Part shown: in pieces, positions 1 through 64,000 of the stretch
Numbering within the stretch: the first letter of the stretch is position 1
How the letters are laid out: each line of letters opens with the position of its first letter
DNA from: Chitinophagaceae bacterium
GTDB lineage: Bacteria; Bacteroidota; Bacteroidia; Chitinophagales; Chitinophagaceae
Direction: 5' to 3'
Assembly: GCA_947454235.1 (NCBI GenBank)
Contig: CANGIY010000012.1
Coordinates: 49,112 to 113,111 of the forward strand
Length of the DNA stretch: 64,000 nt
Made by a program: the position numbers and the translations under genes
Notes under the pieces: generated by a model
Seen by the model: the letters and a program-made list of their open reading frames with translations, nothing else
Told to the model about the DNA's origin: nothing
Database searches by the model: none

Positions 1-1
1 G

Positions 2-310
2 GTGCTATACAATAATTTATACCTCACTAAGAAAAATTCAGAACTTGCATGCAGGTTGATTTCTGCCAGCAATAAAACTACTACTACAGATTTCAAAGGC
101 ACTCAGACACTCCAGTGGCTGCAACAATCGAAAAATCTGATGACCCATCAGGAAACTGTAGTACTTACGGAGATAGTGTACGTTGAAGGTGTTCAATACA
201 TGTGCACGGTAGTGGCGCAAGGCAACAATGGAGAGAAATTACACCATGGTCTTGAAAAGATAGAATCAAAGATATTTGAGACTTTGTCAGGCTCAGGGAA
301 GCACTCTTAG
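2..310 (+). CDS. C-terminal part of a hypothetical protein (probably truncated by window edge)
   Basis: ORF reaches the window edge; no recognised motif. Confidence 0.4.
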   Translation: MLYNNLYLTKKNSELACRLISASNKTTTTDFKGTQTLQWLQQSKNLMTHQETVVLTEIVYVEGVQYMCTVVAQGNNGEKLHHGLEKIESKIFETLSGSGKHS

Positions 311-316
311 CGGAGA

Positions 317-901
317 CTAATGGTGTTTTTTAGGTTCATCTTCTGAGATAGTAACACCACCACTTACTGCAAACTTCATGGCCTCTGCGGCAGTCATATC
401 TTCAATCTTGCGCACGTTTTCCATATCAACTACAATTACCCAGCCTGAGATGGCATAAGAATGGGGCATGTAAACTGCCACTTTCCCATCCATGTGTTCG
501 AAATTGATTTCTTTTTGCGTAAGGAAACCTATGCGCCATATTTCGGGACTGGTATTCACCCGTACCCAAACCGGACGATTGAATTTCTTTTTATCACCCA
601 CAAACGACCCTAAAATGTCGCGAATGGATGAATAAATGAATTTTACCCCTGGTGTATGCTCAAAAATGTACTCAAAAGCATCAAATAACCAACGCCCAAT
701 GAAGATACGAGTACCGAGGTAGCCAATGATAGTAATAACCGTAATAATGGAAATGAAACCAACGCCTCGGGGTACAAATGGAATGAGGCTATCAATTTTA
801 TCGAACACCATGAAAATGATGTAGGCGGTAAGCGCAATAGGGCTTAATAGCAATAGCCCTTGAAAGAATGACCGTAACAGAATTGCCGCAAACCGACGCA
901 T
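317..901 (-). CDS. DUF502 family membrane protein
   Basis: MRRFAAILLRSFFQGLLLLSPIALTAYIIFMVFDKID N-terminus and the TPGVKFIYSSIRDI region are typical of DUF502. Confidence 0.85.
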   Translation of the reverse strand: MRRFAAILLRSFFQGLLLLSPIALTAYIIFMVFDKIDSLIPFVPRGVGFISIITVITIIGYLGTRIFIGRWLFDAFEYIFEHTPGVKFIYSSIRDILGSFVGDKKKFNRPVWVRVNTSPEIWRIGFLTQKEINFEHMDGKVAVYMPHSYAISGWVIVVDMENVRKIEDMTAAEAMKFAVSGGVTISEDEPKKHH

Positions 902-996
902 GGGGCAAAATTATACCTATTGTTTGAATCGCCCCACTTTTAAAATCTATTTAAGGATTTATTATCCACCTTTGTCGTGTACAACAGCCTCATTCT

Positions 997-1530
997 ATGC
1001 ACGAATACGCAATCAGCCCTACATTTCGTACAATTACCCCTGCCGATATTGACACGTTTGTATCCATAAGCAGGTCAACATTTTACGATGCATTTGCTTA
1101 TTGCAACAATGCCCATGATATGGACTTGTACATGGAAAAGCATTTAACCCACCCACCGCTGGCGGCAGAACTGGCTGACGCCTCAAATGTATTTATGTAT
1201 TGCATGGTGGGTTCAGAAATTGCCGGGTATTTTAAACTCAAATCAGGTGCCAGCAATGATGCACCAAAGGGTGTAGAAAGCATTGAATTATGCCGGTTGT
1301 ACGTAATAAAGGAGCACCAAAACAAGGGTTTAGGGCAGGCGATGCTGGACTATTGTTTCAGTTTTGCGCAACAAAGGGGTATTAATACTATGTGGCTGGG
1401 TGTATGGGAACACAACGAAGGCGCAAAAAGACTTTATACACGCAACAGCTTTATGCAATACGGCAGTCACGACTTTGTTTTAGGTACCGATGTACAAACC
1501 GACTATTTGATGATGAAACAGCTTAAGTAA
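997..1530 (+). CDS. GNAT family N-acetyltransferase
   Basis: ELCRLYVIKEHQNKGLGQAML acetyl-CoA binding motif; WLGVWEHNEGAKRLYTRNSF. Confidence 0.88.
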   Translation: MHEYAISPTFRTITPADIDTFVSISRSTFYDAFAYCNNAHDMDLYMEKHLTHPPLAAELADASNVFMYCMVGSEIAGYFKLKSGASNDAPKGVESIELCRLYVIKEHQNKGLGQAMLDYCFSFAQQRGINTMWLGVWEHNEGAKRLYTRNSFMQYGSHDFVLGTDVQTDYLMMKQLK

Positions 1531-1748
1531 AAGCAAAAATTACTGACCAGGGCACTAACTTCCAGATAAAAGTGTCTGACAGACAGTTGAACATTATAAC
1601 CCATTGAATGTTTTAATGAAATGTAAACGTTTCGTTCCGTATTTGTTAAATGTGCAAAACTGGATAAAAAAAGTGAAATAAAACTTGACAAACGGTTGTT
1701 ATAAATCGTATCTTTCATTTATCGATTTTTAACCTCCAATTTTTGTCT

Positions 1749-2213
1749 ATGTTTTTTACCAGAGTTCATTTGTTTCATTCGCCCCATTCAAGGGACGTGC
1801 TTATGAGCAAGCTCATAGGCGACCGGTTCAAGATCAACAATACTGATTTTGAAACCGTTGAGGACAATCAGGTTTTGTGCATTCAACCCGATGAGGATTC
1901 AGCCAACAAGAAAACCGTTCCATTCACTTCAGTTGCTTTCCATGAAAGCAATAGCGGAGTTGATGTAGTGGTGACTTCAAGGCTGAGGCAAATTGACTTG
2001 GGTGCCACTCAACTTATGTTTATTTTTTGCGGCTTGTTATTTGTGGCTTCCGGCGTGTTACTTACCTTGTTTAGAAATGAAGAGTCTGTTATTGGTTTCG
2101 CTGTATTTGCACTGGCTTCACTTGTACTTGGTTCTATTATCTACCGGCTTTACACCGGCTATTTCGATTACATCAGGCAAACAAAAAATCACCTGAACTC
2201 GCTGATTAATTGA
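1749..2213 (+). CDS. hypothetical membrane protein, two TM segments
   Basis: ORF track start 1743 is a TTG; ATG at 1749 (or 1804, MSKLIGDRFK) is more likely; hydrophobic hairpin in C-terminal half. Confidence 0.65.
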   Translation: MFFTRVHLFHSPHSRDVLMSKLIGDRFKINNTDFETVEDNQVLCIQPDEDSANKKTVPFTSVAFHESNSGVDVVVTSRLRQIDLGATQLMFIFCGLLFVASGVLLTLFRNEESVIGFAVFALASLVLGSIIYRLYTGYFDYIRQTKNHLNSLIN

Positions 2214-2238
2214 TTTCAAACAAAACAATCATCTTGGT

Positions 2239-2268
2239 AAAGCTTTCCTTTTTGGGAGAGCTTTTTTT
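2239..2268 (+). terminator. rho-independent terminator
   Basis: AAAGCTTTCC-tttttg-GGAGAGCTTT stem (one G-U pair) followed by T-tract; lies just after the 1749-2213 gene. Confidence 0.75.
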
Positions 2269-2273
2269 ATACA

Positions 2274-2804
2274 TCATTTTTTCCTAAGTAAGTACTGCGT
2301 TTGCACCATTGCCCCTAAAAATACTTCTGTATGAATGTGCTCAAACCATTGCACTGTCCCCTCATTGGCAAAAAGTGGAATACCCTCACCCAGCACCACC
2401 GGAATTCGGGTGATAATCATCTCATCAATCAACCCGGCCGCCAAAAAGCGTTGTATAGTCTTACCTCCGTCTATATACAGTCTTTTATGGCCTTTTGCAT
2501 TCAAAAAGCTAACAATCTCTTGTGGTGTGCCTGAAATAAATTCAACCTTGCCTTTAAGGTGTTCCGGTACTTCAGTCAGAGTCGTGGTTGGCACAAAAAC
2601 GGGCTTGCCGTAAGGCCATGCCTCGAAACCTAAAACTGTTTCATAAGTACTTCTACCCATAACCAGGGCATCAATGCGTGCCATAAACGCCGAATAACCT
2701 GCATCTTCACTATTTACATTCGGCACCTCGTCTAGCCACGAAAGCCCGCCGTCGGGTGTTGCAATATAACCATCGATGCTGGTAGCAATAAAAACACTGT
2801 TCAT
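2274..2804 (-). CDS. dihydrofolate reductase family protein (RibD C-terminal-like)
   Basis: MNSVFIATSIDGYIATPDGGLSWLD ... GRSTYETV ... LYIDGGKTIQRFL. Confidence 0.88.
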   Translation of the reverse strand: MNSVFIATSIDGYIATPDGGLSWLDEVPNVNSEDAGYSAFMARIDALVMGRSTYETVLGFEAWPYGKPVFVPTTTLTEVPEHLKGKVEFISGTPQEIVSFLNAKGHKRLYIDGGKTIQRFLAAGLIDEMIITRIPVVLGEGIPLFANEGTVQWFEHIHTEVFLGAMVQTQYLLRKK

Positions 2805-2902
2805 ACCAATGACCTGAGTATTTATTTATTCAAAGGTGCGAAAATAGTACAATCGAAGAGACACGATTGCGACTTTCATTCCACAATTCTTACTTTTGAT
2901 TC

Positions 2903-4414
2903 ATGAGTCCTGTTTTACTGAGTAGCATTGTAATTATCTACTTCCTTGTGTTGCTGGGGATTGCATTTTACACGTCTCGCCATTCAGGTAATGAAGATTT
3001 TTTCATTGGCAACCGTAACAGCAAGTGGTGGGTCGTAGCCTTCGGCATGGTGGGTACCTCTCTGTCGGGTATGACGTTTATCTCGGTACCCGGCTATGTA
3101 GGCACATCAGGTTTCGACTACTTTCAGGTGGTTATTGGCTATTGGCTTGGGTATTTTGCAGTGGCCTACATTCTGCTGCCGCTTTATTACAAACTCAATC
3201 TTACCTCCATTTACACCTACTTGGAGCAACGACTTGGTGAAGTATCCTATAAAACGGGAGCACTGTTCTTCATCATTTCCCGAACCATGGGCGCAACTTT
3301 GCGTTTGTACCTCGTTATCAAGGTATTGGAGAACTTTATTCTCAACGATCTTGGTGTGCCTTTTGAAGTAACAACGGTGGCAATATTGGTGTTGATTTTG
3401 TTATATACCTACCGTGGTGGCGTAAAAACCATTGTATGGACCGATACGCTGCAAACAACCTTTATGTTGCTGGCATTGATTACCTGTTTCGTTTTCATCC
3501 TGAAAGCACTGCCTTACAGCCCGGCTGAGGCGTTCAGTCGTATGCAAAGTGGTGGTTTCCTGAAGTTCATCAATACTGCACCATTGCATAAATCATTCTT
3601 CTTAAAGCAGTTTTTGGGTGGTGCTTTCATCACCATTTCTATGACCGGACTTGACCAGGAGATGATGCAGAAAAACATCAGTGTGAGCAATGTACACGAC
3701 TCAAGAAAGAACATGATTACTTTGAGTTTCCTGCAGGGTATGGTGGTGTTGATTTTCTTATTGCTGGGTGGTTTGCTGTATTTGTATGCTATGAACAGCG
3801 GTGCGGTGTTCCAGAAAGTAATGGTGAATGGTGCCATGCAGACACAGTTTTTATATCAAGGTAAAAACATTATAGGCGATGATCTATTTCCTTTCTTGGC
3901 ACTGAAAGTAATGCCGCCATTCATTGGGCTCATTTTCATCATCGGGCTTATCTCTGCTTTGTTTCCGAGTGCCGATGGAGCCCTTACAGCACTCACATCG
4001 TCGTTTTGTATCGATATTCTTGGCATCAGAAAGCGCAAAGGGCTAAGCGAGCAACAGCAAAAACGCATTCGTATGATGGTGCACTATTCGTTCTCGGTGC
4101 TTTTTCTCATTTGTGTGTTCTTCTTCCGGTCGGTTGATAATGGAAGCCTCATTCAGCTTTTGCTTAAAATAGCGGGCTATACATACGGTCCATTATTAGC
4201 CTTGTTCGCTTTTGGGATTCTTACCAAACGCAGTGTCAACAATACTCTTGTACCGCTTATTTGTCTGGCAGCACCAGTTTTGTGTTATATGCTGAAAGAA
4301 AACGATAAGAAGTTGCTTGGCGGCTACGAAATTGGCGTTGAACTGCTTATCATCAACGCGGGCATCACATTTTTGTTTCTGTGGGTTACGAGTAAAAAAG
4401 GCGCAAACCAGTAG
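2903..4414 (+). CDS. sodium:solute symporter (SSS) family transporter
   Basis: multi-TM; GNRNSKWWVVAFGMVGTSLSGMTFISVPG; TGLDQEMMQKN. Confidence 0.9.
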   Translation: MSPVLLSSIVIIYFLVLLGIAFYTSRHSGNEDFFIGNRNSKWWVVAFGMVGTSLSGMTFISVPGYVGTSGFDYFQVVIGYWLGYFAVAYILLPLYYKLNLTSIYTYLEQRLGEVSYKTGALFFIISRTMGATLRLYLVIKVLENFILNDLGVPFEVTTVAILVLILLYTYRGGVKTIVWTDTLQTTFMLLALITCFVFILKALPYSPAEAFSRMQSGGFLKFINTAPLHKSFFLKQFLGGAFITISMTGLDQEMMQKNISVSNVHDSRKNMITLSFLQGMVVLIFLLLGGLLYLYAMNSGAVFQKVMVNGAMQTQFLYQGKNIIGDDLFPFLALKVMPPFIGLIFIIGLISALFPSADGALTALTSSFCIDILGIRKRKGLSEQQQKRIRMMVHYSFSVLFLICVFFFRSVDNGSLIQLLLKIAGYTYGPLLALFAFGILTKRSVNNTLVPLICLAAPVLCYMLKENDKKLLGGYEIGVELLIINAGITFLFLWVTSKKGANQ

Positions 4415-4495
4415 CAATCCACTATTTGTTTTCAAACCCTCAAAAACATTCGGTAGATATTTACAACTTCCCTACTTTTATCTTCAAATAACGAT

Positions 4496-5785
4496 ATGAA
4501 GTACTTACCAATACCATCAAAATTATACGAGCAAAACAGGCAGCGTTTCATAGCCAAAATGAAGCCTAATTCACTTGCTATTTTCCCATGCAGTCCCGTT
4601 TTCCCGAAAAGCGGCGACGGCACTTATGGTTACAAACCTGATGCTGACGTGCTCTGGCTTTCAGGCATTACGCAGGAAAAAACGATTGTGGTGCTATACC
4701 CCGATAATCCTGATAAAAATGCGCGCGAAGTGTTGGTGCTTTTACGCCCTAACGAATTGCTTGAAAAATGGGTGGGTCATAAATTCCGCAAAGACGAAGC
4801 AACAGCTATTTCCGGCATTAAGAATGTACAATGGCTCGATGGCTTCGATACTATGATTCAGGTGATGATGAACAATGCTGAAACTGTTTATCTGAACACC
4901 AACGAACACAACAGGTTAGATACTGAATTGCCACGCACCGACTTGTTATTCGTTCGTGAGTTCATGGCCAAGTTCCCTGTACATACTTACGACCGTGCTG
5001 CAAGACTTATGCGCGACATACGTGCCGTGAAAACAGCCGAAGAAGTTGAAGTGGTGAAACAAGCAATTGATATCACTCATAAGGCCTTTAATCGCACTTT
5101 GAAGTTTGTAAAACCGGGTGTGATGGAATATGAAATTGAAGCTGAAATTACACACGAGTTTTTAAGAAACCGTGCTACAGGTCATGCTTATGGCTGCATT
5201 ATTGCTTCGGGCGACAGGGCGCGAACATTGCACTATGAAGAAAACAATGCTGAGTGTAAAGCCGGTGAACTATTACTTATGGATTTTGGTGCTGAATACG
5301 GCAACTACAATGCTGACCTTACCCGCACCATACCAGTAAGCGGAAAATTTACTGAGCGCCAGAAAGAAGTGTACAACGCTTGCCTTGCCGTGCACAATCA
5401 TGGTAAAAACATTCTGAAACCGGGCATTCGCTTCCCTGACTATGTGAAAAGCATCAATGAGGAAATGGAACGCCAGTTGTTGAAAATTGGTCTTATCACA
5501 CAAGAGGACATCAAAAATCAAGATCCTGAAAATCCGGCATTCAGAAAGTACTTCTACCACGGTGTATCACACCATTTAGGTCTGGTGGTACATGATGTTG
5601 GTTCTTATGTTGATGAGGTACAAGAAGGCATGTTGTTCACCATTGAGCCGGGCATCTACATTGAAGAAGAGCAAATGGGCATCCGTATTGAAAACAACAT
5701 CTGGATTACTAAAGACGGCAATCAGGATTTGTTTGCTAATATCCCAATTACAGTAGAAGAAATTGAAGCAGCTATGGCTCGCTAA
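4496..5785 (+). CDS. pepP: Xaa-Pro aminopeptidase (M24B, aminopeptidase P)
   Basis: MDFGAEYGNYNADLTRTIPVSGKF; HGVSHHLGLVVHDVG; FTIEPGIYIEEE metal-ligand motifs. Confidence 0.88.
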   Translation: MKYLPIPSKLYEQNRQRFIAKMKPNSLAIFPCSPVFPKSGDGTYGYKPDADVLWLSGITQEKTIVVLYPDNPDKNAREVLVLLRPNELLEKWVGHKFRKDEATAISGIKNVQWLDGFDTMIQVMMNNAETVYLNTNEHNRLDTELPRTDLLFVREFMAKFPVHTYDRAARLMRDIRAVKTAEEVEVVKQAIDITHKAFNRTLKFVKPGVMEYEIEAEITHEFLRNRATGHAYGCIIASGDRARTLHYEENNAECKAGELLLMDFGAEYGNYNADLTRTIPVSGKFTERQKEVYNACLAVHNHGKNILKPGIRFPDYVKSINEEMERQLLKIGLITQEDIKNQDPENPAFRKYFYHGVSHHLGLVVHDVGSYVDEVQEGMLFTIEPGIYIEEEQMGIRIENNIWITKDGNQDLFANIPITVEEIEAAMAR

Positions 5786-5807
5786 AATGGCAACTATTCC
5801 AAATACT

Positions 5808-7229
5808 TTAAACAGGGGCGTGCGCGTCCCTGTTTTCATTTAAGAAAGCCTTGTAGGCCTCAGGCCACCCGACCCATTCAGCATCGGTACCCAATGAGAA
5901 ATTGTGGAAAATAGTAATCAGATTGCTGTTACATTTAACGAGTAGTTTCTTCATCGCGTTCAACCTATTGAAGGCTTCATCAACCGACAATTTGAGCTCA
6001 AAATGCGCCGTAGTATCCATGAAGCAGAATGGATAAACCCTTAATTGAGTGGGCTTTTCTTTTTCTAAATCATACCACAAAAACGAAGCACCTGTACCCG
6101 CCCTAAAGCCCAAATGAGCCCCATAGCCCATACTGTAGTCTTCAGTTATATTGTTATCGAGTAACATGTGGTAGGTCGCAGGCAAATGCAATTTGATATA
6201 GTGCTGGCGCGAGCGTGTGATATCGTGCCCGCTAATGGCTTTAAGCTTATTCAGTTCCTTCGCCATTACTTCGTACTTCGTAGCATAATATGAAGGGTGA
6301 ATACCAAGTTCGCCTTCTTTATTCAAATTCTTAATCACCCGCATCATAGCCGGGCGATTAGGGTGAATGTTTTTATCGAAATCGGTGGTTTTAAGCGCAC
6401 ATAATATGAAGTACAAAGGTTTGTAGTCATATTCCTGATGCATGTCTTTAATGAAACCGAAAGAATCCCACGGGTCTTGTTTTTTCTTTTTAAGCACCTG
6501 GGTGCGTTCGCTTACCTGTGCCATATCGCCCTTAAGCAAAGCCCTTATATATGCGCCCACCATGCGTTTAAAGCCCTTGTGAATGTGGGAATACGCTATA
6601 TCAATATCATACGTTGGCAGATAGCTGAACTTCGATGGTTTGAAAATAAGTAGTGTCCTGGAAACGATTGTACCCAGAAATGTGTACAGCCACTCATCAA
6701 CAATGGGTCGTTGTAATATGCCCTTCCTGAACAATACGCTATGCTCGGCAGGAAAACGACCGTGCTTATCGGGTTCAAAAGGCATGTATTCTTCATACCT
6801 GCTCAAAAGAAAGAACACCGCTGCAAACAAATCAAACGGTAGCGTATGAATATTATCGGGGTGATGAAAAATAGTGGGAATAGTCAGCCATTCGCCCGAC
6901 TCAAACTCAATTTCAGCAATGATAGTTGAAGATAAAAAACCGCTTACGGGAATAGATACCGGTGCATTTACACCGCCATAGCCAATGTAAAAGCCATGTT
7001 GCGCCGCCTGCGATTCGTTAGTGTATAACTGATATCCGCAGCCCAGTCGCTCGATAAAAATCCAGCCCAGGACGTACTTGAGCCTTGGTGTTACAAATGT
7101 GCTATAAACTGCGATTGGCTGCATCACAGGAATTTCTGCTAAGGTAACGCTTTTTAGCGGCAATGAATTGCTCAAACCTTTCATTTCCTGAAACTTAAGC
7201 CCCAAAAGAGTTTCAGACGATTTCGCCAA
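5808..7229 (-). CDS. polysaccharide deacetylase family protein
   Basis: FSYLPTYDIDIAYS, LGIHPSYYA, MGYGAHLGFRAGTGASFLWYDLE motifs. Confidence 0.8.
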   Translation of the reverse strand: MAKSSETLLGLKFQEMKGLSNSLPLKSVTLAEIPVMQPIAVYSTFVTPRLKYVLGWIFIERLGCGYQLYTNESQAAQHGFYIGYGGVNAPVSIPVSGFLSSTIIAEIEFESGEWLTIPTIFHHPDNIHTLPFDLFAAVFFLLSRYEEYMPFEPDKHGRFPAEHSVLFRKGILQRPIVDEWLYTFLGTIVSRTLLIFKPSKFSYLPTYDIDIAYSHIHKGFKRMVGAYIRALLKGDMAQVSERTQVLKKKKQDPWDSFGFIKDMHQEYDYKPLYFILCALKTTDFDKNIHPNRPAMMRVIKNLNKEGELGIHPSYYATKYEVMAKELNKLKAISGHDITRSRQHYIKLHLPATYHMLLDNNITEDYSMGYGAHLGFRAGTGASFLWYDLEKEKPTQLRVYPFCFMDTTAHFELKLSVDEAFNRLNAMKKLLVKCNSNLITIFHNFSLGTDAEWVGWPEAYKAFLNENRDAHAPV

Positions 7230-7274
7230 CTATTTTGTCCATTAGACCAAAGTTGAAATTAATGCCTAAAACGA

Positions 7275-7303
7275 GTTAGGCTGCCCTTTTCGAGCAGCCT
7301 AAC
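7275..7303 (-). terminator. hairpin terminator downstream of the 7323-8405 gene
   Basis: perfect 10-bp stem GTTAGGCTGC/GCAGCCTAAC; on the minus strand followed by TCGTTTT. Confidence 0.6.
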
Positions 7304-7322
7304 CAAATCCTTTACATATATC

Positions 7323-8405
7323 TTAGAGATATTTCTCTCCTTTGTTTCTCTTTACTTCGGCAACGTATTCTTTAATTTGTTGCTCATGATCGCGTTCGCA
7401 AACAAGTAGTACGTCTTCGGTATCAATCAAAATAAAATTTTCTAAGCCCTGAAGTACTACTAGCTTATCATTTGGCGCCTTTACCATACAGCCTGCAGCA
7501 TCTATAATTACTACGTTGTTGCCCAGCACAGCATTACCCAAGTAGTCTTTTGCTGAGTTATCGTAGGCTGACTGCCATGTACCTAAATCGCTCCAGCCAA
7601 AATTGGCAGGCATTACATAAACATTCTGCGCTTTTTCCATGATACCATAGTCGATAGAAATATTAGTGCAGTGTGGGTATAGCTTAGCTACAGCCTCAGT
7701 TTCGCCCGGTTTATTGTAGATAGTGGTTGCCTGATTAAACACCTCGTTCATTTCAGGTAAGTACATTGCTATGGCTTCCATTATTGTTTTTACATTCCAA
7801 ACAAATATGCCCGAATTCCAGAGGAAATCGCCGCTTTGAAGGAATGTTTTTGCAAGCTCCAGATTTGGCTTTTCGGTGAATGTCTTTACTTTATAAGCTT
7901 TGCCCAATGCACCATCAGTATCGTATTGGATGTAACCGTAACCAGTATCGGGGCGCATAGGCGTAATACCCATTGTAAGCAGGCATGAATGTGTGCTTAC
8001 AAACTCAAGCGCATCTAGTGTAGTTTTGATAAACGCCTCCTCGTCCATTATCAGGTGGTCGGCTGGCGACATAATAATATTGGCATTGGGGTTAAGCGCC
8101 ATCAATTTATGCGCAAAATAAGTGGCACAAGGCGCGGTGTTTTTTCTTGAAGGCTCGCTGATGATGTTTTCATACGGCGACTCAGGAATCTGCGACTTTA
8201 GCGTTTCAATATATTGTTCGTTGGTGATAAAGTAAATGTTTTCAGCCGGAACAATTTTTTTAAAACGTTCGTATGTCCATTGAATGAGCGATTTACCAGT
8301 GCCCAACAAATCAAGGAATTGCTTAGGAAAGTGGGTTCTGCTTTCAGGCCAAAACCTGCTACCTATGCCGCCTGACATAATGCAGACGTAGTTATTCTTG
8401 TTCAT
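7323..8405 (-). CDS. manC: mannose-1-phosphate guanylyltransferase
   Basis: CIMSGGIGSRFWPESRTHFPKQFLDLLG nucleotidyltransferase signature; FTEKPNLE; LWNSGIFVW. Confidence 0.85.
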   Translation of the reverse strand: MNKNNYVCIMSGGIGSRFWPESRTHFPKQFLDLLGTGKSLIQWTYERFKKIVPAENIYFITNEQYIETLKSQIPESPYENIISEPSRKNTAPCATYFAHKLMALNPNANIIMSPADHLIMDEEAFIKTTLDALEFVSTHSCLLTMGITPMRPDTGYGYIQYDTDGALGKAYKVKTFTEKPNLELAKTFLQSGDFLWNSGIFVWNVKTIMEAIAMYLPEMNEVFNQATTIYNKPGETEAVAKLYPHCTNISIDYGIMEKAQNVYVMPANFGWSDLGTWQSAYDNSAKDYLGNAVLGNNVVIIDAAGCMVKAPNDKLVVLQGLENFILIDTEDVLLVCERDHEQQIKEYVAEVKRNKGEKYL

Positions 8406-8541
8406 ATCTCTTCAAAATTGGTTCGCCCGAACCTTGATAAAACACCCTTGCAAAGAGCTCTTATTACTGTTCAGTTGATAAGCGTGTAAAATTAGCGTAT
8501 TCAACTTTAAATTTTTATCACTAATAGGTGCGAATTAACCG

Positions 8542-10173
8542 TTAATATTTCACTGTGTACTCGTAGTAGTCCTTACCCTTGCGTGCATAAAAAATGAGTT
8601 TACTATTCAGCAGGTAGCTTTGGTCGCCCAAAAACTCATCAATACCGGTCAGTTCCTCATAATGGGTATTATTTATATCCAACAGGTATTTTCCTTTATC
8701 AAGGCAAACAATCATGAAAAAGCCATGCGCATTGAGAGCTCCTGCGACAATTGCGCCCCGCTTTGGCTCATCAAACTTACCCGACTGCAAATCGAGCAAT
8801 GGCAAAGCCCTGCTCAAAGAGTTGTTGTAAACAAGGTACGTTTCATTGTTGATGTTCAACCCCCTGAAATATTCAAGCCCTTGCGAGAAATATTGCGGAA
8901 ACACATCTGCACCATCCCAGCTTTGAAATTTATCTTTTGAAGCAGGGGGGCATAACAACTTGTCGTTGCAATAAATAAATACGGAATCCTTGGTTTCGTT
9001 GTAGTATACCGAAGTTCCATCAGGCGCCACTGTTAAGCCATGCGCAATAAAACGCCCTCTTTTGTAGGGAACCATTTTTTGCTCTTTCCCATTTACACTC
9101 TTGTACACGCGACTCATTCCGGCAATGTCGTAGTGTGTTCCGTAAAATGCAAAGTCATTGTTGTTTCCGGGAAAAATGTAACCAGCCTGTAAATAATCAA
9201 ATCGACTAATTTTACCATTGAAATTGATGAAATACCCGGTGTCGCCCTGCTGGTTGTAACTCATCAAAAAATTATCGGGTCCAAATGGCTCCACAGATAT
9301 TTGTTCATCGCTTCGGTATGCCGGTGCTTCTGTTGCAGCGTCTTCTATGTAATAATGCGATTCGGGAATTGAAAAGGTATGCCCGTTTACCAATACATAG
9401 CAACTACTATCATGGCACCCCCTGAAGTAATACGCACCATTGCTCCAAACATCTGCGTAATCAATAGCACCAAATGGTCCAAATACTTTCGCACCTGCTT
9501 TTACATAATAATTTCCCTCCATCTGAGTTCCATATGCGTAAAAGCCATTGTCTGATACCCCGATTTCAATAAACGGCTCTTTCGATGAATCGATGCATTT
9601 ATAGTTTACAAAAAGCAGGTGTTGCCCGTTTTTGTAAAATGAATAAATGACATTCCCGTTGTCGCTGAACGAGCATTGCCAACGTTGCTGAGTGCTATCT
9701 ATTGTATTTACTGCCGAATCGTTGATATAAAGTGTACTCTGCGAACCATGTACTAGCTCAAATGCAATGTTGTCTTTCCCAAACTCCAGTACTTCTCTTA
9801 CCCTTCCATTAAATGGCCCACGAACAATGGTGCTCAACTTGTTTTTAATGATGATTTTCTTCCCTGAAGTATCGGAAAAATAAGCATCGGTAATAGTAGC
9901 TTTGTAACGCGTTGTTGCCACGTTGGGCGACCAGTGCGCATCTTTAAATTGATGCTTAGGGGTAACAATAGAAAACTTGCTTTTTTTAAAGCTAACAGGT
10001 GTCTCAAAATAGTAGTTCCCTAAAGTATCGAATGCACATCGGAATGACTTTATATACACAGAGTCGCCTTTGTCAGAAACAATGTGTTTCTCAACAACAT
10101 TTTGTGCATACAAACCGATGCAGAAACACATGAGCAGCAGTAAGCTAATAAGTTTTTTTGTTTGACCCATCAT
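8542..10173 (-). CDS. hypothetical secreted protein, possible beta-propeller (PD40-like)
   Basis: signal peptide MGQTKKLISLLLLMCFCIGLYAQ; repeated short beta-rich segments. Confidence 0.6.
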   Translation of the reverse strand: MMGQTKKLISLLLLMCFCIGLYAQNVVEKHIVSDKGDSVYIKSFRCAFDTLGNYYFETPVSFKKSKFSIVTPKHQFKDAHWSPNVATTRYKATITDAYFSDTSGKKIIIKNKLSTIVRGPFNGRVREVLEFGKDNIAFELVHGSQSTLYINDSAVNTIDSTQQRWQCSFSDNGNVIYSFYKNGQHLLFVNYKCIDSSKEPFIEIGVSDNGFYAYGTQMEGNYYVKAGAKVFGPFGAIDYADVWSNGAYYFRGCHDSSCYVLVNGHTFSIPESHYYIEDAATEAPAYRSDEQISVEPFGPDNFLMSYNQQGDTGYFINFNGKISRFDYLQAGYIFPGNNNDFAFYGTHYDIAGMSRVYKSVNGKEQKMVPYKRGRFIAHGLTVAPDGTSVYYNETKDSVFIYCNDKLLCPPASKDKFQSWDGADVFPQYFSQGLEYFRGLNINNETYLVYNNSLSRALPLLDLQSGKFDEPKRGAIVAGALNAHGFFMIVCLDKGKYLLDINNTHYEELTGIDEFLGDQSYLLNSKLIFYARKGKDYYEYTVKY

Positions 10174-10225
10174 GTGAACGAAGCGATAAAAACCAAAATT
10201 AGTTAATTGTTACTGTCGGAAAATG

Positions 10226-10259
10226 AATAAAGGTTGCACCATACAGTACAACCTTTATT
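10226..10259 (-). terminator. terminator of the DUF5606 gene
   Basis: 11-bp inverted repeat AATAAAGGTTG/CAACCTTTATT just past the stop of the minus-strand gene. Confidence 0.6.
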
Positions 10260-10278
10260 ATTATGATTTTTTTAAGTC

Positions 10279-10719
10279 TTATTCAGCGTTAGCGGCAACT
10301 TCGCCTTCTTCACCTTCAACAACAGGTGCATCGAAATTCAACAAGTCGTTCGATTTAAGAATTTCATACCACTTAACCATTTTCTTCATGTCGCTTTGGT
10401 ACACCCTTTCTTCGTCGAATTCAGGGAAAACAACCCTGAAATATTTCAGGATATCGTTTTTACCGGCACTTTTAACGTCGAGTACAGGTGTTGTAGCCTC
10501 GTTCTCTTTCATTTTCAAGAACACCTCATGAAGTCGCACATTTTCACCGGTTGTATATACCTCAATACTATCAAGTGGAGTCACATTATGGTTTCTAGCT
10601 GAGATGAACTTTGTTGTTTTGTCAGCCAGGTTGCGCACAATAGCACCATCACTTTTTGTTGTCACTAATTGATAAAGCCCGCTCAGTCCGGTTACTGAAA
10701 CTATTTGTCTGTATTCCAT
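10279..10719 (-). CDS. DUF5606 domain-containing protein
   Basis: MEYRQIVSVTGLSGLYQLVTTKSDGAIVRNL, family typical of Bacteroidota. Confidence 0.8.
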   Translation of the reverse strand: MEYRQIVSVTGLSGLYQLVTTKSDGAIVRNLADKTTKFISARNHNVTPLDSIEVYTTGENVRLHEVFLKMKENEATTPVLDVKSAGKNDILKYFRVVFPEFDEERVYQSDMKKMVKWYEILKSNDLLNFDAPVVEGEEGEVAANAE

Positions 10720-10944
10720 GTTAGAAAAGTAAGGGCGACAAAAATAGTTTTTTTAAACTAATTAATCAGTTCGCGAAAAAAAAATTGAACACAGCTCTGA
10801 TACGAGCGTTTGACACAGTTAAAAATCCAAAATTTTTGAATTTGAGAAATTGTAGTTATTTTTCGCTCGTTAAAGAAAATTTGCGCTTCAAAAAATAGGC
10901 CGTCCTTGGAATTGCCTGGCTGCATAATGAGTAAAGTGTTGTGA

Positions 10945-12861
10945 ATGGCAACTGAAAAAAGAATAACCAGAAATATAACAACCATACTGACTGCGATATG
11001 CATCGGTAATGGTGTGTTGGCATTTCTTTCGTATATTCTCGACTCTTTCTATCATTTCACTTTTACCGAATTTGTTCGTATAAATCCTATTACAGCGCTC
11101 GCTTTTACAATGAACGGTCTATGGCTTTTATTGTACCAAAAAAACCCGAGGCAAGCGAAGTTGTACCAATACTATGTTGCGGGGTTATTATTGGTAAGTA
11201 CCGGTTTCAAACTGCTGGAATTGGTTGGGGTTTCAACATTGGCATTTGATCGCATACTTTTTTGGGGTATAATCAATAAAACAACCTACTTCAAGCCTTT
11301 AGGCCCATATTCTACTATTCTGCTTGGCATTTCAGGAATGGTTGTTCTATTCGCAAACAAAAAAAATGAGAAACTGCTTTATGTGAGTGACATATTAAAG
11401 GTATGCGGTTTTTTAATCTCATACCTGGCAGTAATTGGCTACATTTTTCGAATAGAAGTCGTTTTTCAGGTAGGTGAGTTTTTACCATTGGCATTTAATT
11501 CCGCTGCCGGATATTTGTCATTTTTTATCGTTTCCATACTACTGCTACCCTATGGCGAAATATTGCGTGTGATCAATTCACGCCACATAGGTAGTAAAAT
11601 GGTACGTAACGCAATTCCTGTTATTTTAATCATTCCAATTGTATTCGGTTCTATTAAAATACTCATTGAGGAATTCATGCTTTCCTATTTCAATTTTGGC
11701 AACAATTTACTCTTTGACTCGGTTTATGGTACTGCTCTTGAATCGGTTATAATGGTACTAATGGTGCTCATTTTCTTGTTTTTTTATGCCAAACGACTCA
11801 ATCAGCAAGACAAAAAAAGAACCATTGCTGAGTTGCAAACTTTGGCGAGTGAACGCAGGTACAGAACACTGGTTTCGGCGCTTAGGGAAGGCGTTGTCTA
11901 TTTTAATATTAACGGCATTGTATCGTTTTGTAACCCAAGCTTCTTAAAAATTACCGGTTATGAAGAACCCGAAGTGATGGGTAAAAACTTCTTCGATTTC
12001 TTTGTTGATACTTCAATCAAGGAAAAATATCTGAGGCTTATTGCTGATGTGAAATTTGATTTGGCTGAAGTTTTTGAAGAGCAACTTCGCACAACCAACG
12101 GTGATGCTATTTGGGTTTCCATGTCAGTAAGTCCTGTTTATAGTGAGGAAGGTAGCCCTGTTGCTGCGCTGGCGACATTAGTAGACATTACCGAAAAAAG
12201 AAAGCAACTGGAAGATATTGAAGCCTACAGCGCATCGGCGGCCCACGATTTGAATGCTCCGTTGGCACGTATTGAAATGATTGCACTATTATTGCTCGAC
12301 AGTGTGGGTGAAACACTTGATACTGAAAACAAAGAGCTTCTTGAGGCTATTGCGGGAATTTCAGCGAATATGCGTGCATTGTTGAAAGACCTGTTGCAAT
12401 TCTCTAAACTTGGTGTTTCGGGAGTTGTTAAAAACGAAGTTGATACTGCTTTATTGGTGAAAGAAGTGTTAGAAGCAAACATGCACATTAATCCTATTGC
12501 TAAAGTCTCAATTGGGCAATTACCGATGGTACGGGCTGATAGAGCAATGCTGAAACAAGTTTTAACCAATCTTGTGTCAAATGCGCTCAAGTATTCAGGG
12601 CAGAAAGAAAAGCCACAGGTTGAGATAGGCAGCTATGAAGAAGCAGGCAAAACAGTGATATATGTACGTGACAATGGTGCAGGATTTGATATGGCGCAGG
12701 CGCACAAATTATTTGCAGCATTCCAACGATTGCATGTAGAATTTGAAGGCAATGGGCTGGGGCTACCAATTGTAAAACGCATCATTGAAAAGCACGGCGG
12801 TAAAATTTGGGCCAATGCGAAACCGGGAGAAGGTGCCGTATTCTACTTCACGCTTTCTTAA
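10945..12861 (+). CDS. membrane PAS-domain sensor histidine kinase
   Basis: N-terminal TM region; PAS; HisKA AHDLNAPLARIE; N-box LVSNALKYSG; DNGAGFDM; GNGLGLPIVKRI. Confidence 0.9.
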   Translation: MATEKRITRNITTILTAICIGNGVLAFLSYILDSFYHFTFTEFVRINPITALAFTMNGLWLLLYQKNPRQAKLYQYYVAGLLLVSTGFKLLELVGVSTLAFDRILFWGIINKTTYFKPLGPYSTILLGISGMVVLFANKKNEKLLYVSDILKVCGFLISYLAVIGYIFRIEVVFQVGEFLPLAFNSAAGYLSFFIVSILLLPYGEILRVINSRHIGSKMVRNAIPVILIIPIVFGSIKILIEEFMLSYFNFGNNLLFDSVYGTALESVIMVLMVLIFLFFYAKRLNQQDKKRTIAELQTLASERRYRTLVSALREGVVYFNINGIVSFCNPSFLKITGYEEPEVMGKNFFDFFVDTSIKEKYLRLIADVKFDLAEVFEEQLRTTNGDAIWVSMSVSPVYSEEGSPVAALATLVDITEKRKQLEDIEAYSASAAHDLNAPLARIEMIALLLLDSVGETLDTENKELLEAIAGISANMRALLKDLLQFSKLGVSGVVKNEVDTALLVKEVLEANMHINPIAKVSIGQLPMVRADRAMLKQVLTNLVSNALKYSGQKEKPQVEIGSYEEAGKTVIYVRDNGAGFDMAQAHKLFAAFQRLHVEFEGNGLGLPIVKRIIEKHGGKIWANAKPGEGAVFYFTLS

Positions 12862-14693
12862 TCTCTATTGAAATCTATCAAATCGGGGGCGTTGATATAA
12901 CTACTTTGGTACCTGAAATTCAGGTTGGAGGAAAGCACCACTTTAAAATCGTTGTAACCTACGGGTGCCACAGGATAATAGTAAGCCCTTAATTCGATGG
13001 TTCTGAAAATAAGGTGTTCGTTTCTGGCCCTCATCCCTCCGCCAAGGCCTGCAAACAGATTGTAGTTGTTGCGATTGTAGTCGCGTAACAACGAAACATC
13101 GGCAAATGGGAAGGGAGCAAAACTGAAGCCAAAAATTTTGCCCTTTAGATAGAAAACAGTTTCGCTTTGTAACGAAATTCTTCGATCACCAAAAATACTG
13201 TCAGACATAAAGCCGCGTAATCCGAGGCTATTGTTGATGCGTAATGGCGTACTGGTGACCGGCGAAAACACAGCGGCTGCATTCAGCGAAATCAATTGCC
13301 TTATTTTCACCTTTCCCGGCCTATAGATGCGACTATATGCCATTACGCCAACCATTATACCGGCATCTTCCATATTACCATTGTGAAAATACGTGCCCCC
13401 TTTTGCAAACAGCCTGCAAAATTCACCGTCTTCGGTAACCAAGTATTTTGACACATTGAGACCGGCATAGGGACGCGCAAGTTCAAGTTGTTTTGTCCAC
13501 CCTGCTACCAAAGACGTATTCAAACCAATTGGCACGTCTTCGGTGGTTCCAAAGCCGTATATGTAGTGAGTCTTGTAAAACTCCTGATTGAAAAACGTGA
13601 TTTGACCCAATATACCCGTCGTATTGTTATAAAATGGATCATACCGGTTTCCGGTTTGGAATGGCAGCTCATTGAAGGTGCGGTTAAAATACCTGACGCT
13701 ACCAAAGTGGCGGTTTCTGAGTTTTCCCTCAGTTTCCTTGATCTGACAATGGTTGAAGTTATAACCCAGCCACGCGTCGCATGAAACGTAGTTATATTTG
13801 TAAAACTTAGACTCGGGTAACTGATAAAAATTGATTGATTCGTTCTTGCTCAAACTCAAGGCGCCTGCAAACAAATCATACGGAGAATGAAGCGACTTCT
13901 CAAACAGAAAACGATAACTCAGCTCTTCCTCGTTGGTGGCACCATTAACACCTATGTTGCCTGCAGTAATAGTTAGGTCACAAAATGAATGAAACAGATT
14001 CGTTTTTTTGTATGCCCCCTGAAAACCCCACGGTCCTTCACGCTTTGCATCAAAAAGGGTCATAAAATCAAGACGCTGTGCGAGCCCACCAAAGTTCGAT
14101 TCATAAACGTTAAGCTTGCTTCTTTGAGGGCCTCCAATGTCTAAGCCACCTGCAATACTGATTTCGTCTTTCGTGTAAACCACGATATCTACCGAATCTT
14201 TGCTGTGGGGCACTTTCTTTAGCACAATACGAGCATCCTGAATGTATTCGCGGCTCCTTAGCCAGCGTTCATTGTCTGCCATTTGATAGGCATTTACTTT
14301 ATCGCCGAGCTTGAAAAACAAATCGTTCTTAACCACCGAATTTTTAGTTACTGTGTGCAATTTTTTGCCTACAACAGCCCAAAAGCTTTGATCGGTTTTA
14401 GCTGTATCCTTGAAGTTGCGGTCGAAATTGAGGGGTATAATTGTGATGTTGCGAATAATTTTTCCTTCAAACTTTCTATATGGCTTTTCGGCTTTTCCGT
14501 TTATAAATCCTATCGCGTCATCGGGGTTTTGGCGTGCTGCATTAAGCGCATCTTGAAAAACATTATTGATAAATTTGTTGTGCGAAATTCTGATCGCGCT
14601 CAAATTCAGGCTGTCGGGGAGGTGAAAATGCGTTTGCCCCGAAGCAGTATTGCTCAGGAAAAAACTAAAAACGATATAGATAGAAGCGCGCAA
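12858..14693 (-). CDS. BamA/TamA-family outer membrane protein with POTRA-like N-terminus
   Basis: signal peptide; EGKIIRNITI and REYIQDARIVLKKVP POTRA-like segments; C-terminal beta-barrel pattern; VNAYQMADNERWLRSREYI. Confidence 0.65.
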   Translation of the reverse strand: MRASIYIVFSFFLSNTASGQTHFHLPDSLNLSAIRISHNKFINNVFQDALNAARQNPDDAIGFINGKAEKPYRKFEGKIIRNITIIPLNFDRNFKDTAKTDQSFWAVVGKKLHTVTKNSVVKNDLFFKLGDKVNAYQMADNERWLRSREYIQDARIVLKKVPHSKDSVDIVVYTKDEISIAGGLDIGGPQRSKLNVYESNFGGLAQRLDFMTLFDAKREGPWGFQGAYKKTNLFHSFCDLTITAGNIGVNGATNEEELSYRFLFEKSLHSPYDLFAGALSLSKNESINFYQLPESKFYKYNYVSCDAWLGYNFNHCQIKETEGKLRNRHFGSVRYFNRTFNELPFQTGNRYDPFYNNTTGILGQITFFNQEFYKTHYIYGFGTTEDVPIGLNTSLVAGWTKQLELARPYAGLNVSKYLVTEDGEFCRLFAKGGTYFHNGNMEDAGIMVGVMAYSRIYRPGKVKIRQLISLNAAAVFSPVTSTPLRINNSLGLRGFMSDSIFGDRRISLQSETVFYLKGKIFGFSFAPFPFADVSLLRDYNRNNYNLFAGLGGGMRARNEHLIFRTIELRAYYYPVAPVGYNDFKVVLSSNLNFRYQSSYINAPDLIDFNRD

Positions 14694-14738
14694 ATATGTC
14701 TTTGCTTTGATTTTCTTGTGTTTGAAAAACGACTAAAA

Positions 14739-15374
14739 CTAAGGTTTAACGGCGACAAAGATCTTTTGAACTCCGCTTTTACCTTGCCCCCCTTCATAAA
14801 CAATATCAAACGTTTTTTTTATTTCAAAACCGCAGTCTGAAAGAACCTCATTAATAAACGCAGGTTCATAATAGTAAACAAACATTCTCAAATTGTTGAC
14901 AGAACTAGTTGACCAACCCGATGTTTCATATGAACCCACTATAAAACTCAGGTACAACAAACCACCCGCTTCCATTAAAACGAAACAATCTTTTAAAAGT
15001 TGTGCCACTTCGGCTTGATTAATGTAAGGGATACAGAACCCGCAAACAACCACGTCAAACCTTTCATTGATTTCGCTGATGTTTCTGCAATCAATCTCCT
15101 TAAAATTGCCATCAGGAATATAACGGGCTGCAATTGTAAGCATATCGGTTGCCACATCGATACCAGTATACTTAATACCGGGCATCCGCGATGCGATATA
15201 AGCTCCAATGTTACCGGGGCCACACCCAATTTCTAACACCCTTGCGTTATCAACCTTAGTGTTTGCGATGAGATAATCGTAGCTTTCATTATAGTCTTTC
15301 AGGTGCATAAATTTAGCCTCATAGGCACCGGCAACCAAATTCCATGATTGTTGCGTTTCGATGTATTGATTCAT
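14739..15374 (-). CDS. class I SAM-dependent methyltransferase
   Basis: VLEIGCGPGNIGAYIASRMPG motif I; FDVVVCGFCIPYI motif. Confidence 0.88.
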   Translation of the reverse strand: MNQYIETQQSWNLVAGAYEAKFMHLKDYNESYDYLIANTKVDNARVLEIGCGPGNIGAYIASRMPGIKYTGIDVATDMLTIAARYIPDGNFKEIDCRNISEINERFDVVVCGFCIPYINQAEVAQLLKDCFVLMEAGGLLYLSFIVGSYETSGWSTSSVNNLRMFVYYYEPAFINEVLSDCGFEIKKTFDIVYEGGQGKSGVQKIFVAVKP

Positions 15375-15525
15375 AGTTCACTTTTGAGTCAAAATTATTT
15401 TTTTCTTAAGAGTAGATAAAAAATGTGTGAATCAAAGTCCAATTCACGGAAAGTTGTCTTTTACTTGTCATTTTGAGGCAAAAAACACCAAAATGAGGTG
15501 ATTTTTATAAAAAAATTAAGGGTTT

Positions 15526-15558
15526 TTGCTGACTGCATTTGATAATATGTTACATTTG
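15526..15558 (+). promoter_or_regulatory. candidate Bacteroidota-type promoter (TTG ... TACATTTG)
   Basis: TACATTTG at 15551-15558 matches TAnnTTTG; upstream TTG at 15526 with 22-nt gap (slightly long). Confidence 0.35.
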
Positions 15559-15601
15559 TTTCCCAAAAAATCAATTAAAACCTTTTTTAAAATCCAAAGA
15601 G

Positions 15602-17608
15602 ATGAAGAAATTATTACTATGTTTTGCGGCGGCAACACTCGGTATTGCGACGCAGGGTAGTGCACAGTATTTGACACAAGATTTCGAGGGAGTTACTCCT
15701 CCAGCGTTGCCTTCTTCTTATACTAACACTGTAACTGGTCTTGGTAACGGTTGGCAAACAGCTAACGCTGCGCACACAATTTACGCGTCTGCAGGCATTG
15801 GAATTCCGGCACACACTAAGTATGCTTTTGTTGATGACCAAGCTGCACACAGCAACGCACCAGCAAAATTGAAAACCAGCACATTTGACCTTTCATCTGC
15901 GACTGGTACTGTCTTTTTGAAATATGATTACTGGTTCCCTCAGTACAGCCTTACTTCAACAGGCAGAAGGGAAATTGCATGGGTTGAATTTTCTACTGAT
16001 AACGGTTCTACTTGGTCTACAGTTGACTCTTTCGAGGCAATGGGTGGATGGACTACTCGTGGTATCGCACTTCCTTCAACATCTTCTTCTACTTGTAACC
16101 TCCGTTTTTGCTACAGCGATAACAGGAACACCTCTAGTACTGACTCTGCTGGTATCATTGGTGTAGGTCTTGACAACATCCAAGTTCTCACTCCTCCTAC
16201 TGCTGAAATCGCATTGACAGCAATGTCTCCGGTTGATGGTGACCCTAGCAGCGACTATGCTATCGTTTCTTCAGGTAGCTTTACTTTCACTGGTCAAGTT
16301 TACAACAACGGTGCTTCTACTGTTTCTAGCTTCGATTGGGGTTATAAAATGGGTTCTGGTGCTTGGGTTACTGGTACAGCTTCTGGCTTGTCAATTGCTC
16401 CATTCAATTCTGGCACATTCGCTTGTACTGCTGCTCCTTGTACTACTGCAGGTCAATCAGCAGTTTCAATGTATGTTAGACTTACTGGTGATGCTGATTA
16501 CTCAAACGATACATTAGGTACTAATGTTTATGGTGTTGCTAGCTTCCCTACTAAAGTTCCTTTGTTTGAAGAACCAACTGGTACATGGTGCGGTTTCTGC
16601 GTTCGCGGTATCGTTTACATGGACTCAATATGGAGAGCTCATTCAGGTGCTGTAAGCGTTATCTCTGTTCACAACAGCGACCCAATGCAAGCTGCTAACT
16701 CTTCTACTGTTGCTTATGACAACCTTATCAGCTCAAAAGTTGGTGGTTATCCTGGTCTTGTACTTGACCGTATGATCGACGCTCAAGATCCTGCTAATGC
16801 TTTCTCAGCTTATAACGCTGCTTCTACTTGGTATGGTTTTGCTGGTATGACTCAAACTCACGTAACTACATCTTCTACAATCACAATCAATACTACAGTA
16901 ACTCCTACAATGAACCTTTCTGGCGACTACCGTCTTGAATTGGTTTTGACTGAAGACAGGGTTCACGGTACAACTTCTGGCTACGACCAACATAACTATT
17001 ATAACTCACATAGCTACGGTCACCTCCAAAACACTGAGTATGACTTCTGGACTTTACCTGCAACTATTCCTGCTGCTTCAATGTATTATGACTTCGTAGC
17101 TCGTACTACTATTCCTGCTGATTTGGAAACTAACCCTAACGGTGTTGCTGGTAGCTTGCCTGCAACTATGACTGCTGGTACTCCTTATACTTATTCTTTC
17201 GCTCCTGTAACTTATACTTCAGCTTGGAATTGTAACAAAATGCGTGCAGTTGTTATTTTGATTGATAACAATTCTTCTAGCGCTACTTATGGTTATGCAT
17301 TGAACTCAGTTAACTCTGTAACTTACTTGGGTGTATCTGACGTTAAAGCTGGTCTTATGGGTCTTCGCATTTTCCCTAACCCTGCTCAAAACAATGCAGA
17401 AATCATGTTCGATAACCAAGACGCCGGTAACATCACTGTAAGTGTTGTTGACGTTGCTGGTCGTACTTTGTTCACTCAATCTCAAAACATGAACGCTGGC
17501 GAACAACACGTTAACGTTAATGTTGCTGATTTGAACACTGGCATCTACAATGTAATTATCTCTAACGAAAAAGGTTCAATCACTGAACGTCTTTCTATTG
17601 CTAAATAA
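15602..17608 (+). CDS. Omp28-like T9SS-secreted protein with thioredoxin-like CxxC motif
   Basis: likely ATG 15602 (MKKLLLCFAAATLGIATQGSAQ signal peptide); EEPTGTWCGFCVRG; C-terminal LRIFPNPAQNNAEI...ISNEKGSITERLSIAK sorting domain. Confidence 0.8.
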   Translation: MKKLLLCFAAATLGIATQGSAQYLTQDFEGVTPPALPSSYTNTVTGLGNGWQTANAAHTIYASAGIGIPAHTKYAFVDDQAAHSNAPAKLKTSTFDLSSATGTVFLKYDYWFPQYSLTSTGRREIAWVEFSTDNGSTWSTVDSFEAMGGWTTRGIALPSTSSSTCNLRFCYSDNRNTSSTDSAGIIGVGLDNIQVLTPPTAEIALTAMSPVDGDPSSDYAIVSSGSFTFTGQVYNNGASTVSSFDWGYKMGSGAWVTGTASGLSIAPFNSGTFACTAAPCTTAGQSAVSMYVRLTGDADYSNDTLGTNVYGVASFPTKVPLFEEPTGTWCGFCVRGIVYMDSIWRAHSGAVSVISVHNSDPMQAANSSTVAYDNLISSKVGGYPGLVLDRMIDAQDPANAFSAYNAASTWYGFAGMTQTHVTTSSTITINTTVTPTMNLSGDYRLELVLTEDRVHGTTSGYDQHNYYNSHSYGHLQNTEYDFWTLPATIPAASMYYDFVARTTIPADLETNPNGVAGSLPATMTAGTPYTYSFAPVTYTSAWNCNKMRAVVILIDNNSSSATYGYALNSVNSVTYLGVSDVKAGLMGLRIFPNPAQNNAEIMFDNQDAGNITVSVVDVAGRTLFTQSQNMNAGEQHVNVNVADLNTGIYNVIISNEKGSITERLSIAK

Positions 17609-17630
17609 TTACTAAGTAATAAATACTTTT

Positions 17631-17663
17631 AAAAGGGTTGCTTCGAAAGAGGCAACCCTTTTT
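17631..17663 (+). terminator. rho-independent terminator
   Basis: AAAAGGGTTGC ... GCAACCCTTTT perfect 11-bp stem with T-tract, directly after the Omp28-like gene. Confidence 0.85.
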
Positions 17664-17771
17664 GCTTGGCACTAATTGAAATGAGTCCTTTGGAATAAGG
17701 GCCCCATCAAGATGGTGAGAACCTCAATATTAGATCAGCGTCAAGTGCCTTAGGACGCACTTAATACCAAC

Positions 17772-17803
17772 AAAAAAGCCACCTGACGTTACATCAAGTG
17801 GCT
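17772..17803 (-). terminator. terminator of dnaN
   Basis: AGCCAC(CTGACG..) / GTGGCT hairpin with T6 run on minus strand, just beyond dnaN stop. Confidence 0.7.
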
Positions 17804-17827
17804 CTATTTAAGTAAATTTTGACTTGT

Positions 17828-18949
17828 TTATATTCCTACCATCAATGGCATAAGAAGCGTAAGGATTTTCTCTCCATCAACTTCCTCAGTTGGTTTGAAA
17901 ATTCCTGCGCGTGTAGGGCTGCTTAATTCAACGACTACCTCATCTCCTTCAAGGTTATTAATCAGCTCAACCATTAGCTTAGCATTGAAAGCAATCTTCA
18001 TGTCATCACCAGTGTATTGGCAACTTAAAGCTTCCTTACCCTCGTAAGAGAAATCAATATCCTGTGCGCTAATCTCAAGGGCATTGCCGTTGATTTCTAA
18101 AACTACTTGATTGGTTGTTTTGTTTGCGAAAATACTAACCCTTCTAAGTGCTGAAATAAAATCAGACCTGTTGATTACCAATTTGTAAGGATTTTCAGCC
18201 GGTATTACAGCTCTATAGTCAGGGAAACGAGCATCAATCAAGCGACAGCTCATTGTAAAATGACCGCCCGATACGAACATGTGGCTGTTGTTGTAAGCAA
18301 CCTGTAGTTCGGTATTATCAGATGGTAAAATGCTTTTTAATTGTTGTAAAGGTTTTTTAGGCACCACAAAACCCGACTCCTCAGGGCATTCAATGTCAGT
18401 GCGAGTAAATTGAACCAAACGATGCGCATCGGTAGATACAAACGTCAGCGAGTCTTTTTTCATTTCGAAATAAACACCCGTCATTGCCGGACGTAAGGTA
18501 TCAGAACTTACAGCAAATAGCGTTTTATTGATGCTTTCAAGCAATGCAATTGATGGCATATTAAATACTGAAGTATCTACAGGAGCCGGTTCTTTAGGGA
18601 AATCGTCAGCACGTTCACCACCTATTCTGTAAGCACCTACGTCACTCGACATCATAACAGTGAGTTCGTTCTCGTTTACCGTAAACACAACCGGTTGCTC
18701 CGGTAAGTTCTTTAGGTAATCAATCAAGATTTTTGAAGGAATGCAAATACTGCCTCTTCCTTCAGCGTCGTTGATGTTCAACTGAACCTTCATCATTGTT
18801 TCGAGGTCGGTTGCAGTTATGGTAAGTGTATTGCCTTCAAGTTCAAAAAGGAAATCTTCAAGCACAGAGAGCACAGCATTAGAACTAATGACACCACTCA
18901 CCTGTTGAAGGCTTTTAAGTAAAGATGTAGAAGAAACGATAAAACGCAT
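17828..18949 (-). CDS. dnaN: DNA polymerase III subunit beta (sliding clamp)
   Basis: MRFIVSSTSLLKSLQQVSGVISSNAVLSVLEDFLFELEGNTLTITATDLET; C-terminal LLMPLMVGI; start moved to the MRF methionine. Confidence 0.95.
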   Translation of the reverse strand: MRFIVSSTSLLKSLQQVSGVISSNAVLSVLEDFLFELEGNTLTITATDLETMMKVQLNINDAEGRGSICIPSKILIDYLKNLPEQPVVFTVNENELTVMMSSDVGAYRIGGERADDFPKEPAPVDTSVFNMPSIALLESINKTLFAVSSDTLRPAMTGVYFEMKKDSLTFVSTDAHRLVQFTRTDIECPEESGFVVPKKPLQQLKSILPSDNTELQVAYNNSHMFVSGGHFTMSCRLIDARFPDYRAVIPAENPYKLVINRSDFISALRRVSIFANKTTNQVVLEINGNALEISAQDIDFSYEGKEALSCQYTGDDMKIAFNAKLMVELINNLEGDEVVVELSSPTRAGIFKPTEEVDGEKILTLLMPLMVGI

Positions 18950-19108
18950 GAAAATACTAGTTTCCAACAAAGATAGTCATCTTAAATCAGTGCGTATTTT
19001 CAAGGTGCCAAATGTGGAAAAATCGGGCTTTTTCGCAACTTTTACCTCTTTTTTGTGAATAAGGCGTACAAAAACAAACTGGTTTTACACAAAAGGACAA
19101 AACAAATT

Positions 19109-20494
19109 TTAAGTTGTAGTTGTTACTTCATTGCCCCTGTTGAAATAAAGTTTAAGTACTCTGGTGACTACCAACATAATTAGGTAATTAGAGAACAACG
19201 TAATGACGATTTGAAGATCAGCCCCAATATTAAGTACTACGGTGAATATGAAGCCTCCAAAAAGGATACCGATGATATTTGTAGCGCCTGAATAGAACTC
19301 TACTGCATTCCAGAACAGGGAAAGAATGCAACCATAAAGTGTACAAAGTAAAATTACACCAAACCATCCAAAGTCAACATATCCTTCTCCCGGAATTGTG
19401 ATATTGATTGAATTTGAAGAACGACCACCACCCAAATCTTCACCCATTCCTATAGAACCTGCAAACCACTGACCGATGACAATTTGTGGCTTGTCGGGCC
19501 AAAAGACCCTTGGAATCAACGCCACCAAAAGTGGTGCCGAAACTGCACCATCGTAAAAACCGTGTAGCTTGGTTAGATTAATTGCATTCGTGAGCTGTAC
19601 AAGGTTTGACGATCTTTCCAATACCCCTTGGTTCTCTTCTTTTTCAGCGAACACGTCAACAGCTTCTTCCTTGTCGTCAAAGTACTTCTTCTCAATGATA
19701 TTGATAAAGGTCACATTACCTTTCTCACCACGCGCTCTATTTTTACCCAATATCCCGAAAATCGTGAAAAATATTCCAAACAACAAAACAGCAGGTATCA
19801 CACGGTAACTAAAAACAAACTTGATATGTCCCTTACCCACGAAATAACCCACGAAAAAGATTACTGAGGGCAAGATAAGCTCTGCACGAAGAAAGGAATG
19901 ATATAGTGAGTTAATTGTTTGGACAATACCCAAAATAACTCCGTATGTAAGGAAGCGTCTGCTGTTTTCTGCAGCACCCAACCGCGAGTAAAACAAAATT
20001 CCAATGATACCAAGTACCTGAACAACTCGCGCAATAGACCCAAGCGAATAAAGTAAAGTAAGAATCAATTCGTTAAAAACCGCCAAGAACAAAACATAGT
20101 AGAACAGTTTATTTGCCGTATCGTGGGAAATCTCATACTTAATAGACGGCAGATATTGCTTCTTAGAGAACATTTGAAAGCCTATAAACATAAATGCACT
20201 TCCAATAGCCATGATATTTACTGCCTCGTCAATATGTCTTGTAACTAAATACCTTCCCAGTCTGAAATCAATCGAAGCCATTTTTAATTGCACTTCGGCA
20301 TTACCTATGGAGGCAATAATAACGGCAATGTAAAGAATGAAAATCGGAGTAATAAAATTCTTGGCTTTATTGAACTCAACCAAAATACCAAGCACACAAT
20401 GTACCACCAATGCAGCATCTATTGCAATGGCACCTGCATCGAAAATATTACCTAACGCGAGGTAAATAATAATGAAAATAATGTGAAGTACCAT
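19109..20494 (-). CDS. polytopic membrane protein, O-antigen/oligosaccharide polymerase-like
   Basis: about 10+ predicted TM helices; PRVFWPDKPQIVIGQWFA; GEGYVDFGWFGVIL typical of Wzy-like polymerases. Confidence 0.6.
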   Translation of the reverse strand: MVLHIIFIIIYLALGNIFDAGAIAIDAALVVHCVLGILVEFNKAKNFITPIFILYIAVIIASIGNAEVQLKMASIDFRLGRYLVTRHIDEAVNIMAIGSAFMFIGFQMFSKKQYLPSIKYEISHDTANKLFYYVLFLAVFNELILTLLYSLGSIARVVQVLGIIGILFYSRLGAAENSRRFLTYGVILGIVQTINSLYHSFLRAELILPSVIFFVGYFVGKGHIKFVFSYRVIPAVLLFGIFFTIFGILGKNRARGEKGNVTFINIIEKKYFDDKEEAVDVFAEKEENQGVLERSSNLVQLTNAINLTKLHGFYDGAVSAPLLVALIPRVFWPDKPQIVIGQWFAGSIGMGEDLGGGRSSNSINITIPGEGYVDFGWFGVILLCTLYGCILSLFWNAVEFYSGATNIIGILFGGFIFTVVLNIGADLQIVITLFSNYLIMLVVTRVLKLYFNRGNEVTTTT

Positions 20495-20665
20495 TCGCTG
20501 CGCTACCTTCCGAAATTATGCTTCAAATATAAGACTAAATTTGCGGAGTAAGGAGATTCGTCCTGAACGGACAATTCCAACCGACCCTCAACCAACAGTT
20601 TTCAATTTATTAACAGAGGAATACTTACTTTTACCTCGTTCTTTCCCGCAACAGGACAGGTAAAA

Positions 20666-22204
20666 ATGGCAATCTTAGGCAATTTAATCGCGAGATCACT
20701 CAAACTCAGAAAAAAGTTCCGTTTACCGGTAGCCGCTCCCGAAACATACCAAAAAAACACGCTCAGGCAATTGCTTGACCGCGGACAGTACACAGCTTTC
20801 GGTAAGCACTACGGGTTTGCCAATAACCTTTTAAGTCAGCAATTTGATCTTGTTGCCGCGTTCAGAAAAACTGTTCCCGTACATACTTACAACGACATGT
20901 ACAACCAGTGGTGGCACAGATGCATGCAAGGTGAAGAGAATGTATGCTGGCCCGGAAAAGTGAAATATTTTGCGCTAAGCTCAGGAACTTCAGAGGCTGC
21001 GAGCAAACACATACCTGTAACTCAGGATATGATCAAAAGCATTAAGAAAGTGGGCTTCAAGCAGTTGTACAGTATGGCCAACTACAAAATACCACCTGTG
21101 GTGTTTGAAAAGGGTATATTGATGCTAGGTGGCACTACTTCACTTTTTGAAAAAGGAGAATACTACGAAGGCGATATGAGCGGCATAAGTGCCAAGAACA
21201 TGCCAAGGTGGGTTTCTTCTTTGCTGTACAAACCAGGCAAAAAAATATCAAAACGCCCAAGATGGGAAGACCGCATTAAACTTATAGTTGAAAAAGCCCC
21301 TCACTGGGATGTGGGAATAGTATGTGGCGTACCTGCATGGGTACAAATTGTACTTGAACGTGTGGTTGAATACCACAAGCTCGATAACATTCACCAGATA
21401 TGGCCTAACTTGGGTGTATATATTCACGGTGGCGTGGCAATGGAACCCTACAGAGAAAGTTTCAAGAAACTTCTTGGTCCAAAAATGACTTACATTGAAA
21501 CTTACATGGCTTCAGAAGGGTCGTTTGGATTTCAGGCGAGACCTGGTGGGGGTATCAAATTGGTACTGAATGTCGGCGTTTTCTTTGAGTTTGTTCCTTT
21601 CACTTCTGAAAACTTTGATGACGAAGGAAACATAAAACCAAACCCTCAAACAGTATTGGTGCATGAAGTAAAGGCGAACACTGAATATGCTGTTTTGCTG
21701 AGCACTTGTTCGGGCGCATGGCGGTACCTGATTGGCGATGTCATTAAGTTTACCAATGCTGCTGAATACGAAATCATTATTGTTGGCAGAACGAAACAGT
21801 TCCTGAGTATGTGCGGTGAACACCTTTCTGTTGACAACATGAACAAAGCTGTGCAGGTAGTTAGTGAAAAAATGAATATTGCTATTCGCGAGTTTACTGT
21901 TTGTGGCGAAATGTTGGAAAGCGGTAGGTTTGCACACCGCTGGTATGTTGGCTGCGACGAGCCCAATGTTGACGAACAACAAATTCGTTCTTTGCTTGAC
22001 AAAACGTTGTGTTCGCTCAACGACGACTACGAGGTTGAACGTACATCAGCACTCACCGAAGTTTCGGTGACGGTTTTGAAAGGCGCTACATTTATAGACT
22101 ACCTGAAGCACATGGGTAAGTATGGAGCAATGAACAAATTCCCTCGTGTTATGAAAGGGAAAGCCATGCAAGACTGGAAGGACTATATTGCTCAAAAACA
22201 GTAG
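20666..22204 (+). CDS. GH3 (auxin-responsive promoter) family protein
   Basis: LSSGTSEAASKHIPVTQDM; YMASEGSFGFQ; LSTCSGAWRYLIGDVIKFTN; typical bacterial GH3 adenylate-forming homologue. Confidence 0.88.
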   Translation: MAILGNLIARSLKLRKKFRLPVAAPETYQKNTLRQLLDRGQYTAFGKHYGFANNLLSQQFDLVAAFRKTVPVHTYNDMYNQWWHRCMQGEENVCWPGKVKYFALSSGTSEAASKHIPVTQDMIKSIKKVGFKQLYSMANYKIPPVVFEKGILMLGGTTSLFEKGEYYEGDMSGISAKNMPRWVSSLLYKPGKKISKRPRWEDRIKLIVEKAPHWDVGIVCGVPAWVQIVLERVVEYHKLDNIHQIWPNLGVYIHGGVAMEPYRESFKKLLGPKMTYIETYMASEGSFGFQARPGGGIKLVLNVGVFFEFVPFTSENFDDEGNIKPNPQTVLVHEVKANTEYAVLLSTCSGAWRYLIGDVIKFTNAAEYEIIIVGRTKQFLSMCGEHLSVDNMNKAVQVVSEKMNIAIREFTVCGEMLESGRFAHRWYVGCDEPNVDEQQIRSLLDKTLCSLNDDYEVERTSALTEVSVTVLKGATFIDYLKHMGKYGAMNKFPRVMKGKAMQDWKDYIAQKQ

Positions 22205-22213
22205 CAAATAATA

Positions 22214-23095
22214 TTATCGAGGTATTCCCCTGCCAACAGCCAATGTACCTAGCAAGTCGGTTTTAGAGAGTGTTGTTGCGATAGGCTTAACGTACAGCAA
22301 TACAAAGTTTTCGTTGAACTGAAACCCAACGGGTGCGCCATTCATATCGGTAATCACCAATACTGTGCCCCTGCCTACACCAGTGGCTCCGTTCACTCGG
22401 GTATCCTGATAATGCAATACGTTGGATGAATCATACACCGTTACTGCAAAAAAGCGATTGCTGCCTGTAAACTCATTAAGATGAGTGGGCCATGCCTGCG
22501 ACTGCTGTCCACGAGTAAGCTCCTCAATACTATACACCGTCATTACATGCCCTGTATCGGTATTACCCGGAGGAAGGCTGTAAGCCAATATATCGCCCGG
22601 CTGAACATTGGACAAGCTACCTGATGCTGCGCTTGATGACTGATAAGCAATTGGCTGCCAAAGTGAATTAGTACGGTTCATTCCGGTGTCAGCGCCGGTA
22701 AAGTAGTTGGCAAAATCCATCGCACTTGGAAATGGCTGAGGGTGCGTAGGTGTTTTAAAGCTCACCAATTGCCCATCTACCATCACCAGATTTGCGTAGA
22801 GGCTTTGATGACCTTGCACCCTAACACAACTCAGTACGCGGGCTGTAAACCCTGAGCAGTCGGTAGCGGCATTGTACGGACCATTTGGTGAGTTGTAACC
22901 AACTATTGGACCGCCGGCAGCCCAAACATCATCGACCACACCATATTCATTTTGAAGTTGCGTTGCTGAGTACAACGAATAAGCGTATTCGTTTTGTGCA
23001 CCGCCCGTTGTAGTTATAAAAGGGGCAGCAATGGCATTAGCAGCATCAAGTATTGTGTTGTATTGAGTGGTATTGTAACTGGCAGACATAGTCAA
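22214..23095 (-). CDS. NlpC/P60-like cysteine peptidase/amidase candidate
   Basis: NAATDCSGFTARVL (DCSGF) and later GDILAYSLPPGNTDTGHVMTVYS Cys/His arrangement. Confidence 0.55.
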   Translation of the reverse strand: MTMSASYNTTQYNTILDAANAIAAPFITTTGGAQNEYAYSLYSATQLQNEYGVVDDVWAAGGPIVGYNSPNGPYNAATDCSGFTARVLSCVRVQGHQSLYANLVMVDGQLVSFKTPTHPQPFPSAMDFANYFTGADTGMNRTNSLWQPIAYQSSSAASGSLSNVQPGDILAYSLPPGNTDTGHVMTVYSIEELTRGQQSQAWPTHLNEFTGSNRFFAVTVYDSSNVLHYQDTRVNGATGVGRGTVLVITDMNGAPVGFQFNENFVLLYVKPIATTLSKTDLLGTLAVGRGIPR

Positions 23096-23197
23096 TTTTT
23101 AGCGACATAAAACTATTCAAACTTTGAATATCGCTATAGATTTTTTTTGTTATTATCCAAGTGTACTACAACTTGCAGCAATTTCATTTACAATGGC

Positions 23198-23746
23198 TTA
23201 TGGCATTATCACTATTGGAGTGCCCACCTTGCAATGGATGTACAATTCGTCTACTTCATCGTTTTTAAGGGCAATGCAACCCAATGTCCAGTCGGCGGCG
23301 ATTCTTGCCAGCTTTTCCTTGGCCCAGTTATTAGGCAAGCCATGAATTTTCACGTCGCCGCCAGTATGCTTACCTGCCTTGCGGGCAAACTCAATATCGC
23401 GCTTTGAAGGGTATGAGATTCCCAGCGACTTGTGATAGCCGCTACCCGGGTTTTTACCGTCAATATGGTAGGTACCTTCGGGTGTTTTGTTATCGCCCTC
23501 AAAATGTTTTGGACCAACAGGGTGCCCACCCAGACTTATATGATAGGTTTTCAGTAGCCTGCGGTGGCTAAACACTGCCATTTTGCGTTCCTTTTTCCAA
23601 ACAGCTATGCTGTCGATATCGGTTTGTAGGGGTGGCTGTTTGACGATTTTTACGCCCGTACGCGGCCACAACCTACCCCACGATGCCATTGCAACACAAA
23701 GAACTACAATGATGGAGGCGCTTAAAATCACATACTTTTTTTTCAT
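23198..23746 (-). CDS. L,D-transpeptidase (YkuD) family protein
   Basis: LLKTYHISLGGHPVGPKHFEGDNKTPEGTYHI; KIHGLPN ... DWTLGCIALKNDEVDEL active-site motif. Confidence 0.88.
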   Translation of the reverse strand: MKKKYVILSASIIVVLCVAMASWGRLWPRTGVKIVKQPPLQTDIDSIAVWKKERKMAVFSHRRLLKTYHISLGGHPVGPKHFEGDNKTPEGTYHIDGKNPGSGYHKSLGISYPSKRDIEFARKAGKHTGGDVKIHGLPNNWAKEKLARIAADWTLGCIALKNDEVDELYIHCKVGTPIVIMP

Positions 23747-23849
23747 GATGGCTGTTGAAGTAACCGCTACGGTTTTTTAGGAATTGCTTTGCATAAAAAT
23801 ACTGAATTTTGATTGGCTGAATATTTAAAATATTGATAAAAAGCTAAGT

Positions 23850-24006
23850 GAAGATGACAAAATAAATGTCACCATTTCAACCATTCTGTTCCATTTCTGC
23901 GTCGTTGCAAAAGTCCTTATTCCGAATACTTTCGGAACTCGGATTTTGCGCCTAGTAAAAAAGAAACATAATAATTAAACTAGATGAAATTTATTTTGTC
24001 AACTTC
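23850..24006. mobile_element. candidate MITE-like element (157 bp)
   Basis: 24-bp imperfect terminal inverted repeats (21/24; 13-bp perfect core TGACAAAATAAAT/ATTTATTTTGTCA at 23855-23867 and 23989-24001) enclosing an internal long hairpin at 23907-23950. Confidence 0.45.
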
Positions 24007-24014
24007 ATTAACCT

Positions 24015-24437
24015 ATGGAACGCCGCGATTACGTACAAAGACAAATTGACCTGCTGGGGCTTGTATTGGCAAAAATGCTGGCGAAACTCACAGGGGCGCC
24101 CGATAACTTTGACATCAATGAAGTATTCAATCAGCAGGCACCGTTACCCACCGGCACTACCTTGCCGCCGCTCGATGAAATCGTAAACACTCCTACTCAC
24201 TTGCTCGCATCAATGTTAGAATCAAAGTACGGCTTCAAAAATGAACATTTGTGGCAGAATGCCGATATCTTGTTTGCATGTGCCTCAAAAATAGAGCGCA
24301 GTGATGTAGACCGAAGCCAGCTTTTGTATCTGAGAAGCCTGAGCATTTACGAGCACTTACTCACGAGTTCAAAAACATTTGACCTTGGGTTGCTAAAAAA
24401 GGTCAATAACCTGAAAGCAACGCTGATTAATAACTAA
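24015..24437 (+). CDS. hypothetical protein
   Basis: ATG-started 140-aa ORF, non-overlapping, helical. Confidence 0.65.
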   Translation: MERRDYVQRQIDLLGLVLAKMLAKLTGAPDNFDINEVFNQQAPLPTGTTLPPLDEIVNTPTHLLASMLESKYGFKNEHLWQNADILFACASKIERSDVDRSQLLYLRSLSIYEHLLTSSKTFDLGLLKKVNNLKATLINN

Positions 24438-24440
24438 ACA

Positions 24441-25325
24441 CTATTTCAGTTTCCTGAACCATTGCGCCATAGGTATAGGCACTTGAGAAGTACCGTTGAT
24501 TGTTGATACAGCCATGTAACCAAACTGAAACGCTGACCTATTGGAACTTTGAATGCGTAAACCGGGAAGGAATAAACCTGCATAGTCGTTGTCGCTTTTG
24601 TTGCCCGGCAAAATGAACGAGTCGAAAACAATGCTCACTTTTTTGCTGAGGTGTAACATACCTGCGGCAGAGTAAATCATTCTGCCACCACTGTTTGTTC
24701 CGGTATTTACATATCCGTAACCACCTGAAAAGGTAATGTTGTTGCGCCTGTCGCCATAAGTAAGCGCGCCAAACGGAAGTGCAAGTTTAAATTCGGGGAA
24801 GACCCATAACCCTGTTCCGGCAACTACGCCTACGCCCAGGTTAAGGTCTTTAGCCAGCGGGATACTCACTTTGATATCTCCCAAAAGAGGCGCACCAATC
24901 CACGTTGCCATTAAACCGATGGTCAATTGGTCGGAAACAGCATACTGCACATCAGGACCAAACCAGTTCCAGCGAATGTATGTTTGTCCTGCCTCAGCCG
25001 GCAAACCATTGGTTGACATAAAATAACGGGTTGCAAAAGCGTTGTCTTCAAGGTGGGCTGAATCAATTTCCTCCTGATTTGATGGCACCTCATTAATTGT
25101 CTGAATTTGAAGTTTTGGAATAGTAATATCTCCAAGCGCCTTTGTGTGAATAATGATATCTCCACCAGCCAGTCTAATCATTTTCCCTGTGTATGTGGAA
25201 TTGTCTTTTAATATCACTTCAAATGTTTTGCCTAATGAAGAACTGTCGATTCTTGCCTGAGCGCCGGCTTTTAAGCCCGTAAACATGAGTAGAAAAGTTG
25301 CTACTGCTAAAAGAATGTGTTTCAT
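24441..25325 (-). CDS. hypothetical secreted/outer membrane protein
   Basis: MKHILLAVATFLLMFTGLKAGAQA signal peptide (start moved from 25355); C-terminal beta-strand alternation. Confidence 0.7.
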   Translation of the reverse strand: MKHILLAVATFLLMFTGLKAGAQARIDSSSLGKTFEVILKDNSTYTGKMIRLAGGDIIIHTKALGDITIPKLQIQTINEVPSNQEEIDSAHLEDNAFATRYFMSTNGLPAEAGQTYIRWNWFGPDVQYAVSDQLTIGLMATWIGAPLLGDIKVSIPLAKDLNLGVGVVAGTGLWVFPEFKLALPFGALTYGDRRNNITFSGGYGYVNTGTNSGGRMIYSAAGMLHLSKKVSIVFDSFILPGNKSDNDYAGLFLPGLRIQSSNRSAFQFGYMAVSTINGTSQVPIPMAQWFRKLK

Positions 25326-25382
25326 ATCGCTTGTTTTATTTCGATGATGAAACAAAACTAGAACGCCCCCACCTCATTGTTC

Positions 25383-25396
25383 TTGACATAAGTCAA
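25383..25396. promoter_or_regulatory. candidate CRP/FNR-family operator TTGACATAAGTCAA
   Basis: TTGAC-N4-GTCAA dyad upstream of the 24441-25325 gene. Confidence 0.5.
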
Positions 25397-25430
25397 TTAG
25401 CATTTTTAGCCTCTTGGAATGGGGTATTAC

Positions 25431-25444
25431 TTGACTTTTGTCAA
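25431..25444. promoter_or_regulatory. candidate CRP/FNR-family operator TTGACTTTTGTCAA
   Basis: second TTGAC-N4-GTCAA dyad 48 nt from the first. Confidence 0.5.
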
Positions 25445-25731
25445 TTGGGGGGCTGATTGCACCAATATCATTGCAAACTTCATATTAATTGATTATTATT
25501 GCTTATTGATACTATTCTCGCACTTTCAAAGAGATTTATATGAGTGAATTAGCAATAAAATTGGTAAAAGAACATTTAGTGTATTTATACCTAAGAATTT
25601 CAACTACATCGTCTAATCAAACACCATCAATATGACTTACTGCGATAGATCTATTTTGTACTTTCTTCGTTGTAAGCTTACTACAACTAGAATATTTCCA
25701 GTTTTGTCGGTTAGTCAAATAAATATTTATG

Positions 25732-25762
25732 TTGCTTTTTAATGTGAACATGATTATGTTTG
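25732..25762 (+). promoter_or_regulatory. candidate Bacteroidota promoter of the SIR2-TIR/STAND operon
   Basis: TTG (25732-25734), 20-nt gap, TATGTTTG (25755-25762; TAnnTTTG), 19 nt before ATG. Confidence 0.5.
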
Positions 25763-25781
25763 CTACAATTATTTATATATT

Positions 25782-27386
25782 ATGAACGAGGTGGAACCAA
25801 AGAAAAAACTTCAAAATGTAAAAAGAACTTTTGAAAATTTGTCAGACGAAGAAAAAAAAACGCTGCAATCGATTATTGATGGGATTGAGAGCCATACTGT
25901 AATTCCTGTTATTGGATATGAATTGTTTGATGACTGTCTTGATTCGACATGCTTTGATACATACTACTCTCCTGATTTACAAAAGTTAAATTATAAAAAT
26001 AACTCGACCAATAAGGCATCTTTTCTTAAATCGTTTGCAGAGAAGTTTATTCTTTCGCACCCTGAAAGGTACTCGAAAAATATTATTGATGAGTTTGCGC
26101 AATTAGATTGTTCGTGTAGTATTGATTATATTAATTTTTGCTACAGGCATTTTGAAAGTGATCAAAAATTTGTGCTGTTCAACAAAAATGTGAATGAAAC
26201 ATTAGAAACGCATTTCAATCTTAGTCGTATCCCTTCATCGATTATTAAGCTTGCAAGAATTGAACTTTTTCGATTTTATATCGATACAACCGTTTTCAGA
26301 ACTCTAGAAGCTGCATTAACTTCATATAGATTAAAAAGGGAAGGCGGGAACATAGTTTATGAAGTGCTTAGTCCTAATCAGATGAAATTTGCTAATGAAA
26401 AAATCATTGATCCTAACTCTAATTCATATGATCCCAGTAAACCAATAAAGAATATAATTCATCCAATAGTTTGGTGTTTTTTTGGTTGTTACGGGTCGGA
26501 GTCCGGGCTAAGCATATCAGACATACACATGCAGGAAGTCTTATACGGATACATTAATAAGCAGCATCAGAAATACTCCGATTTTTTTAATATGCTGGCG
26601 GGAACTTTCAAAGACTGCAATTTTTTGTTTATTGGCTGTTCATTTAAAGACTGGATATTTCGATTCATTTTGCGTTTATTGGCTACTGAAAAATTGGAGG
26701 AAAAGAACCTGAAACGTAAGATAGTTATTGATGATTTACTTCTATTGGATGCTGACAAATCAAGAAATGTCTACATCACAAAAGAGGGATTGCAAAGTCT
26801 TAACTTGTCAGCCAATGATTTTGTCGACATTTTGTATAAACAGCTTGGTCAAAGGCATACTACAAAAGGGAGTTCTTGTCAGATTTTCATTAGTTTTTTT
26901 AGTGAAGATAGAGATATAGCGAGAGAAATACACAGATACATCAGCGTGTCGCTGGGTCTTGACTGTTTTCTGGATGAAAGTGACATTAAAGGAGGAGAGC
27001 CGTTAAACAAATCTATAATGGACGGGATAAATGATTCAATTGTTTTTATTCCTTTGGTATCTGAAAATATTGATATTGCTTTTAGCAGGAAGAGTATTGC
27101 ATTTGCAGAATGGGATTACGCCTTAAAAAGGAGTGAAGAAAATCCCGGCAGCCTTTGCATAATGCCTCTTTTTACCAAAAAATATAATAATAATAAGTTG
27201 TCACTAAATCAGTATCTGCCAGAGTCTGTAGAAAAAAGTTCAAAATTTACCGTGGGGCAAATCGCAAACCCTGGTGGGCCTCTTGGTAGTGTTATTCAGG
27301 ATGAACCATTGCTATTAACAGAATTTTATGCAAATGAACTAAGAATGTATCAAAATAACTGCAGGTTAAAAAATGGAAATTCATAG
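25782..27386 (+). CDS. SIR2-like + C-terminal TIR domain protein (putative conflict-system effector)
   Basis: N-terminal VIPVIGYELFDD; NIIHPIVWCFFGCYGS; FLFIGCSFKDWIFRFILRLL (SIR2-like C-terminal motif); CQIFISFFSEDRDIAREIHRYIS...CFLDESDIKGGEPLNKSIMDGINDSIVFIPLVSENI...AFAEWDYAL (TIR). Confidence 0.75.
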   Translation: MNEVEPKKKLQNVKRTFENLSDEEKKTLQSIIDGIESHTVIPVIGYELFDDCLDSTCFDTYYSPDLQKLNYKNNSTNKASFLKSFAEKFILSHPERYSKNIIDEFAQLDCSCSIDYINFCYRHFESDQKFVLFNKNVNETLETHFNLSRIPSSIIKLARIELFRFYIDTTVFRTLEAALTSYRLKREGGNIVYEVLSPNQMKFANEKIIDPNSNSYDPSKPIKNIIHPIVWCFFGCYGSESGLSISDIHMQEVLYGYINKQHQKYSDFFNMLAGTFKDCNFLFIGCSFKDWIFRFILRLLATEKLEEKNLKRKIVIDDLLLLDADKSRNVYITKEGLQSLNLSANDFVDILYKQLGQRHTTKGSSCQIFISFFSEDRDIAREIHRYISVSLGLDCFLDESDIKGGEPLNKSIMDGINDSIVFIPLVSENIDIAFSRKSIAFAEWDYALKRSEENPGSLCIMPLFTKKYNNNKLSLNQYLPESVEKSSKFTVGQIANPGGPLGSVIQDEPLLLTEFYANELRMYQNNCRLKNGNS

Positions 27387-30300
27387 CAATCCCTTTAAGG
27401 GCCCGGAGTCGTATTCCGTTCAGGATCAAGCCAGTTTTCATGGTAGGGAAAATGATGTATTGAAACTATATAACCTGATTTCAGGAAATACACTAACATT
27501 ATTGTATTCCCAATCGGGGTATGGTAAAAGTTCTGTAATTCAAGCTGGTTTAATAAATACTTTGTCTCAATCATACAATTTTCTACCAATTGTATACACA
27601 CTCCCAGCGCCCGATTGCCAGTTTAGTACTTATCTGGAAAATGATATTATTGGTGCTTTAGATAAGGCAATTGACCAATTGGTTGCGAAGAGCGGAATAA
27701 CCAAAAGAGTGGAAGATGTTAATGCGACAGGTGACGATAATGGTTATACTAATACTTATACCTTTTCAAAGAACATTGAGCCTTGCTTTGATAAGCGGCA
27801 GAAGTCACTATTTGAGTTTTTATACAGCACATCGCTAACCTGTAATATATCAAGGTCAGTTATTAAGGATGGAATAACACGAGACGAGATGACTTCGTTT
27901 CCAATCATTCCTGTAATTATTTTTGATCAGTTTGAGGAATTATTCACTACCCGGTTTTCAGATATCGAATTTTACAATCAAATAACCAATGAGCTGAAAT
28001 ATGTTATTGAAGACGAGATACCTTCGGTAACTATAGCTGATTATAAAAGTAAGAAGAATGCAAATGATGGAACTACGAACCATAGCCTGGACTATTATTT
28101 AGAGATGCAGAATGCTCTTACCTCTTCCCGGAAAAACTTTAGATTTCTATTTTCATTCAGGGAGGAGTATCTTACCAAATTTGAATCGTTAAAAAACAAA
28201 ATACCGTCAATTCTTAACGGACATAACCGTTTTTGCCTTGAACCGTTTAATAAGGTTGACGCTGCCAAAGTAATAAAGAAAATATCTCCGGAAATTAGCA
28301 ATGTACCAGAGTTTGCAGAGTTAATTGTTGATAAGCTGGCGAATATACCTGACAATAAGGGAAATGTAGAAGTAGAACCATTTGTTTTAAGCCTATTTTG
28401 TTTTTTTATATATGAAGATATAATTTTAAAATATGAGGTAAGAAGAGGAAATTCAACAGAAGAAAACGTACTGATTTGGAAACAATTATTTATTGATGAA
28501 TACCAACTATTGCTAACCAAAGTAGGCGGAAAAGACGATATTATTGAAGATATTTCGAATAAATATTTCCTGAGCGTATTTAATCATTTTTCAAATGAGG
28601 TAAAGGATGCCATTGCAGATCACCTTATTTCAAAAGATTATGATACAGGTATATATGGGAGAAAACTCGCTTTAAAGAAAGAGCTACTTGCTGACAGAAG
28701 GCTTGGAAGTAATATTATCGAGAAACTTCTGGGGCAAAAACAAATTTTTGAAAATAAGAAACTCCGATATCTTAAGCCTGAGTCATTTGTGAATGATGAA
28801 TACATTCGGGTAATTCATGATAAGTTGGTGGATCCGTTAATAGTTGTAAAAAAGGAAAGAGAAGAAGCGGTTAAAAGAGATGCAACCAATAAGATTCTAG
28901 ATCAAGAAAAAGCAAAAAGAGTTAAACGAAGATATAAACTTATTCTTTCACTTTTTATAGTATTCGTTGTCTTTTTTTCAGGGGCTTTTTATCTTCAGGC
29001 GCTACTAAATATTCAGTATAACGCGATTGGCGGCGCAGAAATCACGAGGGGGTATAATCCTACGTTAGCATATACCTTGGTTAAGGATGCAAAGAGTATC
29101 TTTCCGTTTAATCAAAATATTAACAATGTTCTTTTTTCATTCGACACATCGGACGATGCGTTTATTGTTTCGCGAATTAGCCTGCCAGATGAAATTTGTG
29201 CGGTTTCGCTATCTGCTACAGGAGATAGCATTACAACTTATGGATTTTCAGGAATTTATGACTGGGACAGTGGAGGAAATTTAATTAGCTGGAAACCATC
29301 GCCAATGGGGACTCTTCGTAACTACGGAAAGGTAAATGGAAAACTCTGCTACCTTCTCGATAGAAATGGATCCGACACCTGCGAAATGCTCAATATTAAT
29401 GGGGAAGTAATCAGGAAATTTAAGGAGTACAAAGAAACTGATCATATGTCCTTTTCCCCGGATGGCAAAAATGTGTTAGTAGGAAATTTGCTTTATCACC
29501 TGGGTGATACGACAAATAAACCGGATACACTAATACCGCCAAATGCCGATAAGGGTTGGCTGTGTTCTGGTTTTTGCCCCGACAATATGCACTGCTATGC
29601 CGGATTTTGGGACGGCTCTTTGCTTATGTACAATTCCAAAAATGGTAAAGTAATTAAGTGGTTTAAGGGCATAGAAAATTCTGTTGTATCGGCTGTAACT
29701 TTTACTAATGACATGAAATTTTTGATAACAGGAGATCATGAAAATAATGTCAAAATATGGGAAATTGGAACGTTGGCAGATTCTCTCTGTAGTCAAAAGG
29801 ATGAAAAAAGATTACAGTGTGTACAGGACAATGCAACGTATCTGCCAAAAGTATATTTGCATGGGCATAACGGCTATGTTACAAGTCTCGCCACAATTGG
29901 TGATTCCGTTATTTTAAGCGGCAGTGATGATAAAAATGTTGTATTGTGGAATTTTAAAGGAGACAAGTTAGTGAACTTTAAAGGCAGTGATTGCGAAATA
30001 AAGTCTGTCGGTTTTTCTCCTGACAAAAAGACGGTTTATGCTGTAAATGCTGACAATAAATTATTCCTCTGGAAGACAGGGGCGGCATCAAAGATATTTG
30101 CTGACAGGCCCGCCTTTCGTTTTTCTCCATTGGATTATACATATGTTGGCCTTTCTCCTAATAAGGAGCCCGATAATATAGATACTTCCTCGTTGACATC
30201 ACAAGTAAATGGGATATTGCATTTGCAATCAAGCCTACCTGCAATCAATCGTCAATTGTTGAATAACCATTATTCTGCTGAATTAAAAAAGGAGATTTCT

Positions 30301-31125
30301 CATTTAAAGCAACTGTATCAACGCCTTTTTCGTGATCAGAAATTAGGCAAAAATGGCAATGTTTCTCTTAGCACAAATTTGCTTCTCAGGCGACTATACG
30401 GAAAACTGATAGAGGATGAGCCTGAATTAATATCAGAAAAATATGGTTATAATGATTCCATTCCTCATACAAATTTGGTTAACCATTTGTACAAAAAACT
30501 ATATTACCAAATTTCGCGTAAAGATTCTTTGACAGCTGAAATCTTATTCAAAGATACTTTGGATATCTACGATGTTTTGCGGTATTGTGACGAAATGGAA
30601 ACTATGGCTGCGTTTTACAGTGATACCGGGTATTCAACAATTGCCATTAATTACATAAAGAAGAGTTTGCAATTAAAAGAAAAGTTTGCACACAAATATC
30701 CCAATCATGCAAAAATAAGGTCTACTATTGGAGACTCGTATCTAAAGTTATTTCTTCTTTATATTGAAACTGACAGCATTGCCGCAGCTACCAGGTGTTC
30801 AGCAAATTATATAAAATATAAGCATAATTCTTTGCGCGAGCAAGATGCTGATTTTTTAGAGAACTACTTCAGGATATTTTTTGCACTATTTGAAGAAGGA
30901 GAGGGTACTGCCAAAGCTGAATTCTTAAAAGTAAAAGATCAAAAACTTCGAAAAAGTGTTTTGTCGATTTGTTATAAAGACTACATTATTGATATGTTAA
31001 CGACAAAAGCAAATAGCCGCAAGCATTTTCCGGCTTATCAAAAGAAAAGGGTTGAAAACTTTATTTCGTTTTTAAAGCGGCAACCTTGCGCAACGTGGCA
31101 ACAAAAATCGATCTATGACCGATAA
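27373..31125 (+). CDS. nSTAND-type NTPase with single TM segment, WD40 repeats and C-terminal helical (TPR-like) region
   Basis: NPFKGPESYSVQDQASFHGRENDVLKL; Walker A region LYSQSGYGKSSVIQAGL; Walker B IPVIIFDQFEELFT; TM YKLILSLFIVFVVFFSGAFYL; WD40 blades (VYLHGHNGYVTSLATIGDSVILSGSDDKNVVLWNF). Confidence 0.85.
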   Translation: MEIHSNPFKGPESYSVQDQASFHGRENDVLKLYNLISGNTLTLLYSQSGYGKSSVIQAGLINTLSQSYNFLPIVYTLPAPDCQFSTYLENDIIGALDKAIDQLVAKSGITKRVEDVNATGDDNGYTNTYTFSKNIEPCFDKRQKSLFEFLYSTSLTCNISRSVIKDGITRDEMTSFPIIPVIIFDQFEELFTTRFSDIEFYNQITNELKYVIEDEIPSVTIADYKSKKNANDGTTNHSLDYYLEMQNALTSSRKNFRFLFSFREEYLTKFESLKNKIPSILNGHNRFCLEPFNKVDAAKVIKKISPEISNVPEFAELIVDKLANIPDNKGNVEVEPFVLSLFCFFIYEDIILKYEVRRGNSTEENVLIWKQLFIDEYQLLLTKVGGKDDIIEDISNKYFLSVFNHFSNEVKDAIADHLISKDYDTGIYGRKLALKKELLADRRLGSNIIEKLLGQKQIFENKKLRYLKPESFVNDEYIRVIHDKLVDPLIVVKKEREEAVKRDATNKILDQEKAKRVKRRYKLILSLFIVFVVFFSGAFYLQALLNIQYNAIGGAEITRGYNPTLAYTLVKDAKSIFPFNQNINNVLFSFDTSDDAFIVSRISLPDEICAVSLSATGDSITTYGFSGIYDWDSGGNLISWKPSPMGTLRNYGKVNGKLCYLLDRNGSDTCEMLNINGEVIRKFKEYKETDHMSFSPDGKNVLVGNLLYHLGDTTNKPDTLIPPNADKGWLCSGFCPDNMHCYAGFWDGSLLMYNSKNGKVIKWFKGIENSVVSAVTFTNDMKFLITGDHENNVKIWEIGTLADSLCSQKDEKRLQCVQDNATYLPKVYLHGHNGYVTSLATIGDSVILSGSDDKNVVLWNFKGDKLVNFKGSDCEIKSVGFSPDKKTVYAVNADNKLFLWKTGAASKIFADRPAFRFSPLDYTYVGLSPNKEPDNIDTSSLTSQVNGILHLQSSLPAINRQLLNNHYSAELKKEISHLKQLYQRLFRDQKLGKNGNVSLSTNLLLRRLYGKLIEDEPELISEKYGYNDSIPHTNLVNHLYKKLYYQISRKDSLTAEILFKDTLDIYDVLRYCDEMETMAAFYSDTGYSTIAINYIKKSLQLKEKFAHKYPNHAKIRSTIGDSYLKLFLLYIETDSIAAATRCSANYIKYKHNSLREQDADFLENYFRIFFALFEEGEGTAKAEFLKVKDQKLRKSVLSICYKDYIIDMLTTKANSRKHFPAYQKKRVENFISFLKRQPCATWQQKSIYDR

Positions 31126-31144
31126 TGCTGTTGTGACACATCGC

Positions 31145-31795
31145 TTAATGAAGTGCAATATTTTTCAATAACAGAATGTACTCTTCAAGGCCAGACTTTA
31201 AGAGTACTAGTTCGTTGCGAAGTACTTTTGCTTCGTTCCAATTTGCTTCATGCTCAGCTTGAGAAATATCTGCTGGCTTCTTTGCCTCGTATTTTTGAAG
31301 CTTTGGATGCCATTCTTCGAGGACTGGGCGGATTTTTTGATTTAATATTTCAAGCATCAGGTCTGCAACTGATTTGGCTACCTTGTCTGTATGTTCACCC
31401 AGTTCCGGGCCGGCCTGAACAATGATTTGTCTGCTGATTTTAAAGCATTCATATAAAGAGGTCAAAGATTCGCGGAGGATACCGTTATTTTCCCCTAATT
31501 CAATACCGCTAACACGGCTTGCAAGTTCTACATACATTTTCCATGCTGCAGTATTCGTTTCAGAATAGCTAAAGAGTTTTCCACTAATTTTAAAAATCTT
31601 CAAATCAAAAGACACTTCTTTACCTCTTAATTTCTTCCTTAGTTGCTTAATCCACTTTGCATTATTGAAGAAAATCCTGATAAACAGAAGTAATAGTATT
31701 AATAAAATCATTATTTTGATGGTGATATTAACTCCACACTGGATACTTCCTTTTTGGCTAATATCAAAATAGAAAAAAGCAGTAGAATCGTTCAT
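31145..31795 (-). CDS. membrane-anchored helical protein, putative third component of the STAND locus
   Basis: N-terminal TM IKIMILLILLLLFIRIFF; soluble helical domain AAWKMYVELASRV ... LRESLTSLYECFKISRQIIVQAGPEL ... RPVLEEWHPKLQKYE. Confidence 0.65.
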   Translation of the reverse strand: MNDSTAFFYFDISQKGSIQCGVNITIKIMILLILLLLFIRIFFNNAKWIKQLRKKLRGKEVSFDLKIFKISGKLFSYSETNTAAWKMYVELASRVSGIELGENNGILRESLTSLYECFKISRQIIVQAGPELGEHTDKVAKSVADLMLEILNQKIRPVLEEWHPKLQKYEAKKPADISQAEHEANWNEAKVLRNELVLLKSGLEEYILLLKNIALH

Positions 31796-31838
31796 AAATC
31801 AGGTTTTATAGAGTAAAAATACTAAATCGGAATTATAT

Positions 31839-31860
31839 TTAACTACTATCAGGTAGTTAA
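31839..31860. promoter_or_regulatory. inverted repeat TTAACTAC-TATCAG-GTAGTTAA
   Basis: perfect 8-bp arms, about 44 nt upstream of the minus-strand start at 31795. Confidence 0.4.
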
Positions 31861-32197
31861 CCAAGTAAAAGTTACATTAGAAATTAGCAATAAGAATAGA
31901 AATACAAAAATTTAAAAACGACAACCTGTTGCCAACTGCCTTTTGTTCTATACGCTCTGCTGTATCTATTAGTATGTGCTTGAACGTTAAGAAATGGTGA
32001 TATTATAACTATCGATAACCCAAAATGAAATGTGTCCTTTATTTGAATTGGAGGATTTAGAATTAGTTATGAGGCATGGCTATTACTTCATCTATTTTAA
32101 AAGCACTTACAAATGTCGCCCATCATAATCAAGCAGAAAATGTCACTTTTTCAGTCTTTTTTCTTCTGGCGTGTGCAGAAGTATTACACACTAACCT

Positions 32198-33214
32198 CTA
32201 CTTCCCCTCAATCAACAACCTTATCAACCCATCAACCTGGTTGTGGGTGACGACTTGTGGGTTGGGAATTTGGGTGGTGAGGGCATGGAGGACGGCGTTG
32301 GCGATTGATTTTTTGTCCATGGCATTGAAGGTGTAGCTCGGTTTTATGACGTCGTACACGTAAGGCAGGTCGGGGGCGAGTACTTTCATGCCGCTGTCAA
32401 CTGCTTCAATGAGGGGTAAACCAAAGCTTTCCATAATAGACGGACACACGAGGTAACGGTACTTAAAGTACAACGTGGCGGGGTCTATGTAGCTGTAATT
32501 ATGAATCTTAATACCGCGCTCCTGCATGTTTTTTATGCGTGCCAGCAGGTCGGGGGCTGTTTCATCGATAGTGATGTGTAAACCGGGGTGGTGCCCTTGT
32601 TCGTGCAGGTACTCCCACGCATCAAGCAGGGTAGGATAGTTTTTCTGTGGCGATGGTGTGCTCACAAAAGCAAAATCGTCGGTGGGGCGTTGCTCAAACG
32701 GAGTATGCGCACCCTTGTATTTTTCAGTATTGTAAAACGGATAAGAAAGGCAGTGTGCTGCATCTTTCAAACCCACACCCAGTAGCTCTTTTACCATGTG
32801 GGGCGTTTGTACAATGTAGTAATCGGTATTTTTATTGTACCACTTTATCACCAGGTATTTGAGGTACAACCGCCTGAATTTCGGGTCGAATTTCTTGCGG
32901 GGTGCTTCCAGTAATTTCTGGTTGTGGGAATAGGTGTACACCGGCACTTTCATGCGCACAGGCGGCGGCGTATTGGCAAAGCAAAACACCGATTCGTAGT
33001 CGTTCTTGTGCTTTTTATAAAATTTGATTCTATCGCTCAGCTTGTTGGGTATCACCTCGTACTGCGATTTCAGCACCTTGGGAATTTCAAAACGCGGGTC
33101 AAGCAAGAAGTAAAATCTGCTGCTTTCGGGGTGCGCCATTATTTTCTCAATCAGGTATTGCAACAATACCGCACCTCCCCCCTTGTTTATAAACAGCGCA
33201 TCAACTAGAATCAT
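32198..33214 (-). CDS. glycosyltransferase (GT4-like)
   Basis: YLVCPSIMESFGLPLIEAVDSGMKVLAPDLPYVYDVI donor-binding motif; start moved to MILVDALFINKGGGAVLL (33214). Confidence 0.8.
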   Translation of the reverse strand: MILVDALFINKGGGAVLLQYLIEKIMAHPESSRFYFLLDPRFEIPKVLKSQYEVIPNKLSDRIKFYKKHKNDYESVFCFANTPPPVRMKVPVYTYSHNQKLLEAPRKKFDPKFRRLYLKYLVIKWYNKNTDYYIVQTPHMVKELLGVGLKDAAHCLSYPFYNTEKYKGAHTPFEQRPTDDFAFVSTPSPQKNYPTLLDAWEYLHEQGHHPGLHITIDETAPDLLARIKNMQERGIKIHNYSYIDPATLYFKYRYLVCPSIMESFGLPLIEAVDSGMKVLAPDLPYVYDVIKPSYTFNAMDKKSIANAVLHALTTQIPNPQVVTHNQVDGLIRLLIEGK

Positions 33215-33251
33215 AGTACAAAGGTAGAGATGTAAATCAACTAAACCACTA

Positions 33252-34271
33252 CTATAACTTAGCCACAATCCCCAATCCAGTCCGGCCTTCAAGGGTGGTT
33301 GGAATGTAATCAGGGTAGGTGAGTCCGGTGGCAGCATCTTCTTTGAGCAGTAACGGCCCATCGGCATCCACATAGTCAACTGCAGGTAATAGATGGGCTA
33401 TAGCTGCTGTGCCTATCGAAGTTTCGTTCATACTGCCTACCATTACCTTCATGCCCAGCGTGCGGGCTTCTTTTATCATGCGGGTGGCAGGAGTTAGCCC
33501 TCCGCACTTGGTAAGTTTGATATTAATGCCCGTAAAACTCCCGAAGCATTTTTTTACATCGTCTTCCGTTACGCAACTTTCATCAGCAATTAATGGAATA
33601 TCGGTGAGCGTGAGTAGTTCCTTCATGGCGTCCCACTCTGTTTTTTGGAGGGGTTGCTCTATGAGGGTTACACCCAGCTTTTTGAGTTCGGGCAGTAATT
33701 TTTTGGCATCGTCAAAATTCCAACCCTCGTTGGCATCTATCCTGAAATCGGCAGTGGTGTGTTGGCGCAATGCTTCTATAATGCCTATGTCATCGGGTTG
33801 CCCCACTTTTATTTTATAAATAGGCCACGGGTGTTGCTGCATTTTAGCCATCATTTCTTCAACCGGGGCAATGCCTATGGTGTAGTCGGTAACAGGCAGT
33901 GCGCCTTTTTCGTAACCCAGCAATTTGTAAACAGGTTGGCGGCGCATTTTGCCAAATAAATCCCACCCCGCAATATCGAGGGCGGCAGTGAGAAAATGTT
34001 GCCCCGGAATAAGGTGGTGCAGGAAGTGCCAAAAACGTTGCGGGTCTATCATGGCATAGCGTTCTATCATTTGCTTCTTAGAAAGCAAGAGTTCGGTCAT
34101 GCCCTCAACGGTCACATTGTAGTAACTTATGGCAGGTGCTTCGCCATACCCTACCATAGGTCCTAGCCCCAGCGAAACCACCAATGAAGGCTGATGTGTT
34201 TTGGCACCCTTGTGTGTCACAAACGGATATTCGAATGCAGAATTGAGCTGATTATATTTTAATGACAACAT
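33252..34271 (-). CDS. dipeptide epimerase, enolase superfamily
   Basis: YKIKVGQPDD; FRIDANEGWN; LIEQPLQKTEWD; IADESC; INIKLTKCGGL. Confidence 0.88.
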   Translation of the reverse strand: MLSLKYNQLNSAFEYPFVTHKGAKTHQPSLVVSLGLGPMVGYGEAPAISYYNVTVEGMTELLLSKKQMIERYAMIDPQRFWHFLHHLIPGQHFLTAALDIAGWDLFGKMRRQPVYKLLGYEKGALPVTDYTIGIAPVEEMMAKMQQHPWPIYKIKVGQPDDIGIIEALRQHTTADFRIDANEGWNFDDAKKLLPELKKLGVTLIEQPLQKTEWDAMKELLTLTDIPLIADESCVTEDDVKKCFGSFTGINIKLTKCGGLTPATRMIKEARTLGMKVMVGSMNETSIGTAAIAHLLPAVDYVDADGPLLLKEDAATGLTYPDYIPTTLEGRTGLGIVAKL

Positions 34272-34313
34272 TGGTTAAAAATGCAACTATTTTTGCAACC
34301 CGAAAACTATTTT

Positions 34314-35963
34314 ATGTCGAAAGCGCCATTCTGGATTTTCATATTGCTGCTCGTTGTGTATTTCACGGGCATAAGAGTGAACACCATGGATATCGATGCG
34401 TCGCAATATGCCGATATCAGTCTGGAAATGTCGCGCAGCCACGACTGGCTACAGGTCTATGACCAAGGTCGAGACTACCTCGATAAACCGCCGTTCCTGT
34501 TCTGGGTATCGGCTGCGAGCATAAAAGTATTCGGTGCCAATAATTTAGGGTTCAAATTCCCGTCTATTTTGTTTGGCATATGGGCTATCTATGCCACTTA
34601 CCGACTGGCAAAAAAGCTGTACAACGAAAATACTGCGCGGGTATCGGCACTTGTTTTAGCCACATGTCAGGGTATGTTCCTGATGGAAAACGATATTCGA
34701 ACCGATACCATACTCATGAGCTGGGTGGTTACCGCCATCTGGCTGCTGAAAGAATGGGACGACAGCGGCAAAATCAAATACCTGTTGGGGGGTAGTGCCG
34801 CTATTGGTTTTGGTATGATGACCAAGGGGCCCATTGCGTTATTTGTACCGGCATTCAGCTTTGTATCGCAATGGGTATTGAAGCGGGAATGGAAGAAATT
34901 CCTGCGCCCTGCGTTGTTGTTGGGCATTGTAGTAATCGGTATTTTACTCATACCCATGAGCATAGGTTTGTACCAACAATTCGACCTGCACCCTGAAAAA
35001 ACCGTCAATGAACTTAAAAATGTTTCCGGACTGCGTTTCTTTTACTGGAGCCAGAGTTTCGGGCGTATAACAGGCGAAAGCCCCTGGAAAAATGAAGTTG
35101 ATATCACGTTCCTGCTTTCTAATATGCTGTGGTCGTTCCTGCCGTGGATATTTGTTTTCCTGCCGGCAGTTGTCATCAATATCATCCGTTTGTTCAAAGA
35201 GCGTTTTTCACTCTCGGGTTCGCGCGAATGGTTGACTATGGGTGGGTTCTGGCTCAGTTATATGGCACTGGGTTCTTCGGCATATCAGTTACCCCACTAC
35301 ATATTTGTGGCTTTTCCGCTGGCATCAATTGTTGTTGGCGCCTTCCTTACCGAAGCCTATTACCAAAAGCAATATGCTGTTGTGTTCAAAGTACTTAGAC
35401 CTGCATTGACGGTTGTATCATTTCTGGTTTTTGTACTCGCATTTGTGATGTGCCTATGGGTGTTCCCTGCTTCAATTTTCATGATAGCGTTGTTGTTTGT
35501 AGGTGTAATAGTGTGGTTCTACCTTGTCTTTAAAACCGAAAAGTCAGAAAAACTGATTGTTGTTCCTGCATCGGCAATGGCAATAGCCAACATATTTTTG
35601 ATGAATTGCACCTACCCTTCCCTGCTCAATTACCAACTGGGTAATACTATGGGCGACTACCTGAAAGAACACCACATTGCTGCCAAAGAATTAGCGATCT
35701 ACAAACCGCAGGATGCGATGAATTCTATCTATTTCTATTCGGGCGAAAAACAAACTTTTACCGAAGCGCTATCGCAGGTTGCAGGAAAAAAATATATACT
35801 TACCATGCAAAAAGGATACCCCGATATTGCCCAATTGCCCGATAAATATAAGGTACTCAAAGAAGGGGAATACTTCAAGGTAACAGAGCTCACTCCGGAG
35901 TTCCTGAACCCTAAAACAAGACACAACGTGTGCGGGCATTACTACTTGCTCGAAAAACAATAA
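34314..35963 (+). CDS. glycosyltransferase family 39 (ArnT-like) protein
   Basis: MDIDASQYADISLEMSRSHDWLQVYDQGRDYLDKPPFLFWVSA; NDIRTDTIL; start moved to MSKAPFW. Confidence 0.85.
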   Translation: MSKAPFWIFILLLVVYFTGIRVNTMDIDASQYADISLEMSRSHDWLQVYDQGRDYLDKPPFLFWVSAASIKVFGANNLGFKFPSILFGIWAIYATYRLAKKLYNENTARVSALVLATCQGMFLMENDIRTDTILMSWVVTAIWLLKEWDDSGKIKYLLGGSAAIGFGMMTKGPIALFVPAFSFVSQWVLKREWKKFLRPALLLGIVVIGILLIPMSIGLYQQFDLHPEKTVNELKNVSGLRFFYWSQSFGRITGESPWKNEVDITFLLSNMLWSFLPWIFVFLPAVVINIIRLFKERFSLSGSREWLTMGGFWLSYMALGSSAYQLPHYIFVAFPLASIVVGAFLTEAYYQKQYAVVFKVLRPALTVVSFLVFVLAFVMCLWVFPASIFMIALLFVGVIVWFYLVFKTEKSEKLIVVPASAMAIANIFLMNCTYPSLLNYQLGNTMGDYLKEHHIAAKELAIYKPQDAMNSIYFYSGEKQTFTEALSQVAGKKYILTMQKGYPDIAQLPDKYKVLKEGEYFKVTELTPEFLNPKTRHNVCGHYYLLEKQ

Positions 35964-35998
35964 AAGGGGGCTTCGCATCAGCAAAAAATAAGTCCCTA

Positions 35999-36016
35999 AC
36001 ATGACCAAAATCATGT
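35999..36016. promoter_or_regulatory. candidate CRP-type palindrome ACATGA-CCAAAA-TCATGT
   Basis: 6-bp perfect half-sites, TGA-N6-TCA geometry, 50 nt upstream of the histidine kinase start. Confidence 0.5.
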
Positions 36017-36065
36017 TTTTACACATTCCGTTGAAATATTTTCGCGCTTTTATGTCGTAAAACCG

Positions 36066-37796
36066 ATGAAAGACCGAAATCATGGCATTGTAAAACACGA
36101 AAAAGACCTACTTTTAGGTATGCCTTTTACAACGTTGAATAGTCAGACCTTTCAGGCACTGTTTTACTACGCAAGCATTGGCATTCTCATTACCGATTCC
36201 AAGGGCGTCATCCAGATGGCGAACAAGTATGTTGTTCAGCAATTTGGGTATGAAGAGCAGGAGTTGGTTGGTGAAACGGTGGAATTATTGATTCCTGACA
36301 GATATAGGAGTTCTCACCACCATCACAGAGATAAATTCAATGCTAATCCGCACAGCCGCCCAATGGGGTTGGGTATGGAGCTGACCGGGAAAAAGAAAAC
36401 AGGCGAAGAAGTACCTGTCGAAATTAGCCTTGGACATTATTCTATTGGTGAAGACCGTTATACGCTTGCCTTCATTAACGACATTACTCAAAGAAAAGAA
36501 ACTGAACAGGCGATTAAAAAGCTCAATGTTCACCTTGAACAGAAAGTAAAAGAAGAGTCACTATCGCTGGCACTCACAGTTGAGCAACTTGGACACCAAA
36601 TAAAGGAAACTGAACGCAAGGACGTAGAGTTGCAACGCGTCAACAATTTCCTGAACAATATTTACAACCACGCCGGAGCCATTATTGTAGTGTGCGACCG
36701 TGATGGTATTATTCAGTTTTTTAACCCTGCTGCCGAAAAATCGCTGGGTTATGCCGCCCATGAAGTACTTGGCGTGCATTCGCCAATCATCTTCCACCGC
36801 AAGGGCGAACTGGAAGAAAAAGCAAAAGAACTTTCAGAACTTTCGGGGCTGCCGGTACAAACCGACTTTTCGCTCTTCAAGCTCATGTGTCTTTCCGACT
36901 ATAACAAGAACATGGAATGTCACTACGTGCGTAAAGACGAATCAGCATTTTATGTATCGCTTGACGTAACTCCGCTTAAAGACGACAAAGGCAAAACAAC
37001 GGGCTACCTCGCCATTGCAATAGATATTTCAGAAAAGAAAAAGGCGGAAACCGAGTTACGCTCTGCGCTTGAAAAAGAAAAAGAACTCAACGAACTGAAA
37101 TCGCGCTTTGTATCAATGGCATCGCACGAGTTCAGAACACCGCTAAGTGCTATACTCTCATCGGCATACTTGCTTTCGCAATATGCCAGCCCCGACGACC
37201 CGCCACAGAAGAAAAAACACATTCAACGCATCGTTTCATCGGTAACATCGCTCACCGAAATACTCAATGATTTCCTTTCGGTAGGTAAAATTGAAGAAGG
37301 TAAGCTAGCACCGCGATTTGCTGAATACGACATCCAGAAACAGATGATGGATGTAATACAAGATGTGCAACACATGCTCAAAAACGGACAACATGTTGAT
37401 TATACGCATGTTGGGGCCGATGCAATGGTATATCTCGACCCTTCGACCATGAAACACATTGTAACCAACCTGCTTTCTAACGCCATTAAATTTTCGGGAG
37501 AGAACACAACAATTGAGTTGGTGACTGAAAATAATGGCAATAATTTTATACTTTCGGTGAAAGATTACGGTATTGGTATTCCTAAGGAAGAGCAGGAACA
37601 TTTGTTCAAGCGTTTCTTCAGGTCTTCAAATGTGACCAACATTCAAGGCACCGGTCTTGGGTTGCACATTGTAGCCAAGTATTCTGAGCTACTGAACGGG
37701 GCTATAGAATGCGAGAGCGATTTGGGGAAAGGCACAAAGTTTACCATTACCTTCAACAAAATTGAAGCAGCTAATGAAAACAATTCTGGTAATTGA
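36066..37796 (+). CDS. PAS-domain sensor histidine kinase
   Basis: two PAS domains; FVSMASHEFRTPLSAIL; LLSNAIKFSG; GTGLGLHIV. Confidence 0.92.
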   Translation: MKDRNHGIVKHEKDLLLGMPFTTLNSQTFQALFYYASIGILITDSKGVIQMANKYVVQQFGYEEQELVGETVELLIPDRYRSSHHHHRDKFNANPHSRPMGLGMELTGKKKTGEEVPVEISLGHYSIGEDRYTLAFINDITQRKETEQAIKKLNVHLEQKVKEESLSLALTVEQLGHQIKETERKDVELQRVNNFLNNIYNHAGAIIVVCDRDGIIQFFNPAAEKSLGYAAHEVLGVHSPIIFHRKGELEEKAKELSELSGLPVQTDFSLFKLMCLSDYNKNMECHYVRKDESAFYVSLDVTPLKDDKGKTTGYLAIAIDISEKKKAETELRSALEKEKELNELKSRFVSMASHEFRTPLSAILSSAYLLSQYASPDDPPQKKKHIQRIVSSVTSLTEILNDFLSVGKIEEGKLAPRFAEYDIQKQMMDVIQDVQHMLKNGQHVDYTHVGADAMVYLDPSTMKHIVTNLLSNAIKFSGENTTIELVTENNGNNFILSVKDYGIGIPKEEQEHLFKRFFRSSNVTNIQGTGLGLHIVAKYSELLNGAIECESDLGKGTKFTITFNKIEAANENNSGN

Positions 37797-38829
37797 GGAC
37801 AATGAAGACATCAGGGATAATGTCGCTGAGATATTGATGTTATCTCAGTTTAGGGTGCATACTGCAGCGAATGGCAAGGAGGGTATTGAAATGGCACAAA
37901 AACTAATGCCCGATCTTATTATTTGCGACATTATGATGCCGGGTATTGACGGGTATGGCGTATTGCACATTTTACACAACGACCCCGAAACAGAAAGCAT
38001 TCCATTCATCTTCCTGACAGCAAAAAGTGAAAGAAGCGACTTCAGGGCTGCTATGGAAATGGGTGCCGATGACTACATCACAAAACCATTTGCAGGTAAC
38101 GAATTGCTGAATGCAGTTACCAGCCGCCTCAAAAAGGCAGACATCGTGAAGAAAAACCTTCCCGGTGATATCAATGGCTTTAATGAACTGATGGCCGCTT
38201 TCAGCCGCACTTCGCTCGAAGACCTTGCCAAAAACGGCAACGTAAACGACTACAAAAAGCGTCAGGTTATTTATAAAGAAGGTAGCCACCCGCACTATTT
38301 ATACTTCATACTCAAGGGAAAAGTAAAAACGTACAAAACGCACGAAGACGGTAAAGACCTGGTGATGGATTTGTACAACGAGGGCGATTTCTTTGGCTAT
38401 GTTTCATTGCTGGAAGGCAGTGCATACAAAGAGAATGCTGAAACCATTGAGGAGACCGAACTGGCACTTATTGCACGTAAAGACTTTGAACAATTGTTGA
38501 ACAACAGTCCGGCGACTGCTCAAAAACTCATTGGGTTATTGGCTAAAAACCTGGTAGAGAAAAAAGAACAATTGTTGGGTATCGCCTACAATACATTGCG
38601 TAAAAAAGTGGCTGAGGCTTTGATAAGCCTTGAGCGCAAGTACCACGAAAATAAAAAAGAGCCGTTTGTCATTGACATCAGCCGCGACGACCTTGCAACC
38701 ATTGCTGGTACCGCAACCGAATCGCTGATTCGTACACTCAGCGACTTCAAAACAGAGAAACTTTTAGATATCAAAAGCGGTAAGGTAATCATCAGCGATT
38801 ACCGGAAACTGGAGAACTTAATCAGATAA
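37774..38829 (+). CDS. response regulator fused to CRP/FNR-type cNMP-binding domain and HTH
   Basis: MKTILVIEDNEDIRDN...IICDIMMPGIDGYG...DDYITKPF receiver; FILKGKVKTYKTHEDGKDLVMDLYNEGDFFGYVSLLEG cNMP-like; ISRDDLATIAGTATESLIRTLSDFK HTH. Confidence 0.92.
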   Translation: MKTILVIEDNEDIRDNVAEILMLSQFRVHTAANGKEGIEMAQKLMPDLIICDIMMPGIDGYGVLHILHNDPETESIPFIFLTAKSERSDFRAAMEMGADDYITKPFAGNELLNAVTSRLKKADIVKKNLPGDINGFNELMAAFSRTSLEDLAKNGNVNDYKKRQVIYKEGSHPHYLYFILKGKVKTYKTHEDGKDLVMDLYNEGDFFGYVSLLEGSAYKENAETIEETELALIARKDFEQLLNNSPATAQKLIGLLAKNLVEKKEQLLGIAYNTLRKKVAEALISLERKYHENKKEPFVIDISRDDLATIAGTATESLIRTLSDFKTEKLLDIKSGKVIISDYRKLENLIR

Positions 38830-38834
38830 TATTT

Positions 38835-38859
38835 AAAACGGGCTTCGGCCCGTTTTTTT
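38835..38859 (+). terminator. rho-independent terminator after the RR-CRP gene
   Basis: AAAACGGGC-TTCG-GCCCGTTTTTTT. Confidence 0.9.
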
Positions 38860-38860
38860 G

Positions 38861-38872
38861 TGATATAAATCA
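38861..38872. promoter_or_regulatory. candidate CRP/FNR-like site TGATATAAATCA
   Basis: TGAT-N4-ATCA palindrome about 87 nt upstream of 38959. Confidence 0.3.
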
Positions 38873-38958
38873 GCATGATAAGCACCTGGTTTTAGTTTAT
38901 TTGTACTTTACATTCAGTATTATTCTGAATTATAGTTTTCATTGAAATGCTTTGACTC

Positions 38959-40356
38959 ATGCGCTCTGTTATACTCACTTTTATACTGTGCCTGTTAGGC
39001 GTTTATGCCTATTGCTGTTCGGGTACTATAACCGCAGGTACTTGTACCCCATCGAAGCGGGAGGTATTCTTTGATTCTTCGTTTGTGTTGAGATTGTCGG
39101 GTGCTACCACAGGTACAGGCATTACCTATCAATGGCAGTCTTCACCCAACCATGTAATGTGGACCAACATAACCGGTGCCACTGATAGCACCTATTTTGT
39201 GACTAGCATTACATCAACATTGTTTTACCGTTGTTTCATGGTATGTACAGCCGGCAGCAGCAGCGATACTTCAGGTATTGCTGCGGTGGCGTTTGTAAAC
39301 GATGGCTATTGTAACCCTATGATTGATTTCGCATCGAATGATTGCGATTCGGGCAGAGGATTCAATAATTTTGGTTTTACAGGGTATCGGGCCACTTCGC
39401 TCAACGATTCAACACCATGCAGCTCAATGGTATATGGATTTAAAGACATAAGTGAAAAAACAGTCGTTGTCCAGCAAAATGAATGGTACAGCACATGGGG
39501 AGACCGTTCTATAAGTACCATCTGGATTGACCTAAACAATGACGGATATTATGCTGCCGATGAAATTGTGGGTGGTGGTTCTTTTCGTGCGCCGTTCAGC
39601 CCGTTTTCCGATTCACTTATACCCCACCGAATGAGGGTAATGACCTCATATTTGCCTACAGATGAAGCCGGAATGGGTATTGAACCTTTGTTTCCCGATG
39701 CTTGTGCCAAAGGTTTTTGGGAAAGTACTATGACTGCAAGTATTTATGAGATGAACTATGCACATGGTGCTGCCCATGATTATACTGTATTTTTATCGCC
39801 TGCACGTTCCTGTACAGGAAGTGTTACTGCGGGCAGAGCTATTGCGAACACTGCATTCACAACGGGAAGTTTTTCTCTTACCCTAAAAAATACCACTGAA
39901 CAATCAGGTATCGGGTATCAATGGCAATCTTCTACCGACGACTCAACCTGGACAAATATCACCGGGGCAACTACTATACCATACATTGCTTCCCCCATCA
40001 CTGTAAAAACGTTTTTTCGTTGTTACACGACATGCGTCAGTTCGGGCTCGGTTGATACTTCGTCACCTTTTTGTGTGCACCCACTTTGGTATGACCATTC
40101 TGATGAGAATATACATTATTGCGGTGGATGGGGTAATATGGTTCGCTTCGTCTGGGGCAGTATTTATGACAGGGACTCAAACTACCGTGTGAATTGGGCC
40201 GACCGCTCAGCCACTATGGAAACAACAGTTATTCAAGGCGATACTATTGAATTAACGGTTGAGTCTTTTCTTCCTTACTGCTGCGGAGGTGTGGCTATAG
40301 TCTGTATATTGATTACAACGACAATGGTCGCTTTTCTGATAGTGGGGAGATGGTAG
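38959..40356 (+). CDS. N-terminal part of a secreted Ig-like/GEVED-domain protein (apparently frameshifted)
   Basis: signal peptide; Ig-like YQWQSSPNHVMWTNITGATDSTYF; GEVED-like TIWIDLNNDGYYAADEIV; last ~20 residues look out of frame. Confidence 0.7.
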   Translation: MRSVILTFILCLLGVYAYCCSGTITAGTCTPSKREVFFDSSFVLRLSGATTGTGITYQWQSSPNHVMWTNITGATDSTYFVTSITSTLFYRCFMVCTAGSSSDTSGIAAVAFVNDGYCNPMIDFASNDCDSGRGFNNFGFTGYRATSLNDSTPCSSMVYGFKDISEKTVVVQQNEWYSTWGDRSISTIWIDLNNDGYYAADEIVGGGSFRAPFSPFSDSLIPHRMRVMTSYLPTDEAGMGIEPLFPDACAKGFWESTMTASIYEMNYAHGAAHDYTVFLSPARSCTGSVTAGRAIANTAFTTGSFSLTLKNTTEQSGIGYQWQSSTDDSTWTNITGATTIPYIASPITVKTFFRCYTTCVSSGSVDTSSPFCVHPLWYDHSDENIHYCGGWGNMVRFVWGSIYDRDSNYRVNWADRSATMETTVIQGDTIELTVESFLPYCCGGVAIVCILITTTMVAFLIVGRW

Positions 40357-43300
40357 CCGAAGGTGGAGATATGGGTTCAGGCTTTACTTTGATGTATGGC
40401 TCCATAAGCACAAGTGCAACCATAGGAACACATATGTTGATGCTAGAAGGTAGTGATGGGGGAACGACAGAAGCCCGAATGTATACAATACATGTCATTT
40501 CACCCTATTGCGTGGGGCGACCGGCCGCTGGGTATGCTGCATCTACATTAGCAACGGCGTGTACTCCTACATCATTCACGCTCAATGTTTACGGTGAAAC
40601 CACGTTGATTGGCACCAGGTATCAATGGCAATACTCGCTCGACAGCACGACATGGGTCGATATTTCAGGTGCCACCAGCACTTCTTACAGCACAGTTGAT
40701 ACACTCACCACTTACTACCGTTGTGTGGTGTCATGTTCTTATTCTGGTCTATCGTCTAATTCAGTTCCGGTAAGGGTGTTTTATGTACCGGGCGCATCGG
40801 CTCCTGTGGCTGGCACGCTCAGCGGCGCATCTTATGTGTGTGTTGGCTCAACTACAACGTTCACAACCACTGGTTCTGCAGGAGGTGTGTGGAGCATCGG
40901 AAACCCTTGGTTAGGAACCATTTCATCTTCTGGTGTTATTACAGCAACTTCTGGTGGGTCTGATTATGTTTACTATACCGTAACCACAGGCTGCGGCACC
41001 GATGTTGCACGGCTAGCCCTTGAATTCAGAGACCGCCCGGCAATTGAAAGATATTATGGCGATGACTTTGTTTGTGCAGGTACTACCACTACACTCACCA
41101 CCTTAACATCAGGAACGTGGTCGTCGGTGCATACTTCTATTGCTACCGTTACAACGGGTGGTGTCGTTACTGGTGTGTCGGTGGGTTTAGATACCATCGT
41201 TCACGTCATTTCAAATACATGTGGTACCACCCGCACAGCCAGACCATTTTGGGTAATTGGTCCGCCTGTTGTTCGAGACATAATTGGGCCTGACACTTTG
41301 TGCGTAGGCAGTACCGCTACTTACACCGACAGTACCGAAGGTGGTTTCTGGTACTCGTCGTGTTTTTCATGCGGTTTAATTAGCTCTTCTTCTTATGTCA
41401 CTACCGAGGCTTCAATAACCGCCTATCTACCAGGCACTGATACCCTTATTTATTTTGTGACTAATACTTGCGGTTCAAGTGAAGTACATCACCCAATTAC
41501 AATTTTAGCTATTCCTGAAATTGCACCCATTACAGGCCCAACTACTGTTTGTGAAGGTGGGTCAATGACACTATCTGATTCAATCTCAGGCGGCACATGG
41601 CGCTCTTCAAGCCCAGGTACTGCCACTATTACTACAGGAGGTACCGTTTATGGAGTAAGCCCCGGCCTTGATACTGTGAGTTACAATACGAGTAATTATT
41701 GCACAACAAGGGTAGCAACCTACGTTATTCGGGTAGCACCGCTTCCTATTCCAGGTATCATTTCCGGCAGTGATAGTATGTGCATCGGCGACGCGGTTGC
41801 ATTTAGTGATACCGCTACCGGAGGCACGTGGTCTTCGGTCAATACATCGATTGCCAGTGTTTCATCTTCAGGCATGGTGTATGGTCTGGCAGCAGGCATT
41901 GATACCATTAAGTACGCTATCACTAATGCTTGTGGTACACGAGTTGCGTCGAAACCGGTAAAAGTGCTAACTGTACCTCTTCCGGGAACTATTACAGGGC
42001 TTTCGACTGTCTGCGAACACGATTCAACTTTTTTGTCTGAGTCAGTATCCGGGGGAGTTTGGACTACAGCTTCGTCCTTCCCTGCAACTATCTCTGCAAT
42101 TGGTGTTGTACACGCCCTGCATGCAGGAACTGATACTGTCTACTATACTAGGTCAAACATGTGTGGTTCCCGAAGTTCGAGTTATGAGGTTACTATAGCA
42201 CCCCTCCCCAATGCAGGCAGTATTGCAGGTGCCGACTCGGTGTGCCTGGGAACAACCACAACCTTGTCTGTTAGTTCAGGAACCGGTACATGGTACACAA
42301 CCGGGCACCATACAGCAATTACCACTACAGGTGTAGTTAGTGGTACAACACCCGGACTAGATTCTATTTATTATGTGGTGATTAACTCATGTGGCATTGA
42401 CACAGCAAGGCATTTGATTTTCGCCCTCGATACACCCCATGCCGGTTCAATTACCGGTGCCGATTCACTTTGTGTGAATAGGACAACTGTATTTTCTGAC
42501 ACAGCAGGAGGCGGTGTATGGCGCACTACAGGGCACCATAGTTTTGTCACCGTGATTGGTGTAGTAAGGGGAACATCACCGGGGCGTGACTCAGTGTTTT
42601 ATGTGGTGCCTAACTCCTGCGGTATTGATACTGCCACACGTGTGATTACTATGCTTGATACTCCTCACGCAGCAGCAATTACCGGTATTGATTCTATTTG
42701 TCGCGGCACAACTACCACGCTTTCCGATACCTCACGCAGTGGTACATGGTATGCAACGAGCCATCATAGCACTACTTCTTCTGGCGGTGTTGTTAGTGGT
42801 TCAACACCCGGCCGCGACTCTGTTTATTATGTTGTAACCAATTCATGTGGTACCGATACTGCTGTTCGCTTCATTTATGTACTTGACACCGCTTTTGCGG
42901 GCGCTGTGACAGGCACCGATTCGCTTTGTGCCGGTACAAATTCTACATTTTCAAGCACTTCAACAAGTGGGTTTTGGCGCACAACTGGCAGGCATAGTTC
43001 TATCTCCTCAACTGGTGTAGTTAGAAGCTTAACAGCCGGGCGCGATTCTGTTTATTATATAGTGGCAAACGCCTGTGGCATTGATACCGCCTGGCACGTT
43101 ATATTATTGCTTGATACGCCACATGCGGACATTATTACTGGTTCCGATTCGCTTTGTTTGGGCACTGCGACTACGCTGAGTGATACTTCACACAGTGGCG
43201 CATGGCACTCGACGGGTCATCATATTTCCATTTCAACAGCGGGCAGGGTTACCAGCATTTCACCGGGATCCGACTCGGTTTACTATGTAGTTTCAAACTC

Positions 43301-44294
43301 CTGCGGCTTCGATTCAGCAATTCTTGTATTAACCGTGCTTGACACTCCTTTTGCAGGCTATATATTGGGCTCTGATTCGCTTTGTTTAGGCATGACCACC
43401 ACCTTCTCTGATACTTCACGAGGTGGCACATGGCACTCAACCAGCCATCATAGTACTATTACAGCAACCGGGGTAGTTCGTACAACTACGCCCGGGCGCG
43501 ATTCAGTTTACTATATAGTGCCCAATTCTTGTGGCATTGATACTGCGGTGCTTTATGTTACTGTTATGGATACCACAAGTGCAGGCACAATTATGGGTGT
43601 AGATTCATTTTGCGTAGGTACAACCGCTACTCTTACCGACTCTATTGGTGGTGGAACGTGGTTTTCAACAAGCCATCACAGCACAATCACATCAGCAGGC
43701 AGTATAAACGGCACATCACCGGGGCGCGATTCGGTTTATTATGTAGTTTCAAATGTTTGTGGCATAGACAGCACAGAACACCTTATTACCATGCTCGATA
43801 CTCCGCATGCAGGAACCATAACCGGAGCCGATAGTGTTTGCCTCACCCTCACTGTTTCAATGACTGATGCAGCTTCGGGTGGCACATGGGCTACTGCGAC
43901 AGGTAATACTTCTGTTTCTACAACAGGGGTGGTAACGGGCGTCGCTGTTGGGCATGATACTATTTTGTACAGTGTTACGAATACTTGCGGAACAGCGATT
44001 GCCAGAAAAGTCATTTATGCCCATGACTGTCATCTGGGTATCAACGAATATGAAACCAATCAAATTTACGTTTACCCTAACCCGGCTACAAACGCCATCC
44101 AGATTCAGATAGACAACTACAAAACACCTAAAAACCTTGTACTGACAGATGTGCAGGGACAGGTGTTGTTTAATAAAGCGGCTACGGGCACTGTTACAAC
44201 AATAGATGTTTCGGGTGTTGCCTCAGGAATCTATTTGTTGAAAGTGAGCGACGGCAGCCAAACGCGCATTTTCAAATTGGTAATCGCTCAATAA
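40350..44294 (+). CDS. C-terminal part of the same protein: about 14 tandem Ig-like modules and a T9SS type A sorting domain
   Basis: repeated xITGxDSLCxGTTTTLSDTSxGGTWxxTxHHSxITxxGVVxGTTPGRDSVYYVVxNSCGIDTA; C-terminal VYPNPATNAIQIQI...GIYLLKVSDGSQTRIFKLVIAQ. Confidence 0.8.
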   Translation: MVAEGGDMGSGFTLMYGSISTSATIGTHMLMLEGSDGGTTEARMYTIHVISPYCVGRPAAGYAASTLATACTPTSFTLNVYGETTLIGTRYQWQYSLDSTTWVDISGATSTSYSTVDTLTTYYRCVVSCSYSGLSSNSVPVRVFYVPGASAPVAGTLSGASYVCVGSTTTFTTTGSAGGVWSIGNPWLGTISSSGVITATSGGSDYVYYTVTTGCGTDVARLALEFRDRPAIERYYGDDFVCAGTTTTLTTLTSGTWSSVHTSIATVTTGGVVTGVSVGLDTIVHVISNTCGTTRTARPFWVIGPPVVRDIIGPDTLCVGSTATYTDSTEGGFWYSSCFSCGLISSSSYVTTEASITAYLPGTDTLIYFVTNTCGSSEVHHPITILAIPEIAPITGPTTVCEGGSMTLSDSISGGTWRSSSPGTATITTGGTVYGVSPGLDTVSYNTSNYCTTRVATYVIRVAPLPIPGIISGSDSMCIGDAVAFSDTATGGTWSSVNTSIASVSSSGMVYGLAAGIDTIKYAITNACGTRVASKPVKVLTVPLPGTITGLSTVCEHDSTFLSESVSGGVWTTASSFPATISAIGVVHALHAGTDTVYYTRSNMCGSRSSSYEVTIAPLPNAGSIAGADSVCLGTTTTLSVSSGTGTWYTTGHHTAITTTGVVSGTTPGLDSIYYVVINSCGIDTARHLIFALDTPHAGSITGADSLCVNRTTVFSDTAGGGVWRTTGHHSFVTVIGVVRGTSPGRDSVFYVVPNSCGIDTATRVITMLDTPHAAAITGIDSICRGTTTTLSDTSRSGTWYATSHHSTTSSGGVVSGSTPGRDSVYYVVTNSCGTDTAVRFIYVLDTAFAGAVTGTDSLCAGTNSTFSSTSTSGFWRTTGRHSSISSTGVVRSLTAGRDSVYYIVANACGIDTAWHVILLLDTPHADIITGSDSLCLGTATTLSDTSHSGAWHSTGHHISISTAGRVTSISPGSDSVYYVVSNSCGFDSAILVLTVLDTPFAGYILGSDSLCLGMTTTFSDTSRGGTWHSTSHHSTITATGVVRTTTPGRDSVYYIVPNSCGIDTAVLYVTVMDTTSAGTIMGVDSFCVGTTATLTDSIGGGTWFSTSHHSTITSAGSINGTSPGRDSVYYVVSNVCGIDSTEHLITMLDTPHAGTITGADSVCLTLTVSMTDAASGGTWATATGNTSVSTTGVVTGVAVGHDTILYSVTNTCGTAIARKVIYAHDCHLGINEYETNQIYVYPNPATNAIQIQIDNYKTPKNLVLTDVQGQVLFNKAATGTVTTIDVSGVASGIYLLKVSDGSQTRIFKLVIAQ
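40812..44040 (+). repeat. tandem protein-coding repeats, about 14 modules of 76-83 codons
   Basis: modules aligned by eye; modules 7-13 (42216-43811) are 7 x 228 bp exactly. Confidence 0.8.
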
Positions 44295-44305
44295 AAAACT
44301 GGTTA

Positions 44306-44833
44306 TTATTGGCAATTCTGCGGTGTCCTTTGTAACAGGGTGAGGTCAAAACCATTTTGTTTCAGGCGCGTTAAAATGCCCTGATAAACCGACTCCTCGA
44401 TTTTCGGTGTGCGGGAAAGAATCCAAAGGTATTTCCTGCTGGGGTGGCTCACAACCGCATAAGAATAATCGGGGGCAAGGTCTATAATCCAGTATTTTGC
44501 CCGGAACGGGAAGAAAAACTGCACCCACAACTGCGCATTGCCTGTATTGGGTTGCACAAACGCCTTGCCCTTGATGTACGATTGTTTACCATTAATGGCA
44601 TCGCGGTTGCACCTGTTTTCTACAATCAGGTAGCCTTTCTCGGTGAGGGTGTATTCGGCAGTGGTGCAGTGACACCCTTTTTGAAACCGCTGCGGGAACG
44701 AGGCTACATCATACCATTTACCGGCATAACGCTGCACATCAACAAAGGGTACTGTTTTCAATTCAGGCACCTGAGCATGGGCACCCAACCCTAAAAAGCT
44801 AAATATCGACATCAGCAGAACAAGTTTTTTCAC
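44306..44833 (-). CDS. blc: lipocalin family protein (Blc-like)
   Basis: VDVQRYAGKWYDVASFPQRFQKGC lipocalin GxW motif; YWIIDLAPDYSYAVVSHPSRKYLWILSRTP. Confidence 0.88.
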   Translation of the reverse strand: MKKLVLLMSIFSFLGLGAHAQVPELKTVPFVDVQRYAGKWYDVASFPQRFQKGCHCTTAEYTLTEKGYLIVENRCNRDAINGKQSYIKGKAFVQPNTGNAQLWVQFFFPFRAKYWIIDLAPDYSYAVVSHPSRKYLWILSRTPKIEESVYQGILTRLKQNGFDLTLLQRTPQNCQ

Positions 44834-44925
44834 TTAGTAAAGTTACTCGATCTAAACACGCTCACAACGCAAGATAAGATTTGATGATTCTATGAGGGTA
44901 TTGTGGCGGCGAGGTTAGGATTCCC

Positions 44926-45762
44926 TCATTTCAATGTGCTCATTCTCCTTCGCCAAAAAGATTTTGTTAGCCCTACAAACGGTCTGATAACTAGTAACCA
45001 CCAGGGTTTGAAGCTGCGCTTTCTGCTGGTAAGCAAATTCGCAACTACCATTGCAACGTGGTCGGGGTGCATGGCTGGTGCATTTTTGTAGGCTTCCGTA
45101 GGTGCAATCATACGTGTGCGCACCAGTGGTAAATAAACTATAGATGATACAATGCCTTTTTGTTCCAGTTCTTCACTGGTGCTTTCCACCCATTCCTTCA
45201 TTGCCACCTTCGATGCCTGATACGCTGCCCACCCCGGCGCAGCGGGCAAAAGTGTATTAATAGCTGAAATATGAATGATTTGCCCCTTCTTTTCAGCCAA
45301 TGCTGGCACAAGGGCCATCGCAAGTGCTACAGGTGATAGATAATTGAGTTGTATGGTGCGTGTAAAATCGTGGTGGCGGTCAAGCGACTCCCAAATACTA
45401 CGGTGAATTGACTTTCCTGCATTGTTGATGAAAACGTCCACGCCGCCTTCTACTTCTGCCAGTTTCTTGCTCAATTGTCCAACAGCTTCAGGGTCATATA
45501 AGTCGCAGGGAATACATGTGATGGTACTGCCGTCTTTGCTGAGTTCTGCTGAGAGCAAGTGGAGCCTTTCTTCAGTTCTTGCAATTAAAATGAGGTGGGC
45601 TCCATGTTTTGCCAAGGTTCTGGCAATTGATTCGCCTATTCCAAATGTTGCACCGGTTATCACAACTGTTTTACCGGCCATGCGCTGTTTCAACAGTTCT
45701 GGTTGAATTTCATAAAAAGGAAACAGGAAACGCTCCAGCAATGAATACCCGAATCGGTTCAT
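44926..45762 (-). CDS. SDR family oxidoreductase
   Basis: VVITGATFGIGESIARTLA; INNAGKS; AAYQASKVAMKEW; start likely MNRFGYSLL (45762), overlapping the upstream stop. Confidence 0.88.
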   Translation of the reverse strand: MNRFGYSLLERFLFPFYEIQPELLKQRMAGKTVVITGATFGIGESIARTLAKHGAHLILIARTEERLHLLSAELSKDGSTITCIPCDLYDPEAVGQLSKKLAEVEGGVDVFINNAGKSIHRSIWESLDRHHDFTRTIQLNYLSPVALAMALVPALAEKKGQIIHISAINTLLPAAPGWAAYQASKVAMKEWVESTSEELEQKGIVSSIVYLPLVRTRMIAPTEAYKNAPAMHPDHVAMVVANLLTSRKRSFKPWWLLVIRPFVGLTKSFWRRRMSTLK

Positions 45763-46847
45763 CAATCGGCAGTTGCAACAGTGAAGGTAATTTCGTTCAA
45801 CGTCTTGTTCATAGAAAATTGCAAACCAAGGCGGTCGCACATTGATTTGCATATACACAGCCCCAGTCCCAACCCATTTCTCGACAGGTCGTCGTGGAAT
45901 TTTCGAAATGGCTTTACGTCAGAAATCTTGAAAGCCAATGGCTTTACAAGCGAATTGGTAACCACCAGTTCAAACTTATCGCCCATGGCTGTAAGGCTTA
46001 TGTGCGGCGAACTTCCATTTGAAGAGAACTTAATGGCATTGTCCACCAGTTCGGTGAAAATAATTTTGATAGCCTCTATATTGCCGTGCCACATACCGTC
46101 TTGCACTATGCGGGTTTCTACATGCCTGAAGTCATAAATGAGCAGGTTATCGAAACTCTTCACAATGGTTTTCAGCACTTCTTCAAGATTTGCGCCTTCC
46201 CCATTGGTAGCACCGTGCGCCCAGGCGTCGCTGTTCAAACTTGCAAATCGTGTCAGGTTTTGAGCCGAACGTTGTAGCCTGAAACCCGATGAATAGATGA
46301 CTTGTATTAACTCTCCCAGTCCATCTACCTTCTCGTAGCCTGGTAAATCGGTGAAAAGCATTGAGCAGTTGAGTATACCATTGATAGGTGTCAGAAACTC
46401 CTGATTAAAACTCTTATTCATTAGTGCTGCCAAATGGTCGTTGACCTCATTTCTGATGCTCCATTGCACTTTTCGGGCTATGTCAAGCCTTGACTTTATA
46501 GTTGTCGCCAGTTGTTTACCGGCATAAGGTTTCCTGATAAAATCATCGGCACCGGCATGCATGCAGTGCCTCAAAATTTCTTCTTCGGTGTCTGATACCT
46601 GAACAATCAACGGCTTTTTATAATAGCCACCCACCGACTTAATTTGCACAACAAAATCTTCTGCTTCCTCAAGGCACGTGTCGGCGTCGCAAACAATAAG
46701 ATCGTAGCTATTTTTTTCGATTAACTTGATGGCTGTAGAAAATGACTCCACCGACTGAATTCCGATTTTATTCAGCTCCAGGATAATAGTAATGGCCTGG
46801 CGGTTTCGGCGATCCCGATCGATAACAAGCACCAAGTCATTTTTCAT
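45762..46847 (-). CDS. receiver domain + histidine-kinase-like protein (HATPase_c)
   Basis: DLIVCDADTCLEEAEDF, ADDFIRKPYAGKQL receiver; FTELVDNAIKFSSNG; NGLGLGLCICKSM; phosphoacceptor position is Gln. Confidence 0.82.
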   Translation of the reverse strand: MKNDLVLVIDRDRRNRQAITIILELNKIGIQSVESFSTAIKLIEKNSYDLIVCDADTCLEEAEDFVVQIKSVGGYYKKPLIVQVSDTEEEILRHCMHAGADDFIRKPYAGKQLATTIKSRLDIARKVQWSIRNEVNDHLAALMNKSFNQEFLTPINGILNCSMLFTDLPGYEKVDGLGELIQVIYSSGFRLQRSAQNLTRFASLNSDAWAHGATNGEGANLEEVLKTIVKSFDNLLIYDFRHVETRIVQDGMWHGNIEAIKIIFTELVDNAIKFSSNGSSPHISLTAMGDKFELVVTNSLVKPLAFKISDVKPFRKFHDDLSRNGLGLGLCICKSMCDRLGLQFSMNKTLNEITFTVATAD

Positions 46848-46991
46848 ATCTTCACATTCATTGTAACTGTTCGCACCTGTTGGAATTCAAGGTTGTTGGC
46901 GCACAAAGAAACAAAAATAAAATTATAATAATTCTGCAGGTTTCGAAATTATTCGACAACCATGTCGCATGCCCGAATTGCTCCAAAAGAA

Positions 46992-47678
46992 TTATTGGTA
47001 TTTTGAAAAAATACCTTTGTCAAAAATAGTCCACAAGCACGCCTTTTGGTCGCAGCTTTTTAGGGCAGCATTAGCCCATGTGTTGCAAGTATGAAAGAGA
47101 CTGTAACTACCATTTGCCTCATAAAAGGCATCATTCATTCCGTAGTTGGCATTGGTAACAATAGGTATAAAATGCGCATTCTGATTTTTTTGAAAGCTAG
47201 AGGTGATAAACTGCACGAGTTGAGCATATTGTTGCTCGGTGATCACAATTTTCCTGCAACTCTCGTTTTCAGTAAGGGCATGGTAATAAGTAGCATGAAT
47301 AGCTGTTGTGCTTAAACCGGTAACTGCCTTAAAAGCAACCGAGAATTTCAGATCAGCCCAAGTAGGTGTCTCCAGGTAAAACCCTTTGTCGCCCCATCCC
47401 ATTCCTAGGTATGAGAAAGTCGTATCCTGACCTTTTGTGTTGGCGAACTGCACCTCTTTTGCCCAGTCTATTTCCTTATAACGCACCGGAACTACAATAT
47501 CAGTATGCACGCCGTTGGTTTTTATGTAAATAGCCACACCGTTGCTCACTTGCACGGTGTGGCTGTTTACAGTAATTTTTGTACAAATCACCTCGACAAT
47601 TACAAAAGCTATTAGGAACAACAACAGTGCGCCAATCGCTTTTAAAGTAATACGAAGAGCCGTCTTTACATTTTTCAT
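46992..47678 (-). CDS. DUF2459 (TIGR02117-like) family protein
   Basis: GVAIYIKTNGVHTDIVVPV; YLGMGWGDKGFYLETPTWADL; HTCNTWANAALK. Confidence 0.8.
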   Translation of the reverse strand: MKNVKTALRITLKAIGALLLFLIAFVIVEVICTKITVNSHTVQVSNGVAIYIKTNGVHTDIVVPVRYKEIDWAKEVQFANTKGQDTTFSYLGMGWGDKGFYLETPTWADLKFSVAFKAVTGLSTTAIHATYYHALTENESCRKIVITEQQYAQLVQFITSSFQKNQNAHFIPIVTNANYGMNDAFYEANGSYSLFHTCNTWANAALKSCDQKACLWTIFDKGIFSKYQ

Positions 47679-47693
47679 AGATTCAATACGAAA

Positions 47694-48662
47694 TTACTTT
47701 CGTCCTATTGCATTATAAATCAAGGATGTAAAAGCGGTATCCTTACATAACGTGCGGCAAAAATCGCTAGCACCTTTGTCATTTAAATGGTTAGGGTCAT
47801 AATACCTTTTGGCGTCAGCACAAAATTCAAGGAGCGCCTTGTCGAAAAATGGAATATTCAACTCCCTGCAAATTTGCCCTGTAACTGCAAATGATTTTGC
47901 ATCAAATAAATCTTTATAAACAGGTCCCTGAACGCAAATAAATTGGATATTTTTCGACTTACAAAATGAATCCAAAAATTGCACTTCTAATTTTATACTA
48001 TCTTTTTTCGAGCGAAAATAACGGAAATTATTTCCATTGCGTTCATCTGCAAGAATTGGTGCTGAGACAGAGTCCCAGACATAACTGAATGTCAAATAAC
48101 GATTTTTATCCCACAATTTTCCATTTTTTCGTAGAATGCAATCCATAAATATCTTATATTTCAATACTGCGTAACAAGGTAAATATTGTTCTGCCCAATT
48201 GTAGTTGAAATAATTCACGATTTCTTCTCTGTCTTCCTGTGCGAAAAAAGCATATCTTGAAAAACTGTGCTTTTCATTATAATTGGTATTGCCTACTAAG
48301 TTGAGAGGACCAGGCGAGACATAAGGGTCAAAACTAAGAATCACTACTTTTGGTGCTTTGCTATGTTTGAGATATTGTTTTAACTGCATATAGGCAAATG
48401 ATATTTCGCCATGCCCAAGAATCCCCATGTTTAGAAATTTTATGTTCATCGAGTCTTGAAAAATTCGGGGAACAAAATGGTTGGCACATCTTGAATTCCC
48501 AAAAGCGATTACATCATAGTCAAGGTTTTTTCCAATAGTATAAATGTCATGCCCGTTTACTGTCTTATCTTTTAACCTGTAAACTATGCCTATCTGCAAG
48601 ACCGTTGCGATAGCCAAAATCAAAATTCCAAGAATGGCGAGCTTTTTGATGAATATCTTCAT
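47694..48662 (-). CDS. SGNH-hydrolase-like/AlgX-type protein partnered with MBOAT
   Basis: DVIAFGNSRCANHFVP (GxSx block I-like) and YYDPNHLNDKGA (DxxH block V-like). Confidence 0.6.
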   Translation of the reverse strand: MKIFIKKLAILGILILAIATVLQIGIVYRLKDKTVNGHDIYTIGKNLDYDVIAFGNSRCANHFVPRIFQDSMNIKFLNMGILGHGEISFAYMQLKQYLKHSKAPKVVILSFDPYVSPGPLNLVGNTNYNEKHSFSRYAFFAQEDREEIVNYFNYNWAEQYLPCYAVLKYKIFMDCILRKNGKLWDKNRYLTFSYVWDSVSAPILADERNGNNFRYFRSKKDSIKLEVQFLDSFCKSKNIQFICVQGPVYKDLFDAKSFAVTGQICRELNIPFFDKALLEFCADAKRYYDPNHLNDKGASDFCRTLCKDTAFTSLIYNAIGRK

Positions 48663-48665
48663 TGG

Positions 48666-50087
48666 CTAGAACTGAAAATAGATAAAACTTGAATTGTCAT
48701 TTGAATAATACACAAGCACGAAGAACATGATAATATAAACTGAATACCTGATCAACTTATTTTTAGGAAATGCAAGCGCACGTTCATCTTTTCTAAAATT
48801 CCAGTCAATGAGAAGTAGAGGCAAACAATAAATTGGGAAGAAACTTCTTAGTTTGGGTAATTGGTTAAGATTATGCCCCATTTGCTTTATAAACTCGATT
48901 GCTACATTAAGATTTGGCGCTCTAAAGAATACCCATGCTAATGTTACGAATAAGAAAGTCGTCAGCATACCTGCTATTTCCCTGAAGTTGGGAAAAGCAC
49001 TGTTTTCAGCAACAACTCCGGTTGAAAACTGCCTGTTTTTATTTGAAAGCAACAAGGGAATGAATAAAAGGGCGTGTATTAAACCCCAAATAATAAAAGT
49101 CCAATTGGCACCATGCCAAAAGCCACTCACTAAGAATATAACAAATGTGTTCCTGATTACTTTTGGTCTGCTTACCCTCGCACCTCCAAGCGGGATATAC
49201 AAGTAATCTCTAAACCAAGAAGAAAGGGAAATGTGCCATCTACGCCAAAATTCGGCTATATTTCTAGAGAAGTAAGGGAATTTAAAATTTGACAATAGCT
49301 CAAATCCAAACAATTTGGCGGTACCCAATGCAATGTCAGAATACCCCGAAAAGTCACAATAAATTTGGAAAGAAAAATATACAGCACCCAACATTATGGT
49401 TGCCCCATTGTAAAAATGGTAATTTTTATAGACATCATCTACAATAGGTGCAAGATTGTCTGCTATTACTATTTTTTTAAAAAAGCCCCACAACATTAGC
49501 CTAAGCCCTTGTACAGACTGCTGATAATTGAATGTGCGTGGTTTTTGAACTTGAGGTACTAAATGCGATGCTCGTTCGATAGGACCTGCTACCAAGAGCG
49601 GGAAGAAACAAACGAACATCGCATAGTCTACAAAATTCTTCGTTGGTTTAAACTGGCCCCTGTATATGTCAATTACATAACTCATGCCATGAAAGGTGTA
49701 AAATGATATACCTAATGGCAGTGCAACATTGATAAGATAAGGATGTACATTAAAGCCTGTATGACTAAAGAAAGTAGCGGCTTCATTGACAAAGAAATTA
49801 TAATACTTGAATATCGCCAGTATTATTAGATTATTGAAGATGCTTAGGTATAAATAAGTCTTTTTTCGCCGCTCATTACAGGTATGCACCCACAACCCAA
49901 AAAAGTAGTCGATAAGCGTCGATAATATAAGCAGGCTTACAAAACGCCAATCGAACCAACCATAAAAAAAATAACTCGCCAATAATACCAGAATGTTCTG
50001 AACCTTTAATGATTTGTTGAAAACAAACCAATAAAGTACAAACATTACAGGTAAGAATACGAAAAAAGCAAACGAGTTAAATAGCAT
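48666..50087 (-). CDS. MBOAT family O-acyltransferase (AlgI-like)
   Basis: LPLGISFYTFHGMSYVIDIYRG; PLLVAGPIERASHLVPQ; FWRRWHISLSSWFRDYLYIPLGG; GFWHGANWTFIIWGLIHA. Confidence 0.93.
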   Translation of the reverse strand: MLFNSFAFFVFLPVMFVLYWFVFNKSLKVQNILVLLASYFFYGWFDWRFVSLLILSTLIDYFFGLWVHTCNERRKKTYLYLSIFNNLIILAIFKYYNFFVNEAATFFSHTGFNVHPYLINVALPLGISFYTFHGMSYVIDIYRGQFKPTKNFVDYAMFVCFFPLLVAGPIERASHLVPQVQKPRTFNYQQSVQGLRLMLWGFFKKIVIADNLAPIVDDVYKNYHFYNGATIMLGAVYFSFQIYCDFSGYSDIALGTAKLFGFELLSNFKFPYFSRNIAEFWRRWHISLSSWFRDYLYIPLGGARVSRPKVIRNTFVIFLVSGFWHGANWTFIIWGLIHALLFIPLLLSNKNRQFSTGVVAENSAFPNFREIAGMLTTFLFVTLAWVFFRAPNLNVAIEFIKQMGHNLNQLPKLRSFFPIYCLPLLLIDWNFRKDERALAFPKNKLIRYSVYIIMFFVLVYYSNDNSSFIYFQF

Positions 50088-50210
50088 CTATTAGATTTAA
50101 AACTGCACCCGTTATAAATCGGACTTTAAATTTAGCGGGTGAAATTACCAAACTATGATGAAAATTCGCACATATTGTGTTATTTAGGCTAAAATCCGTT
50201 TGCTTTATCA

Positions 50211-50606
50211 CTATCCTTTCACCATATACAATAGGTTCCAGCGGTGCCCATCAATGTCTTGAAAAACACAGCCATACATGGGGCCATTCATAGGGTATGG
50301 TTTATGGCCTGATGTGCCTCCGGCTGCAATCACTTTCTCAACCATTTCATCTACTTCTTCTTTGCTTTGCGCATCTACCGAAAGCAAAACATTGCAACCG
50401 GCAACCGGTGTGCTGTCGTTCGTAAAGCCATTAAAAACGCTTCTTTCAAACAACATTACGACTACTTTTTTGTCGCCAACACGCAAAGGTGCTGAAGTTG
50501 GTGTGCGACCCGGGCCATCGCCAATCGTAAAACCTATGTTACTGTAAAACGCAATAGATTTTTCAATGTTTGTTACCGGCAACGAGAGCCAAAATTCCTT
50601 CATCAT
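50211..50606 (-). CDS. VOC (glyoxalase-like) family protein
   Basis: WLSLPVTNIEKSIAFYSNIGF; YGCVFQDIDGHRWNLLYM. Confidence 0.88.
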   Translation of the reverse strand: MMKEFWLSLPVTNIEKSIAFYSNIGFTIGDGPGRTPTSAPLRVGDKKVVVMLFERSVFNGFTNDSTPVAGCNVLLSVDAQSKEEVDEMVEKVIAAGGTSGHKPYPMNGPMYGCVFQDIDGHRWNLLYMVKG

Positions 50607-50616
50607 AATTGTATTG

Positions 50617-51111
50617 TTAGTTTTTAAGTGATTCTAAAACATTATCCAATCGTTCGTGCCCTTCAACCACACCGCGTTCCATGCCGCTCATTATCATACC
50701 ATCACGGTCTTGCAACGAACGGAAAATAGCCTGGATTGTTACTTTCGTTCTGCCGCCCGGAAGCTCTTCCAAAGTTAGAAATTCAAGTGACACATGCCCT
50801 TTTTCAGGCAAACCCTCAAATTCAAAAGTCCTGATTACGCGCTCAGGCGGGCAAACCTCATGTATGACGCCATTGAAAGCAAACTCAAAGCCATCACGGC
50901 GTGTGTGTACAAACCTCCACGAACCATGAGTGCGATTATCGAGCTTTTCAATTTTAGTCTGTAGGTCCTTTGGTCCCATCCATTGAGTAATTAATTCCGG
51001 CTCTGAGAATGCACGGAACACCAGATCGCGTGTTGCCTCAAATTCTCTGATGATGAAAACCTCTTGCTTGCCGGGTTCGGCGATTACTTGCGTTTTGTTA
51101 CCTGAGCTCAT
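50617..51111 (-). CDS. SRPBCC/AHSA1-like protein
   Basis: IREFEATRDLVFRAFSEPELITQWMGP; VIRTFEFEGLPEKGHVSLEFLTLEELPGGRTKV. Confidence 0.9.
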   Translation of the reverse strand: MSSGNKTQVIAEPGKQEVFIIREFEATRDLVFRAFSEPELITQWMGPKDLQTKIEKLDNRTHGSWRFVHTRRDGFEFAFNGVIHEVCPPERVIRTFEFEGLPEKGHVSLEFLTLEELPGGRTKVTIQAIFRSLQDRDGMIMSGMERGVVEGHERLDNVLESLKN

Positions 51112-51428
51112 AATTCTTTATTTTTAATTTGTTCCAATAAATCGTCGATTCTGTTGAAATTGTCTTCCCACATTTGCCTGAAAGGTTCCAGCCAGTCTGC
51201 TACCTCTTTGAGTTTCATAGGCACTATTTTATAATAGATTTCTCGCCCCAATTGTTCACCCGCCACCAGTCCACATTCCTGCAACACCTTGATGTGTTTC
51301 GAAACAGCTTGTCGGGTGGTGTCAAACCGCTCTGCAAGCGTATTGGGTGTCAATGCCTGTGTCATTAACAGCGTTACAATGGCCCTGCGAGTTGGGTCGG
51401 CAATGGCCTGGAAAATATCTCTTCTCAT
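51108..51428 (-). CDS. ArsR-type winged-helix transcriptional regulator
   Basis: MRRDIFQAIADPTRRAIVTLLMTQALTPNTLAERFDTTRQAVSKHIKVLQECGLV; start moved to 51428. Confidence 0.9.
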   Translation of the reverse strand: MRRDIFQAIADPTRRAIVTLLMTQALTPNTLAERFDTTRQAVSKHIKVLQECGLVAGEQLGREIYYKIVPMKLKEVADWLEPFRQMWEDNFNRIDDLLEQIKNKEL

Positions 51429-51433
51429 AATTT

Positions 51434-51473
51434 GCAACCGATCAGTTGCAAATATACGCAACTAATCGGTTGC
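51434..51473. promoter_or_regulatory. paired operator: GCAACCGATCAGTTGC (51434-51449) and GCAACTAATCGGTTGC (51458-51473)
   Basis: two GCAAC-N6-GTTGC palindromes, 24-nt centre spacing, immediately upstream of the ArsR-type start codon. Confidence 0.75.
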
Positions 51474-51581
51474 GCAAAATTTGTTTCATTATTTTTTCAG
51501 GAAAGATTAGGCTACGCAATAGATTAAGCAAACCCCAGTTGGCGGTACGCAAGAAATTTGACTATAGAAAACAGCAAGAAA

Positions 51582-52937
51582 TTAGTGCTTTTCTTTTTTA
51601 GCGGGAGCCCTATTGATGGTGATTTTTACGCGTTGGATGCGCATTTTCTCAAGGCTAAGTACAGTAAACTCGAAGCGGTCGAATTTCACTACCTCGTTCA
51701 CTGCCGGGAATTTACCACGCAACTCCAGTATGAGTCCACCCAAGGAATCACTTTCTCCGCGGGCTACATCAAATGTATCAGACGGTTCACCAATTAAACG
51801 GCAAACGTCGTTGATTGATGTCTTGCCCTCAAATACGTAGTTATCAGCGTCAAGCTTTTTATAGTTGATATCGTCTTCATCAAACTCGTCTCTGATGTCG
51901 CCAATAATCTCTTCCATAATGTCTTCAAGTGTAATGATACCAGAAGTGCCGCCAAACTCATCGACCACCATGGCAAAGTGAATGCGTTTTGACTGGAATT
52001 CTTTAAGTAAGTCTTCAATTAGTTTACCCTCATGTACAAAATAAGCAGGACGGATGAGCTTATGCCAATCGTAATCGTTTTCGTTCAGGAAAGGCAAAAA
52101 GTCTTTGGTATGAATCATACCTGCCACCTTGTCAAGTGTTTCTTTAAACACCGGAAGTCTTGAGTATCCTGCTTCAAGGCACAATGCTCTTACTTCGTTG
52201 AAATCTAAATCGTAATCAAGGGCTGTAACATCGAGGCGCGCCTTCATTACCTGACGGGCGGTGATGTTACCAAACTTCAAAATACCCTTAAATATGTTCA
52301 CTTCCTCTTTAGATGCGGAGTGACCAACGGTAAGTTCAATAGCGTGTTCAAAGTCTTCGCTGCTGATGTTATTGGCTGGCTTCGAACCTATTTTGTCTTC
52401 AATAAATTTGGTAGAGCTTACCAGCATTAAACTTATTGGGCGGAACAGTTCTGTAAGCACCCTGATGTAAGACGCTGAAAACAACGCCATACGCATGTTG
52501 TTTTGCGTGGCATAAACCTTCGGTAGTACCTCACCAAACAATACGAGCAGGAATGTAACACCCACCACCTGTATCGCAAATGCCAGCCATTCGCTTACAC
52601 CCGGAGGCATAATTGAAGCAATAAGCATGTTGGTAGTGATAACGATTGCGATGTTGATGAAGTTATTGGCAACAAGAATGGTGGCTAATAACAGCTTTGG
52701 TTGGTCAAGCAACTGGGCTGCCTGCCTTGCACCGCCGCGCTCCTTGGTTTTCAAATAGTTAATGTCTTTCGCTGATAGCGAAAAGAATGCAGTTTCAGCA
52801 CCGGCAATAACCGCACTCATCAGTAACAGTATGAAAACTGTTATGATTAGGATTGTGGTATTAGAAGTAGAAAATCCTTCAGCGGCCTGAAGGAGCAAGG
52901 GATGAAAATTCGAATATGTTCGCGGTATGTCTTCCAA
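51582..52937 (-). CDS. gldE: CNNM/hemolysin family protein (DUF21 + CBS + CorC-HlyC), GldE-like
   Basis: AVIAGAETAFFSLSAKDINYLK; HTKDFLPFL CBS; MVVDEFGGTSGIITLEDIMEEIIGDIRDEFD. Confidence 0.85.
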   Translation of the reverse strand: MEDIPRTYSNFHPLLLQAAEGFSTSNTTILIITVFILLLMSAVIAGAETAFFSLSAKDINYLKTKERGGARQAAQLLDQPKLLLATILVANNFINIAIVITTNMLIASIMPPGVSEWLAFAIQVVGVTFLLVLFGEVLPKVYATQNNMRMALFSASYIRVLTELFRPISLMLVSSTKFIEDKIGSKPANNISSEDFEHAIELTVGHSASKEEVNIFKGILKFGNITARQVMKARLDVTALDYDLDFNEVRALCLEAGYSRLPVFKETLDKVAGMIHTKDFLPFLNENDYDWHKLIRPAYFVHEGKLIEDLLKEFQSKRIHFAMVVDEFGGTSGIITLEDIMEEIIGDIRDEFDEDDINYKKLDADNYVFEGKTSINDVCRLIGEPSDTFDVARGESDSLGGLILELRGKFPAVNEVVKFDRFEFTVLSLEKMRIQRVKITINRAPAKKEKH

Positions 52938-53141
52938 AACTTTCCGTTTATGTGAACAAAATCAAAAGTAGCAGTTTCAAATGAAACCAGCGAACTTTTG
53001 GGCAATCGTAAGCCTCCTTTTTTATGTTAAGGCTCTCAATTTTTTGTTGAATGGCAATATTACAAAAAAATGAGCAATAAAATTAATCAGATGCCCATTC
53101 TGCAAATTTTGGGCTAATTTTATGCCCTCAAACCGACTTGA

Positions 53142-53936
53142 ATGAAAGTTTATCACGATTTACTGGAGCATATTCTGAACACAGGCGTCACTAAGAGCGA
53201 TAGAACAGGTACTGGAACTATCAGTTGCTTTGGCTACCAGATGCGGTTTAACCTCAACGATGGTTTCCCGCTGGTGACTACCAAGAAATTGCACCTTAAA
53301 TCAATCATTCATGAACTTTTGTGGTTTATAAAAGGCGATACCAATGTCAAGTACCTCAACGATAATGGTGTTACGATTTGGGATGAGTGGGCTGATAAAG
53401 ACGGCAATCTGGGCCCTGTTTACGGGCACCAATGGCGCAGTTGGGCCGGTGCCGATGGTACAGTGTACGACCAATTGTTAGATGCCATAAAACAAATAAA
53501 AACAAACCCCGACAGCAGAAGAATTATTGTAAATGCATGGAATGTAGCCGATTTGCCTAAAATGGCTTTAAGCCCGTGCCACGCTTTGTTTCAGTTTTAT
53601 GTTGCCGATGGAAAATTGAGCTGCCAGCTCTACCAGCGTAGTGCCGATGTGTTTTTGGGTGTTCCGTTCAACATTGCCTCCTATGCATTGCTCACAATGA
53701 TGATAGCGCAAGTATGCGGACTAGGTTATGGTGATTTTATACACACATTTGGTGATGTTCACCTGTATCTCAATCACGTTGAGCAGGCTAGGTTACAGCT
53801 TTCCCGCACTCCTTATGCTCTACCAACCATGAAGTTGAACCCTGACATAAAAAACATTGAAGATTTCAAGTTTGAAGATTTCACGCTCGAAAACTATCAA
53901 TGCCATCCGGGTATCAAGGCACCCATTGCTGTTTAG
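53142..53936 (+). CDS. thyA: thymidylate synthase
   Basis: [64 protein letters not shown]. Confidence 0.97.
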
Positions 53937-53961
53937 TTTTTCCAGTTTCATCAAGAATCTA

Positions 53962-53993
53962 AAAGTAAACTATAATATTCCTTAGTTTACTTT
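53962..53993 (+). terminator. inverted repeat/probable terminator downstream of thyA
   Basis: AAAGTAAACTA-taatattcct-TAGTTTACTTT perfect 11-bp arms; short T-tail. Confidence 0.45.
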
Positions 53994-54080
53994 CGTAAGT
54001 TTCTGGATTTGTGTTTGTCTATAAATATTCCCTTCTGAGTTTGCAGTATATGCATATCTTTAATTTCCAAACTCAAACCA

Positions 54081-55247
54081 ATGAAAACAAAACTAATAGC
54101 CCTGCTGCTTTGCATTACAGCTACGTCTATTTGGGGCAAGTTCACAAACTATGAAATCAGAACAGTCGACAAAGGTTTGTACTTTGTCTATTTCGATACA
54201 TCTGCCATCAAACACACTGTTTCAAAAGCGGCTATAGTAGAATTTAAAGACTTTGTTGTGTTGCTTGAAATGCCGATAGCGTATAGAAACACCGGGCTCA
54301 CCGACCATAAAACAGAAGGCACTGAATTGCTTACTGCAATCAAGCAGAAATTCCCGAAGAAGCCACTCAAGTACATGGTGAGTAGTCATTGGCACCCACA
54401 TAGTATTTCAAGTGTGTTACCGTTACTTGAAAACGGTACTACTATTTATACTACCTCTAGCAATTTTCTGAAATTCGGACAGATTCTGGACACGGCGGTG
54501 GCGAGGAAATACATGAAAAGCTTCAGGTTTGTTGACAAAGACACCGTTGAAATAAAGGACAAAACAAACCAGCTAATCGCTTATCGCCTGCGCCAGACAG
54601 AATTCTCTTACCTTCCTACTGATGACTTCCTGTTTACTTACCTGCCTAAGTACCAATGCCTGCAAACTTCTTGCATGTATCAACGCCTGCCGGGTGCAAA
54701 GTCAAGGGGAAAAGAAATGGTGAGTGGCAGAACAGACCAGCTTAATGCCTTCATTAACAATCGAAATTTGGCAGTAAAACGCTTATTGTGTACTGAAATT
54801 ACTGATGATAATGATTCAGGTTTTATAGCCATGGATACACTGAATGCGGTTGTAAAGAATGGAACAGGTATGGCGATGATGGAAAACGAGTTGCTGGCAA
54901 TACCTGAAATAATTTGGCAAACTCAATTTGATAGCCTGAGTGAAACCATCATGAACAACGGAACATTTCCACTTTCAGTTATAACTAAGGCGGTTTATAC
55001 TGCGCTTGGGAAAAACAAGATAGTTACCGCACTTCACATTGCGAAGCTTGCGGCATTGCTCAATCCATCAGACCCGAACTCGTGGGATACCTATGGTGAA
55101 GTGTACTACTTTATGGGTGAACAAAAGATTGCAAAACGATATGAACTACAGTCCAAAAAAATAGACAAAAACTTCAATGGCGGTGAGGAATCATGGAAAA
55201 AAGACCTCGAAGATTTTGAAAAGAAATGGCGCAATAGTAAGCAGTAA
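54081..55247 (+). CDS. secreted hypothetical protein, degenerate metallo-beta-lactamase-like fold
   Basis: signal peptide; PLKYMVSSHWHPHSISSVLPLLENGTTIYTTSSN resembles MBL HxHxDH region; TPR-like C-terminal segment. Confidence 0.5.
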   Translation: MKTKLIALLLCITATSIWGKFTNYEIRTVDKGLYFVYFDTSAIKHTVSKAAIVEFKDFVVLLEMPIAYRNTGLTDHKTEGTELLTAIKQKFPKKPLKYMVSSHWHPHSISSVLPLLENGTTIYTTSSNFLKFGQILDTAVARKYMKSFRFVDKDTVEIKDKTNQLIAYRLRQTEFSYLPTDDFLFTYLPKYQCLQTSCMYQRLPGAKSRGKEMVSGRTDQLNAFINNRNLAVKRLLCTEITDDNDSGFIAMDTLNAVVKNGTGMAMMENELLAIPEIIWQTQFDSLSETIMNNGTFPLSVITKAVYTALGKNKIVTALHIAKLAALLNPSDPNSWDTYGEVYYFMGEQKIAKRYELQSKKIDKNFNGGEESWKKDLEDFEKKWRNSKQ

Positions 55248-55268
55248 TAGAAATTTTCTAAGTATCTA

Positions 55269-55763
55269 TCAAGGTCGAAGCCATGCACACATAGCAGGGA
55301 AGTTTTGGCCATTATCATCGGTCATGCGTAACCAACGCAAAATAGGATAACCAACGCCACTACCAATGCGGAAAGATGAGACTAACGACTCTGAACCGCC
55401 TTTATAGCCATTTTCATGGAACACTACCTCTTCAGGTAAATCGAGGTGTTTAAGAGCAGCCCAAGACCATGCTATGGCTCCCATCTCTGCGGCACCGGCG
55501 TCCAGGTCACCGTTTATTTTATCAGGACCACTAACGGTTTTTCTGTCTTCGGCATTCAATACAGCTATGTGACCCGCCTCGTGCAGCAGGTCACCGGGGT
55601 ATTTCATTTTAGCAGCATCATAATACAGCACTCCATCACTAATATCTAGACCCGGCAGAAAAGTGTCGTCACTCAAATTGTTTTCCTTACACGGAATCCC
55701 AATTTCATTGATGAAACTGACCATTTTTTCTGTCAGTGCCTCGATATTGCTGGTTGTTGCCAT
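55269..55763 (-). CDS. hypothetical protein with HExxH-like motif (LLHEAGHIAVL)
   Basis: HEAGH zincin-type signature; otherwise unassigned. Confidence 0.55.
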   Translation of the reverse strand: MATTSNIEALTEKMVSFINEIGIPCKENNLSDDTFLPGLDISDGVLYYDAAKMKYPGDLLHEAGHIAVLNAEDRKTVSGPDKINGDLDAGAAEMGAIAWSWAALKHLDLPEEVVFHENGYKGGSESLVSSFRIGSGVGYPILRWLRMTDDNGQNFPAMCAWLRP

Positions 55764-55854
55764 TACTTCCTGTTTTTGAGGTTAAATGTAATAGGAAGCT
55801 TGAATAACTATGCTATCTTCTAAAATATATTTAAGTGTATAATAAATATTCTAT

Positions 55855-56046
55855 GTGCAATCTCGCCAAGCGTATAGATTGATTTTAAAGAAACTCATCT
55901 TAACAGGGGATCATTTTACCGAACCAGAGCTTACTTCAATCCTTGCAAATCAGCCATTTACCGATATAAAAACCGAAATCACCGATTTTGTTATGAATTC
56001 AATCAACTTTCAGGTAATTTTGAAAGGTATTGTTGACCACTCATAA
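55855..56046 (+). CDS. small hypothetical protein
   Basis: 63-aa ORF in an otherwise empty spacer, 14 nt upstream of the M16 gene. Confidence 0.35.
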   Translation: MQSRQAYRLILKKLILTGDHFTEPELTSILANQPFTDIKTEITDFVMNSINFQVILKGIVDHS

Positions 56047-56060
56047 ATCATCTCTTAAAT

Positions 56061-59027
56061 ATGAAATTAGAAAAACTGGTTTCAGGCCTAATTGTAGCAT
56101 CAACCGTATTAGGAGGAGCTAACAGTTTCGCACAAAACAAAACTGAAACAAAGAAAGAAGCTAAAAAGCCGGCTGAGGTTAAGAAACCTTCTGTTAATCC
56201 GGCTAAGCCAGCCGCCAAGCCAACAACTCCTGCACAAAAGGCACCAGCCAACAAGCCTGAAGCACCTAAAAAGGATGCTAAAACAGATTTGAAAAAGCCA
56301 CCTGCATCAACTGCTGTTAAGCCGGTAGCCAAACCAACGACACCAACAACGAAGCCAACCGCTTCAACAGGTGCGGCACAGGGCAAAATGTTTGAGAAAG
56401 TGACAGAAGTTGAAGGCATTACTGAGTATAGAATGCCCAACGGACTGAAGGTGCTTATTTTCCCTGACCCTTCTAAACCAACAGTAACAGTAAATATCAC
56501 GTACTTGGTAGGTTCACGTATGGAAGGCTATGGCGAAACAGGCATGGCGCACTTGCTGGAACACATGATGTTCAAAGGATCTAAGGGGCATCCGCATGTA
56601 CCTGATGAACTTACAGAGCATGGCGCTAACCCGAACGGTACAACCTCTTACGACCGTACCAACTATTTTGAAACATTCTCGGCTACTGAAGAAAACCTGA
56701 ACTGGGCTTTAAGTCTGGAATCAGACAGGATGATCAATTCGTTTATAGCTGATAAAGACTTGAAAAGTGAATTTTCGGTAGTGCGTAACGAATTTGAATC
56801 AGGTGAAAACAGCCCATCGGCAATTCTTGAGGAAAGGGTTTTAAGCACCATGTACTTGTGGCACAACTATGGTAAATCAACCATTGGTTCGAAAGAAGAC
56901 ATTGAAAAAGTGCCAATTAAAAACCTCCAGGATTTTTACAAAAAATACTATCAGCCAGATAATGCTGTTTTACTAGTAGCAGGTAAAATAGACGAAAAAC
57001 ATACGCTCGATTTGATTGCTAAATACTTCGGCAGCATTCCTCGCCCTACACGCGCATTGCAGCCTACTTATACCATTGAACCAGTACAAGATGGTGAAAG
57101 AGCAGTGAAACTCAACCGAGGCGGCGATGTGCAGGAAGTTTCGGTGAGTTACCACATTGTTGCAGGTAGCGATAAAGACTATGCAGCATTTGATGTGATT
57201 AACGAAGCATTGGTGAATAAGCCAAATGGTCGCTTGTATAAGTCAATGGTTAAAACAGGGCTTGCTACCAATGTGTGGGCTGATGACCCGATGATGAAAG
57301 ACCCGGGCTATTTCTATTTGTGCGCTGATGTGCTTAAAGAAAAATCGTTGGATAGCGCTAAAGAAGAACTTTTACATACTATATCTGCTGTAAAATCGAA
57401 TCCTATAACTATGGAAGAGGTTGAAAAAGCAAGGGCGAGACTCACTAAGTACTTTGAAGAGAACTACAGAAATTCTGAAAACATCGGCTTGTTACTCAGC
57501 GAATATATCGCTCAGGGCGACTGGCGTTTGGCATTCATTTACCGCGATGCAGTTGAAAAAGTAAGTGCTGATGACGCAAACCGTGTTTTCAAAGCATACT
57601 TTGTAAAATCGAACAGAACTGTTGGTGAATTTATACCTACTGCCAACCCGGTGCGCGCAGTTGCGGCTGCTAACCCGAATGTGGAAGAAATAGTGAAGGG
57701 CTATAAAGGCAAAGCAGCATTGGCACAAGCTGAAGCATTTGACCCATCGCCTGATAACATTGAAAAAAGAACAGAAAAGGGCTCACTGCCTGGTGGAGCT
57801 AAATACGCTTTGCTCGCTAAAACAACACGCGGCAACAACGTAGATATGCTTATTACATTGCACTTAGGCAATGAAAATACAATGACGAACAAAGCAACTG
57901 TTGCCCAATTGACCGCTCAAATGCTCAAAAGAGGCACAAAAACGAAAACAATGGCTCAAATCAATGAGTCGCTTGATCGTATAGCTTCTTCGGTGAACAT
58001 TTATGCAAATGGTCAGTCGGTTGTAGCGCGTATCAAGTCAACCCACAAGAATTTGGGTGAAGCATTGGGTATTGTTCGTGAAATATTCCGTGAGCCGGTT
58101 TTCCCTGCTGATGAATTCCGCCTGGTGAAAGACGAGAATATGACCGGTCTTGAACAAGAAAAAGGTGAACCTCAAAGTATCGCATTCAGGCAGTTCAGCA
58201 AAGTGACTTCTCCTTACCCTAAGGGACACATCAATTATGTAATGAGTGTTGAGGAGGAAGAAGAAGCACTGAAAGCTGCTACAATTGATGATGTGAAAGC
58301 ATTCTATAACGATTATTTCAACGGAGGCAGTGCCAATGTTGCTGTGGTGGGTGATTTTGATGTTGCTGACACTAAATCTAATCTCAATAAAATTTTAGGC
58401 AACTGGTCTTCGAAATATTCATTTACACGAGTTGATAACCATTATAAAGACGTTACTCCTGTAAACACCGAGTTCAAAACACCTGATAAGAAAAACGCCA
58501 TGTTTGTTGCCGGTATGCCTTTCAAAATGAAAGACGACGATGGTGACTATGCAGCTATGGAAATGGGCAACTTCATTTTTGGTGGTGGATTCCTGAACTC
58601 AAGACTGGCTACTCGTATCCGTCAGAAAGAAGGTATCAGCTATGGAGTTGGTTCATTCACTGAAGTGAATCCTAAAGATGACATGGCGATGTTCGCATCT
58701 TATGCTATCTATAACCCTGACAACAAAGCTAAACTTGAAGCTGCGTGGAACGACGAGTTGAACAAACTGGTAACTCAAGGACTTACCGAAGACGAATTGA
58801 AACAAGCACGTTCAGGTTTCTTGCAATACCGTGAAACTGGCAGGGCATCTGATGATGCACTTTGCGCGCAACTCAACAAATGCCTGTACTACAACAGAAC
58901 TATGATGTGGGACAAGCAATTTGAAGACAAAATCAAAAAGATCAGCGTTACTGAAATCAACAATGTGATGAAGAAATACCTTTCAAAAGGTAAAATGTCT
59001 TACATAAAGGCTGGCGATTTTAAATAA
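56061..59027 (+). CDS. M16 family metallopeptidase (two M16 halves) with K/P/A-rich N-terminal linker
   Basis: GMAHLLEHMMFKG (HxxEH); second half GGGFLNSRLATRIRQKEGISYGVGS; low-complexity KKPAEVKKPSVNPAKPAAKP. Confidence 0.92.
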   Translation: MKLEKLVSGLIVASTVLGGANSFAQNKTETKKEAKKPAEVKKPSVNPAKPAAKPTTPAQKAPANKPEAPKKDAKTDLKKPPASTAVKPVAKPTTPTTKPTASTGAAQGKMFEKVTEVEGITEYRMPNGLKVLIFPDPSKPTVTVNITYLVGSRMEGYGETGMAHLLEHMMFKGSKGHPHVPDELTEHGANPNGTTSYDRTNYFETFSATEENLNWALSLESDRMINSFIADKDLKSEFSVVRNEFESGENSPSAILEERVLSTMYLWHNYGKSTIGSKEDIEKVPIKNLQDFYKKYYQPDNAVLLVAGKIDEKHTLDLIAKYFGSIPRPTRALQPTYTIEPVQDGERAVKLNRGGDVQEVSVSYHIVAGSDKDYAAFDVINEALVNKPNGRLYKSMVKTGLATNVWADDPMMKDPGYFYLCADVLKEKSLDSAKEELLHTISAVKSNPITMEEVEKARARLTKYFEENYRNSENIGLLLSEYIAQGDWRLAFIYRDAVEKVSADDANRVFKAYFVKSNRTVGEFIPTANPVRAVAAANPNVEEIVKGYKGKAALAQAEAFDPSPDNIEKRTEKGSLPGGAKYALLAKTTRGNNVDMLITLHLGNENTMTNKATVAQLTAQMLKRGTKTKTMAQINESLDRIASSVNIYANGQSVVARIKSTHKNLGEALGIVREIFREPVFPADEFRLVKDENMTGLEQEKGEPQSIAFRQFSKVTSPYPKGHINYVMSVEEEEEALKAATIDDVKAFYNDYFNGGSANVAVVGDFDVADTKSNLNKILGNWSSKYSFTRVDNHYKDVTPVNTEFKTPDKKNAMFVAGMPFKMKDDDGDYAAMEMGNFIFGGGFLNSRLATRIRQKEGISYGVGSFTEVNPKDDMAMFASYAIYNPDNKAKLEAAWNDELNKLVTQGLTEDELKQARSGFLQYRETGRASDDALCAQLNKCLYYNRTMMWDKQFEDKIKKISVTEINNVMKKYLSKGKMSYIKAGDFK

Positions 59028-59052
59028 TGCTCATTTACTTTTTTAAAACGAC

Positions 59053-59085
59053 GATGGCTACCATTTGGTAGCCATTGCTGTTTTT
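59053..59085 (+). terminator. terminator after the M16 gene
   Basis: GATGGCTACC-attt-GGTAGCCATT stem followed by TGCTGTTTTT. Confidence 0.7.
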
Positions 59086-59115
59086 ATGAGGTTGCTTATA
59101 GTAAAATAGTAGAGT

Positions 59116-59541
59116 CTACACCTTTACGCTCTGGCGTGAAAGCAAAACCCAGTGTCCCTTTTGTTTCACCCAAACCTGCAGTACTTTAAGTGTAAAAGTG
59201 AGTGGTTTACCGCCCATCTCAACATCAACATTGGTTGTAAACCGTACAGACATGGTTTTGCCCGATTGTACGCACACCATATTTTCAGACTTAATTGATT
59301 TATAGGTGAGCTTTCCCGATGTTAGGTCGTTGGTGACATCTGACTTATACTCAATCCACCCGTTTGAGTGTCCATAACTTACAGCAGGGTGTAGTAGCGA
59401 TCTAATGGTATTTGAGTCTTTAGCCACCAGTGCATTATCAAGCGTCAATATGGCTGCCTTTACATTGACAGAATCGCTACTCTTTCCCCACGCATGTGTA
59501 ACAGATACAAAAAGCGCAAGCAATAAGATTACCTTTTTCAT
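59116..59541 (-). CDS. secreted NTF2-like (DUF4440-type) protein
   Basis: signal peptide; ALVAKDSNTIRSLLHPAVSYGHSNGWIEYKSDVTNDLTSG; LKVLQVWVKQKGHWVLLSRQSVKV. Confidence 0.8.
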   Translation of the reverse strand: MKKVILLLALFVSVTHAWGKSSDSVNVKAAILTLDNALVAKDSNTIRSLLHPAVSYGHSNGWIEYKSDVTNDLTSGKLTYKSIKSENMVCVQSGKTMSVRFTTNVDVEMGGKPLTFTLKVLQVWVKQKGHWVLLSRQSVKV

Positions 59542-60416
59542 GCCTGTAAAGATACTTCGTTACCCTCAGAACGAGGAAGGTGTTCATGGCGATAACGAAA
59601 AACGACGAGCATGTGCCTGATCTCTTCGACAGAATACTCCAGGTAGTCAATCAAAAACAGGCAATAAATATCTTTGGCATAAAACGAAAGGTAGTAATTG
59701 TATTTCTTCATCCCCATTCGTTTGCACTCAACTTGTTCGAGTGAAATATCGCTCCACGGAACAAACTCACCACCACCCATAGTTATGCCAAATTCGTTGA
59801 TGACCACTTTCACCTTTTGGTCTAATAGCATCAGTACGTTGCCTAAAATAAACAGGCATAGACAGAGTAAAGCGGTAAGTCCGCGAAGGTCAAAAAAGTC
59901 TGACTGAAGAAAAATAAGAAATATTGGAACCGATGCGATGATATAAAACTTGGAACGCCTGTGCCGCCTTATTTTATACTCCTTGTGCAGTCTCGGGTCG
60001 TCATAGCTGACCGGGTCATTTTCAAAACGATCCTTGATGTACCGGGCTGCCTCGGGGTCTGAAGTTTCAAGCAACGACAATTGTTGCCCTACGTTAATCA
60101 AAAGCCTTTGAGCAGTTGCAATGTTGAGTTCGTGTACGCTATCAACATGTGTAAATGCCCATTTGAACCATTCTTTTTGGGCAGGAACCACAAACACTAC
60201 ATAGGCTATGATTCCCAACAGCGTATAGACACCAAGAAAAGGCAGAATGAGAGAACCTCCAACATGAATAATAAATGCTAATACTGCAAAAATCCCGGGC
60301 CCTATTGCCACAAAGAAAGTCCCGAATTCGATACCCAGAATGTCGAAGTTATACTTTCTGATGGCTTCAGAAGCACTCATTTTAGTGTTTAAATCTTTAT
60401 GGGTAACAGTGGGCAT
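59538..60416 (-). CDS. hypothetical membrane protein
   Basis: four hydrophobic segments; VVINEFGITMGGGEFVPWSDISLEQVE resembles YcxB/PH-like C-termini. Confidence 0.65.
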   Translation of the reverse strand: MPTVTHKDLNTKMSASEAIRKYNFDILGIEFGTFFVAIGPGIFAVLAFIIHVGGSLILPFLGVYTLLGIIAYVVFVVPAQKEWFKWAFTHVDSVHELNIATAQRLLINVGQQLSLLETSDPEAARYIKDRFENDPVSYDDPRLHKEYKIRRHRRSKFYIIASVPIFLIFLQSDFFDLRGLTALLCLCLFILGNVLMLLDQKVKVVINEFGITMGGGEFVPWSDISLEQVECKRMGMKKYNYYLSFYAKDIYCLFLIDYLEYSVEEIRHMLVVFRYRHEHLPRSEGNEVSLQA

Positions 60417-60648
60417 AACGCATGATATTCAATACAAATTAACTGAATTTAAGGCACCCGTCTGACTTTTACAATTACAAAGTGTGGAGATGGGATAAAG
60501 AGCAATCATTATAGCGAGGCTAAGTACAACCGACATTTGCTAAAAACAGCAGAAAATACATTATAAGTATGCGTTAAACATTCCACCCTTAGTAAAAACA
60601 ACGTAAGTTTACAGCCTCAAGTTATTTTCAGTAAAGACCAATATTTTC

Positions 60649-62277
60649 ATGGATCTGGAGTTCAATAAAAACGAAGACGGAATGAGGCTCGCAGTGAGCC
60701 TGATGAAGCAACGCTTTGGCGTTATTAGTTTAGGTGGTGGCAAAAAAGCCATAGAAAAAGCCCGCGAAAAAGGCAAAATGTCGCCTCGTGAGCGCATTGA
60801 ATATCTGATAGACAAAGGAAGTGTTTTTACTGAAATTGGCGCATTTGTAGGCTACGACATGTACAAAGAGCATGGTGGTTGCCCTGCAGGCGGTACAGTG
60901 GCAGGTCTTGGTTATGTGCAAGGTCGCATGTGTGTTATTGTAGCCAACGACAACACGGTTAAGGCTGGTGCGTGGTTCCCAATTACAGGCAAGAAAAATC
61001 TTCGCCTGCAGGAAATAGCGATGGAAAACCACCTTCCGGTTATTTACATCGTTGACAGTGCCGGTGTTTACCTGCCAATGCAGGATGAGATTTTCCCTGA
61101 TAAAGAACACTTTGGACGTATATTCCGTAACAATGCCCAAATGAGCGCCATGGGTATCACCCAGATTGCTGCCGTAATGGGTAGTTGCGTTGCGGGTGGT
61201 GCTTACCTGCCTATCATGAGTGATGAAACGTTGATGGTAGAAGGAAATGGCTCTATCTTCCTCGCTGGCCCTTACCTTGTAAAGGCTGCGATTGGCGAAG
61301 ACGTTGATATACAAACTCTGGGTGGCGCAAAAACGCACACTGAGGTGAGTGGTATTGCCGACTACAGCTTTAAAACTGAAGCTGAGTGCCTTGACCAGGT
61401 AAAACGCATCATGAGTAAAGTAGGCTCGCAACCTAAAATGGGCTTCGATAGGGTAAAACCTGAAATGCCTGCACGCCCTATTACCGATGTGTACGGACTG
61501 GTTTCAGCACAAAACAATAAAAACTTTGATGTAGTTGATGTAATCAAGTGCATTGTCGATAATTCAGAATTTGACCAATTTAAAGGCACTTATGGCAAAA
61601 CAATAGTGTGCGGTTATGCACGCATTGACGGTTGGGCTGTAGGTATTGTTGCTAACCAACGCAAGATTGTGAAAAGCGGAAAGGGCGAAATGCAAATGGG
61701 CGGTGTTATATACAATGACAGTGCCGATAAAGCTGCCCGTTTTATTATGAATTGCAACCAGAAGAAAATACCATTGGTGTTCCTGCAAGACGTTACCGGT
61801 TTCATGGTAGGCAGTCGTTCTGAACATTCGGGTATTATTAAAGACGGGGCAAAACTGGTGAATGCAGTTGCCAATTCGGTGGTGCCAAAAATTACAATCA
61901 TCATAGGCAACTCGTATGGTGCAGGTAACTATGCAATGTGCGGTAAGGCTTACGACCCGCGTTTTATATATGCATGGCCTAATGCTAAGATTGCTGTAAT
62001 GGGTGGAGAACAGGCTGCAAAAACTTTGTTGCAAATTCAGGTGGCATCATTGAAAGCTAAAGGCGAAGTGATAGACCCTGAGAAAGAAAAAGAGATGCTC
62101 AAAACCATCATTGACCGCTATGAAAGTCAAACCAGCAGCTATTACGCTGCGGCACGCCTTTGGGTCGATGAAATTATTGACCCTGCTGAAACACGTAAAG
62201 TGATTTCAGAAGGTATCAATGCTGCCAACCATGCCCAGGACAACCGAGAGTTCAAAATGGGTGTGTTTCAGGTGTAA
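60649..62277 (+). CDS. acyl-CoA carboxylase subunit beta (carboxyltransferase)
   Basis: GGGKKAIEKAREKGKMSPRERIEYLID; DSAGVYLPMQDEIFPD; GNSYGAGNYAMCGKAYDPRFIYAWPNAKIAVMGGEQAAKTL. Confidence 0.93.
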   Translation: MDLEFNKNEDGMRLAVSLMKQRFGVISLGGGKKAIEKAREKGKMSPRERIEYLIDKGSVFTEIGAFVGYDMYKEHGGCPAGGTVAGLGYVQGRMCVIVANDNTVKAGAWFPITGKKNLRLQEIAMENHLPVIYIVDSAGVYLPMQDEIFPDKEHFGRIFRNNAQMSAMGITQIAAVMGSCVAGGAYLPIMSDETLMVEGNGSIFLAGPYLVKAAIGEDVDIQTLGGAKTHTEVSGIADYSFKTEAECLDQVKRIMSKVGSQPKMGFDRVKPEMPARPITDVYGLVSAQNNKNFDVVDVIKCIVDNSEFDQFKGTYGKTIVCGYARIDGWAVGIVANQRKIVKSGKGEMQMGGVIYNDSADKAARFIMNCNQKKIPLVFLQDVTGFMVGSRSEHSGIIKDGAKLVNAVANSVVPKITIIIGNSYGAGNYAMCGKAYDPRFIYAWPNAKIAVMGGEQAAKTLLQIQVASLKAKGEVIDPEKEKEMLKTIIDRYESQTSSYYAAARLWVDEIIDPAETRKVISEGINAANHAQDNREFKMGVFQV

Positions 62278-62323
62278 AATATTTAGTTTACTGTCTTGCT
62301 AAGGATTGATGAATAAATAATGA

Positions 62324-62803
62324 ATGAACTTTGAAGAGCTCATCATATCGTTATCCAGGGTAAATCACGACCTCAGGGAACAAAGTATAAGTGCAGTAAA
62401 CATGTCACTTACTTTGAGGAACTGGTATTTTGGCTACTATATTTTTGAGTTTGAGCAAAACGGGAAAGATCGGGCAGAATATGGGAAAGGACTCCTCGCA
62501 TTTTTTGCAAAAGAAATGCGAGGTCAGAACATAGCAAATTGCGATGAGCGTGAATTGCGCAGGTGTCGTCAGTTTTACCTTACCTACCCTTTTATGGCTA
62601 AAGTAATAGTTTCCGATAGCCAGACCAGAGCTTTATTACCCTCCATTTCCGTAGCACAACACATAGAAATAACTTCCAACCAAATTCGGGGGTCACTGTC
62701 CCCCGAATTCAACATACTAGATAGTCTTTATGTTCATCGGTTTAACAACGAGAACTTAATGATAGTGCGTTCTAACACACAAGATTTAACTACCGCCAAT
62801 TAA
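62324..62803 (+). CDS. stand-alone DUF1016/YhcG N-terminal-like protein lacking the PDDEXK half
   Basis: LIISLSRVNHDLREQSISAVNMSLTLRNWYFGYYIFEFEQNGKDRAEYGKGLLAFFAKEM ... ELRRCRQFYLTYP ... LPSISVAQHIEIT. Confidence 0.65.
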   Translation: MNFEELIISLSRVNHDLREQSISAVNMSLTLRNWYFGYYIFEFEQNGKDRAEYGKGLLAFFAKEMRGQNIANCDERELRRCRQFYLTYPFMAKVIVSDSQTRALLPSISVAQHIEITSNQIRGSLSPEFNILDSLYVHRFNNENLMIVRSNTQDLTTAN

Positions 62804-62810
62804 GTACCAG

Positions 62811-63599
62811 ATGATTGAAGTAAAAAATGTCCGCAAAAGTTTTGGTGACAAAGTGGTGTTACAGGATGTTTCCGCGAATATGGAAGCCGGTAAAACCAAC
62901 CTCATTATTGGTTCCAGCGGTAGCGGAAAGACGGTACTCATGAAAATCATGATTGGGCTGTACCCGGTCGATTCGGGGCAGGTGCTCTATGAGGGTGCCG
63001 ACCTAACCCGCATGAACGAGCGCGAGCTCAAGAGCCTGCGCATGTCTATTGGTATGTTGTTTCAGGGCAGCGCGTTGTTTGATAGTAAATCGGTAGAGGC
63101 AAATGTGATGTTCCCACTCGATATGTTTACCACTGATAGTTACGCTGTCAAGAAAAAACGGGTGAACGAAGTACTGGATCGAGTGAACCTTGTTGACGCC
63201 AACCGCAAGTACCCTGCCGAGCTGAGCGGAGGCATGAAAAAGCGTGTGGCGTTAGCGCGAGCCATTGTCCAAAACCCAAAGTACCTGTTTTGCGATGAGC
63301 CTAACTCGGGACTTGACCCACAAACCTCGCTGGTAATCGACAAACTGGTAAAAGAGATAACCACCGACTTCAACATTACCACCGTTATAAATACCCACGA
63401 CATGAATACCGTAATGGAAAGCGGCGATCATATTGTGTACATGTATCAGGGCTTGAAACAGTGGGAGGGCAGCAATAAAGATATCATCTTCAGTAAAGAC
63501 GAAAAGCTCAATTCATTCATTTTTGCGTCTGACTTTTTAGCCAAGGCCAAGGAAATGAGCATGATGGAAGCACTGAGAAAGCAAGAATCCAATCGTTAA
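62811..63599 (+). CDS. mlaF: ABC transporter ATP-binding protein, MlaF-like
   Basis: IIGSSGSGKTVLMKIMIGL Walker A; GMLFQGSALFDSKSVEANV; ELSGGMKKRVALARAI signature; YLFCDEPNSGLDP Walker B. Confidence 0.85.
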   Translation: MIEVKNVRKSFGDKVVLQDVSANMEAGKTNLIIGSSGSGKTVLMKIMIGLYPVDSGQVLYEGADLTRMNERELKSLRMSIGMLFQGSALFDSKSVEANVMFPLDMFTTDSYAVKKKRVNEVLDRVNLVDANRKYPAELSGGMKKRVALARAIVQNPKYLFCDEPNSGLDPQTSLVIDKLVKEITTDFNITTVINTHDMNTVMESGDHIVYMYQGLKQWEGSNKDIIFSKDEKLNSFIFASDFLAKAKEMSMMEALRKQESNR

Positions 63600-63633
63600 A
63601 TACAGTACATTTGCACACTTGCAATGCGGTACC

Positions 63634-64000
63634 GGGGCCGACCGGTTTTGACAGCATAGGGCAGGGTATGTAAGCATGTAGTGCGTTGTGTAATTAGCAC
63701 TTAAATCAGAATACTCAAACTATAACAGGCGAATATTCTTACGCCATGGCTGCCTAATCAGAGATTAGACAACCTTTATAGCCGCCGGGAAGGCCACCTG
63801 TTGCCGTCCCCGCCGCCGAATCGAACAATAGCAGGATAAGCAGGTGATCGCTGTGCCCACCTGACGAAAAATGAAGCAGATACGGTGTTGGTTGGTTTGT
63901 CCCGCCCCGTTCCACACCCGACAATTAATGCAGGAATAAACATGTAGAAAGCCTATTGGGCATATGTTTGGACGCGGGTTCGACTCCCGCCGGCTCCACA
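63634..64000 (+). ncRNA. ssrA: transfer-messenger RNA (one-piece), 3' end at window edge
   Basis: 5' GGGGCCGACCGGTTTTGACAGC pairs with 3' GGGTTCGACTCCCGCCGGCTCCACA; tag ORF GGC GAA TAT TCT TAC GCC ATG GCT GCC TAA (63728-63757) = GEYSYAMAA. Confidence 0.97.

Follow-up and report, generated by a model that had tools for sequence, protein, structure and literature searches.

The DNA just upstream of the ATG at position 24015 of the window (the whole 64,000-nt stretch that was analyzed) carries a palindromic element, and we asked whether this is a mobile element or a regulatory feature of the gene that follows. The original prediction described a MITE-like element of 157 bp with 24-bp terminal inverted repeats (TIRs) and an internal hairpin. 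Direct inspection confirmed its arms, since 23850-23873 and 23983-24006 are complementary at 21 of 24 positions and their core, TGACAAAATAAAT, is perfect over 13 bp. The inner hairpin, GCAAAAGTCCTTATTCCGAATACTTTCGGAACTCGGATTTTGC on the plus strand, is also present, spanning 23907-23949 rather than ending at 23950. The TIRs are real, but alignment of the copies with their flanks moved both ends of the MITE 2 bp further out, to 23848 and 24008 (161 bp, GTGAAG...CTTCAT), and lengthened the TIRs to ~28 bp. Direct TAA repeats adjoin both ends (23845-23847 and 24009-24011), and the gap to the ATG is 6 nt (the duplicated TAA plus CCT) instead of the 8 nt given before. The palindromic fold of the 161-nt element is far beyond chance: its MFE as single-strand DNA was -25.4 kcal/mol, whereas shuffled sequences averaged -12.1 (z = -4.7) and 0 of 200 of them did as well. 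The features of the locus are as follows.

23198-23746, minus strand: L,D-transpeptidase (YkuD) gene, the divergent neighbor (PF03734, E 3e-18); its start is 101 bp left of the element
23845-23847, no strand: target-site duplication, left copy, TAA, equal to 24009-24011
23848-24008, plus strand: complete copy of the MITE, 161 bp, oriented by the CATTTCTGCGTCGTTGC core, with ends taken from aligned copies whose flanks are unrelated
23848-23875, plus strand: left TIR, GTGAAGATGACAAAATAAATGTCACCAT, pairing with 23981-24008 and kept in the 18 family 1 copies
23884-23907, plus strand: conserved internal motif TTCTGTTCCATTTCTGCGTCGTTG, common to the sister family and the congeneric elements (alignment A1)
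23907-23949, plus strand: inner hairpin, read directly from the sequence; the copies keep its pairing
23920-23937, plus strand: exchangeable hairpin tip TTCCGAATACTTTCGGAA, replaced by AATAGYYCACTATT in other copies; each family of the genome includes copies with either tip
23981-24008, minus strand: right TIR, on the same basis as the left (direct sequence and alignment)
24009-24011, no strand: target-site duplication, right copy, TAA, from the flank comparison of the genome copies
24015-24437, plus strand: neighboring ORF of 140 aa, of uncertain gene status, beginning 6 nt after the element and without a Pfam match

The internal motif TTCTGTTCCATTTCTGCGTCGTTG occurs once within the 64-kb window, and the search for copies was made in the whole assembly of the own genome (4.17 Mb, 47 contigs). 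BLAST with the element returned 35 matches, some of which are one copy hit on both strands because of its near-palindromic sequence. A search by TIR pattern identified 18 full-length copies with GTGAAGWTGACAAAATAAAT ends (family 1) and 15 with GGAACGWTGANNAAATAAAGT ends, the latter forming a sister family (family 2) that shares the palindromic core. In total there were at least 33 full-length copies, 157-161 bp long and without coding capacity, together with one truncated family 2 copy on contig C37 and two solo TIR ends (C2:219907 and C15:51942). Mean identity was 0.91 within family 1, 0.89 within family 2 and 0.68 between them. The most similar pair of copies was 98.7% identical and no two were the same, indicating that the amplification was not very recent. 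Alignment of the copies stops abruptly at GTGAAG on one side and CTTCAC on the other, with unrelated flanks beyond, so that the comparison with the genome gave the multicopy pattern with variable flanks that had been proposed as support for a MITE. When ORFs were defined by length alone, 30 of the 33 copies were clear of any ORF of at least 100 aa, and the neighbors were arranged in tandem for 18 copies, divergently for 9 and convergently for 6.

Identical 3-bp flanks were found in 26 of the 33 full-length copies (TAA/TAA 15, TTA/TTA 10, CTA/CTA 1); shuffling of the right flanks gave a mean of 12.5, and 0 of 200,000 permutations were as high as 26. TAA and TTA were strongly concordant between the two sides (15 TAA/TAA, 10 TTA/TTA and a single discordant TTA/TAA; Fisher P = 2e-6), and so the matching flanks stem from duplication of TWA rather than from a palindromic extension of the ends. 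The commonest base before the site was C and after it G, each in 14 of 33 copies. The target is C|TWA|G, of which the central 3 bp are duplicated, and TWA duplications also flank the elements of congeneric genomes.

Element-free orthologous sites, which had been suggested as a further check, are present in relatives. Using one chimeric protein query for the orthologues of six neighboring genes across the genus, we found that in six congeneric genomes the 318-aa gene still follows sucD directly, with no element in between, and that two relatives keep both neighbors of the prfC locus without an element; this proof is at the level of synteny, as the intergenic sequences are too different for a close alignment. 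In the own genome, the copy at sucD separates the start codon from a promoter-like motif (TTGGCA...TTATTG) that the relatives conserve, and it would be transcribed as a 5' UTR if that motif is the promoter. A promoter-like motif, TTGGCAYNNTTATTGRA, which resembles a -24/-12 sigma-54 site, precedes the 318-aa gene downstream of sucD in seven congeneric genomes (L023, L156, L158-L162). Many copies with variable flanks, the 3-bp target duplication and the element-free sites together bear out the MITE reading, and we conclude with high confidence that the element belongs to a family of non-autonomous DNA transposons (MITEs).

To characterize the interior we used an alignment of 51 elements (A1). 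The TIRs were conserved along with the internal motifs CATTTCTGC-TCGTTG-AAAAGTC ... GATTTT-CGCCT-GCA-AAAAGA, and these motifs stay conserved between genomes whose TIRs differ. This counts against a plain MITE, whose interior should drift. The two halves pair along the entire element, in 95.8% of cells versus 84.8% in shuffles, where cells count sequences and not events. Fifteen pairs had changed on both sides, some of them inside the core (67-111, 44-130, 39-138, 75-104). Arm-to-arm covariation within a family was weak (permutation 38/5000 and 94/5000), and therefore a few family-level double changes make up most of the covariation. Mismatches in the paired arms comprised 46 G.T and 37 A.C, or 27 and 36 when one column fixed in family 1 was removed. 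Selection for an RNA fold should leave more G.U than A.C, whereas G.T and A.C had similar frequencies here; the pairing therefore appears to be constrained at the level of DNA, perhaps through TIR recognition or hairpin repair.

The hairpin tip was either TTCCGAATRCTTTCGGAA or AATAGYYCACTATT, and each occurred in both families of the own genome with the family-specific flanks kept. A third tip, ATCCCGCCCTTCAGCGGGAT, was present in congeneric genome G001, and longer tip inserts were seen in congeneric genome G009. In G001 this nested tip hairpin occurs in both orientations in otherwise similar contexts (L045, L146-L148, L150, L151), which suggests stem-loop inversion. Many solo TIR ends, in which the element breaks off immediately past the TIR or at the hairpin tip, were also seen (L197, L200, L210, L214-L217, L220, L227 and L228, in G001, G003, G004, G005 and G009), and a gene often starts a short way inward of them; they are common in G001 and G003 and rare (two) in the own genome. 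At G009:C38:10415-11017 (L136:1016-1618), two inverted half-copies surround a cold-shock-protein-like gene, a possible composite.

The position of the element, between divergent genes and 6 nt upstream of an ATG, would suit a cis-regulatory RNA or operator of the 24015 gene or of the divergent L,D-transpeptidase gene. We consider this reading very improbable, because at least 33 full-length copies stand beside unrelated genes, the 24015 ORF had no homologue in ten congeneric genomes and the A.C mismatches do not favor selection on an RNA fold. The single copy tied to the 24015 gene that was named as the outcome speaking against a MITE is thus not what the genome contains. The sole Rfam match, to MIR7993, scored far under the gathering score (30.6 vs 100), and we rejected this RNA family as a sub-threshold miRNA match that probably arises from the palindromy. 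As the primary identity of the element, cis-regulatory RNA was refuted, as conservation with one gene and RNA-level covariation were both lacking. The suggestion that the element carries the promoter or RBS of the 24015 ORF was likewise unsupported: the canonical Bacteroidota -7 box, TANNTTTG, was absent from both strands of 23701-24030, and the ORF has no Pfam match. Any effects of the MITE on neighboring genes are probably incidental, and its palindromic core is probably passive cargo or a structure related to transposition, and not an RNA that regulates the 24015 gene. Further along the window (25782-31125), adjacent genes encode a protein with SIR2-like and TIR domains (PF13289, PF13676), weakly matched to ThsA by PADLOC, and a 1250-aa nSTAND1-WD40 protein, possibly an anti-phage defense pair.

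The original prediction also proposed looking for a transposase with matching ends, and none was found in the own genome or ten congeneric genomes. All matching TIRs of the own genome either form pairs that bound 157-161 bp or are solo ends, with no autonomous element, and none of them lies at a contig end, where a collapsed multicopy IS would show. Forty unpaired TIRs in the relatives, read up to 3 kb inward, had partners only at MITE length, with several stretches ended by short contigs. Across these 11 draft assemblies, no autonomous element with these TIRs was seen. A 603-bp TIR pair in G009 was rejected as an IS, as it encloses the cold-shock-like gene between the half-copies and no transposase. 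PF13340 had no match in the own genome, and PF01609 matched a single degenerate fragment whose TIRs are different from those of the MITE. PF01609 transposases, matched in six genomes of the genus (one match being this fragment), were rejected as the partner since their ends differ from the MITE TIRs. Inserted directly beside a family 2 copy is the degenerate remnant of an IS5-like transposase, whose ends are GTCGACCCTCAAAAA/TTTTTGAGGGACGAC (L125:1669-3003, G000:C2).

A parental transposase with the same ends is usual for MITEs, although it is not a defining requirement. As no parental element with these TIRs was found, it is the target duplication that points to the class of enzyme. In IS5-family insertion sequences with 3-bp targets, the target has the form TNA. 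The IS1031 group of that family has a 3-bp insertion site (PMC2516522), eukaryotic PIF/Harbinger elements duplicate TWA and NuwaII of the PHIS superfamily targets C|TNA|G (PMC4482050). On these grounds the mobilizing enzyme was probably, though by no means certainly, a DDE transposase of the IS5/PIF-Harbinger type. Such an enzyme would recognize both TIRs and move the MITE in trans, and it may since have been lost or may be unassembled in the own genome. Of the two marks of an IS5/IS1031-type or PIF-Harbinger element, the 3-bp TNA/TWA duplication was found and a cognate DDE transposase was not; we therefore do not file the MITE as a member of IS5/PIF-Harbinger.

Two IS200/RAYT-like Y1 transposase genes, of 184 aa each, are present in the own genome, so the element could in principle be a REP/BIME-type palindrome spread by them, and a CGTC just 5' of the inner hairpin recalls CGTC-tagged REPs (PMC3733652). 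This CGTC is not conserved, being CTTC, CATC or CTTT in relatives, and the hairpin core occurs in the own genome only within TIR-bounded copies or the one truncated copy. A DDE enzyme fits the 3-bp duplication; Y1 enzymes are not known to produce target duplications. The surroundings of the Y1 genes (L052, G000:C5:154359-154562; L053, G000:C35:2069-2314) each hold palindromic repeats of their own, namely a 43-nt CCGGGTCAGGAGACCCG... in alternating orientation and a 52-nt inverted pair CCTGGTCGAAGCGTCTCGCTTCG..., and resemble REPtron/TIRtron-like systems. Because these repeats are unrelated to the MITE, RAYT was rejected as its partner, and we give the REP/BIME explanation scant credence.

A different explanation is that the genus has kept a stand-alone, domesticated transposase without TIRs that runs the MITE-like family as RAYTs run REPs, the core being part of the recognition signal. 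A genus-wide family for which no TIR-flanked transposase was found would agree with this, as would a core that is conserved across genomes despite differing TIRs and that also carries paired changes. Searches yielded no candidate enzyme, however, the two Y1/RAYT-like genes being flanked by their own unrelated repeats, and plain loss of the autonomous IS accounts for the same facts. We thus regard a host-fixed DDE analogue of RAYT/REP, with the internal hairpin and TIRs as the substrate of a genus-specific family, as an unlikely arrangement. If true, it would explain the conserved core with diverging TIRs and the swapping of tips as intact palindromes.

The MITE family is restricted to one genus. 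BLAST identified related elements in 7 of 10 congeneric genomes and none in 50 genomes outside the genus, and searches of plasmids, phages and viral contigs gave no element. Among GTDB R220 contigs, the exact core motif was found once, in the MAG uncultured Bacteroidetes Umea_bin-01667. This MITE superfamily of one Bacteroidota genus has apparently not been described before. Its target, C|TWA|G, is precise, its subfamilies combine one core with different TIRs, and sites free of the element are available as references. Its copies form a natural hairpin set for studying the maintenance of long palindromes and the exchange of hairpin tips in bacteria, and the family can serve to test whether orphan MITEs rely on lost or host-fixed transposases. 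It also cautions annotators that a hairpin close to a gene start, as before 24015, can be an inserted transposon instead of an element of the riboswitch kind.

Like other bacterial MITEs (RUP, NEMIS/Correia, ERIC, Nezha and MITECca01 of Cardinium), the element is short, AT-rich, TIR-bounded, without an ORF, multicopy, mostly intergenic and flanked by a duplicated target. It differs from them in sequence, in being palindromic throughout and in having hairpin tips that can be exchanged. MITECca01, another Bacteroidota MITE, shares its TIRs with a resident IS982 element (PMC9769881); for our MITE, the searches found no parental IS. This lack, and a conserved, end-to-end palindromic interior common to subfamilies with different TIRs, are the less usual traits. 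The IS1031 group is alike in its 3-bp target and unlike in that our MITE has no transposase and the genome has no PF13340 match and, for PF01609, just a single degenerate fragment whose TIRs are different. With PIF/Harbinger, NuwaII and their MITEs the likeness is in the target only, our MITE being bacterial and without a transposase to compare. REP/RAYT and TIRYT systems (PMC3733652) are also palindromic, dispersed, intergenic repeats, and RAYT-like genes occur in this genome too; unlike those systems, the MITE has a true target duplication and is unrelated to the repeats of the Y1 genes.
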